This document shows positions 1-42,703 of a stretch of 42,703 nucleotides of DNA, in pieces. The position numbers were made by a program, and so were the translations under genes. This DNA is from Candidatus Pacearchaeota archaeon (lineage in GTDB: Archaea; Nanobdellota; Nanobdellia; Pacearchaeales; GW2011-AR1). The stretch lies in assembly GCA_018304045.1 (NCBI GenBank), contig JAGVWZ010000014.1:1-42703 (forward strand), in the 5' to 3' direction. The notes beneath the pieces were generated by a model, which saw only the letters and a program-made list of their open reading frames with translations, had not been told where the DNA came from and did no database searches. Numbering within the stretch: position 1 is the stretch's first letter; the number at the start of each line of letters is the position of its first letter.

Positions 1-528
1 TTCGCTGGTTTCATATCTATCTATTTCTGAATTTATAATCATATTATTTAACAAGTCATAACAATATGAAGCTTGTGCCATTGGAACAGGGACTGCTCCC
101 TGGTTTTCTGCAAAACCAAAATCCTCAATCAGTTCTAAAGAAAGTGGAAGCTGAAGTCTGCTTCCATCAATTGCCAGCAGTCTAAATCCATTCCATAAAT
201 CAAAAATATTATCTGTATAAAATCCTTTAATAATGCCGTCGTTTAATTCTATAAATGCTGTATGACTTAATTTCATTCTGCTTTGACAAAAAGCAGAGTT
301 AGTTATATTCTTTTCGTTAGAAAAATTTAGAAAGAACTCAGTAAGTTCTTTTTGTAAAGATTTCCTTATAGAATTTAACATAAATAAAATTATTTTTGGA
401 AAAGTTAGTTTTCTTTTTCTTGTAAAATCTTTATCAGATTTTCTATTTGATTCTAAAAATTGTTTAGAATAAATTTGATTTCTAATGTAATTAATAAATT
501 TCTTACTCTTTTTCTTCTCTCTTTTCAT
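1..528 (-). CDS. IS4-family transposase, N-terminal part (cut by window edge)
   Basis: The reading frame is open from ATG at 528 to the window edge (176 codons). The N-terminus is basic (MKREKKKSKKFINYIRN) and is followed by a helical DNA-binding-like segment. At about residues 117-127 it has LLAIDGSRLQLP, which fits the first catalytic Asp region of IS4-type DDE transposases. The remaining D and E motifs would lie outside the window, so activity cannot be judged. It is divergent from a DUF2080 gene at 579, a common companion of archaeal transposases. The family call is from the DGS..LP motif and length only. Confidence 0.75.
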   Translation of the reverse strand, partial: MKREKKKSKKFINYIRNQIYSKQFLESNRKSDKDFTRKRKLTFPKIILFMLNSIRKSLQKELTEFFLNFSNEKNITNSAFCQSRMKLSHTAFIELNDGIIKGFYTDNIFDLWNGFRLLAIDGSRLQLPLSLELIEDFGFAENQGAVPVPMAQASYCYDLLNNMIINSEIDRYETSE

Positions 529-550
529 AAAATATACACTGCCGAAAAGT

Positions 551-573
551 TTATATAGTTATCTATAGTTATC
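551..573 (+). promoter_or_regulatory. TATA box plus 10-bp tandem direct repeat ahead of the DUF2080 gene
   Basis: TTATATAG (551-558) lies about 25 bp upstream of the ATG at 579. TATAGTTATC is repeated twice in perfect tandem (554-563, 564-573), overlapping the TATA box, as a transposon-encoded regulator site might. The function of the repeat is inference. Confidence 0.5.
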
Positions 574-578
574 TTATT

Positions 579-752
579 ATGAGAATAATAAAGTTAAATA
601 AAGGGAAGCTGTTTTTAAGGGAAGACGAAGTAGAAGGTTTTTTAGAAAGAGTTGTAACCCCTGTTGGCACTTCTGCCAAAGCAGATGTTCCAAGAAAGTA
701 TTTAGGGAAAAGAGTTTATGTGATAATTACCAAGAAGAAAATTAAAATGTAA
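579..752 (+). CDS. DUF2080 family, transposon-associated small protein
   Basis: This is a 57-residue protein. The core GFLERVVTPVGTSAKADVP followed by RKYLGKRVYVII matches the DUF2080 pattern (G-F-x-E-x-V-V-x-P-x-G-x-S-A-K-x-x-x-P-x-x-Y-x-G-x-x-V), a family named for its association with archaeal transposons and resembling AbrB/SpoVT-like small DNA-binding proteins. It is divergent from the IS4-type transposase, so both probably belong to one insertion sequence. The start follows the TATA box at 551 by 28 bp. The molecular function of the family is unknown. Confidence 0.8.
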   Translation: MRIIKLNKGKLFLREDEVEGFLERVVTPVGTSAKADVPRKYLGKRVYVIITKKKIKM

Positions 753-900
753 ATCTTAACTTAATGACATTGGGCGTGTTACCTAAGGTTAACAATCTCC
801 CATTCTTATCGAGGCTGAGGTTCGGGGAGCACTTAACTATCTGTTTCTGGGAGCGTGTAACTGGCTATTTTTTGAGAAAAAATGGGGGGCACCTAACTAA
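753..900. repeat. Intergenic repeat segment at the IS edge
   Basis: No gene is visible. The segment has GTTACCTAAGGTTAAC (779-794), resembling the palindromic arms of elements at 11141 and 12350. It also has two copies of the dispersed motif GGGG(A/G)GCAC(C/T)TAACT (824-838, 884-898) and a weaker one at 850-862 (GGAGCGTGTAACT). It directly abuts the stop codon of the flavocytochrome gene at 901. It may be the outer end of the insertion sequence or a separate repeat family. Confidence 0.55.
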
Positions 901-2193
901 TCACCAAAAGAAACTCTCTATGATTATATTCTTATTATTAATACCGAGTGCTTTCAATTCTTTCTCGCATAATCTCTTCATGGATTCTGGACCGCAAATA
1001 TAAAATAAAGAATTTTCTCTATCTTCAACATATTTTTTTATTATTTCTTTGTTTATGTAACCTTTTTCATATATCTTTTTAGGATTATCCTCTTGGCTAA
1101 ATAGGTAGATTATTTTTAACCATTTTCCATTTATTCGGTCTAACTCGCTTTTAAATATTGTATCATTCTCTTTCTTTGAGCCATACAACAAAAAGATATT
1201 CTTTTTGTCATTACTTTTTGATTGATTTCTTATCATGCTCATAAAAGGTGTAATGCCAACACCACCTGCAAGGAACACTAAGTTACCTTTATTATTTTCA
1301 AGAGTAAATATTCCAAATGGACCATCAACTATTACTTCTTCGCCCTTTTTTAATTCAGATACTGCTTTTGTAAACTTACCAGTTAATTTTACTGTAAAAT
1401 GCAAGTCTTCTTCATCTGGAGAATTTGATATAGTAAATGGGTGTCTTGCGTATAATTTATCTTTATTTAATCTTAAAAAGCAGAATTGACCTGCTTTAAA
1501 ATTAAGCTTCTTGTTCGGTTTTAATATTAGAGTGAATGTGTCTTTGGTCTCCCATTTTACTTCTTTAACAAAACACTTAAATTTTCTTTGTTTGATCTTA
1601 TAGCAAGTTCGGTAAATTCCTCCAATAATCATTCCTGTTAACAAAATGTCTAATATGGATTTAACAAAAATGTTTCCTGTATCTGATCCGGTATTCAATG
1701 CATGATATAAACCAAAAAAGAATAAAATATATGTCAAAATGTGAATATATTGCCAACTTTGATAAGATACTCTTTTGTATAAAATTGAGCAAGCCATAAC
1801 TATAACAAATATGTAAAGAGAGATTATCCCTAAGGCTAATGGCAAAACCGCAAAATCGGGAATAAGATAATTCAAATAATTTCCGCTTGACAACATAAAA
1901 AACAAGGGATGTGCTATTACAAAAACAGCAGTTATTAATGAAAATTTTCTCTGGAATTTTATTATCTTATCCATTCCAAAGAACCTGTCAAAAAATCTCG
2001 CAGTATCTCCAGAGATTATGAGGATTGAGAGGAATAAAAATCCGATTAAACCTGCTAGTTTTCCAACCGAGTATAACACCAAATTAATTGAAATATCTTC
2101 AGAAATAAATGGTTTAAAGACTACAAAAGTAAGGACTATACTAAAGAAACTTAAAAAAATAAAAAAAAGATAAGGTGGAATTTTTCTGTCCAT
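901..2193 (-). CDS. Ferric-reductase-like membrane flavocytochrome (FAD/NAD(P)H-dependent)
   Basis: A 430-residue oxidoreductase of the ferric reductase/NADPH oxidase type. Residues 1-195 hold about six membrane helices with candidate haem ligands H95, H151 and H164 (WQYIHILTYILFFFGLYHAL). The soluble half has the FAD-binding HPFTIS motif (251-256), the nucleotide-binding GGVGITPF (310-317), a CGPESM motif (400-405), and ends with aromatic residues (ESFFW), as usual for this fold. It is the last gene of the redox operon, 11 bp after the cupredoxin. Likely role: moving electrons from NAD(P)H across the membrane to an external acceptor, perhaps metal or the cupredoxin. The acceptor is inference. 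Confidence 0.85.
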   Translation of the reverse strand: MDRKIPPYLFFIFLSFFSIVLTFVVFKPFISEDISINLVLYSVGKLAGLIGFLFLSILIISGDTARFFDRFFGMDKIIKFQRKFSLITAVFVIAHPLFFMLSSGNYLNYLIPDFAVLPLALGIISLYIFVIVMACSILYKRVSYQSWQYIHILTYILFFFGLYHALNTGSDTGNIFVKSILDILLTGMIIGGIYRTCYKIKQRKFKCFVKEVKWETKDTFTLILKPNKKLNFKAGQFCFLRLNKDKLYARHPFTISNSPDEEDLHFTVKLTGKFTKAVSELKKGEEVIVDGPFGIFTLENNKGNLVFLAGGVGITPFMSMIRNQSKSNDKKNIFLLYGSKKENDTIFKSELDRINGKWLKIIYLFSQEDNPKKIYEKGYINKEIIKKYVEDRENSLFYICGPESMKRLCEKELKALGINNKNIIIESFFW

Positions 2194-2204
2194 AGTCCAA
2201 CTAT

Positions 2205-2621
2205 TTACCCAATTACTTTAAGTGTTCCCCACTGTCCTTTTTGCCTATGTCCTGGAACTGAGCAGTAATAAATAAATTCTCCGACTTTATCCGCTGTAAA
2301 TTCTATAACTACTTCTTCATTTAAGGGGGTCATTTTTTTAATCCCATATTCATCAAGAGTAAGATCGTGAGTTCCTTTAATATTCGTTACTTTTATCCGA
2401 ACAATATCTCCTTTATTGACATTTATTTCCTTAAGTGAAAACCAAATCCCTGTATTATCATAAAAAGATGTCATTACAAATTCCTTAACTGGCGCATTAG
2501 ATGTATCTTCTTTTATAGCATTTCCTGTTACAGAAGAAGAATTAAATATTTTTGTAATTCCAAATCCTGCAACGACTAGAACTATCAAAACTAAAATCCC
2601 TAAAGCAAATTTCTTGTTCAT
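2205..2621 (-). CDS. Membrane-anchored cupredoxin (type 1 copper protein)
   Basis: A 138-residue protein with one N-terminal membrane helix (about 5-25), then VTGNAI (31-36), then a cupredoxin domain. Copper ligands visible are H85 (GTHDLTL), C120 and H125 (YYCSVPGHRQKGQ). The usual axial Met is replaced by Gln (Q130), as in stellacyanin, which in that family lowers the redox potential. It overlaps the DsbB gene by 4 bp and is followed 11 bp later by the flavocytochrome, so it is probably an external electron carrier for the operon. Confidence 0.85.
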   Translation of the reverse strand: MNKKFALGILVLIVLVVAGFGITKIFNSSSVTGNAIKEDTSNAPVKEFVMTSFYDNTGIWFSLKEINVNKGDIVRIKVTNIKGTHDLTLDEYGIKKMTPLNEEVVIEFTADKVGEFIYYCSVPGHRQKGQWGTLKVIG

Positions 2622-3151
2622 TTTTTAACCTCCTTATAATTATTTTTAGCGTTATAGGTTAGAAAAATTATTAATGCAAACGCAGTTAATGCCATGATTG
2701 GAATTGTAATATAACCATATGAAAAAAATATTTTTGAGGCACAGGTTGCACTTTCTGCAGAGCATATAGCTGAATTATTTAGTATTTGCGTGCTATAATG
2801 ATAAATAGAAATAATTCCGCCAATTATGCTCAATGGAATTGCATAACTACTAATCTTATTATCTTTCTTAAATAAAGCCATTCCAAGGAGAAGGGGTAGG
2901 GGATACATAAATATTCTTTGATACCAGCATAATTTACAAGGAATATAACCTGCAATTTCTGAATAAAACAAACTTCCCAATGTTGCAATTAAAGAGATTA
3001 TAAATGCAAAGAAGAGGGCATTTCTAGTTAAAAAATTATTTTTAAAATCTTTTTTAATTATAATTCTATAAATCAAAAAAATTAACAAAACATCGCCCAT
3101 TAAAGTTAATACTAATAAAAGTTCTGTAACAAAATTAACTAACAAAATCAT
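2618..3151 (-). CDS. dsbB: DsbB-family disulfide oxidoreductase
   Basis: A 177-residue four-helix membrane protein. It has the hallmark CKLCWYQRIFMYPL (C72, C75) after the second helix and a second external Cys pair C130/C137 (ICSAESATC), the arrangement by which DsbB reoxidises DsbA using quinone. Length fits the family. It overlaps both neighbours by 4 bp, indicating translational coupling with the thioredoxin-like and cupredoxin genes. Confidence 0.9.
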   Translation of the reverse strand: MILLVNFVTELLLVLTLMGDVLLIFLIYRIIIKKDFKNNFLTRNALFFAFIISLIATLGSLFYSEIAGYIPCKLCWYQRIFMYPLPLLLGMALFKKDNKISSYAIPLSIIGGIISIYHYSTQILNNSAICSAESATCASKIFFSYGYITIPIMALTAFALIIFLTYNAKNNYKEVKK

Positions 3152-3519
3152 ATTGTTCCATTATACCTGCTTAACTGAGCCAACCTTTCAATTGATTGCC
3201 CTCCAGGATAAGTTTGATTATTTATTTTCCAAGTAGGATAGCCAGAGATTCCAGCTTCAGAACAAGCTTTCTGGTTTTTGTCACAATCAGTATAATTAAT
3301 ATATTGAAAAGAGTTACCAAATAACTTTTTTTGGTTTTTACAGTGAGGACACCATTCAGTTCCATACATTACTGCTCCCTGTTCTGTCATGTATTTTGAA
3401 AATTCGTCATACTGGCTTTGAACTGCCTTTCCTGTAATGCTCTTATAGCCATAAAATCCTGCAATTAAAATTAAAACTACAATAAAATAAGTCCAAGGAT
3501 TTTTGAATATATTTTTCAT
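3148..3519 (-). CDS. Membrane-anchored thioredoxin-like protein (WCPHC)
   Basis: A 123-residue protein: one N-terminal helix (about 8-25), the motif SITGKAV (27-33), then a thioredoxin-like domain with EWCPHCKNQ (C57, C60) and the cis-Pro region GYPTW. The pattern Y-G-x-x-W-C-P-H-C-x-x-Q-K followed by Y-I-N-Y resembles the thioredoxin domain fused to VKOR/DsbB-type proteins. The gene directly precedes dsbB with a 4-bp overlap, so it is the likely redox partner of that DsbB outside the membrane. Confidence 0.85.
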   Translation of the reverse strand: MKNIFKNPWTYFIVVLILIAGFYGYKSITGKAVQSQYDEFSKYMTEQGAVMYGTEWCPHCKNQKKLFGNSFQYINYTDCDKNQKACSEAGISGYPTWKINNQTYPGGQSIERLAQLSRYNGTI

Positions 3520-3540
3520 TTTATTACAAGAATATTAACA

Positions 3541-4530
3541 CTAAGCAGCACTTGAAGCACTTCCAGTTCCACTTCCAAATCCAGCACTTGGTGATGTTGA
3601 AGATAAAGTTTGTGAACATTCTGCTGGTTCGGTATTAAATGTAGAGCATATTGTTTTAAGATAGCTTGTTGAATCTCTTCCTGATTGAGCGTCTGCCCCA
3701 TTAATCATTAATGTTGGTGAACCACTTACACCCTTAGCCTGAGAATTTGATTCTTCTGTAGCATACAATGTTACCCCATCAGTCTTCATACAAGAGTCTA
3801 TTTTTGTTTTATCAATTCCAAATTGATTATACAATGCATCTATTTTTGGACCTGCACAAGTTGCATCTCCATTACAATTTCCAATTTCACTGCTTAATGC
3901 AAAAGCAAGTGTATAATCTAAATATTTAGCAGGATACAATTTATTTATACATAATTGTCTCTGAGCCTCAATTTTTTCATGTTCTCCATGCATTGCTCCA
4001 ATCTGTCTTATTTTAAAGTCTATTTTATTGCCTAATAATTTTACAGCAGGGATAATCCCTTTTTCGGATTGTGTTCCATATGGGCAATATGTAAACACAT
4101 ATAATTCTACAACAGGTTTATCAGATTTAGGTAATTCTGCAGGTGCTTGGATATTAGGGTTTGCTATAGCATTTCCGTTTATTGAAACAGCTCCTTGAAC
4201 AAAATATTCTCCATCCTTTGTGATGTACACCGGAATATTTTGTCCTTGATAAGAAACAGTTGTCTCATACAGATTGCCAATATCCTTTGAAGAAATATAC
4301 TCAACTCCTCCGCCTGTTTGTGCATTAAGATAACTAACAAGAGATTTTCCAGCTTCATTTTCTGAAATAACATTTCCAGTCATCCCTCCCCTAAATACAA
4401 AGACTAATGATATTGCCAATGCAATTCCCAGAACTATAGATACAAGCATCCAGGGATTTTTTATTTTCTCATTAGAATTATCAATTTTTATATCATTTCC
4501 ATCTTCATCTGAATTCTTGTTCTTTTCCAT
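3541..4530 (-). CDS. DsbA-like thioredoxin-fold protein, membrane-anchored, CPYG active site
   Basis: A 329-residue protein. It has a cytoplasmic acidic tail (1-25), a membrane helix (about 28-47), the motif MTGNVI (50-55), a small domain (56-125) and a DsbA/thioredoxin-like domain starting near 140 with VFTYCPYGTQSEKG (C149). The second active-site Cys is Gly (CPYG). More Cys follow (QLCINK, NCNGDATC, DSCM, TICS), and a cis-Pro loop GSPTL. The C-terminus is Ser/Gly/Ala-rich. It is first in the redox operon, 98 bp from the divergent HxlR gene. With one active-site Cys it may act as a reductase or isomerase, or pair with another Cys. Confidence 0.8.
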   Translation of the reverse strand: MEKNKNSDEDGNDIKIDNSNEKIKNPWMLVSIVLGIALAISLVFVFRGGMTGNVISENEAGKSLVSYLNAQTGGGVEYISSKDIGNLYETTVSYQGQNIPVYITKDGEYFVQGAVSINGNAIANPNIQAPAELPKSDKPVVELYVFTYCPYGTQSEKGIIPAVKLLGNKIDFKIRQIGAMHGEHEKIEAQRQLCINKLYPAKYLDYTLAFALSSEIGNCNGDATCAGPKIDALYNQFGIDKTKIDSCMKTDGVTLYATEESNSQAKGVSGSPTLMINGADAQSGRDSTSYLKTICSTFNTEPAECSQTLSSTSPSAGFGSGTGSASSAA

Positions 4531-4548
4531 TTTATTCTTGCAATAGTA

Positions 4549-4618
4549 GCTTTTATATACTAATTATACTTTACTTAGAAAAGGAGCTTTATAAATAGGC
4601 AGTATCTCAAAGTAAAGT
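4549..4618. promoter_or_regulatory. Divergent promoter with HxlR operator-like inverted repeat
   Basis: ACTTTACTT (4568-4576) and its reverse complement AAGTAAAGT (4610-4618) lie 42 bp apart, about four helical turns. TATA-like sequences sit on each side: TATATAAAAG read on the minus strand near 4549-4558 for the redox operon, and TTTATAAATA (4589-4598) for the regulator. The arrangement suggests that the HxlR protein controls both directions; that is inference from position. Confidence 0.55.
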
Positions 4619-4628
4619 TATATCAAAA

Positions 4629-4940
4629 ATGGAAAAAGAATGTCCTGTCGCGAAGATTATAGACATATTGAGCAAAAAGTGGAATCTCTTAATTATCCGC
4701 CAGTTAAATGGCAGTGATAATACTAAAAAGAGATTTAATGAATTAATTAAAGAAATAAATGGAATCAGTTCAAGAACTCTGTCTAAAAGATTAAAAGAAT
4801 TGGAAAAAGCAAAAATTATCAATAAAACAAAATTCAGTGAAATTCCCCCGAGAGTAGAATACTCCTTAACTGATTCTGGGAAGCACCTTATAAGATGTTT
4901 TAAAAGTTTGAATGGTTGGGCTAAGAAATATAGTTGTTAG
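4629..4940 (+). CDS. HxlR-family winged-helix regulator (probably redox-sensing)
   Basis: A 103-residue regulator with the HxlR pattern: N-terminal ECPVAKIIDILSKKWNLLIIRQL, FNELIKEINGISSRTLSKRLKELE recognition helix, and the VEYSLTDSGKHL wing. C5 near the N-terminus matches the redox-active Cys used by related sensors such as YodB/HypR. It is divergent from the disulfide/copper operon, so it probably senses thiol or electrophile stress. Only two Cys (C5 and the C-terminal C103) are present, which would allow a disulfide switch. Confidence 0.85.
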   Translation: MEKECPVAKIIDILSKKWNLLIIRQLNGSDNTKKRFNELIKEINGISSRTLSKRLKELEKAKIINKTKFSEIPPRVEYSLTDSGKHLIRCFKSLNGWAKKYSC

Positions 4941-4970
4941 AAAAATATCAAAAATAAAGAATTAAGTTAA

Positions 4971-4984
4971 GGGGGCACTTAACT
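4971..4984 (+). repeat. Copy of the dispersed GGGGGCAC(C/T)TAACT motif
   Basis: GGGGGCACTTAACT follows the HxlR gene in the 98-bp gap before the next gene. It is one of at least five same-strand copies in the first 11 kb (824, 884, 4971, 8333, 11025), all intergenic. Confidence 0.5.
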
Positions 4985-5038
4985 AAATCTCTTTTATTAA
5001 TCAAGATAATTTTTATAGTATGATTCTTTGTAATTTTT

Positions 5039-5446
5039 ATGGAAAAACCAAAATTAGTATTATTAGCTTTTATTGTTTTTATTCTAAATTTAGTCTGGGA
5101 ATTCTCCCATTATAGATTGTATATAGATTTGACGGGTATTTCTTCAATCCTACACTTAATCCTAGCAAGTTTTATAGATTTATTTTTAGTATTAATTATA
5201 TTTTCTATTATATCAATTTCCAGAGGGCGCGTAGATTGGATAGAAAGACCAAAAAAATTGGATTATTGGATTATAGTTATTTTTGGCGTTCTCATTGCAT
5301 CTGCAATAGAAATTTATTCTTTATCAAAAGGGAGATGGTCTTATACAGAATTAATGCCAACAATATTAGGTATTGGATTAAGTCCGTTAATTCAACTACT
5401 CGCAACCGCAATATTGGGTTTATTATTAATTAAGTACGTGAAATAA
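5039..5446 (+). CDS. Four-helix membrane protein of unknown function
   Basis: A 135-residue protein with about four membrane helices. Charged residues in the second half (RPKKLDYW, KGRWSYTELMPTI) are followed by GIGLSPLIQLLATAILGLLLI. Glu/Arg near membrane edges (NLVWEFSHYRLY, ASAIEIYSLSKGRW) could form a binding site. I recall similar unnamed proteins in ultra-small bacteria and archaea but cannot assign a function. It stands alone between two HxlR genes. Confidence 0.7.
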   Translation: MEKPKLVLLAFIVFILNLVWEFSHYRLYIDLTGISSILHLILASFIDLFLVLIIFSIISISRGRVDWIERPKKLDYWIIVIFGVLIASAIEIYSLSKGRWSYTELMPTILGIGLSPLIQLLATAILGLLLIKYVK

Positions 5447-5478
5447 AAACTCAACCCCTGAGAGCGCTTAGGTGAGAA

Positions 5479-5850
5479 TTAAAACTCGCAATCTTTACAA
5501 TCTGTTTCTTCACAAGTTTTAATATTTTCTTTCCACTTTAAAGACCATTTTTTTATATTTTTTATAATATCTACAAAATCTTTTCCTGCCTTTGTTAGTT
5601 TATATTCTGACTTTATTGGAAATTCTGTTGTATTAATTCTTTTCTCTATCAAATTCTCTCTTTCTAGTTCTTTCAGCCTTATAGAAAGGATTTTAGAAGT
5701 GATATTATCAAGATTTCTCTTAATTTGAGAGAATCTCTTCCATTCAGAATTCCCTTTATATAATTCTAATAATATTAACAGAGTCCATTTTTTACCTAGA
5801 AAATTAACTACCTTTCTGACGCTGCATTCTTTTTTCATAGTATACATCAA
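5479..5850 (-). CDS. HxlR-family winged-helix regulator, Cys-rich tail
   Basis: The HxlR pattern is clear: KECSVRKVVNFLGKKWTLLILLELY, RFSQIKRNLDNITSKILSIRLKELE, then SEYKLTKAGKDF. The conserved N-terminal Cys is present (ECSV). The C-terminus carries an extra cluster CEETDCKDCEF, which could bind metal or form disulfides. The reading frame starts MMYTMKKECS; the ATG five codons in (5838) is equally likely. It is divergent from the HD/hemerythrin operon, with AGTATAC repeated near 5839 and 5889, suggesting it regulates that operon. Confidence 0.82.
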   Translation of the reverse strand: MMYTMKKECSVRKVVNFLGKKWTLLILLELYKGNSEWKRFSQIKRNLDNITSKILSIRLKELERENLIEKRINTTEFPIKSEYKLTKAGKDFVDIIKNIKKWSLKWKENIKTCEETDCKDCEF

Positions 5851-5896
5851 GAAACTTACAAATATATAAAGGTATCTTTTTTATACCAAGTATACA
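5838..5896. promoter_or_regulatory. Divergent intergenic region with repeated AGTATACA sites
   Basis: AGTATACA occurs at 5839-5846 and 5889-5896 as direct copies whose GTATAC core is itself palindromic. Between them is GGTATC-TTTTT-TATACC-like symmetry and an AATATATAAA TATA-like stretch near 5860. This is a candidate operator for the divergent HxlR protein. Confidence 0.4.
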
Positions 5897-5906
5897 ATCT
5901 ATTAAA

Positions 5907-6401
5907 ATGATGCTTGAAAGATTATTTGAAGTTGCTACACCTCATCTTAAAAGAAATGATTTTGGAGTAGCCCACACAAGAAGAGTCTTCGAAATAGCAA
6001 GAGCACATTTTGATATTCCTAAAGATATAGAAGAAATTACCTTAGCAAGCATAGTTCTTCATGATATAGGTGGAAGCACTGTAAAAGAACAATATGAAAA
6101 AGGTCCAGACATAGCAAATAATCTTTTATCTCAATTAGGATATGGAAGCGATTTTATCCAAGAAGTATGTGAAATGATTAGAACCCACCATGAACATCCA
6201 AAATCTCCTTCTTTAAGTTTTAAAATTTTGTATGATTCTGATAGATTGGTTATGTTTTCACCTGAAGAATTTCCTCATTACAACTCAAGACCAAACTTCA
6301 ATTGGGATGAAGTTATAACCTTGATATATCATGAACACATTAAAAATTTAGCAAGAAGGTCATTGCAAGAAAGAAAAGCAATACCTGTTTATAAGATATA
6401 A
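5907..6401 (+). CDS. HD-domain phosphohydrolase
   Basis: A 164-residue HD-superfamily protein. Metal-binding residues are visible: H23 (VAHTRRV), the HD pair H52-D53 (SIVLHDIGG), the RTHHEHP cluster (H94, H95, H97) and the distal Asp in YDSDRL (about 110-112). The substrate is unknown. It is first in an operon with iron-binding hemerythrin-like proteins and a ferredoxin: the next ORF starts two bases after its stop. The operon context suggests stress signalling or nucleotide turnover under oxygen/NO stress, which is inference. Confidence 0.8.
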   Translation: MMLERLFEVATPHLKRNDFGVAHTRRVFEIARAHFDIPKDIEEITLASIVLHDIGGSTVKEQYEKGPDIANNLLSQLGYGSDFIQEVCEMIRTHHEHPKSPSLSFKILYDSDRLVMFSPEEFPHYNSRPNFNWDEVITLIYHEHIKNLARRSLQERKAIPVYKI

Positions 6402-6402
6402 A

Positions 6403-7386
6403 ATGACAAAAATAATCAATTTAGATTTAAGAGAATTAATTCCATTTGAAAGACATGAAAAAATATTTGAAAATTGGAATACTTTGAAGAGCGGAGAGAT
6501 TTTAAGGATAACCAACGACCATGAACCAAAACCGCTTTATTATTTGTTTCAGGCAGAATACAAAGATCAATTCAAATGGGAATATGAAAAACAAGGCCCA
6601 AAAGACTGGATATTTAAAATAACAAAAATATCGCAAGACAATAAAAAAGAAAAAATAAAAGAAATGTTAAAAAAACTACAAAAAGAGGATGTTACTAGTA
6701 AATTAAAAGAAGAAGCAAAAATTATGCTAAAGAATATTTCTCCAACAGAGTTAGCATTAATAGAGCAGGAAATAATCAAAGATGGCACAACAAGGAAAGA
6801 AATGAGAAAACTATGTGATGTTCATTTAGAGATAATGAAAGATGATTTTAAAAATAAAGATTTGGAGCTAAAACCAGGACATCCAATTCATACTTTAATG
6901 GAAGAGCATAAAGAAATACTTGATTTTGTTGATAAATTAAAGATAGCTATAAAAAAACTAGACTATGCGAAAAATTTTAAAGATGCAAAAATGGGGATTG
7001 AAATGTTGAGGTTTGCGGCAAAACACTTGGTTGAAGCGGATAAACATCACCAAAGAGAAGAAGAAGTTTTGTTTCCTGAGATGGAAAAATCAGGCATTAC
7101 CGAACCCCCTGAAATTATGAGAGAAGAGCATAAAGACATAAAACCAAAGAAAAAGGAATTATATAATCTTATAGAAAGCTGTGAAAAATTATCTTATCAA
7201 GATTTTGTAAAAAAGGTTAAAGAAATTGCTGATTTTTTAATTAAGGAACTTCCAGACCATATTTACAAAGAAGATAATATCCTATATCCTATGGCTATAG
7301 ATGTTATTAAAGAAAAAGAGAGGTGGGAGAAAATAAAAAAAGAATGTGATAAGATAGGGTATTGTTGTTTTACACCTAAATGCTGA
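6403..7386 (+). CDS. DUF2249-DUF438-hemerythrin fusion protein
   Basis: A 327-residue protein with three parts. Residues 1-75 resemble DUF2249 (LDLRELIPFERHEKIF, KPLYYLFQAE, WEYEKQGP). Residues about 83-150 resemble DUF438 (VTSKLKEEAKIMLKNISPTELALIEQEIIKDG). Residues 160-310 form a hemerythrin HHE domain with di-iron ligand motifs HPIHTLMEEHKE, HHQREEEVLFPEME, REEHKDI and DHIYKEDNILYP. It ends in a Cys-rich tail (CDKIGYCCFTPKC). Such combinations are known in anaerobes and are thought to handle NO or oxygen. It overlaps the ferredoxin frame by a few bases. Confidence 0.88.
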   Translation: MTKIINLDLRELIPFERHEKIFENWNTLKSGEILRITNDHEPKPLYYLFQAEYKDQFKWEYEKQGPKDWIFKITKISQDNKKEKIKEMLKKLQKEDVTSKLKEEAKIMLKNISPTELALIEQEIIKDGTTRKEMRKLCDVHLEIMKDDFKNKDLELKPGHPIHTLMEEHKEILDFVDKLKIAIKKLDYAKNFKDAKMGIEMLRFAAKHLVEADKHHQREEEVLFPEMEKSGITEPPEIMREEHKDIKPKKKELYNLIESCEKLSYQDFVKKVKEIADFLIKELPDHIYKEDNILYPMAIDVIKEKERWEKIKKECDKIGYCCFTPKC

Positions 7387-7595
7387 AGCATGGAAAAATG
7401 GACAAATTCAAGATAAATTTTGATAAAGAGGCATGTATTGGTTGTATTGCTTGTGCATCTGTTTGTGATAATTGGATTATGGACGAGAATAAAGCTAAAC
7501 CAAAGAAAACTACAATCTCAGAAAAAGAATTAAAGAGCAACAAAAAAGCAGAAAGTATATGCCCTGTAAACGCTATAAAAATAAAAGAAGTATAA
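7380..7595 (+). CDS. Single-cluster [4Fe-4S] ferredoxin
   Basis: A small protein with CIGCIACASVC and a distal CPVNAI, the four ligands of one [4Fe-4S] cluster plus an extra Cys (SVC), as in archaeal single-cluster ferredoxins such as that of Pyrococcus. The frame opens with ATG at 7380, overlapping the upstream gene by 7 bp; a second ATG at 7398 (MDKFKINF) gives a more typical N-terminus. The stop overlaps the next start (TAATG). It probably supplies electrons to the flanking di-iron proteins. Confidence 0.85.
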   Translation: MLKHGKMDKFKINFDKEACIGCIACASVCDNWIMDENKAKPKKTTISEKELKSNKKAESICPVNAIKIKEV

Positions 7596-8044
7596 TGACC
7601 AACAAAAATCCATTTGATATTTTGAGAAAAGAACATGATAAAGTTCTGAAAATATTAGATAACTTAGAATCAAATCTAAACAAAAAAGATATCAATCAAT
7701 CTAAGAACAATATAAATCTCCTTCAAAAAGAATTTAACAAGCATTCTTTAAATAAAGAAGAAAAAGTTCTATTTCCTGAAATTGAGAAGTTTATGCCAAG
7801 AGAAGGAGGCCCTACTGGAATGATGATTATAGAGCATAAAGACTTAACAGAATCTATTGATATGTTTAGTAATGAAAGAGATAGTAATAAATTAGCAGAT
7901 ATAGGCAACCATATAATCAATCTACTAAGAGAGCATATAGACAAAGAAAATAATATGTTATTTATGATGGCTGAAATGCATCTTGATAACAAACAAAAAG
8001 AAATTATCATAAAAAAATTTAAAGGGATTGATTTGAAGAAATAA
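7595..8044 (+). CDS. Hemerythrin HHE-domain protein
   Basis: A 149-residue protein. The start is taken at ATG 7595, which overlaps the ferredoxin stop codon by one base; the open frame upstream is the ferredoxin gene in another frame. Di-iron ligand motifs are FDILRKEHDKVLK, FNKHSLNKEEKVLFPEIE, MIIEHKDLTESI and LLREHIDKENNMLF. It is a second hemerythrin in the operon, likely for oxygen or NO binding, or for iron handling. Confidence 0.85.
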   Translation: MTNKNPFDILRKEHDKVLKILDNLESNLNKKDINQSKNNINLLQKEFNKHSLNKEEKVLFPEIEKFMPREGGPTGMMIIEHKDLTESIDMFSNERDSNKLADIGNHIINLLREHIDKENNMLFMMAEMHLDNKQKEIIIKKFKGIDLKK

Positions 8045-8045
8045 A

Positions 8046-8318
8046 ATGCCAACTATTCATGAACACTTTAAATTAAGTTTAAAAAGAACTGGAAAAGAAT
8101 ATAAAGAAATACATGAATAGCTAGAGGGTTTTCATTCTACCAAAAAAGAGAAAGAAGATAGACATGATATTTTAAAGATACCTAAATTTCTTTCTCTTAT
8201 TAAAGAAAGATTTGGTAAAGAAGGCGTTCAAGAATATCTTTATCACATAAAAGAAGACTATGAAAAATCCAGAGCATATAAACTTGCTAAGACTATATTA
8301 AAATTAAAGTTTTGGTGA
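8046..8318 (+). pseudogene. Small conserved protein interrupted by an amber codon at 8118
   Basis: An ATG one base after the hemerythrin stop opens a 91-codon frame broken once, by TAG at 8118-8120 (codon 25), and ending at TGA 8316. The first part reads MPTIHEHFKLSLKRTGKEYK, then EIHE-stop-LEGFHS, and the second part contains RHDILKIPKFLSLIKERFGKEG and VQEYLYHIKEDYE. The position where TAG lies would suit Trp (TGG to TAG, one transition). Sequence on both sides remains gene-like, so decay is recent or the codon is read through. The function of the family is unknown to me. Confidence 0.65.
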
Positions 8319-8332
8319 TTAATTTAGCTTTG

Positions 8333-8357
8333 GAAGGCACTTAACTGCACATTTTTG
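8333..8357 (+). repeat. Copy of the dispersed (G)GCACTTAACTGCNCATTTTTG motif
   Basis: GAAGGCACTTAACT followed by GCACATTTTTG. The copy at 11025 continues in the same way (GCTCATTTTTG), so the repeat is at least 25 bp long here. Confidence 0.5.
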
Positions 8358-8380
8358 TTATATTCTGCAATACCTAAATA

Positions 8381-8405
8381 TTTATATATTAGAATATTCT
8401 AATAT
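8381..8405 (+). promoter_or_regulatory. ArsR-operon promoter with perfect 20-bp palindromic operator
   Basis: ATATTAGAATATTCTAATAT (8386-8405) is a perfect palindrome. It overlaps the TATA-like TTTATATA at 8381 and ends 4 bp before the ATG at 8410. ArsR/SmtB regulators bind such dyads over the promoter of their own operon, so autorepression is expected. Confidence 0.75.
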
Positions 8406-8409
8406 CTAC

Positions 8410-8736
8410 ATGAGAGAAATATATAAACTTCATGCTGAGATGTGTAAAGTCTTTTCTAATTCAATTAGATTAGAAATTTTAAACCTTTTAAGAGATAAAG
8501 AGATGTCTGTAACAGAACTTATTACAAAAACCAAACTGACACAGGCAAACATCTCTCAACATTTATCTATTATGAAATCTAAAGGAATAGTCGTATCAAA
8601 CAGAAACGGAAAAAATATTTATTACAAACTTTCAAATCCTAAGATCATTAAAGCATTTGATATTATTAGAGAGATTTTATCTGAGAGGTTAGAAATGGAT
8701 AGAAAATCGTTATTTATTCAGAGGAGAGAAAAATGA
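8410..8736 (+). CDS. ArsR-family transcriptional regulator
   Basis: A 108-residue winged-helix protein with the ArsR layout: KVFSNSIRLEILNLLRDKEMSVTEL, the recognition helix LTQANISQHLSIMKSKGIV, and the wing NRNGKNIYYKLSN. The classic ELCVCDL metal box is absent (the only Cys is C12, in AEMCKVF), so the inducer is unclear. It heads a run of six genes with 1-11 bp overlaps and has a perfect palindrome at its promoter. Confidence 0.88.
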   Translation: MREIYKLHAEMCKVFSNSIRLEILNLLRDKEMSVTELITKTKLTQANISQHLSIMKSKGIVVSNRNGKNIYYKLSNPKIIKAFDIIREILSERLEMDRKSLFIQRREK

Positions 8737-9305
8737 AACTCAAAGAGAGCGGTATGCCAGAAGAAAACATGTGGAAAGAATTTTTTAAACCAGACAAGAT
8801 TCTTAAAAAACTTGGTTTAAACACTGACATAGAAAATGCAGCAGATTTGGGTTGCGGGTATGGAACTTTTTCAATCCCTGCTGCAAAAATAGTCCGAGGA
8901 AAAGTTTTTGCAATTGATATAGAGTCAGAAATGGTTAAAGAAACAGAAAGAAAAGCAAGAGAAAATAAATTAGGCAATGTAAAAACTATACTTCGCGATT
9001 TTGTGTTAAAAGGTTCTGGTTTAAAAGATGAAAGTGTGAATTATGTTATGGTTTTCAATATTTTATATACTAATGGAAGACCAGAAAAATTACTCAGAGA
9101 AGCTTACAGAATACTAAAACCGGGTGGGAAACTTGGGATTATCCATTGGAACTATGATCTAACAACCCCTCGTGGACCACCAATGGAAATTAGACCCAAA
9201 CCAAAACAATGTATAGACTGGGGGAAATCTGTTGGGTTTATTAATCCAAGAAAATATGATTTAAAGCCATATCACTATGGCATCTTAATGGAGAAAACAA
9301 AATGA
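8733..9305 (+). CDS. Class I SAM-dependent methyltransferase (ArsR-linked)
   Basis: A 190-residue protein with SAM-binding motif ADLGCGYGTFSIPAA, the acidic loop VFAIDIESEMV, and LREAYRILKPGGKLGIIHW. It overlaps the ArsR gene by 4 bp. ArsR-methyltransferase pairs are common; the substrate could be a metalloid or small molecule, but the conserved Cys set of ArsM is not present, so arsenite methylation is not supported. Confidence 0.82.
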   Translation: MKLKESGMPEENMWKEFFKPDKILKKLGLNTDIENAADLGCGYGTFSIPAAKIVRGKVFAIDIESEMVKETERKARENKLGNVKTILRDFVLKGSGLKDESVNYVMVFNILYTNGRPEKLLREAYRILKPGGKLGIIHWNYDLTTPRGPPMEIRPKPKQCIDWGKSVGFINPRKYDLKPYHYGILMEKTK

Positions 9306-9538
9306 AAGACAATAATAATTTAATCGTCGGAATAGTAATTGCTGTAGCTGTATTTTTGCTTTTAGGAATGTTTGGTTTTGGTGGAATGATGGGTGGAAGA
9401 TATGGTATGATGGGAAATTGGGGCTATGGCTTTGGAGGAATGTGGATTTTTGGATTTTTATTTATGACTCTAATTTTAGTAGCTCTTGTTTTATTTATTC
9501 TGTGGTTAATTAAACAATTGCAAAATGATAAAAAATGA
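9302..9538 (+). CDS. Met/Gly-rich small membrane protein
   Basis: A 78-residue protein with two membrane helices (about 8-27 and 48-70) joined by a loop GFGGMMGGRYGMMGNWGYGF rich in Met, Gly and aromatic residues. Met-rich external loops often bind Cu(I) or Ag(I). It overlaps both neighbours by 4 bp in the ArsR operon. Similar short proteins often carry a SHOCT tail, which is missing here. Metal binding is inference from composition. Confidence 0.7.
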   Translation: MKDNNNLIVGIVIAVAVFLLLGMFGFGGMMGGRYGMMGNWGYGFGGMWIFGFLFMTLILVALVLFILWLIKQLQNDKK

Positions 9539-9924
9539 AAATAGAAGATTTTGCATATATTGTTGAGACTGAAAAAAGTTTCGATGAAGCAGTTGTTTCT
9601 GTGCTGAAAGTAGTTGAGCAGAAAAAATGGACAATATTTCAGATTTATGATGTGAAAGAGAGATTAGCAGCAAAAGGATTTGAGCAAAGACCATTAAAAA
9701 TAATTGAAATTTGTTCTGGTAAACATGCTAATAATTTTTTAAATAAAAATAGATTAATATCTTTATGTATGCCCTGCAAGATTAATGTTCTTGAAGAAAA
9801 CGGAAAAGTAAAGATAATAGGAATGAAGCCAACAACAATCTCCCAATTCTTTCCAGAAGTAAGCCCAGAGGAAGCTGAGGAAGTGGAAAAAGATGTAGCG
9901 GAGATTATTAAAAATGCAAAATAA
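9535..9924 (+). CDS. DUF302 family protein
   Basis: A 129-residue protein matching DUF302: N-terminal SFDEAVVSVLKVVEQKKWTIFQIYDVKE, central RPLKIIEICSGKHANNFL, then LCMPCKINVLEENGKVKI. The motif CMPCK carries two Cys two residues apart. DUF302 proteins are frequent near metal and redox-stress genes, and their biochemical role is unsettled. It overlaps the preceding gene by 4 bp and the next by 11 bp. Confidence 0.82.
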   Translation: MKIEDFAYIVETEKSFDEAVVSVLKVVEQKKWTIFQIYDVKERLAAKGFEQRPLKIIEICSGKHANNFLNKNRLISLCMPCKINVLEENGKVKIIGMKPTTISQFFPEVSPEEAEEVEKDVAEIIKNAK

Positions 9925-10570
9925 TGAGGGTCTAGAAGATGAAGATTCTATAAAGAAACACTGGGAAAATATTTATCAAATGAAAAATCCTAATGAAATG
10001 AGTTGGCATCAAGAAAAACCCATCACATCACTAGGTTTAATAGCTAAAACAGGTCTTGATAAAGATGCTAAAATCATTGATGTTGGTGCAGGAGATTCAA
10101 AACTTGTGGATAATCTTCTTGATCTTGGTTTCAGAAACATATCTGTATTAGATGTTTCCTCAAACGCATTAAATGAAGCAAAGAAAAGGTTGGGAAGCAG
10201 AGCAGATAGTATTAAGTGGATAGTGTCGGATTTAAGAGAATTTAAAACAGATGATAGATATGACCTTTGGCATGACCGGGCCGTTCTCCATTTCTTAACA
10301 AAGAAAGAAGATATTAATAAATATGCAGAAAAAATAAGACGATTCTTAAAACCAAATGGTTATTTAATTATCTCAACATTCTCAGTAAACGGACCAAAGA
10401 AGTGCAGTGGGCTAGATACAAAACAATATTCTGAAGAGTCTATGAAAAAATTATTCGGTGATTTTAAGCATATAAAAAGTTTTGAAGAGGAACATAAGAC
10501 TCCTTGGGGAGCAAGTCAAATTTTTATATATGGTCTATTTAGAAACGAAGGTAAAAAGCAGATAAAATGA
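9914..10570 (+). CDS. Class I SAM-dependent methyltransferase (type 12-like)
   Basis: A 218-residue enzyme with the N-terminal motif HWENIYQMKNPNEMSWHQ, the SAM-binding IIDVGAGDSKLVDNLL, SVLDVSSNAL, DLWHDRAVLHFLT and RFLKPNGYLIIS. This pattern is typical of methyltransferases acting on small molecules (thiopurine/tellurite-resistance-like). It is second to last in the ArsR operon, overlapping both neighbours. Confidence 0.8.
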   Translation: MQNNEGLEDEDSIKKHWENIYQMKNPNEMSWHQEKPITSLGLIAKTGLDKDAKIIDVGAGDSKLVDNLLDLGFRNISVLDVSSNALNEAKKRLGSRADSIKWIVSDLREFKTDDRYDLWHDRAVLHFLTKKEDINKYAEKIRRFLKPNGYLIISTFSVNGPKKCSGLDTKQYSEESMKKLFGDFKHIKSFEEEHKTPWGASQIFIYGLFRNEGKKQIK

Positions 10571-11013
10571 AAATAAAACTCATGCCTCCAATGATTTTTT
10601 ATGGATTCATACTACTATCTATAATATTAAATCTCTTTTTACCCATTAAAAAGCTGATAGTTCAACCATACAACTATCTGGGAATTGTCTTAGTTTTATT
10701 TGGTTTATTGATTGATGTGTGGGCTTGGATGTTATTTAGAAGAAGAAAGACAACATTAAATCCTTATAAAATTCCTTCAAAACTTGAAACTAGTAATCTA
10801 TTTAAAATAAGCCGTAACCCGATGTATTTAGGAATGAACTTAATCTTATGGGGAATATCTATTTTATTAGGTTCTTTAATTACTTTTATCTTTCCAATTG
10901 TTTTTATAATCTTAATAAAAAGATTATTTATAGAATTTGAAGAAAACAATTTAGAAAAGAGGTTTGGTAAAAGATACATAGATTATAAAAAGAAAGTTAG
11001 AAGATGGATATAA
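10567..11013 (+). CDS. Isoprenylcysteine-carboxyl-methyltransferase-like membrane protein
   Basis: A 148-residue membrane protein. The conserved C-terminal half of the ICMT/PEMT family is present: SNLFKISRNPMYLGMNLILWG, then IEFEENNLEKRFGKRYIDYKKKVRRWI, which binds SAM and the lipid-soluble substrate. It has about four helices. It is the last gene of the ArsR operon; in such operons these proteins may methylate membrane lipids or metal-related compounds. The substrate is unknown. Confidence 0.83.
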   Translation: MKIKLMPPMIFYGFILLSIILNLFLPIKKLIVQPYNYLGIVLVLFGLLIDVWAWMLFRRRKTTLNPYKIPSKLETSNLFKISRNPMYLGMNLILWGISILLGSLITFIFPIVFIILIKRLFIEFEENNLEKRFGKRYIDYKKKVRRWI

Positions 11014-11024
11014 GACTCAGGTCA

Positions 11025-11056
11025 GGGGAGCACCTAACTGCTCATTTTTGCAGAGT
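11025..11056 (+). repeat. Copy of the dispersed GGGGAGCACCTAACTGCTCATTTTTG motif
   Basis: GGGGAGCACCTAACT then GCTCATTTTTGCAGAG, downstream of the ArsR operon. It is the best copy of the family when compared with 824, 884, 4971 and 8333. Confidence 0.5.
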
Positions 11057-11135
11057 TTAACCTTAGCTATTTTTAACATCCAACTTTTTTAATGTTTTTT
11101 AGCCAGCGTCGATAAAAATCTTAAATTTAGCGGGA

Positions 11136-11236
11136 GAACCTTAACCTAAGGTTAATCATCTCGTGGGGTAATCGAACCTTAGGTTCAAGTCTCCTACATA
11201 AACCGAATAACTGACGAGATTTATGGTTCAACACCC
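11136..11236. repeat. Palindromic intergenic element, copy A
   Basis: Two palindromes with a CCTWAGG core: TTAACCTAAGGTTAA (11141-11155) and GAACCTTAGGTTC (11174-11186), separated by TCTCGTGGGGTAA. A 21-base block (11190-11210, ending CATAAACCGAATAA) follows that is identical in copy B at 12400-12420, and then a GGTTCAAC-containing segment. CTCGT (11159-11163) can pair with ACGAG (11214-11218), enclosing the second palindrome. It lies between convergent genes. The function is unknown. Confidence 0.65.
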
Positions 11237-11260
11237 CCACCACTTCTTTGAACCAAAAAG

Positions 11261-11674
11261 TTATCTAAATTCTTTAAACATCCAAGTATAATTTTTTCCT
11301 TTTTCATATCCTTGGCGTTCATAATATTCTTGAAGTTCTAAATCATTCGAAGCTACAAGAATATTTACATGATCATAACCTTTGGATTTTAATATTTCTT
11401 CTCCTCTTTGCATCAATTGCCTTCCGATACCTCTTTTTCTAAAATCGGGATGAACTGCAAGTCTAAACAAAAATGGAAAGAAATCTGGAATTATAACTAC
11501 TGTGCCAACAACTCTCTCTTCTTCAATAGCTACTATTATGGTATCGGGTGCTTGTTTAATCTTCTTTTCTAAAGCTCCAGCATTATCTATTTGTTTGTAA
11601 AAAAGCTTACCCTCTTCTAAAATGGCTTTTACGTGAGGAAAGTCTGATGGATTATAATTTCTTATTTCTGCCAT
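11261..11674 (-). CDS. GNAT-family N-acetyltransferase
   Basis: A 137-residue GNAT protein: RLAVHPDFRKRGIGRQLMQRGEEIL is the acetyl-CoA-binding motif A (R-x-x-G-x-G), followed by VASNDLELQEYYERQGYEKG (motif B). The N-terminus MAEIRNYNPSDFPHVKAILEEG is typical. The substrate is unknown. It stands alone and is convergent with the ArsR operon, with the palindromic element A in between. Confidence 0.88.
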   Translation of the reverse strand: MAEIRNYNPSDFPHVKAILEEGKLFYKQIDNAGALEKKIKQAPDTIIVAIEEERVVGTVVIIPDFFPFLFRLAVHPDFRKRGIGRQLMQRGEEILKSKGYDHVNILVASNDLELQEYYERQGYEKGKNYTWMFKEFR

Positions 11675-11767
11675 AAAAACAGTATCCTAAGTCTATTTAT
11701 AAAATTTTCTTGTTAAATCGTGAAGAAAACGTTGGGAAGTTAATCATAAAAGTTTTAACCAAAACAT

Positions 11768-11795
11768 TTAAATATACATATGTATACAATTGTAT
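11768..11795 (+). promoter_or_regulatory. Toxin-antitoxin promoter with two overlapping 12-bp palindromes
   Basis: ATACATATGTAT (11774-11785) and ATACAATTGTAT (11784-11795) are perfect palindromes sharing two bases and ending exactly at the antitoxin ATG. A TATA-like TTTAAATATA (11768-11777) overlaps them. This is a typical arrangement for antitoxin autorepression. Confidence 0.7.
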
Positions 11796-12032
11796 ATGGA
11801 AACAACAATAAGATTAAATCCTGAAACAAAGATAAAACTTGACGAGTTCAGACAATATAAAAATGAAAGCTATGATGAATTAGTTAGAAAACTAATAGTT
11901 GTTGCGAAAACTTGTGAAAAAGAGCCTAAATTAAGTCAAAAAACAATACAAGAGATAAAAGAAGCAAGAGAAAAAATAAAAAAAGGCGAGTTTTACACAG
12001 AAGAAGAAGCTAAGAAGATTCTAGGGCTATAA
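11796..12032 (+). CDS. RelB/VapB-like antitoxin
   Basis: The start is placed at ATG 11796 (METTIRLNPETKIKLDEF); an in-frame TTG two codons upstream lies in the operator. A 78-residue protein with a ribbon-helix-helix-like N-terminus (TTIRLNPETKIKLDEFRQY..SYDELVRKLI) and a charged C-terminal toxin-binding tail ending with YTEEEAKKILGL. It is followed 34 bp later by a RelE-type toxin. The palindromes abutting its start support autoregulation. Confidence 0.82.
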   Translation: METTIRLNPETKIKLDEFRQYKNESYDELVRKLIVVAKTCEKEPKLSQKTIQEIKEAREKIKKGEFYTEEEAKKILGL

Positions 12033-12066
12033 TAAGAATTATAAATCTGCTTTATTTAATTTATTT

Positions 12067-12318
12067 ATGTATAATCTTATCTTTGAAAAGAGTGCCTTAG
12101 AAAGTTTGAATAAACTTGAACCCCAAATAAAAGAAAGAATTTGGAATAAACTTCAACAATGTAAGGAAAATCCTTTTAGGTTTCTTGAACACCTAGAAGA
12201 AATTGATGGATTTAAATTAAGAGTAGGAGATTATAGAGCAATAGTTGATGTTGATAATTCTACAAAAACTATCAAAGTTTTAAAAGTAGGGCATAGAAAA
12301 AATGTTTATGAGAGATAA
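12067..12318 (+). CDS. RelE/ParE-superfamily toxin
   Basis: An 83-residue protein with the RelE pattern: YNLIFEKSALESLNKLEPQIKERIW, then FRFLEHLEEIDGFKLRVGDYRAIVDVD and KVLKVGHRKNVYER. RelE toxins cut mRNA on the ribosome using basic residues; Arg in KLRVGDYR, His/Arg in VGHRKNVYER and the final Tyr-Glu-Arg are kept. It is paired with the antitoxin 34 bp upstream. Confidence 0.88.
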   Translation: MYNLIFEKSALESLNKLEPQIKERIWNKLQQCKENPFRFLEHLEEIDGFKLRVGDYRAIVDVDNSTKTIKVLKVGHRKNVYER

Positions 12319-12337
12319 TTTTTGATATTACTAGGAA

Positions 12338-12457
12338 AAAGTTGGGGAGTTAATCCTTAGGATTAAGTTATCGTGGGTAAGTTTATCCTTAGGATTAAAT
12401 CTCCTACATAAACCGAATAATTTCTGAGTGATTTGGTGCAACGCTCCGGGGGGAAGT
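12338..12457. repeat. Palindromic intergenic element, copy B
   Basis: Same design as copy A: TTAATCCTTAGGATTAA (12350-12366) and TTTATCCTTAGGATTAAA (12382-12399), separated by a TATCGTGGGTAA block, then the 21-base block 12400-12420 identical to copy A, and GGTGCAACGCTCC (12434-12446). Compared with A the palindrome arms differ (ATCC/GGAT against AACC/GGTT), but both stay self-complementary, a compensatory pattern. Located between the RelE gene and the transglutaminase-like gene. Confidence 0.65.
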
Positions 12458-12507
12458 TGAGCTATTTAGTGTGGTGCTTCGGAGGAGAGTTAAACCCAAA
12501 GTTCAAA

Positions 12508-12515
12508 TTTATAAA
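12508..12515 (+). promoter_or_regulatory. TATA box deciding the transglutaminase start
   Basis: TTTATAAA lies 22-29 bp upstream of ATG 12537, the same spacing as at other leaderless genes in the window, so the upstream in-frame GTG codons at 12471 are probably not used. Confidence 0.5.
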
Positions 12516-12536
12516 GATGATCTAACTAATTTCGAT

Positions 12537-13421
12537 ATGAATAAATCATTATTGAAACATTATCTCGAATTTAGTATGTTTACAAATCCTGGATTGTATA
12601 AAAATATTTTAAAAAAAGATTTACCCGATGATATTAAGAAAATCGGTAATCTCATTAGAAAAAACTTTATTCATCGAACAACACTTGCAGCAGGAAATAT
12701 AGGGACCAATGCAGATAAAAAATTTGGAGATATGAACAAAGTTAAATGGTTTAAACAGCCTGAAGATGATTATTTAATAACTGTTTCAGCAATTCTTGCA
12801 GAACTATATCGAAGAAATGAAAAAGGATTTATTGAAAATAGAGATGAAAATGATAAATTAATTCTAACATGCAGATTTATATCAATTTTAATTGCTTCTA
12901 TATTGAAATCTAAAGGAGTACCTTGTAGAGTAAGGGCAGGACATGCTCCTTATTTTGAAAAAGGTAAAAGTTGGGATCATTGGATAAATCAATATTGGAA
13001 CGAAAAAGAAAAAAGATGGATTACAATCGATGTTGATGGAAGTTGGAGTTTAATTGAGAAAATTGATCCTTATGATATACCTGAAGGAAGATTTGATTTT
13101 CCTGCAAAAGCTTGGTTGGATATTAGATTAGGAAAAGATGATGATAAACGATTTTGGAACGCTCTGCCCGATAACGGTTTAATTGTTGTTAGCTGGTCTT
13201 TGTTTTATGATTTCCATTGTTTAATGAATAATGAAATAATCTATCCACATCTACCTGAGATAACTATTTATAAGAATTTCCCAAATCTCACTGAAAAAGA
13301 TTTACAAGAAATTGATAACCTTGCAAAGCTCATGTTAGATCCAGATAAAAACTTTGAAGAATTGAAAAAGATCTGGGATACTAACAAAAAGTTTAGGTTG
13401 TTAAAAGGCGGATTACTTTAA
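12537..13421 (+). CDS. Transglutaminase-like cysteine protease-fold protein
   Basis: The reading frame extends to GTG 12471, but a TATA box at 12508 and the start MNKSLLKHYLEFSMFTNPGLYK favour ATG 12537 (294 residues). The transglutaminase core is clear: LILTCRFISILIASILKSKG with the catalytic Cys, VPCRVRAGHAPYF, DHWINQYWNEKEKRW with the His, and WITIDVDGSW with the Asp. The substrate and the direction of reaction (peptidase or transferase) are unknown. It is flanked by element B upstream and an inverted fragment of it downstream (13442-13455). Confidence 0.82.
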   Translation: MNKSLLKHYLEFSMFTNPGLYKNILKKDLPDDIKKIGNLIRKNFIHRTTLAAGNIGTNADKKFGDMNKVKWFKQPEDDYLITVSAILAELYRRNEKGFIENRDENDKLILTCRFISILIASILKSKGVPCRVRAGHAPYFEKGKSWDHWINQYWNEKEKRWITIDVDGSWSLIEKIDPYDIPEGRFDFPAKAWLDIRLGKDDDKRFWNALPDNGLIVVSWSLFYDFHCLMNNEIIYPHLPEITIYKNFPNLTEKDLQEIDNLAKLMLDPDKNFEELKKIWDTNKKFRLLKGGLL

Positions 13422-13441
13422 GACTATAGTTATATGATGTT

Positions 13442-13455
13442 TGGAGCGTTGAACC
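13442..13455 (-). repeat. Inverted fragment of the palindromic element end
   Basis: GGAGCGTTGAACC is the reverse complement of GGTTCAACGCTCC. It closely matches GGTGCAACGCTCC at the end of copy B (12434-12446) and the GGTTCAAC part of copy A, in the opposite orientation, so the transglutaminase gene is bracketed by inverted pieces. Confidence 0.4.
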
Positions 13456-13475
13456 AATATCATAAAGTGTAACAT

Positions 13476-13502
13476 TTTTTGTAACACAATTTGTTACAAA
13501 AA
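13476..13502. terminator. Inverted repeat between convergent genes
   Basis: TTTTTGTAACA and TGTTACAAAAA form a perfect 11-bp stem with a CAATT loop. It has T-runs on both strands and lies between the 3' ends of the transglutaminase-like gene and tyrS, so it may be a bidirectional terminator. Confidence 0.5.
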
Positions 13503-13537
13503 TTATCATAAAAAGTGTGATACGAATCGTGGGGGAT

Positions 13538-14554
13538 TTATTCATAAGCCTTCTCAGCCAACTTCCTTAATTTTTCCTGATTCATTTTAGAAAGAATTTT
13601 AGAGATTTCAATTGCAACAGCAATCTTAACATCCATTGGATGGAGTTTTTTAGAAACAACATCTCTTCTTATATCTTCAAAATTATTATATTCCACATTT
13701 CCACCAAATTTTTCAGGTCTTTCAACTAAAAAACTTTCTTTATGATCTTTTTTAACAACCATTAAAAAATATTCTAAAAAAGCCATAACTCCATTGTCAG
13801 AATCCCCTTCAACAAATTCTGCCTTGTTTAGCTTCTTTTTAACAGTTTCAATGCTATCTAAAAAATCTATTTTAGTATCTTCACTTGAACTGCTCATCTT
13901 TTTACCAATTAATCCTGGAAGCAAAGGATTCATAATCTCAATTCTTGAATCATATCCTAATTTAGGAAGATTTTCTCTAGCAAGCACCATTATTTTTCTC
14001 TGATCAGTTCCACCTAACTGGCAATCCACATTAAGATATTGTTCATCCATTGCCTGCATTATAGGATAAATCAAACCAGAAAGTTTAGGATTATCTCCCA
14101 TTTTAACAACCTCAGAAGCAGCCTTATGAGCATCATGAACACTAACATAGCTGCTCATCTGCAAAACATCAAACATATATTCTGGTTTAAGCTGAATTTC
14201 ACTTCCCTTAACAATTTCAAGTTCTTTAATATCAACCCCAATAGCTTTTATTGCTTCAGGAATAGCAGCAGCATAATAATCATATCTCTTTTCTAAAACC
14301 ACCCATGGAGTATTATCAAGAGCTGCATGCAAATCAGCAAGCAGAATCTTAACATGAAATCCTGCTTTCAATAAATCAGCTATCTTCAAAAAAGGTAAAA
14401 AATAACCAACATGAGGTTTTCCAGTAGGGGCTGTTCCCCAATACACAACAGGTTTTTTCTTTTCCTTTAATAATTTCTTCAAATTATCTTCACCAATAAT
14501 CTCGGCAGTATTTCTCTTTACTAATTCAAATCTATCTTCAACACCAATTCTCAT
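13538..14554 (-). CDS. tyrS: Tyrosyl-tRNA synthetase, archaeal type
   Basis: A 338-residue class Ic synthetase. The HIGH-like motif is in TAPTGKPHVGYF (41-52) and the KMSKS-like motif is KMSSSS (219-224). QLGGTDQRKIMVLARENLP and IYPIMQAMDEQYLNVD match archaeal/eukaryotic TyrRS, whose length (about 310-360) is also matched. It charges tRNA-Tyr in the cytoplasm. It is a single gene, convergent with the transglutaminase-like gene and divergent from the OB-fold protein. Confidence 0.93.
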   Translation of the reverse strand: MRIGVEDRFELVKRNTAEIIGEDNLKKLLKEKKKPVVYWGTAPTGKPHVGYFLPFLKIADLLKAGFHVKILLADLHAALDNTPWVVLEKRYDYYAAAIPEAIKAIGVDIKELEIVKGSEIQLKPEYMFDVLQMSSYVSVHDAHKAASEVVKMGDNPKLSGLIYPIMQAMDEQYLNVDCQLGGTDQRKIMVLARENLPKLGYDSRIEIMNPLLPGLIGKKMSSSSEDTKIDFLDSIETVKKKLNKAEFVEGDSDNGVMAFLEYFLMVVKKDHKESFLVERPEKFGGNVEYNNFEDIRRDVVSKKLHPMDVKIAVAIEISKILSKMNQEKLRKLAEKAYE

Positions 14555-14603
14555 AAAAACATCAAATAAAAAACCTTATTAAAGTTTTCTATCTAATATA
14601 CTA

Positions 14604-14951
14604 ATGAATCTTCTAAAAATAGCCCTAATAATTTCAATCCTAGGAATAATAATACTCTTAATAATTTCACTTTATCAAAAACCAGAACTAATACAAATAA
14701 AAGATCTAAATAAAAACTTAATAAGTCAAAGAATAAAAGTTTCAGGAGAAATAATCCAAATTAGGAATTTTGACAATTTCCAAATAATAACAATAAATGA
14801 CTCAACAGGAAAACTTCTTATAATCAACAATAAAAAGCAAAATATTTCAAAAAATCAAAAAATAATAATAATTGGAAAAGTTCAAGAATATAATAATACC
14901 TTAGAAATAATTTCTGAAAGATTATATATAGCCACTCTCAAACTTTCTTGA
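14604..14951 (+). CDS. Membrane-anchored OB-fold protein
   Basis: A 115-residue protein with one N-terminal helix (4-24) and an OB-fold domain: SQRIKVSGEIIQIRNFDNFQ, IITINDSTGKLLIIN, then KIIIIGKVQEYNNTLEIIS. This is the strand pattern of small nucleic-acid-binding OB folds (tRNA_anti/YdeI-like). The ligand is unknown. It overlaps the 3' end of the opposite-strand gene by 30 bp. Confidence 0.7.
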   Translation: MNLLKIALIISILGIIILLIISLYQKPELIQIKDLNKNLISQRIKVSGEIIQIRNFDNFQIITINDSTGKLLIINNKKQNISKNQKIIIIGKVQEYNNTLEIISERLYIATLKLS

Positions 14952-16007
14952 TGCATTAAACAAGGAAAAAATTCCTAATAAGAATGTTAAAAAGTTTAAA
15001 ATAAAAATTATAGCAAATATTACTAAATAAACATAAAAAATAAAATTAGATTTAATAAAAAAATCAAAATTAATTATAGTAATAATAGGTGTAATCACAG
15101 AAGTTAAGATTATTATAATTAAGCTTATAACCCCAAAAATTCCAGCTATTTTTGCAAACTTAACTTCCCTTCCAGCTTTAGTTAATCCAATAAAAAAACA
15201 AAAACTAATAATTAAAGTAGCTAAAGATAAAATGCTCAAAAGAGTTCCAATCAAAGCAAAAAACATAAAAAATTTACCTATTAAATCAAAACTACCTAAT
15301 CCTAAAAAAACACCAGTTTTTTCTAAGTTTCCTACATGAAAACCTTCTGCACTAATATTCATTCCATTTACATTTTGAACACCATCTTTAACAATAAAAA
15401 GTCCCAAAACAATACTTCCAATTATTAACAAAATAATTAAAATAATTAAAATCATGTATGCCTTGCTTGAAAAACTTAATAAACTAGAATTTGCAAATTT
15501 CCCCATTTTAACAAACCCATATAAAAAGAAAAATATAGAAATAAACATAATTAAAAAGATACCAATAAAAACATAGATAAAACTACTACCATCAAAAATA
15601 GATCCTCCTAAAAAATAACCCATGATAAAAAACATAATAAAAAATAAAATATAAACTACTCCAATAATTCCAGCAATCTTCATCCATTTAACCTTACTTA
15701 AATCAAATTTACTTTGTTTAGGCTCTGTTTTTCCAATATCTTGAATAACCACTGTATTTGTAACCGGACTAGCATTTAAAGAAGAATTTGTAGTATTGGC
15801 AGAAGCTACAGAACCCGGGTAAGTAAAAACCGGATTAGTAGAACTACTAACAATTGGTGCACCACTATTTTCCAAACCCAAAACCTTTAATGCATCATCA
15901 ATATCTTGTTGAGAATAACCAGAAGACAATATTTTCTTTTTTAAGTCTTCAAGATTATACTTTTTATAATTCTGACCCAAGTAATCAAAAACAACTTTAT
16001 TCACCAT
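14922..16007 (-). CDS. Six-helix membrane protein with a small N-terminal helical domain
   Basis: A 361-residue protein. Residues 1-45 form a soluble module (FDYLGQNYKKYNLEDLKKKILSSGYSQQDIDDALKVLGL) of a type I recall at the N-terminus of many DPANN membrane proteins. A Ser/Thr/Asn-rich linker (50-95) and about six to seven membrane helices follow. The function is unknown. The start lies behind a TTTATAAA-like stretch near 16010-16020. AT-rich codon use matches its neighbours. Confidence 0.7.
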   Translation of the reverse strand: MVNKVVFDYLGQNYKKYNLEDLKKKILSSGYSQQDIDDALKVLGLENSGAPIVSSSTNPVFTYPGSVASANTTNSSLNASPVTNTVVIQDIGKTEPKQSKFDLSKVKWMKIAGIIGVVYILFFIMFFIMGYFLGGSIFDGSSFIYVFIGIFLIMFISIFFFLYGFVKMGKFANSSLLSFSSKAYMILIILIILLIIGSIVLGLFIVKDGVQNVNGMNISAEGFHVGNLEKTGVFLGLGSFDLIGKFFMFFALIGTLLSILSLATLIISFCFFIGLTKAGREVKFAKIAGIFGVISLIIIILTSVITPIITIINFDFFIKSNFIFYVYLVIFAIIFILNFLTFLLGIFSLFNASRKFESGYI

Positions 16008-16048
16008 TTTATAAAGTATATATTTCCAAATATATAAATATATCCAAT

Positions 16049-16924
16049 TTATTTAATTTTTTTATTTTTTCCATATTCTAATTCAAAAATCTTTTCTTTT
16101 CCAGATTTAGAGTCAAATATACCTATTCGGTATTTTCTTCCTTTTTCAAGTTTAATCTTACTAAGAATTTCTTGGGGATAATACCTCTCTTTTCCAATTA
16201 AGTCAAATATTTGTTCAGAATTGCTTATATTTGTAGCATAATCTTCTATTTTAAGCTCATCATAATCCTCAACAATTAAAAACAAAAAAATAATTGTAGT
16301 TGATAATATAACAAATAATGCATTGGTAAACATATCTCCACGATTTAAAAATAATAGGATTATCAAAATAGTACCAAGAAGGTAATTTACAAGCTTAAGT
16401 GAGATTTCCATCCTATTGCTAGTGAGATATTCTAATTCTTCCCGAACTTTTTCAAAAGAAGTTAGTTCACTCAAAAGTCTACTTGCAATTGATCTTTTAT
16501 ATTCTGAATCCATCTCCATTAAAGAAAGATCATCATACATGCCATAGACAAACTCCCTTCCAGACTCATATTTCTTATAATCCCTCAATGTATAGATAGT
16601 ATAACCATCTACAAGTTTTGCAATCTTTTCATGGAATTCTTTTCCAAGATGTTTAGACAATAGATAAACTGAAACAAGACTTGCTGTTTCCTGCGCAAGA
16701 GCATCTCTTAATGAATGAACTTTCTTCAAAAGCATTGAAAAATTAATATTTGTTATAAAACCAAAAAGAAATGTAACTGCAGAAATCATAAGTGCCATAT
16801 TTAGCGATTCAACAGTAAAATTTCTAGAAAAATAATTTAATAGAACAAATATAAAAAATATGACTATTGTAAAATAATAATGATAAATATTCCACCCTTT
16901 TTTTAGATTCTCAAATTCACCCAT
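16049..16924 (-). CDS. Membrane protein resembling DUF4239/bestrophin-like proteins
   Basis: A 291-residue protein with two N-terminal helices (about 15-32 and 43-63), a long cytosolic helical region (70-180) containing LRDALAQETASLVSVYLLSKHLG and EYKRSIASRLLSELTSFEKVREELEYLTSNR, two more helices (184-235) and a basic tail. The topology and the central region resemble DUF4239, but the match is weak. No partner genes are evident. Confidence 0.6.
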   Translation of the reverse strand: MGEFENLKKGWNIYHYYFTIVIFFIFVLLNYFSRNFTVESLNMALMISAVTFLFGFITNINFSMLLKKVHSLRDALAQETASLVSVYLLSKHLGKEFHEKIAKLVDGYTIYTLRDYKKYESGREFVYGMYDDLSLMEMDSEYKRSIASRLLSELTSFEKVREELEYLTSNRMEISLKLVNYLLGTILIILLFLNRGDMFTNALFVILSTTIIFLFLIVEDYDELKIEDYATNISNSEQIFDLIGKERYYPQEILSKIKLEKGRKYRIGIFDSKSGKEKIFELEYGKNKKIK

Positions 16925-17359
16925 ATGAATATAATAGAAAATATATATTTAAATCTTCACATTGAAAAATGTGAAGGAGTTAAAAAATTCTAAAATTTTT
17001 TAAACCTATTTAATGGATGTATTTGTTTAGATTTTTGAAAATTAAATCAGACATCCATCAAGATTTATTTTCATAAGTATTTTAGTAACCTGATGGATTA
17101 ATAATCTCAGAAAAGTATTCATACTAATTAAACTTATGCTACTTAGGTAATTAAACTTGTTTTCATGGACAATAATTAATCAAGAAGAAAATCATCTTTG
17201 GACTATGGACAAGATGAATTTTAATATCATTACTTTAGAAACTTAAGTTAATACAAATAGACAAAAACCTAAAAAATTAAAGCATATATTTTATTAAAGA
17301 TTACTAAAAAAATAAATACTACTCATCCCCTTCCTACAATAGACACAAAAATACATCCA
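16925..17359. other. 435-bp gene-free region with a strong hairpin
   Basis: No credible ORF. CTTCACATT-GAAA-AATGTGAAG (16955-16976) is a perfect 9-bp stem with a GAAA tetraloop, just upstream of the TATA-like ATATATATTTA (16941-16951) of the minus-strand gene. TGGATGT (near 17014) and ACATCCA (near 17050) form a second, wider inverted pair, and another TGATGGA lies near 17093. The rest is AT-rich without visible structure. Confidence 0.45.
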
Positions 17360-17674
17360 CTAATTAACAGGATTATCAGCAATCTTATTTAACTCAAACT
17401 GCACTATAGCTGGCATTATAATTCCCACCAAGATATATAATATAAACCAAAGGATAGTATTTCCATCTTTTTTTATATTAATTGTAAATCCTTCACAATA
17501 TCTATATAACCAATATAGATTTGCAATAGGAATTATCAGCAGCCATGCAGTAGGGATACTTCCCCCCTTACTATTTATTTCATTTTTCGTAGAAACAATC
17601 CAATAAATAGCATAAATTCCAAGAGTAATTATACTAAAGATATAAACCAAAAAAATATTTCTATATTTTACCAT
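17360..17674 (-). CDS. DUF4234 family small membrane protein
   Basis: A 104-residue protein matching DUF4234: NIFLVYIFSIITLGIYAIYW, STKNEIN, PTAWLLIIPIANLYWLYRYCEGF, then a third helix and FELNKIADN. It has three helices. The function of the family is unknown. It lies 14 bp downstream of the small Cys-rich gene on the same strand and may be cotranscribed with it. Confidence 0.8.
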   Translation of the reverse strand: MVKYRNIFLVYIFSIITLGIYAIYWIVSTKNEINSKGGSIPTAWLLIIPIANLYWLYRYCEGFTINIKKDGNTILWFILYILVGIIMPAIVQFELNKIADNPVN

Positions 17675-17688
17675 ATTTTACAATAATC

Positions 17689-17904
17689 CTAATTTATTAG
17701 ATAACAAAATCTTTTACATTTATTTTTCAAAAAATAAGGTTTTTCACAACAATTTTTATAACAATTATCTATATGTGTCAAACTTGAATTTTGTAAACTT
17801 TTACAAGTTTCAACAGAACTAGCACTTGGCTTGATTAAAAATCCCCCTATAAGGGTTACTGCTAAAATAATAATAATAATTAAAATTATTATAGTTTTTT
17901 TCAT
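17689..17904 (-). CDS. Small membrane-anchored Cys-rich protein
   Basis: A 71-residue protein: one N-terminal helix (about 4-25), then an external segment with seven Cys (ETCKSL, DNCYKNCCEK, NKCKRFCYL), enough for three disulfides. TTTATAAAT at 17926-17934 is 22-30 bp upstream of the ATG. No family recognised. Its upstream region is homologous to that of the gene at 18602, so the two small anchored proteins share a duplicated divergent-promoter module. Confidence 0.6.
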   Translation of the reverse strand: MKKTIIILIIIIILAVTLIGGFLIKPSASSVETCKSLQNSSLTHIDNCYKNCCEKPYFLKNKCKRFCYLIN

Positions 17905-17925
17905 ATTTATATTAATAAAACCATA

Positions 17926-18110
17926 TTTATAAATAATTCCATAACTTCAATCCTAATTGTACTGACAAAATCATTACAAAATATAAATACTTATTAATCT
18001 TTAATTCTCGAATATAAAATGATACTAGAATTGGCTTTAGCTTTGGTTTTAGGCGTCCTAATGGGGGCGCATACTACCTCTGAGAACTAAAACCATGAGA
18101 ACAAATAATT
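17926..18110 (+). repeat. Divergent-promoter module, copy 1
   Basis: From left to right: minus-strand TATA (17926-17934), ATAACTTCAATCC (17941-17953, identical in copy 2), imperfect inverted repeat TTGTACTGA-CAAAA-TCATTACAA (17957-17979), TATA-like ATATAAAT, AT-rich leader, and a 23-codon ORF (18019). The tail CTGAGAACTAAAACCA matches copy 2 exactly. A degenerate start of a further unit (AAAATAATTACAAATTCACTACAG) follows near 18118. Confidence 0.65.
18019..18090 (+). CDS. 23-residue hydrophobic mini-ORF, copy 1
   Basis: ATG 18019 to TAA 18088 encodes a hydrophobic peptide starting MILELALALVLGVLMG. It resembles the mini-ORF at 18755 and the first 20 residues of the TctA-like permease at 19828. 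It may be a real micropeptide (leader or membrane peptide), or a relic of a duplicated permease 5' end. Translation is not proven; the conserved promoter-like module upstream is the main support. Confidence 0.35.
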   Translation: MILELALALVLGVLMGAHTTSEN

Positions 18111-18215
18111 TTTATGAAAAATAATTACAAATTCACTACAGCTTTTAAATGTAAAAGCGAGAAATTAAATCCTAAATACCTAAATTACTAAATTTGAGTA
18201 GATTGGAATTAGATA

Positions 18216-18602
18216 CTACTCTCTGCCAACCATACCAGAAGAAACAATAATCCAGCTTGTTTCTGTCCTTGATAAACGATAACGCCATTCTCCCAAACAA
18301 ACACTGCCCAAAACATCATCAGGAGTACATCCACATGCAACAACTGCATTTAAATCACTTTCCCCCCATTTAGATAATAAAATAGAAGTTTCTAGGCTCT
18401 TACATTTTTTTCCTTGTTCAGTTGAAAAAAAGTCATTTCCAATAATCTCTTTAATTTTATTTTCATCTGTAGAAGTTATTCCATCCAAATTTTCTACATA
18501 TTTAATTACTAATTTTTGTTTATTAAAAGTAAAAAATATGCCCCCTAATATTAATAATAAAACCATTACTCCAACAATAATAAATAAATAATTATTTTTC
18601 AT
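18216..18602 (-). CDS. Small membrane-anchored protein of unknown function
   Basis: The frame can be extended to 18635, but a TATA box TTTATAAAT (18624-18632) lies inside that extension and 22-30 bp upstream of ATG 18602, so the 128-residue form (MKNNYLFIIVGVMVLLLILGG) is chosen. It has one membrane helix and an external domain with Cys (KKCKSLE, CGCTPDD, SVCLGEW) and a C-terminal strand-like WRYRLSRTETSWIIV. Family not recognised. It is divergent from mini-ORF copy 2. Confidence 0.6.
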   Translation of the reverse strand: MKNNYLFIIVGVMVLLLILGGIFFTFNKQKLVIKYVENLDGITSTDENKIKEIIGNDFFSTEQGKKCKSLETSILLSKWGESDLNAVVACGCTPDDVLGSVCLGEWRYRLSRTETSWIIVSSGMVGRE

Positions 18603-18653
18603 AATACATACTATAAAATATACTTTATAAATCATTTGATAACTTCAATCCCA

Positions 18654-18687
18654 TTTGTAATGACAAAATCATTACAAACTATATAAA
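18654..18687. promoter_or_regulatory. Perfect 10-bp inverted repeat next to a TATA box
   Basis: TTTGTAATGA and TCATTACAAA are separated by CAAAA and directly followed by TATATAAA. The same half-site TCATTACAA is kept in copy 1 (17971) and copy 3 (near 18873). The position between two divergent TATA boxes is that of an operator. Confidence 0.65.
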
Positions 18688-18754
18688 CTTCTGAATAACT
18701 TATTTATTAAATTAAACCAATATACTCAAAATCAAGAATTAGACTAAAAATCAA

Positions 18755-18820
18755 ATGTTACTTGAATTGCTCTTGGCACTTGCCCTCGGAATAACAATAG
18801 GTAGCATCACCGGCATCTGA
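18755..18820 (+). CDS. 21-residue hydrophobic mini-ORF, copy 2
   Basis: ATG 18755 to TGA 18818. The peptide starts MLLELLLALALGITIGS and ends ITGI; about 15 of 21 residues match the N-terminus of the TctA-like permease at 19828 (MLLELIIALAFGIIIGTITG), with DNA similarity as well. It then stops, where the permease continues with LLPGI. The hydrophobic peptide size resembles type I toxins or leader peptides, but origin as a truncated duplicate is equally possible. Confidence 0.4.
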   Translation: MLLELLLALALGITIGSITGI

Positions 18821-18849
18821 GAACTAAAACCACAAGGCAAGTAAATTCT

Positions 18850-19008
18850 ATCAAAAATAATTACAGAATCATTACAATCCATATAAACCCTAAAATTCTA
18901 ATTCAATTAATTAAATAAAAAACAACCAATATGCTCAAAATCAAGAATTGGGCTGAAAATCAGATGATACTTAAATCAATTATTACTTTTATTGATTTAA
19001 AAATCTAA
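18850..19008 (+). repeat. Divergent-promoter module, copy 3 (degraded)
   Basis: AAAAATAATTACAGAATCATTACAAT-type operator remnant, TATA-like CATATAAAC (near 18881), leader 18925-18966 nearly identical to copy 2, then ATG 18964 opening a 14-codon frame (MILKSIITFIDLKI) that departs from the other mini-ORFs after four residues and runs into the 3' end of the PIN gene. Confidence 0.55.
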
Positions 19009-19392
19009 TTTTTCCTCTTCTTTAACCCTATCCATCATATCTTTTGTCCTAAAAACTTTTATTTCTGGATTAGTCATAAAATGAGAATCATCGCTCCAGA
19101 TTCCATCTGCCCCAATAAACAAAGCAACAGCAATAAAAGAAACATCATCAAAGTCTGAAATAAATCTTTTTGCCTTATCTAAATAAGATGAATATTGATG
19201 TTCTGGAACAATTATAATATTATCAAAAATCATAGACATTAATATTTCAATTTCTTCAATATGATTATAAATCTCCATTAAAGTATAATCCGGAGTATAA
19301 AATTCAAACAAATTGCTGAATAATATCTTTCGAGAATGTCCATCTTTTATAAGTGAAGCAATTATTCTATTAGTATCAATAACAAGTTTCAT
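18997..19392 (-). CDS. PIN-domain toxin (VapC-like)
   Basis: A 131-residue PIN ribonuclease: acidic active-site residues D6 (VIDTNRI), E40 (YTLMEIYNH), D82/D83 (SDFDDVSFIA) and D101/D102 (IWSDDSHF). It belongs to the archaeal PIN group with a C-terminal FRTKDM motif. Such toxins cleave tRNA or rRNA. It lies 48 bp downstream of its antitoxin on the same strand. Confidence 0.85.
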   Translation of the reverse strand: MKLVIDTNRIIASLIKDGHSRKILFSNLFEFYTPDYTLMEIYNHIEEIEILMSMIFDNIIIVPEHQYSSYLDKAKRFISDFDDVSFIAVALFIGADGIWSDDSHFMTNPEIKVFRTKDMMDRVKEEEKLDF

Positions 19393-19440
19393 TTCATGAA
19401 GATTTACCTCTTAAATCGAATGATTGAAAATTTAAAATTT

Positions 19441-19665
19441 TCATTTTAGTCCATGTCTTTTAGCTATTTCATGTTTTATCTTGTTTCCAATCTCTTCAGC
19501 ATCTTTTTCAGTTAATTCGCTTTTTGATAAAAGCTTATCCATTAACTTAAGTCTAAGTGCTTTTTCTTTTATAGCCTGCCTTGCTACTTCCCCCCATTTG
19601 ATTTCCCTATGTTCTTGCATTACATTGTGGATATCTTCTGGTACTGAAAATGTTACATTTGTCAT
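19441..19665 (-). CDS. VapB-like antitoxin
   Basis: A 74-residue protein with a ribbon-helix-helix-like start ([31 protein letters not shown]) and a charged helical tail ([28 protein letters not shown]) that would cap the PIN toxin. Unlike most genes here it has a clear Shine-Dalgarno sequence, GGAGGTT about 8 bases before the ATG (complement at 19673-19679), so it has a 5' leader. Confidence 0.82.
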
Positions 19666-19698
19666 TTGATTATAACCTCCATATAAGTATATTAAGTA

Positions 19699-19720
19699 AA
19701 ATAAGTATTTCTACTTATTT
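19699..19720. promoter_or_regulatory. Operator-like inverted repeat of the VapBC pair
   Basis: AAATAAGTA-TTTC-TACTTATTT is a perfect 9-bp inverted repeat upstream of vapB. Two more AAGTA half-sites (near 19685 and 19694) precede it at about 10-bp spacing. It fits antitoxin autoregulation. Confidence 0.6.
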
Positions 19721-19827
19721 AAAGTTTTTGGTTGTTAATTTTTTGTAAAATAGCTTGAGAAGTTTATGGTTTAATAATTCTTCTAAATCCAAAATTATAA
19801 ATTCCAATAAATCATACCTTTAAGAGG

Positions 19828-21036
19828 ATGTTACTTGAACTAATTATTGCTCTTGCCTTCGGGATAATCATAGGCACAATTACAGGCCTCCTTCCTGGAA
19901 TTCATATAAATCTTGTTTCAGTGATAATTCTCTCCCTACCTATATCAACAATAGTTTCTCCGATATATTTGGTTATATTTATAACATCCCTTTCAATAAC
20001 CCATATTTTTATAGACTTTATTCCAACAATATTTTTAGGTTGTCCAAACGAAGATACTTCTCTTTCAGTTCTTCCAGGACATGAACTTTTATTAGAAGGA
20101 AATGGCTATGAAGCAATTATTCTTTCAATCACAGGTTCTTTAATTGGAATAATACTTTTAATTCCCCTAACTATAATTTTCTTCATTTTTCTTCCAACCA
20201 CATATAATTTATTAAAAAACATAATGCCCCTAGTTTTAATATTAATTATTTTTACAATGTTCTTTTTTGAAAAAGGAAAGAAAAAAACATTATTTATAAT
20301 AATTCTATCAGGATTACTAGGAATTTCTGTTTTAACCTTAAATCTGAATATAAAAGAACCTCTTCTTCCAATGTTAACTGGCCTATTTGGTGCTTCCTCA
20401 ATAATTTTATCAATATCTAAAAAATCAAAAATACCATTTCAAGAAATAAAACTAATAAAACATATTTTAAGGGAAAATAAATCAAATTTAAAAAAACCAA
20501 TCCTAGCTTCACTAATTGCATCACCTATCTGCTCTTTTCTTCCAGGATTAGGGAGTAATCAAGCATCTACAATTGGCTCTTACATATTTGAAAATTTAAA
20601 TAAAAAACAATTTTTAATATTAATAGGAATTGTAAATTCCCTAGTAATGTCCCTGTCATTTATAATTCTTTATTCTATAAATAAATCAAGAACAGGTTCT
20701 GCAGCCTATATAACCAAACTACTTCCAAATATAAATCAAAATCAACTATTTCTAATAATTATAACAGTTCTAATAACATCTGTTATTGTTTTTCTAATAA
20801 CAATAAAAATATCAAAAGTATTTTCAAAAAACATATATAAAATAAACTACAATCTATTATCAATAATAATTATTTTATTTTTATCTTCAATAATCCTAAT
20901 CTTCTCAGGATTTATTGGATTTTTTGTTTTTCTTATCTCAACATTTACAGGAATTTCCTGCATTTTATTAAATGTAAGAAGAACCTCTTTAATGGCTTGT
21001 CTATTAATTCCTACAATAATTTATTATATCTTATAG
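19828..21036 (+). CDS. TctA-like membrane permease (DUF112/COG1784 type)
   Basis: A 402-residue protein with about ten helices. The N-terminal signature GTITGLLPGIHINLVS, the LPGHELLLEGNGYEAI loop and the second-half repeat SFLPGLGSNQASTIGSY match the TctA family, in the archaeal branch that lacks known TctB/C partners. The substrate is unknown, perhaps organic acids. A Shine-Dalgarno-like AGAGG lies just before the ATG. Its first 60 bases are echoed in the mini-ORFs at 18019 and 18755. It overlaps the purF end by 6 bp. Confidence 0.85.
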   Translation: MLLELIIALAFGIIIGTITGLLPGIHINLVSVIILSLPISTIVSPIYLVIFITSLSITHIFIDFIPTIFLGCPNEDTSLSVLPGHELLLEGNGYEAIILSITGSLIGIILLIPLTIIFFIFLPTTYNLLKNIMPLVLILIIFTMFFFEKGKKKTLFIIILSGLLGISVLTLNLNIKEPLLPMLTGLFGASSIILSISKKSKIPFQEIKLIKHILRENKSNLKKPILASLIASPICSFLPGLGSNQASTIGSYIFENLNKKQFLILIGIVNSLVMSLSFIILYSINKSRTGSAAYITKLLPNINQNQLFLIIITVLITSVIVFLITIKISKVFSKNIYKINYNLLSIIIILFLSSIILIFSGFIGFFVFLISTFTGISCILLNVRRTSLMACLLIPTIIYYIL

Positions 21037-22602
21037 ATTATCCTTTCCACCGCAAAAACACCGATCAATAAATTTATTATCTTCTTGTTTTTTTAATTCT
21101 TCAGCCCTAATTTTACCACATTTAGTTGGATATTTTCCAGTTAAACAAGCATGACATATTTCTTCCTCAGGCAACCCAATTGCATTAATCAATCCATCAA
21201 ATTTTTGATAAATAAAACTCTCTACTCCAAATTCCAAGGCGATATTTTTCTCAATATCTTCTGAGTACTTATTTGCAATTAATTCAGAATAAGTAGACAT
21301 ATCAATGCCATAAAAACAGGGAAATCTTATTGGTGGGTCTGTTATTCTAACATGAATTTCCTTTGAACCCGCATCTTTAATTAATTTTATAATTTTTTTT
21401 AAAGTTTCTCCCCTGACAATGCTATCTTCGATTAAAATAATTCTTTTACCATTAACTAAATGAGGGATAACATCATAAATCCTATTCATTAAATAATCTC
21501 TTTTATCCTTAGAATTAATAAATCCTCTTTTAGAAGAGATTTTCTTTAGAACATCTTCTGCAGTCATCCCAAAATAACTAGCAAAAGATCTTGCAGCAAG
21601 ATTGGCACTTTCAGGGGCAGGAAAAATAATAAAATCCCCTTTATTTTTAATGATCTCCTCTGCAAGAGGTTCAATTTTAGCAAGTTCCTGTCCAAATCTC
21701 CACCTTATATCCCTAACAGGAATATTTTCAAAATGAGATGCATCATTTTCAAAATAAACAGCTTCAAAATGACAATGGGCAATTTTATCATTAAACATTT
21801 TTTTTATTATAACCTCTTTATCTGAAAAAAGAATAGCACTTCCTGGTTCAACAACCTTAAAGTCATTTATTCCCACTTGCCTTAAGGCATTAGTTTCAGA
21901 AGCAATTGCATAAAAATCTTCATTTTCTCCCCAAACCAATGGTTTAAATCCCTGTGGATCCCTAACAGCACCTAAACTTCCATCACCAAGCAAAATTAGT
22001 AAACTATAAGCCCCATCCAATCTTTCCATAAAATATCTAGCTAAATCAAAAAAATCAGGTTCAAAGTTTTCTTCAGAATTAAATTGTTGAAACTTCAACC
22101 TTAATGAAATTAAATGCATTATTATCTCTGTATCAACACCTATCTCCAAATCATAGTCGTTATTTAATAAATCTTTTTCAAGCTCAGGATAATTAGCTAA
22201 ATTACCATTAAAACAAAAACAAAATCTCTTTGATCTTTTCCCATGTCTTCTTAAAAAAGGTTGTAATTGATCTATTGCATTATCCCTACTTCCGCTAGTC
22301 CCATATCTAACATGCCCAATTCCAGAAACACCCTTATAAATATCTAAAATCTGGCCCCTCTGATAGTTATCATCTCCACCAAAAAAACTATCTACATTTA
22401 ATAGTTTTTTCCTATGTAAAAAAGGTTTTCCATATTTTCCTTCATTGACCTTAAAAATCCCCATGCCAGTCCCACTCTGGCCCCTTCTTTGAATAGCAGA
22501 GAGCATTAAATCCATAGATAATGGTACAATTGAACTGTTTACATCTTTTTTTTTCAAAAAAATTCCACAAACACCACACTCTTCTTTGACTTCCATAAAC
22601 AA
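21031..22602 (-). CDS. purF: Amidophosphoribosyltransferase
   Basis: A 523-residue enzyme for the first committed step of purine synthesis (PRPP plus glutamine to phosphoribosylamine). The N-terminus MFMEVKEECGVCGIF places the catalytic Cys at C9 after a short propeptide. The glutaminase residues GHVRYGTSGS and FCFNGNLANYPEL and the PRPP loop IILIEDSIVRGETLKK are present. Cys in PCFYGIDM and CHACLTGKYPTKCG would hold the Fe-S cluster seen in some family members. The start could be 22602 or ATG 22596. It suggests partial purine synthesis in this organism. Confidence 0.93.
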   Translation of the reverse strand: MFMEVKEECGVCGIFLKKKDVNSSIVPLSMDLMLSAIQRRGQSGTGMGIFKVNEGKYGKPFLHRKKLLNVDSFFGGDDNYQRGQILDIYKGVSGIGHVRYGTSGSRDNAIDQLQPFLRRHGKRSKRFCFCFNGNLANYPELEKDLLNNDYDLEIGVDTEIIMHLISLRLKFQQFNSEENFEPDFFDLARYFMERLDGAYSLLILLGDGSLGAVRDPQGFKPLVWGENEDFYAIASETNALRQVGINDFKVVEPGSAILFSDKEVIIKKMFNDKIAHCHFEAVYFENDASHFENIPVRDIRWRFGQELAKIEPLAEEIIKNKGDFIIFPAPESANLAARSFASYFGMTAEDVLKKISSKRGFINSKDKRDYLMNRIYDVIPHLVNGKRIILIEDSIVRGETLKKIIKLIKDAGSKEIHVRITDPPIRFPCFYGIDMSTYSELIANKYSEDIEKNIALEFGVESFIYQKFDGLINAIGLPEEEICHACLTGKYPTKCGKIRAEELKKQEDNKFIDRCFCGGKDNL

Positions 22603-22720
22603 AAAAACAAAATTTCATTTTTAAACCATATCAATATGCAAAATATACCTAAAAAAACAAATGAATTTATAAACAATCAAAACTTTCCACATTTTATTGA
22701 ATAATCTATAAGTTTATTTT

Positions 22721-22780
22721 TAAAACCATTTACTCATATTTTCCTGCTTCTCAGTCTCCTTACCAAATATACTTTCTATA
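22721..22780 (-). repeat. 60-bp duplicate of the polC 3' end
   Basis: This segment is identical to 22825-22884, the last codons and stop of the PolD large subunit including its C-terminal PIP-box. The copies are offset by 104 bp, so this one is out of frame and beyond the stop, hence untranslated. Confidence 0.85.
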
Positions 22781-22822
22781 ACTTCAAAAACTGAGGAAGT
22801 TTTTGAATGGGATAGAAAGTAT
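22769..22822. repeat. Long nested hairpin between the two 60-bp copies
   Basis: ATACTTTCTAT (22769-22779) pairs with ATAGAAAGTAT (22812-22822), and inside them TTCAAAAACT pairs with AGTTTTTGAA around a GAGGA loop, together 21 bp of stem. It lies just past the polC stop and could end its transcript. Its outer arm is part of the duplicated segment, so it may mark how the duplication arose. Confidence 0.7.
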
Positions 22823-22823
22823 C

Positions 22824-25800
22824 CTAAAACCATTTACTCATATTTTCCTGCTTCTCAGTCTCCTTACCAAATATACTTTCTATATATTTTTTAACAAGTT
22901 CTAAATCTTGATTAATATATGCAGGAACATCAAAATGTTTCACTAAATCTAATGCAGGCTCTAAATATTTTACAATACTTCCATAGGAAATAGTAAAAAT
23001 AAGTTTAGGATTTCCACATTTAGTGCATTTGCCGTTTAAAGGAGGTCTTCTGAATATTTCATTGCACTTACCACATCTAAAATTCTGCTGTGAAAACTTT
23101 CTTAGATTACCTTTTAAATCTTTCATAAAATGCCTGTCTATGATAAGCCTGGCAACATCTCCCTGATCAACACTTCTTAATTTAGTGCACAAATCCATTT
23201 GCCATTCAACCTTATCTTTCATTGTTGGAAGAGTTTTATAAGAAGAACAAGTACAACCCATATTAAAATCACTAGTATCATGAGTAAATCCAGTATTACA
23301 GAATGGATCTTCTCCTTTATTGATTCTTTGTTTAACCATCTCAATTTCAATCTGATTTGAATGTAATTTTTGCTCTGCTTTTTCATACAATTCTAAAGGA
23401 TAACTATTGACCAATTCAAAATCAAGTATCTGGTCATCAACTTCTTTAGCATAAACCCTTCCATTTAAAACAAGTGGAGCATCTTGAGTACCTCCTCGAT
23501 GGCTTGGTAAAAAAGTTCTTGAAAAATTTATTAAGACATCTAATAATAACATCAATGCTGCTTCATCCCCATCACATCTAAAATTAATTATCCCCTCTCC
23601 CCACAACACATTTTTATCTAATCTCTCAGTATTTATAATATCAAAACAATAAGAATAATTATCATCAGTATACTCTTTTACATCAATTATTTCATCAATA
23701 AAATAATCTCCTTTACTTTCAAAGTTTATTTCATCCATTAATTTTCTTTTGCCAAACTCTTTATCAAAAATTTGAGTTCCAACAAAATTTTTATACTTCC
23801 TCAAAATAGCTATCTTATCGCCAATATTAATTTCCTTTGCTTTTTTTATTTGAAATTTATTATTTTTATCTAAATAAAAAAAATCATGGGTAGGTGTCAT
23901 GATTTGTTCCCTCCCACTTTTAGTTATTATTTTTGTCCAATACTCTGGATTTTTTGATTTAATAAAATATTTTATTTTCTTCTTTACTAATTTATGGGTA
24001 ACTATATCTATTCCATAAGCATAAAAGTTTTTTTCATCTTTATCTAATTCTACTCTAATAGTTCCATAAGAATCAATTTGTTTTGTTTTATTTCCTCTTT
24101 TAATTAACTTTTCAATATAACTACCAATTTTAACATGATTAACCACCCCATTTTTTTCATAAATCATCCCCGTATTTGGATGGACACAATCCCTCCTCAT
24201 AGCAGCATGCATATAGGCGCTTGCAAGAAGTCCTTGTACTTTTGAAAATCCAATTATCCTACAAATAACTCCTGCACAATTATGGGGCGCCATACATACC
24301 CCCAACTGCCCAACCAAATCTTCCTTTTTTTTAATATTATAGAATTTTGGAAGCCCATAGAACTTTTCTAATAATTCATCTAAAAAATTTGAAACATTTA
24401 TAAAAACATCATCTGCTTTTTCATCACCACAAAATCCATTGCAAGGAATTATTATATCATGAGGTTTTAATTCCAATATTTGTTCTTCATTTTCCAAAAC
24501 ATTTCCAAAAATATCTTTTTCATAGCCTAGACTTCTTAATTTTTCAACACTAACTTCAATCTCCAGGGGTTTAAAATGACTTACAGGAAGTTCAGTCATA
24601 TCATATCTTACAGTACCATCTTTATTAACACAAAGATTATATTTTGCTCTTAAAACACCCTTAACTAAATTTTCAATATCATGATTTGTAGAACTAGTTC
24701 CCCTAACCCCCTTTATTTGAACAGGCATTTCATTTTTACTATAACCTAATTTTTGTTTAGCAACTTCTAAATAATTCCCAACTTCAATCCTTTGTTTTTT
24801 GTATCCTTCAGAAGAATTATGAATTTCACATTTTTTTCCTTCAATTTCCTTATTGCAAACTCTGCAAAAATACTTTCTTTTGGTTTTACTCCCACAAGAA
24901 CAAATACCATAAATACTTTCTTTATTACATTTTTCACAATAAAAAAATGGAAAACTTGAATCTACATAACCTTTTATAACTGCCTCATTAACACTTCTTA
25001 ATCTTCCACCTTCTTCTCCAACAGGAAATAAAACATTTGGACTTCCAATTAATTTTCTCAATTTTGCTTTTTCAGGCCTACCCATTCTACTTCCAATAAA
25101 TTCTCCTGCCTTATCCCTAATCTTAAATTTACTTAGTTTATTTATAATTCCAAGAACAAAATTTCCCTCTGACTTTGCTCTTAATTCTTTATCATCAATA
25201 GTCTGAAATACTAGATCTAATTTCTTAAAATCAAAATTTAAATTCAATTCTCCTTCATGTTTAGAATCAAAACCAAGATTAATTAACAGGGCCTTGGTAT
25301 CAATTTCATTTAAAATAACGTTTTCAACACCTATCTCATGTTCAATTCCGAGCAATTCCAATGTTCTTTTTCCAATCTTAAATCTTTCTTTTTCATGAGA
25401 ATTATATGGAAATAATAACTTACCCACATTAACCCTTGAATGATTCAACCAATCAATAAACCCTAAAAAGTGTTCATAATTAATTTGGGTCCAGTAATAA
25501 ATATATTTTGGACTAAGTGCAACTCCAAAAATTCTTGAAAGTTCTTTTGCATCTTCAAAACTAACTTCATATGAATTTTTTACTTTTCCACCTAATTTTT
25601 CTAATTCAAGATTCCACCATTCTTCAACATAAGCACTTTTTATTAAAGTAGCATTTCTGTTCATAACATCTCCCAGGGGAAATAATATATCCCCAATATA
25701 GATTATTTCTTCAACATCCTTATACAATTCTTTAGCTTCTTCATAGGTTTTTAATTTTTTAACACTTCCATTTTTTAATTTAACAATAGGTCCTTCAATA

Positions 25801-26933
25801 ACATCACAAGGGGTTACAACACAACCTTTTGTTGGTTTTTCTATTTTCAATTGTGTTCCTGTTGCAATAAAATCATTTGTAATTCCCATTGTAGCAGGAT
25901 GAACACTTACTGCAGAAAATCCAGCAACCCTGCTTCTTCCATATCTAAATCTAAATCCTTTTCCAGGATGTCCAAATACAGGCCGTCCTGCAACTAAGTC
26001 TTTAATATAAGTCGGGCTTGTATCTGCTTTTCCAGCTGTTCTTTTTTCATGCATATGAACATATTCATCCAACCATTCCCAATCCTTAATTTGAAATCCA
26101 TTCTTCTGAACTTTTTTTAAAAGTCTGAGCCCTTTTGCTGCTTTTTGAGCCATTCCTTCACCAAGTATTAAACAAAGGCCCCCACGAATAAAATTAGTAT
26201 CTATTCTTGGCAAATCTTTAAAATTACTCACTTCTCTTTTTTCAGTAGGATCGCCATCAACTTGTATTGGCATATTTTTGGCAATAAAATATGCTTCTTC
26301 TTCTGTTGGAAGATATTGTAAATTTGTGACTCTTTCATGATAATCATTAAGCTCCATTACAATTCTTTTGCATTCTTGCTCAGTTGGATCAAATTTTTCA
26401 TAGCCAAAAACCTGCCGTATATAATCAATAACCATTAATACCATACAACTAGCAGTTGTTCCAGCACTTCTTATAGGTCCTGAAAAATAAGCTTTTAAAT
26501 ATTTTTTACCATCTTGTCTAAATCCTTCTTTTATTTCAGTAAATCCTTCAATAGGAGAACTCACAACTCCAAGAGTAAGATAAGAAAATGCAACCCTTAT
26601 TCCAGCATCCATTGCCTGCATTTTATTTTCAAACTTGCAATATTTTTCTGATGCAATCTCCTCTGCAATTTTAAAACTAACAGAACATTCCAATGCACCG
26701 TATTGTTTTTCCAATTCTAATAATCTTTCAATAACATCTTCCCTATCAAGTTGAGGGTAAACAGTAGAAATAAGTCTAACGACTTTTGCAGCCATTGTCA
26801 TTGCCAATGGAACCTCTACTTTATCAACAGGATCTAATCCTCTAGCCCTTGCTTTTCCAGCCACATCATAATTTCTTTTAATCTCATTACTTAATTCTTC
26901 AAAATACTTTTCAGTTTGAGGTTTAAATCCCAT
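22824..26933 (-). CDS. polC: Family-D DNA polymerase large (catalytic) subunit DP2, with mini-intein
   Basis: The frame encodes 1369 residues, or 1165 without the intein (residues 916-1119). The start MGFKPQTEKYFEELSNEIKRNYDVAGKARARG is typical of DP2. Zinc-finger Cys sets appear at YCEKCNKESIYGICSCG, YFCRVCNKEIEGKKC and near the C-terminus (RCGKCNEIFRRPPLNGKCTKCG). The catalytic DGDE (1121-1124) directly follows the intein. The protein ends QENMSKWF, a C-terminal PIP-box for PCNA. An AGGGGGTG Shine-Dalgarno precedes the start, inside the upstream gene, which overlaps by 43 bp. Confidence 0.95.
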   Translation of the reverse strand: MGFKPQTEKYFEELSNEIKRNYDVAGKARARGLDPVDKVEVPLAMTMAAKVVRLISTVYPQLDREDVIERLLELEKQYGALECSVSFKIAEEIASEKYCKFENKMQAMDAGIRVAFSYLTLGVVSSPIEGFTEIKEGFRQDGKKYLKAYFSGPIRSAGTTASCMVLMVIDYIRQVFGYEKFDPTEQECKRIVMELNDYHERVTNLQYLPTEEEAYFIAKNMPIQVDGDPTEKREVSNFKDLPRIDTNFIRGGLCLILGEGMAQKAAKGLRLLKKVQKNGFQIKDWEWLDEYVHMHEKRTAGKADTSPTYIKDLVAGRPVFGHPGKGFRFRYGRSRVAGFSAVSVHPATMGITNDFIATGTQLKIEKPTKGCVVTPCDVIEGPIVKLKNGSVKKLKTYEEAKELYKDVEEIIYIGDILFPLGDVMNRNATLIKSAYVEEWWNLELEKLGGKVKNSYEVSFEDAKELSRIFGVALSPKYIYYWTQINYEHFLGFIDWLNHSRVNVGKLLFPYNSHEKERFKIGKRTLELLGIEHEIGVENVILNEIDTKALLINLGFDSKHEGELNLNFDFKKLDLVFQTIDDKELRAKSEGNFVLGIINKLSKFKIRDKAGEFIGSRMGRPEKAKLRKLIGSPNVLFPVGEEGGRLRSVNEAVIKGYVDSSFPFFYCEKCNKESIYGICSCGSKTKRKYFCRVCNKEIEGKKCEIHNSSEGYKKQRIEVGNYLEVAKQKLGYSKNEMPVQIKGVRGTSSTNHDIENLVKGVLRAKYNLCVNKDGTVRYDMTELPVSHFKPLEIEVSVEKLRSLGYEKDIFGNVLENEEQILELKPHDIIIPCNGFCGDEKADDVFINVSNFLDELLEKFYGLPKFYNIKKKEDLVGQLGVCMAPHNCAGVICRIIGFSKVQGLLASAYMHAAMRRDCVHPNTGMIYEKNGVVNHVKIGSYIEKLIKRGNKTKQIDSYGTIRVELDKDEKNFYAYGIDIVTHKLVKKKIKYFIKSKNPEYWTKIITKSGREQIMTPTHDFFYLDKNNKFQIKKAKEINIGDKIAILRKYKNFVGTQIFDKEFGKRKLMDEINFESKGDYFIDEIIDVKEYTDDNYSYCFDIINTERLDKNVLWGEGIINFRCDGDEAALMLLLDVLINFSRTFLPSHRGGTQDAPLVLNGRVYAKEVDDQILDFELVNSYPLELYEKAEQKLHSNQIEIEMVKQRINKGEDPFCNTGFTHDTSDFNMGCTCSSYKTLPTMKDKVEWQMDLCTKLRSVDQGDVARLIIDRHFMKDLKGNLRKFSQQNFRCGKCNEIFRRPPLNGKCTKCGNPKLIFTISYGSIVKYLEPALDLVKHFDVPAYINQDLELVKKYIESIFGKETEKQENMSKWF
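23577..24188 (-). other. Mini-intein in PolC, 204 residues, non-canonical C-terminus
   Basis: The intein begins with Cys (RRD/CVHPNTGMIYEKNG, block A), has the block B motif GREQIMTPTHDFF (TxxH), and a block F-like CFDIINTERLDKNVLWGEG. There is no LAGLIDADG or other homing endonuclease. The insertion point, just before CDGDE, is the known PolC intein site. The expected terminal His-Asn is missing: the junction reads GIINFR/CDGDE. If splicing occurs it cannot use ordinary terminal Asn cyclisation at that position. Confidence 0.88.
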
Positions 26934-27514
26934 TTTTCACACCCCCTATTTATTTTTTCTAAAATATCGTCCCAACTATAAACTCTTTCAACATTTCCAT
27001 TACTTCCCTGATTCCAAGGTTTATCTAATAATAATGTTCTTATTCTATTGGCAGCACATTCCTCAGCATATTCCAAACAATCTTCTACAAAAACATCAAC
27101 TCCGCCCCTTTTGCATATTTGTCCTTTTGATATTCCCTGCCTATGGAGTCCAGAAGAATAATTAACCTCAATAGGAACTTTTGGAAAAGCGTGTTCAATA
27201 AAAGATTGGGTTCTTTCCCTCCAGCGCATAGGTCTAGAAGTAACAAGAACTAAGCCTCCATATCTCTTAGATAATTCTTCAACTCCGGCTTGAGCACCAG
27301 TAACCAAAGGCATATTAATAAAATCCTCAGAATAAAAAAACTCATCCACAAGAACAATTGCTTCTTCCATATCCCTTCCTATCCCTACCTCCCAAATATG
27401 ATATCTTGTTAAGTCTGCTAATTCAAATTTTTTTCTATATTTTTGATTATAAAATATTAAAAAACTAGGAAAAAAATCTACAATTACATCATCTAAATCA
27501 ATACCTATATTCAT
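26891..27514 (-). CDS. HAD-superfamily 5'-nucleotidase-like protein (NT5C type)
   Basis: A 207-residue HAD protein. Motif I is GIDLDDVIVDF (D6, D8), motif II LVTSRPMRWRERT, and the distal acidic motif DVFVEDCLEYAEECA. The helical cap and size fit the deoxyribonucleotidase/NT5C-like group found in many prokaryotes. It has a strong Shine-Dalgarno AGGAGGT (complement at 27528-27534), 13 bases before the ATG. It lies between the two polymerase D genes and overlaps polC by 43 bp, so it is cotranscribed with them; a role in nucleotide pool control is inference. Confidence 0.8.
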   Translation of the reverse strand: MNIGIDLDDVIVDFFPSFLIFYNQKYRKKFELADLTRYHIWEVGIGRDMEEAIVLVDEFFYSEDFINMPLVTGAQAGVEELSKRYGGLVLVTSRPMRWRERTQSFIEHAFPKVPIEVNYSSGLHRQGISKGQICKRGGVDVFVEDCLEYAEECAANRIRTLLLDKPWNQGSNGNVERVYSWDDILEKINRGCEKWDLNLKLKSILKN

Positions 27515-27566
27515 TTTCTGAAGGCATACCTCCTATGCTGAAGAATTGAAAAATGAAATTCATTTT

Positions 27567-29213
27567 TCATTTTTTTACCTCACAAACAATTTCTTTTTTA
27601 TTTAAATCAAAATTTTCTCCATTCTTTACCTCAATACATTCTTTTTCAATAGGCTCGTCTGTAAAATCAAGTATTTTTAATGCACCTGTTTTCAAATTTA
27701 ACATAGGAACTTTGCATGGATCAGGAAGATTTCCAACTTTTTCTTCAAAAGGAGTAATAGATTGCCAACAACTTCCTGCAATTAATAATATGCCATTATA
27801 CTTATCAATATCAGTTCTATGTAAATCTCCTGTTGCAACAATATCAGGAACTTCCTTAATAAGCATAGGATCTTCATCTGCATTTGGAATATATACCATT
27901 GAACCATGTATTGGTGCAAGATGTCTTCTAAGCAACAGATGTTTAACTGCTTTAGTAGGATTTCTATGTGCATTGATTAATCTCAATTCTTCAATTTCAT
28001 TGATTATTGGATGCATACTTGCACCATGATACATTAACACCCTAATTCCTTGTTTTTCAACCTTCCCTTCAATTTCAATAATACTAGGATTACTAACCAA
28101 ATATAAATTAGAAATTTTATGTAAAGGCTCTCCAAAATCAATCCCAATTGGAGGCTGCGGTTCAGCAACCCTAACACCATCATGCTGTCCAGGACACATT
28201 ATAATATTAATGTGTTTTGGAATCTTATTTAAATATTCAGCTAATTTTTCATATTGTAATTTCATATCTTTTATAATAAGAAATTTTTCCTGCCCTGGAT
28301 AAATTCCAACCCCATCAATATTATCTCCAACAATAAAAATATATTTTATTTTTTTAATTAATTCCTTCTGTTCATCATAACAATCTTTACAATTCAGCCA
28401 ATCAATAAATTTCTCAAAATTATTTTGTAAAAACATACTGCTTCCAACATGGATGTCTGAAATAAACAAAGCATAAGTCTCTTCCTCACTTCTACATCTC
28501 GCCCTAATATGGGCATCAGGATAAAATAAATCATTAACAAATAAAAAATCTTTATTTCCACTACATTTAAAACCAACTACATCATCTAATAATATTTCTT
28601 TAGCTTTTTGAAAAACTTCTTCTCTATTCTGATTTATTAATAATTTAACTCTATCTGTTAAATCTTCTACTTCTAAAATTATATTTTTATTTTTAGTAAC
28701 TGTTTTTGAACTAACAATACCAATTATAGAAACAACCCTATTTCCCCCTTTGATTTTGTCAATTGAAGTTAAATTTTCCAGTTCCTGCCTTTGTTGTAAT
28801 AACCCTTTAATAAAATTATATCTACTTCTAAAATGTCTGACAAAATCTTTTACAGTTAATTTTTGAGAGGTAAGTATTGGTGAAGAAATTATCTTGATTG
28901 GCGCTCTTTTTATATCTTTTTTGTCTTCAATAACAATCTCTTTTTTTACTTCAACTGAAATAGAAACATTGACAAAAAATTTCTCAACCAACTTCTTCTT
29001 GTCATTATCTAAGTCAAATAGAACTGGTTTTAATTTATCAAAATTTTCACTGACAAGATGTTTAGTTATAACCTTTTTTTTAGCAACCAGTGCAATTTTA
29101 TCTATAATCTCCTTAGCAATTGTTTCATTTTCCAATTCATTGAAGAAATCTAGCATTTCTCTGTCTAATAAAAAACCTTTTTCAATAAATAGTTTTAATA
29201 TATTTTCTCCCAT
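27567..29213 (-). CDS. polB: Family-D DNA polymerase small (exonuclease) subunit DP1
   Basis: The frame opens with TTG at 29228; ATG 29213 (MGENILKLFIEKGF, 548 residues) is preferred. It has an N-terminal helical domain, an OB-fold (about 155-215) and a calcineurin-like phosphoesterase domain with FISDIHVGS, VGDNIDGVG, CPGQHDGVR, MYHGAS and TGDLHRTD, the metal ligands of the 3'-5' exonuclease. It partners with PolC. It is followed by the nucleotidase and polC, all on the same strand downstream of orc1/cdc6. Confidence 0.94.
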   Translation of the reverse strand: MGENILKLFIEKGFLLDREMLDFFNELENETIAKEIIDKIALVAKKKVITKHLVSENFDKLKPVLFDLDNDKKKLVEKFFVNVSISVEVKKEIVIEDKKDIKRAPIKIISSPILTSQKLTVKDFVRHFRSRYNFIKGLLQQRQELENLTSIDKIKGGNRVVSIIGIVSSKTVTKNKNIILEVEDLTDRVKLLINQNREEVFQKAKEILLDDVVGFKCSGNKDFLFVNDLFYPDAHIRARCRSEEETYALFISDIHVGSSMFLQNNFEKFIDWLNCKDCYDEQKELIKKIKYIFIVGDNIDGVGIYPGQEKFLIIKDMKLQYEKLAEYLNKIPKHINIIMCPGQHDGVRVAEPQPPIGIDFGEPLHKISNLYLVSNPSIIEIEGKVEKQGIRVLMYHGASMHPIINEIEELRLINAHRNPTKAVKHLLLRRHLAPIHGSMVYIPNADEDPMLIKEVPDIVATGDLHRTDIDKYNGILLIAGSCWQSITPFEEKVGNLPDPCKVPMLNLKTGALKILDFTDEPIEKECIEVKNGENFDLNKKEIVCEVKK

Positions 29214-29299
29214 CTTATTTTTTACCAATCTTATGTTTGTGTTATTTCAAAATATTGCACCAAGGGTTTAATAATTAATCTATACTAAAAAATATTAGT

Positions 29300-30499
29300 C
29301 TAAATAGCTAAAGAATCTATTAAAATATCCTTTGATTTTTTTAATACATTCTCAGGAATATCCAATCTTATCTCTCTTGTTCTTCCTTGTCTTCCCTTAC
29401 TAACTACCCTTGCATTTATTAGTCCAAGCATATCGAATTCAGCTATAATATCTCCCACTCTCCTCTGAGTTAAAATTTCAAAATTAGTCTTCTTACATAA
29501 TTCATTATAAAAATTATAAACATCTCCTGTAAAAATTCCATCTTTTTCATTTTTTGTTAGTTCAATAATAGAATAAAGAACTAATTGGAATTGTCTAGGT
29601 GCTGTTTCAATAATATCTAAAATCTTATCTCTTTCAATTTTTTCATTGGCTTCATCAATATGTTTTATCTCTATCTTTGGACTTGAAACCCTTTCTGCTA
29701 TTTCTCCTGCAACCCTTAATAAATCTAAGGCTCTTCTTGCATCACCTGTTTCCCTTGCAGCATAGGCAGCACATTTTGCAATAACTCCTTCTGAAACAAC
29801 TCCATCTTTAAAAGATTCTTCTGCTCTTTTCTTTAAAATATCTTGCAATTGTGTTGCATTATATGGCGAAAAAATCATTTCTTCTTCAGACAATGAACTC
29901 TTTACTCTAGGATCAATCATCTCTAAAAACTTAGCATCATTACTAATACCAATTATACTTATCTGAGTCTTATTTAATTCAGAATTTAACCTCATTAGAT
30001 TATATAAAAAACCATCTGAGATCTTCTTAATAGCCTGATCTATTTCATCAAGGATTATAATTAATAATTTTTCATCATTTTCCTCAAGTAATTCAACAAA
30101 TTTTTTATAAACCTGGTCTGTTGGAAGACCTGTTGAAGGAATCTCTCCCCCAATCTTCTTGATTAATTCTGCAAAAATCCTATATTCAGTATCAGCTACT
30201 TTTTTTAATTTGCAATTAATATATTCTATTCTCAAAATTTTGCTGTCCTTAGTTCTTTTTGTCAATTCATCAGCCACATGTTGAACTGATAGGGTTTTTC
30301 CAGTTCCTGTTTTACCATAAATAAACAAATTACTTGTTTTTTGCCCAAGTAAAGAAGGTGCTAAAACAGAGGCAATATGATCAATTTCTTTATCTCTATG
30401 AGGAATATTCTCAGGATTATAATTTGATTGCATCATTTGTTTATTCTTGAACAAACTTCTACTACCAACAGAATCAAATATTTTATCTAAATTTACCAT
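29300..30499 (-). CDS. cdc6: Orc1/Cdc6 replication initiator
   Basis: A 399-residue AAA+ protein: Walker A GKTGTGKT (62-69), Walker B LLIIILDEID (145-154), sensor 2 ARETGDARRALDLLR, and a C-terminal winged helix (IFTGDVYNFYNELCKK, LTQRRVGDIIAEFDMLGL, KGRQGRTREIRLD). These proteins bind ORB elements and recruit MCM. Its upstream region (30600-30950) has ORB-like sites with G-runs and an AT tract, so the gene sits at its own origin. Confidence 0.95.
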   Translation of the reverse strand: MVNLDKIFDSVGSRSLFKNKQMMQSNYNPENIPHRDKEIDHIASVLAPSLLGQKTSNLFIYGKTGTGKTLSVQHVADELTKRTKDSKILRIEYINCKLKKVADTEYRIFAELIKKIGGEIPSTGLPTDQVYKKFVELLEENDEKLLIIILDEIDQAIKKISDGFLYNLMRLNSELNKTQISIIGISNDAKFLEMIDPRVKSSLSEEEMIFSPYNATQLQDILKKRAEESFKDGVVSEGVIAKCAAYAARETGDARRALDLLRVAGEIAERVSSPKIEIKHIDEANEKIERDKILDIIETAPRQFQLVLYSIIELTKNEKDGIFTGDVYNFYNELCKKTNFEILTQRRVGDIIAEFDMLGLINARVVSKGRQGRTREIRLDIPENVLKKSKDILIDSLAI

Positions 30500-30720
30500 C
30501 TCTTTTTAACTTCCTTTTAATTATTTCTTTTCACCATCTTTTTTATATCTCTATTAATATAAACAAAATATGAGTTTATAAATTTGATTACCTACTTAAA
30601 AATAGCTACCTTTATTTCCACTGAAAGACTCCATCAAAACTCCTTTTTACACCCCAATTATAGCATAATTAACTTATTTTTACTAAAAAAACAAGTTAAA
30701 AACTAATAAAAAAATATCCA

Positions 30721-30750
30721 CCCCCCACCCCCCTATTTCCATTGGAAACT
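30721..30750 (-). promoter_or_regulatory. ORB-like element 1 with G-run
   Basis: Read on the minus strand: GTTTCCAATGGAAATAGGGGGG followed by TGGGGGG. The dyad TTTCCA-A/T-TGGAAA plus adjacent G-string matches the archaeal origin recognition box bound by Orc1/Cdc6. Confidence 0.8.
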
Positions 30751-30779
30751 ATATTATTACTACATAAACTATAAAACCA

Positions 30780-30865
<86 letters not shown>

Positions 30866-30914
30866 AAGTTATTATCAATATTACCTTAAAAATTCAATAT
30901 CCTATAATTATATA

Positions 30915-30942
30915 CTCCATACGAAACCATAGGGTAGGGGGG
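30915..30942 (+). promoter_or_regulatory. ORB-like element 2 with G-run
   Basis: CTCCATACGAAACCATAG then GGTAGGGGGG. Half of the dyad (TCCA, GAAAC) is kept, and the G-run is strong. It is in opposite orientation to element 1, with the TTA tract between. Confidence 0.6.
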
Positions 30943-31078
30943 TTTAACAATAATACTAATAATTGATTTATATATCAAGAAGTTCGTATAAGCTAATCTA
31001 TCAAATAATAAGATTTGTTCTAAAAATTAGGCTAATTTATCATTAAAAAATGGTTCTAAACCAATTAACCTTTCAATG

Positions 31079-31317
31079 TTAAGAATGTTCATTGGGAAAG
31101 CTATCTTTAATCCATTGAATAATTTCTTCTAATCTACCAATTTGTTCAGAAGAATCTGTTCTTTGGATAGTTAAAGTATTAAAATCTTCTAAAAACCAAA
31201 GTTCTTGACTATAGGCTTAATTCTTAATTCCCCTTACTCTTTAAAAACAATATATAGATCACTAACCCCTTTAATATATAATCCAGGAGCAATTTCCTTT
31301 TGTAAACGATTTCTCAT
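31079..31317 (-). pseudogene. Decayed small gene in the origin region
   Basis: On the minus strand, ATG 31317 opens MRNRLQKEIAPGLYIKGVSD, which stops after 27 codons. In another frame the sequence goes on as SQELWFLEDFNTLTIQRTDSS and ends SFPNEHS at stop 31079-31081. Both parts are protein-like, suggesting one gene broken by stop and frameshift. The family is unknown. The rest of the 30951-31495 stretch is AT-rich with no clear feature. Confidence 0.4.
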
Positions 31318-31495
31318 TTCATTTTTTAATATAACCCATTTTTATATCTTTCTTCTGAACATTTTCTCTTAATTATCAATTATAAATCTAAATATCATTT
31401 AATCCCTTTTAAATAACAAAAACTTTCTCAACGACAATTTTATCATAATCAATTATCACAGAAAACTTTATAAAGAAATTCTTTATTCATATCCT

Positions 31496-31756
31496 ATGGC
31501 TATTGAAAAAAAACCACATAAAGAGATTTTAAATAAAGCAGTTGTGACAAAAGAGGGAAGAAGATTAGGACTAATCAAAGATATAACTTTTGAAACAAGA
31601 ACAGGAGAATTAATCCATCTTGTTATAAGAGATTCAACACCCTATGCAAATCAACTTAATTTAGAAAAAACTCAAGAAAGAGAATTACTCATTCCTTACA
31701 ATTCTATAATTGCAATTGGAGATTTTGTTGTAGTATCAGAAGAAGATTTGATTTAA
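31496..31756 (+). CDS. PRC-barrel domain protein
   Basis: An 86-residue protein with the PRC-barrel pattern: NKAVVTKEGRRLGLIKDITFETRTGELIHLVI and LLIPYNSIIAIGDFVVVSEEDL. Small archaeal PRC-barrel proteins are widespread and have been linked to RNA metabolism and cell division (CdpB family). TTTATAAA at 31467-31474 is 22-29 bp upstream of the ATG. It is first of three plus-strand genes. Confidence 0.85.
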   Translation: MAIEKKPHKEILNKAVVTKEGRRLGLIKDITFETRTGELIHLVIRDSTPYANQLNLEKTQERELLIPYNSIIAIGDFVVVSEEDLI

Positions 31757-31829
31757 TTACAATTTTCTGAAGAATACTTATTTTTATTTTTTTAATTAAA
31801 TTTAAATACACTAATTTATTTATCCTACT

Positions 31830-32393
31830 ATGGCTAATGAAGGGGAAACAAAAGAGGTTAATCAAAATATAACTGAAATAAGAGTTTGGTCCTTAAAAAA
31901 TTTTTTAACATCTGTATTTGCATTTTTAATAATAATAGTAATCTTTCTAATGATAACAATTGTTCTTAATCTCAATTTATTATTTTTAACAATGGTGGCA
32001 TGTTTCTTTATTGTGGTATACTCTATAATGTTATTTTTTTTATTAGAACCTAGAGTTGTTAGAGAAGTAAATACAACTGCTCGAACAACAGTTGAAAAAC
32101 CAGTTATTAAAGAGGTTTTTGTTGATAAACCAGTTCAAGTTGTTCATGAAGTAGAAAAAAAGATTTACATAATGAATGAAAATAAAGATAAATTAAAAGA
32201 AAAAAAGAAACTAATTATACCTAAATATAATTTTATTGGATCTTCGCAAGCACTTACCTATCATAAAAGATCCTGCAGAATGAGTAAATTAATTAAAAAG
32301 AAGTATAAAATTCTAGATAATGACGAAGCATATTTTATAAAAAGAAATTTTAAGCCCTGTGAGATTTGTATTCTTAAGACAAAAAAAGTATAA
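31830..32393 (+). CDS. Two-helix membrane protein with Ada-like metal-binding tail
   Basis: A 187-residue protein: two helices (about 26-48 and 50-72), a charged segment with repeated V-x-x-P/V-V-K/H-E (80-115), a basic linker (130-140) and a C-terminal module FIGSSQALTYHKRSCRMSKL followed by YFIKRNFKPCEICI. The order G-S-x(4-6)-Y-H-x(3)-C plus P-C-x-x-C resembles the Ada-type zinc-binding fold found on many membrane and nuclease proteins. Its function is unknown. Confidence 0.7.
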   Translation: MANEGETKEVNQNITEIRVWSLKNFLTSVFAFLIIIVIFLMITIVLNLNLLFLTMVACFFIVVYSIMLFFLLEPRVVREVNTTARTTVEKPVIKEVFVDKPVQVVHEVEKKIYIMNENKDKLKEKKKLIIPKYNFIGSSQALTYHKRSCRMSKLIKKKYKILDNDEAYFIKRNFKPCEICILKTKKV

Positions 32394-32451
32394 TTCCAAA
32401 CAATAATACATAAACAATAATGTTTAAAAACACTAATTTCTATCTATCAAA

Positions 32452-32865
32452 ATGAAAATTGTAGGCTTTGGATTAACAAGCATTTCTGGAGAAAGAAAAG
32501 AAGGAAATGGGGAAAAATTGACTTTAAATCAGAATATTGAAATTATGGGAATTTCAAAAGAAAAAGTTCCAATTTCAAGTGAAGAAGTATTAAATTTAAA
32601 ATTCTTATTTTCAATAAAATATTCAGGTGATCTTGGAAAAGTAGAGATAGGGGGAAGTGTTCTTATAATTCCAGATAAAGATGAATCAAAAGAATTTCAA
32701 AAAGCAATAAAAGAAAAATCTATTCCAGAGAAAGCTAAACCAATATTATTCAATTTTATAATGACAAAATGCAATATTAAAGCCCTATCTCTAGAAGATG
32801 ATTTAAATCTTCCTTATCATGTAGCTCTTCCAAAACTAACTATTAATAAGGATAAAATAGATTAA
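32452..32865 (+). CDS. Conserved protein of unknown function, SecB-like size and pattern
   Basis: A 137-residue soluble protein. The pattern FLFSIKYSGDLGKVEIGGSVL, PILFNFIMTKCNIKALSLEDDLNLPYHVALPKL alternates strands then a long helix ending in L-P-x-x-x-x-L-P-K, somewhat like SecB-type chaperones, but I would not assign it. TTTAAAAA at 32423 is about 25 bp upstream. It is convergent with the phosphoesterase gene, overlapping by 4 bp. Confidence 0.6.
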   Translation: MKIVGFGLTSISGERKEGNGEKLTLNQNIEIMGISKEKVPISSEEVLNLKFLFSIKYSGDLGKVEIGGSVLIIPDKDESKEFQKAIKEKSIPEKAKPILFNFIMTKCNIKALSLEDDLNLPYHVALPKLTINKDKID

Positions 32866-33650
32866 TTCATTTTTTCTATAATTTTACTCAATTTTCCAAA
32901 ATTATAATTCCTATTTTCTAGATTATTATATATAATAACTTCAAACTTCTTCAAATCTTTTTCAGGAACAATAAAAAATCCATTATCCTGCTCTTTTTCA
33001 TATCTAAAACTATTTAAATCATAGCCAAAACTAATAGGTGAAAATGAAGGAAGTACATAGACTTCTTTATTTTTCCACTTTCCTTTTAAAAAACACTTGA
33101 ATTTTTCCTTTTTATATTTATCAACAAGGCTAATTGAGGGATGTAAATGTCCAAGAATAAAATACTTACAATCTTCAAAACACCCATTATATAATTTATT
33201 ACCATGCATAAAACAAATTCCCTTTACTTTGTAATAATCAACTACTTTCAAATCTCTTTTTTTAGCAATAGGCCCTAAAATATTATCATGATTTCCCTTA
33301 ATTAAGATTATTTTATCTTTTTTCTGTTTATTCATATCATCTTTTTCTATTTTTTTATCCAAATAATCAATTAACCTAAGTGTTTCACTCCATTCCTTAT
33401 CACTTATGCCCCCAAATTCATGCTTTAAATCACCTAAAATTATAATCTGTTTAATCAATATCCCATCTTTTTTTAATAATTTAAAAACTCTATCCAATCT
33501 TTCAATAATTTCTTTAAATTGAACGTCAGGAATAGCCCCTCTTTCAGCAATATGTTCTTCATATCCAATATGAACATCTCCAAACACTAAAATCTCTTTA
33601 TCAATAAGTAAACAATCTTCTAAAAATCTAATTTCAACTTCTTTTTTCAT
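32862..33650 (-). CDS. Lhr-associated metallophosphoesterase (COG1407 type)
   Basis: A 262-residue calcineurin-like phosphoesterase with all metal motifs: FGDVHIGYEEH (D25, H27), IILGDLKHEF, IKGNHDN, FMHGNK and LGHLHPSI. The YEEHIAERGAIPDVQ segment is characteristic of the archaeal group encoded beside Lhr helicases, which is the case here (lhr lies 124 bp upstream on the same strand). A role in DNA or RNA end processing during repair is inferred from that association. Confidence 0.87.
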   Translation of the reverse strand: MKKEVEIRFLEDCLLIDKEILVFGDVHIGYEEHIAERGAIPDVQFKEIIERLDRVFKLLKKDGILIKQIIILGDLKHEFGGISDKEWSETLRLIDYLDKKIEKDDMNKQKKDKIILIKGNHDNILGPIAKKRDLKVVDYYKVKGICFMHGNKLYNGCFEDCKYFILGHLHPSISLVDKYKKEKFKCFLKGKWKNKEVYVLPSFSPISFGYDLNSFRYEKEQDNGFFIVPEKDLKKFEVIIYNNLENRNYNFGKLSKIIEKMN

Positions 33651-33709
33651 ATTAATATAAAATAATTAACAAAATCAGTATATATAACCATTTCTCTCAA
33701 ATATTTTTA

Positions 33710-33766
33710 ATGTTTGTCTGTTTGTTGGATGTCTGTTTGTCTGTTGTAAACACTCCAACAGACACA
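33710..33766. repeat. CCAACA(G/A)ACAGACA repeat cluster between lhr and its phosphoesterase gene
   Basis: Minus-strand TCCAACAAACAGACAAACA (33711-33729) and CAACAGACAAACAGACA (33730-33746), and plus-strand CACTCCAACAGACA (33751-33764). The same 14-mer CACTCCAACAGACA occurs inside the coiled-coil/winged-helix gene near 38127. The cluster lies in a 124-bp intergenic gap. Confidence 0.65.
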
Positions 33767-33774
33767 TAAATCAA

Positions 33775-36426
33775 TTAATCTTCCTTATCTTTAATCTCCT
33801 TAACTATCTCTTTATGTATTCTCTTCATAAATTCTATCCTATCTTCCATTTTTAATAAGTCTGAATAACCCTGAAGAATTAAATTCATTGCAAAAGGTGA
33901 AGGAAGTTTGGTTTGTGTCTTTTCAATTTTAATATTTCCATCTTTTAACCATTTCAAAACCAATTCAGTATTGCCAATATCCATTAAATCCTCTAACACC
34001 TCTCTCCTAGCCTCTTTTAATATAGGAAAATCTTTTGAAAGTTTATTAATAGCATTAAGTAAAAAAAATGAATTCATCTGTTGCTTGCCAACACTTTTCA
34101 CCCTCCCTTTATAATTTCTCAGAATCATAAGAGATCTAGCAGCACAATGTCTGAATCTTCTCTTTAATATTTCAGTTTTACTAATAGCTTCTTCTAAAAT
34201 TTCCCTAAGGTTCTCAACTTTTAATACTTTCATAGCTTCATCAATAGGCAATTGCTCTCCTGCAAAGTAAAAACCATTGTCACTTATACCAATTTCAATA
34301 TCTCTTCCAACTTTTTGAGCCATTAAATAACCCAATGCCCTGGATAATGCATCATTTATCCTTCTTCCAAACAAAAAATGGAATATCAAATAGTTTTTTT
34401 CACCTTTATATTGTTCAATTATCAATCTTTTTTCATGAGATATCTTAGAGTACCTAAATTGTTCATTAAAATAATTATAAATTCCCTTTGCAACGTGATT
34501 ATCACAATAACAATACTCTTTAATAAATTCAATTATATCTTCCCTAGACTTTTTTACTTCAAATTTTTCATTCAAAAGCTTTCTGAATCTTTGTATTTCC
34601 ATTGCAGACTCAAAACTTAAGGGCAACATTTCACTAAACCAAGAAGGAATAGTTGGATTTTTCTTAACACCTGCTACAACATAGGCTTTCATACCTCTTG
34701 TATACATGAACTGATATTTTTTTCCACCTAAAACAAACACATCTCCTGGTTTCATCTTCTCTAAAAATGCTTCATCTACAACACCAACTTTAAAATCTTT
34801 TCTTTCCCCACTTCCAATAACAATAGTAATAAAACTTTCCTCAGGTATTGTTCCAATATTTGTTAAATAAATAACTCTTGCAAGCTTGCCTTTTTTTCCA
34901 ATTTGTTTTGTTTCAGCATCATACCATATCTTTGCATAGACATTTCTATGTTCCAATGCATATTCTCCAGCCAAATAACTAATAACACTCATGAAATCTT
35001 CTCTTGTTAAATCTCTATAGCAGTAACTTTTTCTTATTAATTGAAACATTTCATCAATATTCCATATTCTTTGTATACACATTCCAAATATTTGCTGGCT
35101 TAAAACATCCAAACAGTTCTGAGGAATATGAATCTTATCAATTTTTCTTTCATGACACTCCTTATTCAAGATACTACACTCAACTAAATCATCCCTATCA
35201 GTCACAATAAACCTTCCTTTAGAAATATCATGCAATTTATGACCTGCTCTCCCAATCCTTTGTATTGCTCTTGCAGAACTTTTCGGACTTCCAAGCAATA
35301 TAACTAAGTCAATATAGCCAATATCAATTCCTAATTCAAGTGAAGTACTAGAAACAACTACTTTTAATTCACCTTTTCTCAATTTATCTTCAATTTCAAA
35401 TCTATATTCCTTTGAAAGAGCAGAATGATGTGCACCAATTACATCAGAACCACTGCTTTTAGTAGAATCTATTAGTTCTTCAGCAGTATTTCCTAAATAA
35501 TTCTCAGGAAACATCTCCTTTAAGTGATGAATCACTCTTTCAGTAGCAGCTCTTGTGTTTGTAAATATTAAAGTAGTCCTATGTTCTTGGATTAATTTAT
35601 CAATTAAAGTGTATAATGAATAATGAATCTCTTCACCAGTTGTATCTATAAGATTTTCAACACTAGTTAAAACCTTTATATCTATTTTTTTACTAGTTTG
35701 AACCTCTGCAATCAAACATTCTCTATTAACTCCAACTAAAAAATTAGCAACCTTCTCTAAAGGAGCAACAGTAGCAGAAAGACCTATTCTAACAGGAGTT
35801 ATTTTACTGATTTCTTCTAATCTTTCTAAGCTAACACTTAAGTAAACTCCTCTTTTATTACCAAGTGAATGGATTTCATCAATTATTATGAATTCAACAC
35901 TGTTTAAATGATCTATAAACTTCTTAGTTGTTAGTACAATAGCTAAACTTTCAGGAGTTGTTACAAAAATATGTGGAGGATTCTTCAACATTTTAGTTTT
36001 TTCACCTGCCTTTGTATCTCCTGTTCTTAAACCAACTCTTATTTTTTGCAATTTTATACCTTTTTTTTCAGCTAATTTATAGATTTCCTCTAATGGTTTG
36101 ATTAAATTAACAAAAATATCATTGTTCAATGCCTTTAATGGTGAAGAATAAACACAATATACCTTATCTTCAAGTTCGTTCTTCTCAGCTAATCCCACAA
36201 GATAATTTAAAATAGCCAAAAAACTAGTCAAAGTCTTTCCACTTCCAGTAGGAGCACTAATTAATATGTTTTTTCTTTCATGAACACTCATAACTCCATA
36301 TAGCTGTGCATCTGAAAAATCCTTAAATTTATTAAAAAACCATTCTTTAACAAGAGGATTTAAAATAGGTTTGAGTTTTTCAGAGTCTATCTTTTCAATA
36401 GTTGTTAATAATTGTTTAGTTTCCAT
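33775..36426 (-). CDS. lhr: Lhr-type superfamily 2 helicase
   Basis: An 883-residue helicase. Motif I is SAPTGSGKT (57-65), motif II DEIHSLG, motif III LSATVAPLE, then TLIFTNTRAATERV, TSSLELGIDIGYIDLVI and QRIGRAGHKLHD (motifs IV-VI). A winged-helix and Lhr-specific core region follow (RVIYLTNIGTIPEE, ILKRRFRHCAARSLMILRNYKG). Length fits Lhr-core. It is a 3'-5' DNA/RNA-hybrid helicase in known members. The phosphoesterase gene follows on the same strand. Confidence 0.92.
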   Translation of the reverse strand: METKQLLTTIEKIDSEKLKPILNPLVKEWFFNKFKDFSDAQLYGVMSVHERKNILISAPTGSGKTLTSFLAILNYLVGLAEKNELEDKVYCVYSSPLKALNNDIFVNLIKPLEEIYKLAEKKGIKLQKIRVGLRTGDTKAGEKTKMLKNPPHIFVTTPESLAIVLTTKKFIDHLNSVEFIIIDEIHSLGNKRGVYLSVSLERLEEISKITPVRIGLSATVAPLEKVANFLVGVNRECLIAEVQTSKKIDIKVLTSVENLIDTTGEEIHYSLYTLIDKLIQEHRTTLIFTNTRAATERVIHHLKEMFPENYLGNTAEELIDSTKSSGSDVIGAHHSALSKEYRFEIEDKLRKGELKVVVSSTSLELGIDIGYIDLVILLGSPKSSARAIQRIGRAGHKLHDISKGRFIVTDRDDLVECSILNKECHERKIDKIHIPQNCLDVLSQQIFGMCIQRIWNIDEMFQLIRKSYCYRDLTREDFMSVISYLAGEYALEHRNVYAKIWYDAETKQIGKKGKLARVIYLTNIGTIPEESFITIVIGSGERKDFKVGVVDEAFLEKMKPGDVFVLGGKKYQFMYTRGMKAYVVAGVKKNPTIPSWFSEMLPLSFESAMEIQRFRKLLNEKFEVKKSREDIIEFIKEYCYCDNHVAKGIYNYFNEQFRYSKISHEKRLIIEQYKGEKNYLIFHFLFGRRINDALSRALGYLMAQKVGRDIEIGISDNGFYFAGEQLPIDEAMKVLKVENLREILEEAISKTEILKRRFRHCAARSLMILRNYKGRVKSVGKQQMNSFFLLNAINKLSKDFPILKEARREVLEDLMDIGNTELVLKWLKDGNIKIEKTQTKLPSPFAMNLILQGYSDLLKMEDRIEFMKRIHKEIVKEIKDKED

Positions 36427-36456
36427 ATAAGCAGAAATAATCTGTTTATTCAGTTT

Positions 36457-37578
36457 TTATATCTTATTAATAGAAATTTTATTAGAAGCCAATGTATTAT
36501 TTGTTTGAGTAGGAGATTTTAATTTTTTATAAATAAATAAAACAATTACAAGTAAAATAATAACAAAGATTATAATAGTAAATAAAAATGATTTATTTTC
36601 TTCTTTTTTAAGGACTTCTACTTGCCAGGTTTTAGTTTTTACAATCCTTCCCTTACTCAATTCTAATTTAATAGTAAAATTACCCTCTTTTAAAGCAATA
36701 TATTCAAAATAACTTAATTTTTTATCCTGAACTTTGGAATTAATATACCATTTAATAGAATCATAATCTTCATTTTCAATTGAAAAACGTTTATTATCTT
36801 CAACAAACATAACAACTTTATTTTCTTTAGGAAAGGGGTTTAAAATCTCTAGATTAGAAGCATTATTTTCATTATTAGTACCATTCACTGTATTTTGGTT
36901 ATCAGATTCATCTAAAAAATCATTAATATTATTATAACTTTGATTATTATTAGTAGAATTATTTGTGGAACCATTAGTGTTGTTTGAAATAATAGGACTA
37001 TTAAAATTTTGATTAGGTTTTGCTTTATAATAAACCTCAAAATAAGTACCATTTTCATTTTCCTTAGGAACAATCAATGCATTCCAAGTATTTTCACTAA
37101 AAGAAATGTTTACTCCTGCATCAGCTAAATCATCTAATAATTCCCCTAAAGATTTATTATAATAATCTTCAGGATTCACATATTTAAGAATATTTGACTG
37201 ATTGTTTAAAAGTATTTCAAAATTAAGTTCAGATTTACCATTTGGAAGAGTAACATTCATTATTATTTCCAAAGAACCATTTTCATTTAAATTAACCCAA
37301 TTTGTTGTAATTAATGGATTTCCATAAGAATCAAGTAATACCAAAGTGACTGTTCCATTATTTTCTACTATTGTAAAATTCATAACAAAATTTGCAAAAG
37401 TTTCAACATAAATCATCCACAATTCTGGACTTGAAAATCCAGTAGAATACCATTCATCATAAAAATTAACAGTTAAAGGTTCTGCAGCACTAATAAAATT
37501 TATAAAAATAGGTATTAAAATAAGAGCAAATAATATACCCCTTCCCCTTTTAATGAACTTGTTCTTAATCATATTCAC
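36457..37578 (-). CDS. Predicted surface protein with Asn-rich linker and C-terminal anchor
   Basis: A 373-residue protein: signal peptide (about 10-31, ending FISAAEP), beta-rich external domain (32-190), a linker very rich in Asn, Ser and Thr (about 195-245) with many N-x-S/T sites, a second beta domain (250-325, PKD-like VQDKKLSYFEYIALKEGNFTIKLEL), a membrane helix (about 331-351) and a short basic tail. It resembles archaeal S-layer-associated proteins. The function is unknown. Confidence 0.75.
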   Translation of the reverse strand: MNMIKNKFIKRGRGILFALILIPIFINFISAAEPLTVNFYDEWYSTGFSSPELWMIYVETFANFVMNFTIVENNGTVTLVLLDSYGNPLITTNWVNLNENGSLEIIMNVTLPNGKSELNFEILLNNQSNILKYVNPEDYYNKSLGELLDDLADAGVNISFSENTWNALIVPKENENGTYFEVYYKAKPNQNFNSPIISNNTNGSTNNSTNNNQSYNNINDFLDESDNQNTVNGTNNENNASNLEILNPFPKENKVVMFVEDNKRFSIENEDYDSIKWYINSKVQDKKLSYFEYIALKEGNFTIKLELSKGRIVKTKTWQVEVLKKEENKSFLFTIIIFVIILLVIVLFIYKKLKSPTQTNNTLASNKISINKI

Positions 37579-37637
37579 ACCCTCTTCCAGACTATAAATA
37601 TCAACAGCTTTAAAAACTTATTTGATTATAGGACTCC

Positions 37638-37904
37638 ATGAAATTGAGCAATGAAAAAAAAGACAAAATTTCTGAACAAATACTCTCCCATTTATTTCAT
37701 TCTTTTCCAAAAACACCATTTACAGCAGAGGTTGCAAGAGAAATGATACGTGATGAAGAATTTGTTAAAAGATTACTAGTCGAGTTAGAGTCTAAAAACC
37801 TTGTAGTATCCATAAGGAAGAATAACAAAGGTGAACCTTTTTCCAGAAGATTAAAGTGGAGATTATCCAATAAAGTTTATGAGGTTTACAAATCTAAACA
37901 ATAA
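37638..37904 (+). CDS. Winged-helix-like small protein
   Basis: An 88-residue soluble protein. The helix pattern KISEQILSHLFHSFPKTPFTAEVAREMIRDEEFVKRLLVELESKNLVVSI is a winged helix, and the rest NKGEPFSRRLKWRLSNKVYEVYKS looks like the wing and last helix. I recall very similar unnamed proteins in Pacearchaeota. It lies directly upstream of the coiled-coil/winged-helix gene and ends 37 bp before it, so the two may act together. Confidence 0.7.
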   Translation: MKLSNEKKDKISEQILSHLFHSFPKTPFTAEVAREMIRDEEFVKRLLVELESKNLVVSIRKNNKGEPFSRRLKWRLSNKVYEVYKSKQ

Positions 37905-37912
37905 CATAAATC

Positions 37913-37920
37913 TATATAAA
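37913..37920 (+). promoter_or_regulatory. TATA box deciding the start of the 37942 gene
   Basis: TATATAAA lies 22-29 bp upstream of ATG 37942. The longer frame from 37879 would include the TATA box in its coding part, so the shorter start is chosen. Confidence 0.6.
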
Positions 37921-37941
37921 CTCTTTTTTTATCCATTTTTT

Positions 37942-38700
37942 ATGAAAGATCCAATAAAAATTGCCTTTTCTAAAGTTAAAATTGATATTTCTAATCTAGA
38001 AAATGAAACATTTCTTATTAAAAAAGAGATTCTAGAGATTAAATCTATGTTGACTTCCCTTCATGAGTTACTTAATGATCAAGTTTTATCAAAGATCTCT
38101 GAAAAATCAGGTATTTTCACTCCAACACTCACTCCAACAGACAGACAGACAAATCCAACAATAGACAGATATCCAACAGACACTCCAACAGTTCCACAGG
38201 AAATAGGGGGGTTAAAAACCCCAAATATAGAAATTTCCACAGGAAATAGAGGGGTTCCAACAGACAGACAGACAAACCAACAGACAGACAGACAGACACA
38301 AAAAACCTATATTTTACCTGATTTATCCATTAAATCTAAAGATATTAGCTCTTCTGTAGAGTCCAGTATTCTCGAGGCATCAGGAATGATTAATTCACTT
38401 AATTCCATAAAAAAAGATATAAAGTTAAAATTTAAATCTTTAACAACTCAGGAAATGCTTATCTTTTCAACTATCTATGAATTCGAGGAAAAAGATCCAA
38501 ATAATACTACTTATGAGACTATCTCTTCGAGATTAAATCTAAGTGAAAGTTCAATAAGAGATTATACCCTTAAATTAATTAAAAAAGGCATTCCTATTAA
38601 AAAACAGAAGATAAACAATAGAAAAGTTCTTCTTTCAATATCTCCAGAGCTTAAAAAACTTGCAACTCTTTCCACAATTCTTCAACTAAGAGAGCTATAA
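37942..38700 (+). CDS. Coiled-coil/winged-helix DNA-binding protein with repeat-bearing linker (type 1)
   Basis: A 252-residue protein: N-terminal amphipathic coiled coil (about 8-50), a low-complexity linker (about 59-121) with PTDRQTN/QQTDRQTQ repeats, and a C-terminal winged helix (about 165-241; LTTQEMLIFSTIYEFEE, ISSRLNLSESSIRDYTLKLIKKG). The linker DNA carries two ORB-like motifs and several CCAACAGACAGACA repeats. The two ORB-like copies are read in different frames, pointing to a DNA-level function. Candidate initiator, partition or nucleoid protein. It shares its plan with the gene at 39209. Confidence 0.72.
   Translation: MKDPIKIAFSKVKIDISNLENETFLIKKEILEIKSMLTSLHELLNDQVLSKISEKSGIFTPTLTPTDRQTNPTIDRYPTDTPTVPQEIGGLKTPNIEISTGNRGVPTDRQTNQQTDRQTQKTYILPDLSIKSKDISSSVESSILEASGMINSLNSIKKDIKLKFKSLTTQEMLIFSTIYEFEEKDPNNTTYETISSRLNLSESSIRDYTLKLIKKGIPIKKQKINNRKVLLSISPELKKLATLSTILQLREL
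38124..38300 (+). repeat. Intragenic iteron-like and ORB-like repeats
   Basis: CCAACAGACAGACAGACA occurs at 38134 and 38257, CCAACAGACAC at 38173, CCAACAGACAGACAGACAG at 38278. Between them TTCCACAGGAAATAGGGGGG (38192-38211) and TTTCCACAGGAAATAGAGGGG-like sequence (38234-38254) match the ORB pattern of oriC element 1 (TTTCCAATGGAAATAGGGGGG). All lie inside one reading frame. Confidence 0.8.
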
Positions 38701-39208
38701 AAACCTTTAAAATTAGGCTCCTGAGAGCCTAAAAAGGGCATTACAGCGATTTTACATCAGATCTTTCTTCCTTAAAGACCCTCATAAGATTATTTACTTT
38801 CGGTATAACGATTAATATTTAGCGTTAGCTTCAGCTAAATATTAATCCCATTAAAGTCTTGAGGACTTTAAGCCCTAAAAAGCTAATTTATCCAAACATT
38901 AGCCCCTTAAAAACCAAATTCTCTCTTCTTTAATTAAATCTTCTTTTTTCATTGTTTCTTCTCTTTTTTCTTAAAATCATAATCATTTTTTTTAAATCCT
39001 ATCTCACACTTTTTTAATTTCTCTTACTTTTTATTCAAAAATCACTATTTTTCAGTAGATTAATCCATTAGTTAACTCTCACTTTTCCAGTTTTTAGTGG
39101 TTTTTTCATGTTTTTTTAGGTATTATTAGTGTTTTTATCCATTACTTTACTAAAAAACACACTTTTCCTATTTTTGAAGTATTTGAACAGCTATTATATA
39201 ATAACTGT
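38701..39208. other. 508-bp intergenic region with three hairpins
   Basis: TTAGGCTC-CTGA-GAGCCTAA (38713-38732); GATTAATATTTAGC with a 10-base loop and its perfect complement (38810-38847, 14-bp stem); TTAAAGTC-TTGAG-GACTTTAA (38851-38871). All three have perfect stems. The rest (38872-39208) is T-rich with no ORF. It lies between the 3' ends of the two coiled-coil/winged-helix genes. It may hold terminators, a structured RNA or a recombination site. Confidence 0.6.
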
Positions 39209-39829
39209 CTAGTAATCCTCCATTTCTTTTCTTTTCTTTTCTTTTGATTTTATTTTTTTAGCTTTTAGTAAAATATCCCTTACTTCTAATGGAATGAATA
39301 ATCTTTTCTTATTATTTTCCCCAACTATCTCTTCCAACAGTCCTTCATTTTTTTGTCTAATTGAATTAACTTGCCCTCTTATTGTTGCCTTATCCTTTCC
39401 AAGCATTGCAGCAAGATCTTCATAACTCAATTTCATATCTCCTGCATTAAGCAAAGTAAACATAATTGCTCGTTCAGTTATAGATAAATTGTCCAAAATA
39501 CCTGTTTGAACAGGTGTTTGAACACTGTTTAAAACACTAGAAACACCTGTTTGTTTATTAAACACTGTTTGCCTTTGTTTAAAAATCCCTCGTTCACCTA
39601 AAATTGAAACCATGTTTTTCAAATTTTCAAGTTCATCTTTCACCGAAGCTAATTCTTCACTTAAATCTAAAACCTGATCTTTTATTTCAGAATTATTTGA
39701 GTCAAGGTGTTTAATCCACTTGCTCATGTTGTTTATATCCTGTTTAGCACTGTTGAAGCCTGTTTGAACAGCCTGTTTAAGTTGTTCAACCTCTCTTTTT
39801 TCAGCCTTTTTATTAAATATTCCAAACAT
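39209..39829 (-). CDS. Coiled-coil/winged-helix DNA-binding protein with repeat-bearing linker (type 2)
   Basis: The start is set at ATG 39829 (MFGIFNKKAEKREVEQ, 206 residues) from the TATA box at 39851. It has an N-terminal segment with KQAVQTGFNSAKQ, a coiled coil (about 35-80), a Gln/Thr/Val-rich linker (84-113; TVFNKQTGVSSVLNSVQTPVQTG) and a winged helix (115-190; LSITERAIMFTLLNAGDMKLSYEDLAAMLGKDKATIRGQVNSI). The linker DNA is built of AAACAGTGTT and CTGTTTGAACAG units in more than one frame. I recall relatives with QTPVQTGVQT linkers in many DPANN genomes. Confidence 0.72.
   Translation of the reverse strand: MFGIFNKKAEKREVEQLKQAVQTGFNSAKQDINNMSKWIKHLDSNNSEIKDQVLDLSEELASVKDELENLKNMVSILGERGIFKQRQTVFNKQTGVSSVLNSVQTPVQTGILDNLSITERAIMFTLLNAGDMKLSYEDLAAMLGKDKATIRGQVNSIRQKNEGLLEEIVGENNKKRLFIPLEVRDILLKAKKIKSKEKKRKEMEDY
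39500..39570. repeat. Intragenic CTGTTTGAACAG/AACACTGTTT repeats
   Basis: CCTGTTTGAACAGGTGTTTG, AACACTGTTTAAAACAC, GAAACACCTGTTTG and AAACACTGTTTG follow each other with half-sites in both orientations. A second group (CTGTTTGAACAGCCTGTTTA, GTTGTTCAAC) lies at 39758-39790 in the N-terminal codons. The same units occur outside the gene at 39968-39996 and 41760-41834. Confidence 0.75.
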
Positions 39830-40331
39830 ATATATTTCAAACACCACTCCTTTATAAATCTTTCTGTAATGATCTTTAATACTTTTTAATTTATCATCGA
39901 TAAAACCAAATCCAAACAGTTGTTTTATCTATTAGATTATTCCTCCAAATTCTATTTTATAGTGTTTTTTGGGTTGTTTAAACAGCCATAAACAGGTAAA
40001 CCTCTAAAATTATTAATTCATTTTTAATTCATTTTTTAATCAAATTTGTCAAAACAACAAAAAACAACTCAATTTTAGCCTAATAATAAGTTTTAAACAC
40101 ACAATTTAACACAATTATCGCTATTTTTACAAATTAATCAATTTTTACTTATTTTCATTTTATATATAAATGATGCATTTTTACTTATTTTTTTATCAAA
40201 AATGTGCTTATTTTATCAAATTAATCAATTTTTGCTTATTTTTTATCAAAAATAGAGATTCATCCAACAACCAAAACTCCCTAAAAAATAAGATTTAAAT
40301 ACCTAAAAATCTTAGTCTATTTACAAAAAAG
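39830..40331. other. 500-bp AT-rich intergenic region with direct repeats
   Basis: It holds the TATA box of the 39829 gene (39851-39859), GGTTGTTTAAACAGCC and ATAAACAGGTAAAC (39972-40000), and a block of direct repeats: AAATTAATCAATTTTT(A/G)CTTATTTT at 40131-40155 and 40218-40242, with further (A/G)CTTATTTT..ATCAAA units at 40178-40220 and 40230-40255. No ORF is visible. The repeats lie just upstream of the 40341 gene. Confidence 0.6.
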
Positions 40332-40340
40332 GTGAAATTC

Positions 40341-40697
40341 ATGAAAAGAAAAAACTTAGACATGGCTAGCTATGAGCCAAAAAAGAAGTTTAAAGCTCAT
40401 CATAAATATTTAATAGCTGGAGCAATAATTACAGCAGGATCTTTCCTATTGACTTTAGTTCCCTGCAGCATACTTACTTCAAAATCAATGATTCCAGGAG
40501 TTTGTAAACTTCCAAACCCGTTTATTAATTTAACCACTACATCTCACTATTACTATGGCTTCTCAAATAATCCAATAACAGGTCTAATTTTACAATTTAT
40601 TGTTTCAATGCTTATTGTTTATGGATTCATATTTTTAATAAAAAAATTAAACTTAAAACGAAAAAATTACAAAATAGTTGATTTAACTAAAAGATAA
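40341..40697 (+). CDS. Small two-helix membrane protein
   Basis: An in-frame GTG lies at 40332, but AGGTGA there reads better as a Shine-Dalgarno sequence 5-6 bases before ATG 40341, giving 118 residues. It has a basic N-terminus (KRKNLDMASYEPKKKFKAHHK), helix 1 (about 24-42), an external loop with two Cys (VPCSILTSKS, GVCKLPNPF), helix 2 (about 80-102) and a basic tail. The function is unknown. Confidence 0.6.
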   Translation: MKRKNLDMASYEPKKKFKAHHKYLIAGAIITAGSFLLTLVPCSILTSKSMIPGVCKLPNPFINLTTTSHYYYGFSNNPITGLILQFIVSMLIVYGFIFLIKKLNLKRKNYKIVDLTKR

Positions 40698-40746
40698 ACT
40701 AAATTTAATTTATACTTAATTAAACAAAAAGGAGGAAAAGAAGAAC

Positions 40747-40998
40747 ATGAAAAAAGAACAGCTAGATCCAATAATTTTGGACTTAAGCAAAAGTGCTATA
40801 AACAATCCACAGGAATCATGTAATTGCAGACATAAAAATCTTAGCCATAGACACATGGGTTTGTTAGTCTTGCTAGTCCTAGCTCTATTTCTTATACCTG
40901 AAAAGATTTCAATCTGGCCAAAAATTCTTCCCCAAATACTCTCCATTAGTATAGTTCCTCCACTGATAAAATCAGTTAGAAAAACACAAGAGAAATAA
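40747..40998 (+). CDS. Small single-pass membrane protein
   Basis: An 83-residue protein. A strong GGAGG Shine-Dalgarno sequence (40731-40735) is 11 bases before the ATG, so the mRNA has a leader and the gene may be cotranscribed with the one 49 bp upstream. The N-terminal soluble part has SCNCRHKNLSHRH, a possible metal site, followed by one helix (GLLVLLVLALFLIP) and an amphipathic tail. Family unknown. Confidence 0.55.
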   Translation: MKKEQLDPIILDLSKSAINNPQESCNCRHKNLSHRHMGLLVLLVLALFLIPEKISIWPKILPQILSISIVPPLIKSVRKTQEK

Positions 40999-41180
40999 CC
41001 TATTTATTATTTTAACATTTTATCAAACTTTTTATTCATTTTTTATAATCCCTATTCATTCATCAATTCCATTTTCAATAAATCTCATTCAAAACATATT
41101 AATGTGCGAACTCCCTCAAAATAAAATCTAATATATTCAATATACATAATCTTTAAAAATACAAATTAATTATCTAGGCT

Positions 41181-41453
41181 ATGGACAAACATTTAAAAGA
41201 GGGCTCTGGAACAAAAGAAGAAATAGATTGGATAGAATTGACCCCTGAGGAAGCAGAACATCATAGATTTTCAAAAAAAATTATTAATCCCTTAGAAGCT
41301 ATCTTAATGGTAGCAGGAATTCCAACAATTATTGGCTATGGATTCTATAAATGTCTTCCAAATCCAACACAACAATTAATACAAAATATTCCTTCAGAAA
41401 CCTACAGGGTTTGTTCTGATATATATCAATATCTAACACAATTCATATCCTAA
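41181..41453 (+). CDS. Small membrane protein of unknown function
   Basis: A 90-residue protein: acidic N-terminus (SGTKEEIDWIELTPEEAEHHRF), one hydrophobic segment (INPLEAILMVAGIPTIIGYGF), then a C-terminal part with two Cys (YKCLPNP, YRVCSDI). No family recognised. It is convergent with the next gene, one base apart at their stops. Confidence 0.5.
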   Translation: MDKHLKEGSGTKEEIDWIELTPEEAEHHRFSKKIINPLEAILMVAGIPTIIGYGFYKCLPNPTQQLIQNIPSETYRVCSDIYQYLTQFIS

Positions 41454-41454
41454 A

Positions 41455-41667
41455 TCAATCAACATCTCTACTAGCTCTATTTTCTAGAATTGCACTTGCA
41501 CTTCTTTGCTGCCTAGATATTCTTGAACCCTCATAATATTTAACCCTTATTCTTGCAACATAAAAGTCTCTAACATCTTTTTCACTCATTTCAACACCCC
41601 TAACCCATTTATCATAAATCAAATAACTCATGATTAATGCCCCAAAATATTTTCCCCCCTTGTCCAT
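41455..41667 (-). CDS. Small basic protein of unknown function
   Basis: A 70-residue protein (MDKGGKYFGALIMSYLIYDK, EMSEKDVRDFYVARIRVKYYEG). TTTAAAT at 41689-41695 is 22-28 bp upstream of the ATG, the spacing used by other leaderless genes here, which supports it as real. It has an Arg/Ser-rich C-terminus (SRISRQQRSASAI). The function is unknown. Confidence 0.5.
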   Translation of the reverse strand: MDKGGKYFGALIMSYLIYDKWVRGVEMSEKDVRDFYVARIRVKYYEGSRISRQQRSASAILENRASRDVD

Positions 41668-41699
41668 GATTTATTGATAAAAATAGGGTTTAAATTGAT

Positions 41700-41845
41700 T
41701 ATTGCACTTCAAACACATGTTTATCCAACAGATTTCTGGTTTATCGACGCTAAAAACTCCCAAACAAACACTGTTCAAAACACTTAAAAACAGCCCAAAC
41801 CCCTGATAAAAACAACCAACAAACACTGTTTGACCAACTATCATT
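41700..41845. repeat. Intergenic AAACACTGTT-type repeats
   Basis: CAAACAAACACTGTTCAAAACAC (41761-41783; AAACACTGTT at its core), AACAGCCCAAAC, and CAACAAACACTGTTTGACCAA (41817-41837) repeat the units found inside the type 2 coiled-coil/winged-helix gene. ATCCAACAGA (41724-41733) echoes the type 1 motif. They lie upstream of the TATA box of the 41889 gene. Confidence 0.6.
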
Positions 41846-41888
41846 CAAACATAGCAATATTTAAAAACAAATTAAAATAAATTATATA

Positions 41889-42278
41889 ATGTCATCAACA
41901 GTAACTTCAGATATTAGTGCGGTAGTAGAAGTAAGATTAAGAAAATATGATTCCCTCAGATTAGCCTATGGGTCTCTTAAAGCAATAAATCCAAACCATA
42001 GATTATTGTCCTATGTGAGATTAGATGAATTTCCATCAGAAGATCTTCCAACACCAAGGCTTAGCACAACCTATCCAGTAAGTGTTTCTGTTCAGTTTTA
42101 TCCAGGATTTGATGAAAATTATAACCCTTCTAACACTTCAGATTCAGAGGGGCTTCCAACAGGACTTGAAAAATTTGTTGAGGATTTAGAGCTTGCAGCA
42201 AAAGCAAAAACTTCAACAATTCTCACAACTAGCCTTGGTCATGGCCCAGATAATATGGTTCCAAGCAGTTGTTGTTAA
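41889..42278 (+). CDS. Hypothetical soluble protein
   Basis: A 129-residue protein with no membrane segment, starting MSSTVTSDISAVVEVRLRKY and ending in CC (MVPSSCC). The central part LSTTYPVSVSVQFYPGFDENY is strand-rich, with an acidic helix GLEKFVEDLELAAKAK later. TATTTAAA at 41858-41865 is 24-31 bp upstream. No family recognised. A Cys-Cys end could be a lipidation or metal site, which is speculative. Confidence 0.55.
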   Translation: MSSTVTSDISAVVEVRLRKYDSLRLAYGSLKAINPNHRLLSYVRLDEFPSEDLPTPRLSTTYPVSVSVQFYPGFDENYNPSNTSDSEGLPTGLEKFVEDLELAAKAKTSTILTTSLGHGPDNMVPSSCC

Positions 42279-42348
42279 TAATTTAATTAAATAAAAACCC
42301 CTATTTAAGCACCCAAATTCTTATAAATCTTCAAAAAGTTTTATTAAA

Positions 42349-42591
42349 ATGGAATATCTAGATGCAAATAATGATCCAATAAAATCTGGAACATATCTGG
42401 AAACTTTCTACAAAAAAGCAGATAAACCTAGAAATAAAATCGTATTGATTGCCCATATAAGAGGTTTTGATGATTTCTGCACCATAACTCCATATCAAAA
42501 AAGAAAACCAATAATTCGGTTAAATCCAAATTATTCTAGATGGTTAATTCCTGCAGAGGAATATCTAGAAGATATGGTGACTAAATCTTAA
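42349..42591 (+). CDS. Hypothetical small soluble protein
   Basis: An 80-residue protein, MEYLDANNDPIKSGTYLETF then RNKIVLIAHIRGFDDFCTI and RWLIPAEEYLEDM. TTATAAAT at 42321-42328 is 21-28 bp upstream of the ATG. The strand-rich pattern suggests a small barrel. No family recognised. Confidence 0.5.
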   Translation: MEYLDANNDPIKSGTYLETFYKKADKPRNKIVLIAHIRGFDDFCTITPYQKRKPIIRLNPNYSRWLIPAEEYLEDMVTKS

Positions 42592-42661
42592 GACCAAAAT
42601 AGTAAGCTAAAACTTTTAGATAAAACAAAAGATTTAATAAATTTACAGACGATAAAATGTT

Positions 42662-42703
42662 ATGAGGATAGTTTATTCATATCACGCAAAAAAGAGATTA
42701 AAA
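42662..42703 (+). CDS. Start of a DUF4258-like gene (cut by window edge)
   Basis: Only 14 codons are visible: MRIVYSYHAKKRLK. This N-terminus (Y-S-x-H-A-x-x-R-L) is typical of DUF4258/BrnT-like small toxin-fold proteins, but the rest lies outside the window. Confidence 0.35.
   Translation, partial: MRIVYSYHAKKRLK

What the first reader, a model, noticed from the sequence alone, without database searches (positions are those of the whole stretch)
23577..24188. PolC mini-intein lacks the terminal His-Asn
Seen: a clear intein with Cys1 and TxxH, at the known PolC site directly before the catalytic CDGDE, but ending GIINFR/C instead of HN/C. Known: the terminal Asn drives the last splicing step. 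Because PolD is essential and unspliced protein would have 204 residues beside the active-site Asp residues, splicing must use another route, or the unspliced/cleaved form works as in split polymerases.
Basis: partly seen in the sequence, partly recalled or inferred. Interest (0 to 1): 0.72.

Follow-up and report, generated by a model that had tools for sequence, protein, structure and literature searches.

The report
Intein clade ending in conserved arginine
A self-removing protein insert in the replicative DNA polymerase of tiny archaea ends in arginine instead of the asparagine or glutamine normally used to cut itself out, and this arginine is kept in all 25 related inserts found, which suggests an undescribed way of finishing protein splicing.

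Summary
In detail: PolC/DP2 (22824-26933, minus strand) carries a 204-residue mini-intein (23577-24188) at the known site before the catalytic CDGDE, with Cys1, TxxH, block-F Cys and Cys+1, but ending GIINFR|C. It is neither a read error nor a recent mutation. Of same-site relatives, one group (29 complete inteins) ends in Gln (20) or Asn (9); the other is a separate clade (100/100 support) in which 25 of 25 inteins, from 12 families of the class, end in Arg. On its tree the terminal codon changed 12 times, the amino acid never. Structure and an ungapped alignment put Arg204 where Asn/Gln sits. Arg-type inteins are scattered over the host tree as if at random, beside Gln, Asn and empty alleles; hosts have one PolC gene with unchanged junctions; most members carry a homing endonuclease. 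The simplest reading: the clade splices, with the thioester steps intact and an Arg-dependent replacement for Asn/Gln cyclisation. Which chemistry (Arg delta-lactam, assisted cleavage, other) is inferred, not shown; splicing itself is untested. My searches found no description of Arg-terminated inteins. New variant of a known kind.

The parts
22824..26933 (-). polC gene, DNA polymerase D large subunit DP2 with in-frame intein
   Evidence: single PolC gene in this genome apart from a 3' fragment
24189..26933 (-). N-extein, ends ...HAAMRRD
   Evidence: matches intein-less relatives
23577..24188 (-). Arg-terminated mini-intein, 204 aa, no endonuclease domain
   Evidence: AlphaFold model mean pLDDT 86.8; Hint-fold matches Z about 13-22
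24186..24188 (-). Cys1, N-terminal nucleophile
   Evidence: invariant in 24 of 24 Arg-type and 29 of 29 Asn/Gln-type inteins
23886..23897 (-). block B T98-x-x-H101
   Evidence: T and H invariant in both groups
23646..23648 (-). block F Cys181 (F:4 position)
   Evidence: invariant in both groups; role of F:4 from PMC4031507 passages
23610..23612 (-). Asn193 in the place of the block-F His (F:13)
   Evidence: N/S/T in 24 of 24 Arg-type; His in 26 of 29 Asn/Gln-type
23583..23585 (-). Asn202 (position -3), conserved in the Arg clade
   Evidence: Asn 23, Gln 1 of 24
23577..23579 (-). Arg204, terminal intein residue, codon AGA
   Evidence: Arg in 25 of 25 of the clade; 12 codon changes and 0 amino-acid changes on the tree of 24
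23574..23576 (-). Cys+1, C-extein nucleophile
   Evidence: CDGDE follows the intein in 21 of 21 Arg-type hosts tallied
23565..23573 (-). Asp-Gly-Asp catalytic loop of DP2
   Evidence: sequence; D956/D958 of P. abyssi DP2 lie in the catalytic loop that holds the intein site (PMC4996933 passages)
22824..23576 (-). C-extein from CDGDE to the stop codon
   Evidence: 77-86% identical to C-exteins of the nine intein-less same-genus relatives listed

Best explanation
It is a member of an old, horizontally mobile clade of PolC inteins that still splice but have replaced Asn/Gln at the intein C-terminus with a functionally required Arg. Inferred course: Cys1 forms the N-terminal thioester (Cys1, T98, H101 retained); Cys+1 takes over the N-extein to give the branched intermediate (Cys181 and Cys+1 retained); the bond Arg204-Cys+1 is then broken by an Arg-dependent route instead of Asn/Gln cyclisation; the exteins rejoin as MRRD-CDGDE. 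My preferred chemistry for the changed step is that the Arg side-chain N-epsilon attacks its own carbonyl to give a six-membered delta-lactam: like the Gln N-epsilon it sits on C-delta, and CAA to CGA is one base change. Shown here: clade, conservation, register, retained residues, mobility. Inferred: that splicing happens, and how step 3 is done. The confidence given is for splicing through an Arg-dependent, Asn/Gln-independent final cleavage; the lactam alone I put at about 0.25.
For: Terminal Arg in 25 of 25 of the clade with AGA, AGG, CGA, CGT and CGG codons; 12 codon changes and no amino-acid change on the tree of 24, while the neighbouring -2 residue changed 8 times. The clade is one side of a branch with 100/100 support even with the endonuclease region and the terminal residue left out. 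Ungapped 14-residue alignment of DKNVLWGEGIINFR to e.g. ENHLVVANNIITKN, and the model aligns residues 9..212 (C1..R204) to 1..537 of 2cw7, 1..454 of 1dq3 and 1..185 of Pab PolII 2lcj. Residues for the first two steps are invariant across both clades. Host tree: the Arg label needs 21 changes against a shuffled mean of 20.2, with sister hosts such as G131 Arg/G128 Asn and G371 Arg/G086 Gln; so the type invades naive hosts that otherwise hold Asn, Gln or no intein. One PolC gene per host (23 of 23), junction residues xRR[D/N]|CDGDE in 21 of 21. Three Arg-type mini-inteins persist without endonuclease.
Against: No splicing data exist. The guanidinium group is a poor nucleophile (recalled pKa about 13.8) and the block-F His that could help is N/S/T in this clade, so the lactam route needs an unknown base. 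The only cyclisable residue near the end, Asn/Gln at -3, is also nearly invariant and may be what acts. Conservation of Arg could serve recognition rather than chemistry. The genomes are draft assemblies of uncultivated archaea.
Confidence: 0.57

Rival explanations
1. The final cleavage does not happen. The intein makes only thioester/N-terminal cleavage or stays in, and PolD works as a nicked, branched or unspliced enzyme.
For: All three residues usually credited with Asn cyclisation (F:13 His, G:6 His, G:7 Asn) are absent while the residues for steps 1-2 are kept. Asp at -1, common in these hosts, is recalled to favour N-terminal cleavage.
Against: The insert lies two residues before a catalytic Asp (for the DP2 loop). 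Flanks are unchanged in Arg hosts, with no sign of adaptation. Arg itself would not need conserving. The type is spread over hosts as if at random, which an inactivating insert could hardly achieve in a single-copy gene.
Confidence: 0.17
2. A host protease cleaves after Arg204; the freed N-terminal Cys+1 then attacks the intein thioester (native chemical ligation), so splicing depends on a trans-acting factor.
For: Arg at P1 with variable P2 and Asn at P3 looks like a protease site; the ligation chemistry is established for expressed protein ligation (recalled).
Against: Arg-specific C11 peptidases were found in 1 of 23 Arg hosts; other protease families were not tested. Random spread over hosts would need a universal protease.
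Confidence: 0.12
3. The amide at -3 (Asn, once Gln) cyclises, and the exteins are joined with the last two residues x-Arg left as a scar in PolC.
For: An amide at -3 is present in 24 of 24 complete Arg-type inteins (Asn 23, Gln 1).
Against: The residue after it (T, F, A, L, M, I) is in half of the cases not a nucleophile; two extra residues would stand directly before CDGDE although the empty allele has none; structure and alignment place Arg, not Asn202, at the terminal position.
Confidence: 0.09
4. Sequencing error, degenerate intein or pseudogene.
For: The window assembly has a tandem duplication at the 3' end of polC; the genome is about 86% complete.
Against: Arg in 25 of 25 from separate assemblies and with five codons; pairwise dN 0.23-0.32 against dS 0.80-4.05 among the 12 most similar pairs of full inteins; C-extein conserved.
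Confidence: 0.02

Closest known systems
PolII (PolC) inteins of Pyrococcus abyssi and P. horikoshii
   Same: Same host protein and same site before CDGDE; Hint fold (2lcj Z 17.9, rmsd 2.5, 171 aligned); atypical C-terminus lacking Asn, ending in Gln
   Different: Gln can cyclise and these splice in vitro (passages of PMC4031507, PMC8175363, PMC8229266); the window intein ends in Arg and lacks the block-F His
Asn- and Gln-terminated PolC inteins of the same archaeal class
   Same: Same site, Cys1, TxxH, block-F Cys, LAGLIDADG architecture
   Different: Separate clade; end in Gln 20 or Asn 9 of 29; invariant His at position 78 (29 of 29) is Gly in 23 of 24 Arg-type inteins; no W84/W196-G197/N202 signature
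Inteins with C-terminal Gln/Asp/Glu (CIV RNR and others, review PMC4031507)
   Same: Atypical last residue with class 1 start
   Different: The last residue there can cyclise as an amide or acid; Arg is not in that list (passages)
Bacterial intein-like (BIL) domains
   Same: Hint domains with non-standard chemistry at the C-terminal side
   Different: Often lack the C-flanking nucleophile (figure legend seen in PMC5874633) and are not mobile inserts in essential enzymes (recalled); here insertion site, Cys+1 and homing endonuclease are intein-like

Membership tests
Intein (Hint-fold insert) | Hint splicing-domain fold | tested here: met
   AlphaFold mean pLDDT 86.8; the 50 entries listed are inteins or other Hint domains at Z 13-22; Pfam Intein_splicing over cut-off
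Intein (Hint-fold insert) | Precise in-frame insertion, with intein-less alleles at the same site | tested here: met
   HAAMRRD|CDGDE in relatives
Intein (Hint-fold insert) | Self-excision with extein ligation | not testable with these tools
   needs expression
Class 1 intein | N-terminal Cys/Ser and block B TxxH | tested here: met
   24 of 24 Arg-type inteins
Class 1 intein | +1 Cys/Ser/Thr | tested here: met
   CDGDE in 21 of 21
Class 1 intein | C-terminal Asn, or Gln, Asp or Glu, for cyclisation | tested here: not met
   Arg in 25 of 25; list of residues from PMC4031507
Class 3 intein | no Cys/Ser/Thr at position 1, internal WCT nucleophile (recalled) | tested here: not met
   Cys1 invariant
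Homing intein | LAGLIDADG endonuclease | tested here: not met
   absent from the window copy (204 aa) and two other Arg-type mini-inteins; 21 of 24 clade members are full length, and a simple pattern found motif 1 in 20 and motif 2 in 18 of the 21

The most novel reading that the evidence does not exclude
Protein splicing can be completed by arginine: the intein's last Arg attacks its own carbonyl, releasing the extein and leaving an intein that ends in an arginine delta-lactam. This would be a new residue chemistry for step 3 and perhaps a new intein class.
Probability: 0.25. Interest if true: 0.92.

Novelty: new variant of a known kind. Interest (0 to 1): 0.77.

Why it matters
Release of the intein is thought to need Asn, Gln, Asp or Glu. 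A conserved, mobile clade with Arg in a single-copy replicase gene implies that this rule is incomplete. It gives small test proteins (169, 191 and 204 aa) and would offer biotechnology an intein whose last step is separable from Asn chemistry. If it does not splice, then a replicative polymerase must work with a broken or filled active-site loop, which would be as surprising.

Tried and rejected
Read error or recent mutation: rejected, Arg in 25 of 25 with five codons. Recoding or RNA editing of one codon: rejected because five Arg codons occur, and other inteins in Arg hosts end in HN (MCM and a PHP-type protein in the window's genome; helicase, ATPase and topoisomerase inteins in G036, G045, G040 and G131; gene names by eye). 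A second, intact PolC in Arg hosts: none found in 23 of 23 searched (G402 and G418 are split over contigs; L045 and G557 were not searched). Alternative register with Asn202 as the end: disfavoured by the ungapped alignment and the model. Arg-specific C11 protease as universal helper: 1 of 23 Arg hosts and 1 of 21 others; C14 and trypsin-like families were not searched. Relatives in viral contigs: none. Literature on Arg-terminated inteins: the searches listed none; only open-licence PMC papers are held, and InBase was not available. Papers were seen as search listings, except passages of PMC4031507, PMC8175363, PMC8229266, PMC5874633 and PMC4996933.

Limits: many class-level rows beyond the fetched loci were not opened (e.g. 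G354, G459, G416, G364, G404, G448), so further Arg-, Gln- or Asn-type members may exist. G402 lacks the N-terminal part of its intein; L045 covers only part of PolC; G004, G005 and G231 (ends Gln, Asn, Gln) were seen but are not in the trees; G388 and G210 gave no junction. The second structure job was not used.

Full report
What is there. The minus-strand ORF 22824-26933 encodes DP2/PolC of DNA polymerase D, interrupted by a 204-residue Hint domain at 23577-24188. Relatives without it read HAAMRRD|CDGDE, so the borders are exact: Cys1 follows MRRD and Arg204 precedes CDGDE.

Is it real. A search of 89 relatives, then 200 genomes of the order, 378 of the class and 371 of the phylum (these sets overlap), plus one scan of named genomes, gave 25 distinct genomes with an intein of this type at this site, in 12 families by the handles' labels (plus L045, unplaced). 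All 25 end in Arg: 24 complete and one (G402) cut by a contig end. The search ranked whole-intein similarity, not the last residue. In the 24, codons are AGA 10, AGG 5, CGA 5, CGT 3, CGG 1; the tree needs 12 codon changes and no amino-acid change there, against 14 codon and 8 amino-acid changes at -2. Asn at -3 is kept in 23 of 24, Gln in one.

The other group. 29 complete inteins at the same site in the same class end in Gln (20) or Asn (9). The Arg group is one side of a branch with 100/100 support, both on whole inteins (21 Arg rows) and on the splicing domain with the last residue removed (24 Arg rows). Cys1, T98, H101 and Cys181 are invariant in both groups. The block-F His is N, S or T in 24 of 24 Arg-type and His in 26 of 29 others; the penultimate His is absent in 24 of 24, but also in 26 of 29 others. 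A His at position 78, invariant in the 29, is Gly in 23 of 24 Arg-type inteins (Ser in the window); K70, W84, G197 and R204 are invariant, and W196 and N202 nearly so, in the Arg group, but not in the other. So the residues for thioester formation and transfer are kept, and the final-cleavage set is exchanged as a package.

Register. The last 14 residues align without gaps. In the AlphaFold model (flanks of 8 residues, mean pLDDT 86.8) residues 9..212, i.e. C1..R204, align to the first..last residue of 2cw7 (Z 21.8, rmsd 2.5, 192 aligned), 1dq3 (Z 19.9, 2.6, 194) and Pab PolII 2lcj (Z 17.9, 2.5, 171) (ranges give end residues only). Arg204 therefore takes the place of Asn/Gln.

Mobility and host. 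On the tree of PolC exteins the Arg label needs 21 changes, shuffled mean 20.2: the type is spread over hosts as if at random while forming one clade of its own. Close host pairs differ in type: G131 Arg and G128 Asn, G371 Arg and G086 Gln, G009 Arg and G017 Asn, G266 Arg and G223 Gln. Arg hosts have a single PolC gene (23 of 23) and unchanged junctions (21 of 21). 21 of 24 complete members are full length, nearly all with LAGLIDADG-like motifs by a simple pattern; three are mini-inteins, which needs at least two losses of the endonuclease. Other inteins in Arg hosts end in HN. A non-splicing insert two residues from a catalytic Asp (DP2 loop, passages of PMC4996933) in a single-copy replicase gene could hardly spread like this.

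Mechanism. Best reading: splicing continues, with Arg in the last cleavage. Gln N-epsilon and Arg N-epsilon both sit on C-delta, so attack on the own carbonyl gives a six-membered ring in both cases; Arg delta-lactam formation is a known side reaction of activated Arg in peptide synthesis (recalled). Gln to Arg is one base change, and Gln is the commonest end in the sister group. Against it stand the protonated guanidinium and the missing His. Rivals are nicked or unspliced PolD, a host protease with native chemical ligation, and cyclisation at -3 with a two-residue scar; a further sub-route, N-to-S shift at Cys+1 followed by hydrolysis, is conceivable and untested.

Known background. The review PMC4031507 (passages) lists Asn, Gln, Asp and Glu as terminal residues; Pab and Pho PolII inteins end in Gln and splice, the former slowly (passages of PMC4031507, PMC8175363 and PMC8229266). 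Arg is in none of the passages read, and nine paper searches listed no such intein. The intein fails the terminal-residue criterion of class 1 and the Cys1 criterion of class 3, so I file it as an intein but not as a standard member of either class.

Noticed in passing
window 22721-22780 and 22825-22884: Exact 60-nt tandem duplication, spacing 104, of the 3' end of polC, so the last codons recur just behind the stop codon; genuine duplication or assembly artefact.
   Followed up: partly
L107:1819-2391 and L108:2931-3437: Two further Arg-terminated PolC mini-inteins (191 and 169 aa) in another family; loss of the endonuclease in the Arg clade needs at least two events with the window's copy.
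   Followed up: partly
window 23955-23957 (intein position 78); alignment: His78 is invariant in 29 of 29 Asn/Gln-type PolC inteins and Gly in 23 of 24 Arg-type ones (Ser in the window): a possible unrecognised partner of Asn/Gln cyclisation.
   Followed up: no
L018:385-1905: The Arg-type intein of G045 starts CFDYNT like the Gln/Asn clade instead of CVxPxT: possible recombination between the two intein types at the N-terminal end.
   Followed up: no
window 27567-29228 (-) and 21031-22602 (-): By eye the neighbours look like DP1, the small subunit of PolD, and an amidophosphoribosyltransferase; not tested with family models.
   Followed up: no
L113, L114 (window's own genome): MCM and a PHP-type phosphoesterase-like gene carry further inteins with canonical HN ends (names by eye).
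   Followed up: partly

Follow-up and report, generated by a model that had tools for sequence, protein, structure and literature searches.

Genes and features of the locus

The stretch of DNA analyzed here (42.7 kb of a Candidatus Pacearchaeota genome, referred to below as the window) encodes the replication initiator Orc1/Cdc6 and, further along, three genes that we designate wh0, WH, and wh2 (Table 1). Synteny with relatives covers the order PolD large subunit, PolD small subunit, cdc6, variable genes, and wh0-WH-wh2. The wh2 gene follows WH in 28 of the 29 named loci and is missing only in L037, whose locus ends soon after WH. In those named loci that include cdc6, it lies about 2 to 9 kb from WH, and in the G044 genome this distance is 15 kb.

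Table 1. Genes and sequence elements of the WH locus (window coordinates)
Feature	Position	Strand	Evidence or remarks
orc1/cdc6 initiator gene	29300..30499	-	Pfam Cdc6_C 3.4e-28, Cdc6_lid 3.4e-25; adjoins both DNA polymerase D subunit genes
Third ORB, TTCCAATGGAAATAGGGGGG	30728..30747	-	Non-coding, about 230 bp upstream of cdc6
wh0, immediately upstream of WH (small, winged-helix-like)	37638..37904	+	Synteny in 29/29 named loci
WH gene (host of the in-gene ORBs)	37942..38700	+	ORF, 252-aa product
Upstream array, CCAACA / CAGACA units (relatives: TTCGACA)	38121..38188	+	Units in two or three frames
In-gene ORB copy 1, TTCCACAGGAAATAGGGGGGTT	38192..38213	+	Frame V-P-Q-E-I-G-G; TTCCACAGGAAATAGGGGGG at 38192
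Spacer between the ORBs	38214..38234	+	Partly conserved columns; codon bias in linker codons 60-97
In-gene ORB copy 2, TTCCACAGGAAATAGAGGGGTT	38235..38256	+	Frame I-S-T-G-N-R-G-V; TTCCACAGGAAATAGAGGGG at 38235
Downstream array CCAACAGACAGACAGACAAACCAACAGACAGACAGACAGACACA with 4-bp CA spacing, adjoining the 3' end of ORB copy 2	38257..38302	+	Codon freeze
wh2, convergent coiled-coil + wHTH gene downstream of WH	39209..39847	-	Synteny; WH profile match
wh2 in-gene palindrome array, AAACAGNTGTTT-type, 11-12 bp units	39497..39580	-	Linker of wh2

The WH protein consists of a coiled coil (residues 4 to 55), a disordered linker (about 60 to 137), and a C-terminal winged helix (138 to 251); in the AlphaFold2 model, pLDDT is high in the coil and the wHTH domain and about 50 to 60 in the linker. 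This model, together with weak Pfam similarities, agrees with the winged-helix product of the original prediction. The Pfam scores fall below the gathering thresholds (24.4 versus 25 bits for HTH_36 and 23.1 versus 27 bits for DnaD_N), so that the sequence similarity to these families is suggestive of a relationship and does not amount to membership. Foldseek returned generic MarR-type wHTH matches alone, none with an E value below 0.001. Searches of Pfam, NCBIfam, and PDB sequences found no match of WH to WhiP/Cdt1, and the family libraries hold no named family for it. Homologs of WH are present in 44 of the 55 relatives and in 160 of the 281 genomes of the class; viral homologs were searched for and none were found. 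Some homologs (L240 to L244) are devoid of both the linker and the ORB. Scanning the window gave no Rfam hits and no tRNAs.

The wh2 protein is a distant relative of WH (WH profile match with an E value of 1.4e-6). The part of wh2 that encodes its linker carries palindromes of the form AAACAGNTGTTY, which have frozen codons and, in 11 of 29 homologs, use two frames. Among the four near-complete genomes tested, every genomic copy of the tandem palindrome in G019, G044, and G028 lies within 2.5 kb of wh2, and none is found in G035. Outside the order, the class-level loci have next to no palindromes of the wh2 type near WH.

Several other features of the window deserve mention. Upstream of wh2, at positions 40105-40260, repeats of very high AT content (AATTAATCAATTTTTRCTTATTTT and TTTATCAAAAAT) are a candidate unwinding region or promoter. 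A perfect 14-bp inverted repeat, GATTAATATTTAGC/GCTAAATATTAATC, is found downstream of WH at 38810-38847; the hairpins of the window's WH-wh2 gap are not common to the relatives checked. The non-coding DNA upstream of cdc6 (30780-30865) includes an ATT-triplet run and three 14-bp repeats, AACCATCCTCACTT. Finally, the PolD large subunit has an insertion of ~200 residues compared to its relatives (about 23577-24185, minus strand, at ...MRRD/CDGDEA; alignments skip residues 917-1119), which looks like a mini-intein.

Origin recognition boxes within the WH gene

The published common motif of the archaeal origin recognition box (ORB) is TCCA[CG]T[TG]GAAA[TC][GA]AAGGGGT (PMC4164010). The in-gene element of relatives such as L189 is an exact instance of this Ori-Finder 2 motif, and the two copies in the window differ from it at 2 to 3 positions; by consensus, the WH-linker elements are archaeal ORBs. 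Both have the form TTCCACAGGAAATAG(A/G)GGGGTT and are located 43 bp apart on the same strand in different reading frames, the spacer and the G run of copy 1 reading GGGGTTAAAAACCCC. The 43-bp spacing is the same in all 16 WH genes of the close-spaced two-copy type. Copy 1 is seen only in the window's own genus and its near relatives, and it is copy 2 that has been retained throughout the class.

A search of the host genome (1,160,851 bases in 55 contigs) with the pattern TTCCNNNGGAAATNNNGGGG produced exactly three exact matches, the two in WH and the one upstream of cdc6. The additional matches obtained with up to 2 mismatches are isolated and dispersed, except for one that overlies copy 1 on the opposite strand. 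Another, weaker ORB-like site lies upstream of cdc6 at 30607-30626. These data support the original prediction on two counts: that the linker carries Orc1/Cdc6-type sites, and that the repetition resides in the DNA, as the two copies are read as different peptides.

The G019 and G028 genomes have one ORB per chromosome contig, in each case inside WH. G044 has two in total, one in WH and the other upstream of cdc6, where G035 also has an equivalent site. In the class as a whole, the pattern TTCCNNNGGAAANNNNGGGG matches 155 of the 281 genomes, compared to a single match for the reversed control. A listed WH gene and an ORB match occur together in 96 class genomes; of the 111 ORB matches in these genomes, 98 are in or at WH, and most WH-bearing genomes have no exact match elsewhere. 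Of the 116 genomes listed with WH, 20 lack an exact match, and several of those inspected have a T-to-C variant. Families without the in-gene element have the same ORB, in 1 to 3 copies, in mostly non-coding DNA. In other Nanoarchaeia families (L261, L263, L265, L269, and L272), TGTCTCA/TGAGACA repeats surround the non-coding ORBs and are perhaps a non-coding counterpart of the CAGACA array.

Arrays flanking the boxes

Four or more repeat units had been noted around the ORBs, and CCAACAGAC indeed occurs at four positions in WH (38134, 38173, 38257, and 38277). All seven copies of the word CAGACAGA in the window are inside this gene, and the TTCGACA, CCAACA, and CAGACA units are used in two or three frames. 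The 4-bp periodicity of CA stands out against codon-shuffled arrays (z = 25.7 for the order and 15.8 for the class), although, with related and hence non-independent sequences, these values exaggerate the significance. A stronger argument comes from the units, which change between lineages: the unit is CAGA in order-level relatives and CAAT, CACT, CATT, CAAA, CACG, or of the CGACA type in other families, where the ORB persists along with the 4-bp spacing of CA. Even within the single family f51, the unit may be CACT, CAAT, or CAGA. Because the unit varies between related genera while the ORB stays constant, a different or looser role of the array is also possible, and its fast turnover argues against a strictly sequence-specific reader.

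Selection on the linker DNA

In the order-level alignment, copy 2 of the ORB has the invariant positions TCCA..GGAA.....GGGG.T, followed by the array, in 47 of 47 homologs. All 47 have the ORB inside an intact reading frame; an intergenic position was not encountered. For the codons of this ORB and array (codons 99 to 119), mean homozygosity is 0.89 where the codon usage of WH itself would predict 0.43, with a mean z of 9.8 and p < 0.002 in 16 of the 19 testable columns. The codons of the winged helix (z of 0.7; p < 0.002 in 6 of 95 columns) and of the coil (z of 0.5; 0 of 28 columns) are at background. The ORB region has fixed otherwise rare codons, namely, TCC for Ser (98% versus 11% in the background) and GGG for Gly (96% versus 16%). 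Thus, the comparison of homologs that had been suggested as a check came out as anticipated: the linker DNA persists at synonymous positions, and the frame of the ORB has changed in at least two distant homologs (L233 and L237), where the array-proximal ORB is read in the V-P-Q-E frame instead of S-T-G-N.

Alternatively, the linker sequence STGNxGVPTDRQT could be a protein motif, e.g., a binding motif, with the DNA repeats being incidental. The peptide columns S99, G101, G104, T107, and Q110 are in fact invariant in the order-level alignment. However, a peptide motif would not call for freezing of synonymous Ser and Gly codons, nor does it fit the second ORB frame in L233 and L237 or the arrays themselves, whose peptides differ entirely between lineages (TDRQ, NQSI, LTHS, and ARTH) under the same 4-bp CA period. 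Conservation at the peptide level as the cause is already contradicted by the frozen codons and the change of frame, and we give the protein-motif reading virtually no credence. Judging from these alignments, selection on the linker acts on the DNA, not on the peptide.

Strand composition and the position of the origin

Raw GC skew of whole contigs is confounded by gene orientation, and we therefore used strand-corrected skew at third codon positions. In two of the four near-complete genomes, G019 and G044, the skew switches on WH or within 3 to 4 kb of it. On the 511-kb contig of G019, the third-position AT switch is at 313,116, inside WH (change-point interval 313.1-317.1 kb; R2 of 0.64), and the other switch (terminus) is on the opposite side of the chromosome. 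In this genome, WH (312.8-313.5 kb) and cdc6 (315.1-316.3 kb) are only 2 to 3 kb apart, and the skew cannot separate them. In G044, a single contig of 710,724 bases, the switch falls at 506.9-507.5 kb, 3 kb off WH at 510 kb (delta chi2 of 3.9), and cdc6, at 525 kb and 15 kb from WH, is disfavored (delta chi2 of 16.1). The skew thus favors WH over the cdc6 promoter, on one informative separation, that in G044. Third-position skew gives no usable signal in G035 and G028 and does not single out WH there.

A search of the order-level homologs for an AT-rich unwinding element at a constant distance found none; the ORB region is the least AT-rich spot of the alignment, and its ORBs are direct repeats. 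There is no AT-rich DUE flanked by inverted ORBs at WH. Since both the intergenic position and the AT-rich center with inverted ORBs are missing, we do not classify this locus as a canonical ORB-DUE-ORB origin.

Comparison with known origins

The WH locus shares with the ORB-based oriC of Pyrococcus, Sulfolobus (oriC1), and haloarchaea (oriC1) an ORB with a dyad and a G-string, linkage to cdc6 and replication genes, and, in two genomes, a skew switch. It differs from them in that the ORB is within a coding gene, is frozen at the codon level, and is coupled to a 4-bp-periodic array. In Sulfolobus, an inverted pair of ORBs flanks the DUE (PMC12141716), as opposed to the single copy or two direct copies in WH. 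Sulfolobus oriC3, which is adjacent to whiP and has no ORB (PMC4010727), also associates a chromosomal origin with the gene for an archaeal winged-helix protein; however, it lies beside whiP, whereas the ORBs of WH are inside the gene, and WH itself has no match to WhiP/Cdt1.

The original prediction compared the locus to replicators embedded in Rep or initiator genes, and the comparison is apt. In phage lambda, the origin repeats are in the middle of gene O, which encodes a DNA-binding replication protein (PMC3985674). In both cases, replicator repeats are inside the gene for a DNA-binding protein, in WH under selection at the DNA level. Lambda, however, is a phage, and its 19-bp iterons are bound by O itself, whereas WH is on a cellular chromosome and its main conserved site is predicted to be recognized by Orc1/Cdc6; the two share no sequence relation, and self-binding by WH is only putative. 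Bacteria have a basal unwinding system of DnaA-boxes plus DnaA-trios, and a DnaD recognition element (PMC10201434). There, too, an initiator box is directly followed by a short-period repeat, of 3 nt in bacteria and 4 nt at WH, although the initiator and the repeat are different and a single-strand function at WH is purely hypothetical.

A probable chromosomal origin inside a protein-coding gene

Most genomes have no strong ORB other than the one inside WH, and the compositional switch points to this gene; hence, the site is probably oriC itself, and not, as had been proposed, a site 7 kb from it. From the sequence data and the skew switch in two genomes, we consider it quite likely that the WH linker is the core of the chromosomal oriC, recognized by Orc1/Cdc6. 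Orc1/Cdc6, encoded nearby, would bind the in-gene ORB or ORBs with a fixed polarity, such that the G-string of the box faces the array. This adjacent array, with its 4-bp period (CAGA units in the window), would be a second functional element of the origin, used for landing, unwinding, or loading or bound by WH, and replication would start at WH or within a few kilobases of it. The peptide linker would then be mostly a side effect of the origin, its disorder allowing it to accommodate whichever residues that DNA encodes. The winged-helix fold, the constant linkage, and the weak similarity to HTH_36 and DnaD_N suggest that WH acts at the origin, and the most likely role of WH and wh2, as far as it can be predicted, is that of a co-initiator or regulator at the same origin. 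Binding of WH to its own array is plausible, with the chances about even.

The in-gene ORBs might instead be Orc1/Cdc6 sites at which replication does not start, i.e., a regulatory sink or an operator for WH or cdc6, with the start upstream of cdc6. That is the classical place, where the window, G044, and G035 all have an ORB, and the skew in G019 is compatible with either location. Yet the G044 skew disfavors cdc6 far more than WH (delta chi2 of 16 versus 3.9), and exact ORB matches outside WH are absent from most of the genomes that have the gene, which makes this arrangement unlikely. Still less credible, in our view, is a partition or centromere-like site, in which WH or wh2 would be a ParB/SegB-like protein bound to the in-gene array and the ORBs would only couple partition to initiation. 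The coiled coil plus wHTH architecture, the arrays near the origin, and the presence of two such genes side by side would all fit, though none of them points specifically to partition; however, no ParA/SegA gene was noticed among the ORFs of the window, and strict conservation is confined to the ORB, which is an initiator site, whereas the array unit turns over quickly.

Two further versions keep the origin in WH. The WH protein may not act there at all, the array being an unwinding or single-strand platform for Orc1/MCM or some other factor. The turnover of the array unit among f51 genera (CACT, CAAT, and CAGA) next to a conserved winged helix would be consistent with this, but the constant linkage of WH, wh0, and wh2 to the origin and the weak DnaD_N/HTH_36 similarity of WH speak against it, and we regard it as a possibility of some weight that falls short of being the expected case. 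Conversely, the whole origin could be intragenic and double, with the Orc1/Cdc6 box and a (CANN)n unwinding or loading array in WH and the palindrome array in the convergent wh2. Each winged-helix protein would work on the origin DNA in its own gene, the linker and the origin would evolve as one text, and the 4-nt array would correspond, in archaea, to the DnaA-trio element of bacteria; this picture is offered tentatively and is rather doubtful.

The separate parts of an oriC within WH, namely, the ORB, Orc1/Cdc6, and a replicator inside a phage initiator gene, are known. We found no report of a chromosomal ORB origin that is codon-frozen inside a winged-helix gene across an archaeal class, nor a description of any pacearchaeal or woesearchaeal origin, in the searchable literature, which mostly leaves out subscription journals; the origins of DPANN archaea appear to be little studied. 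Ori-Finder 2 scans intergenic DNA only (PMC4164010) and would miss an in-gene origin such as that of WH.

If confirmed, the WH locus would represent a cellular chromosomal origin inside a protein-coding gene across a large archaeal group, the Pacearchaeota and their relatives. To our knowledge, such an origin-within-gene layout is otherwise known from phages and plasmids. The locus would also be a natural record of the mutual constraint between origin DNA and an overlapping protein linker, and it would offer an easy way to test for oriC by sequence in many uncultivated genomes.
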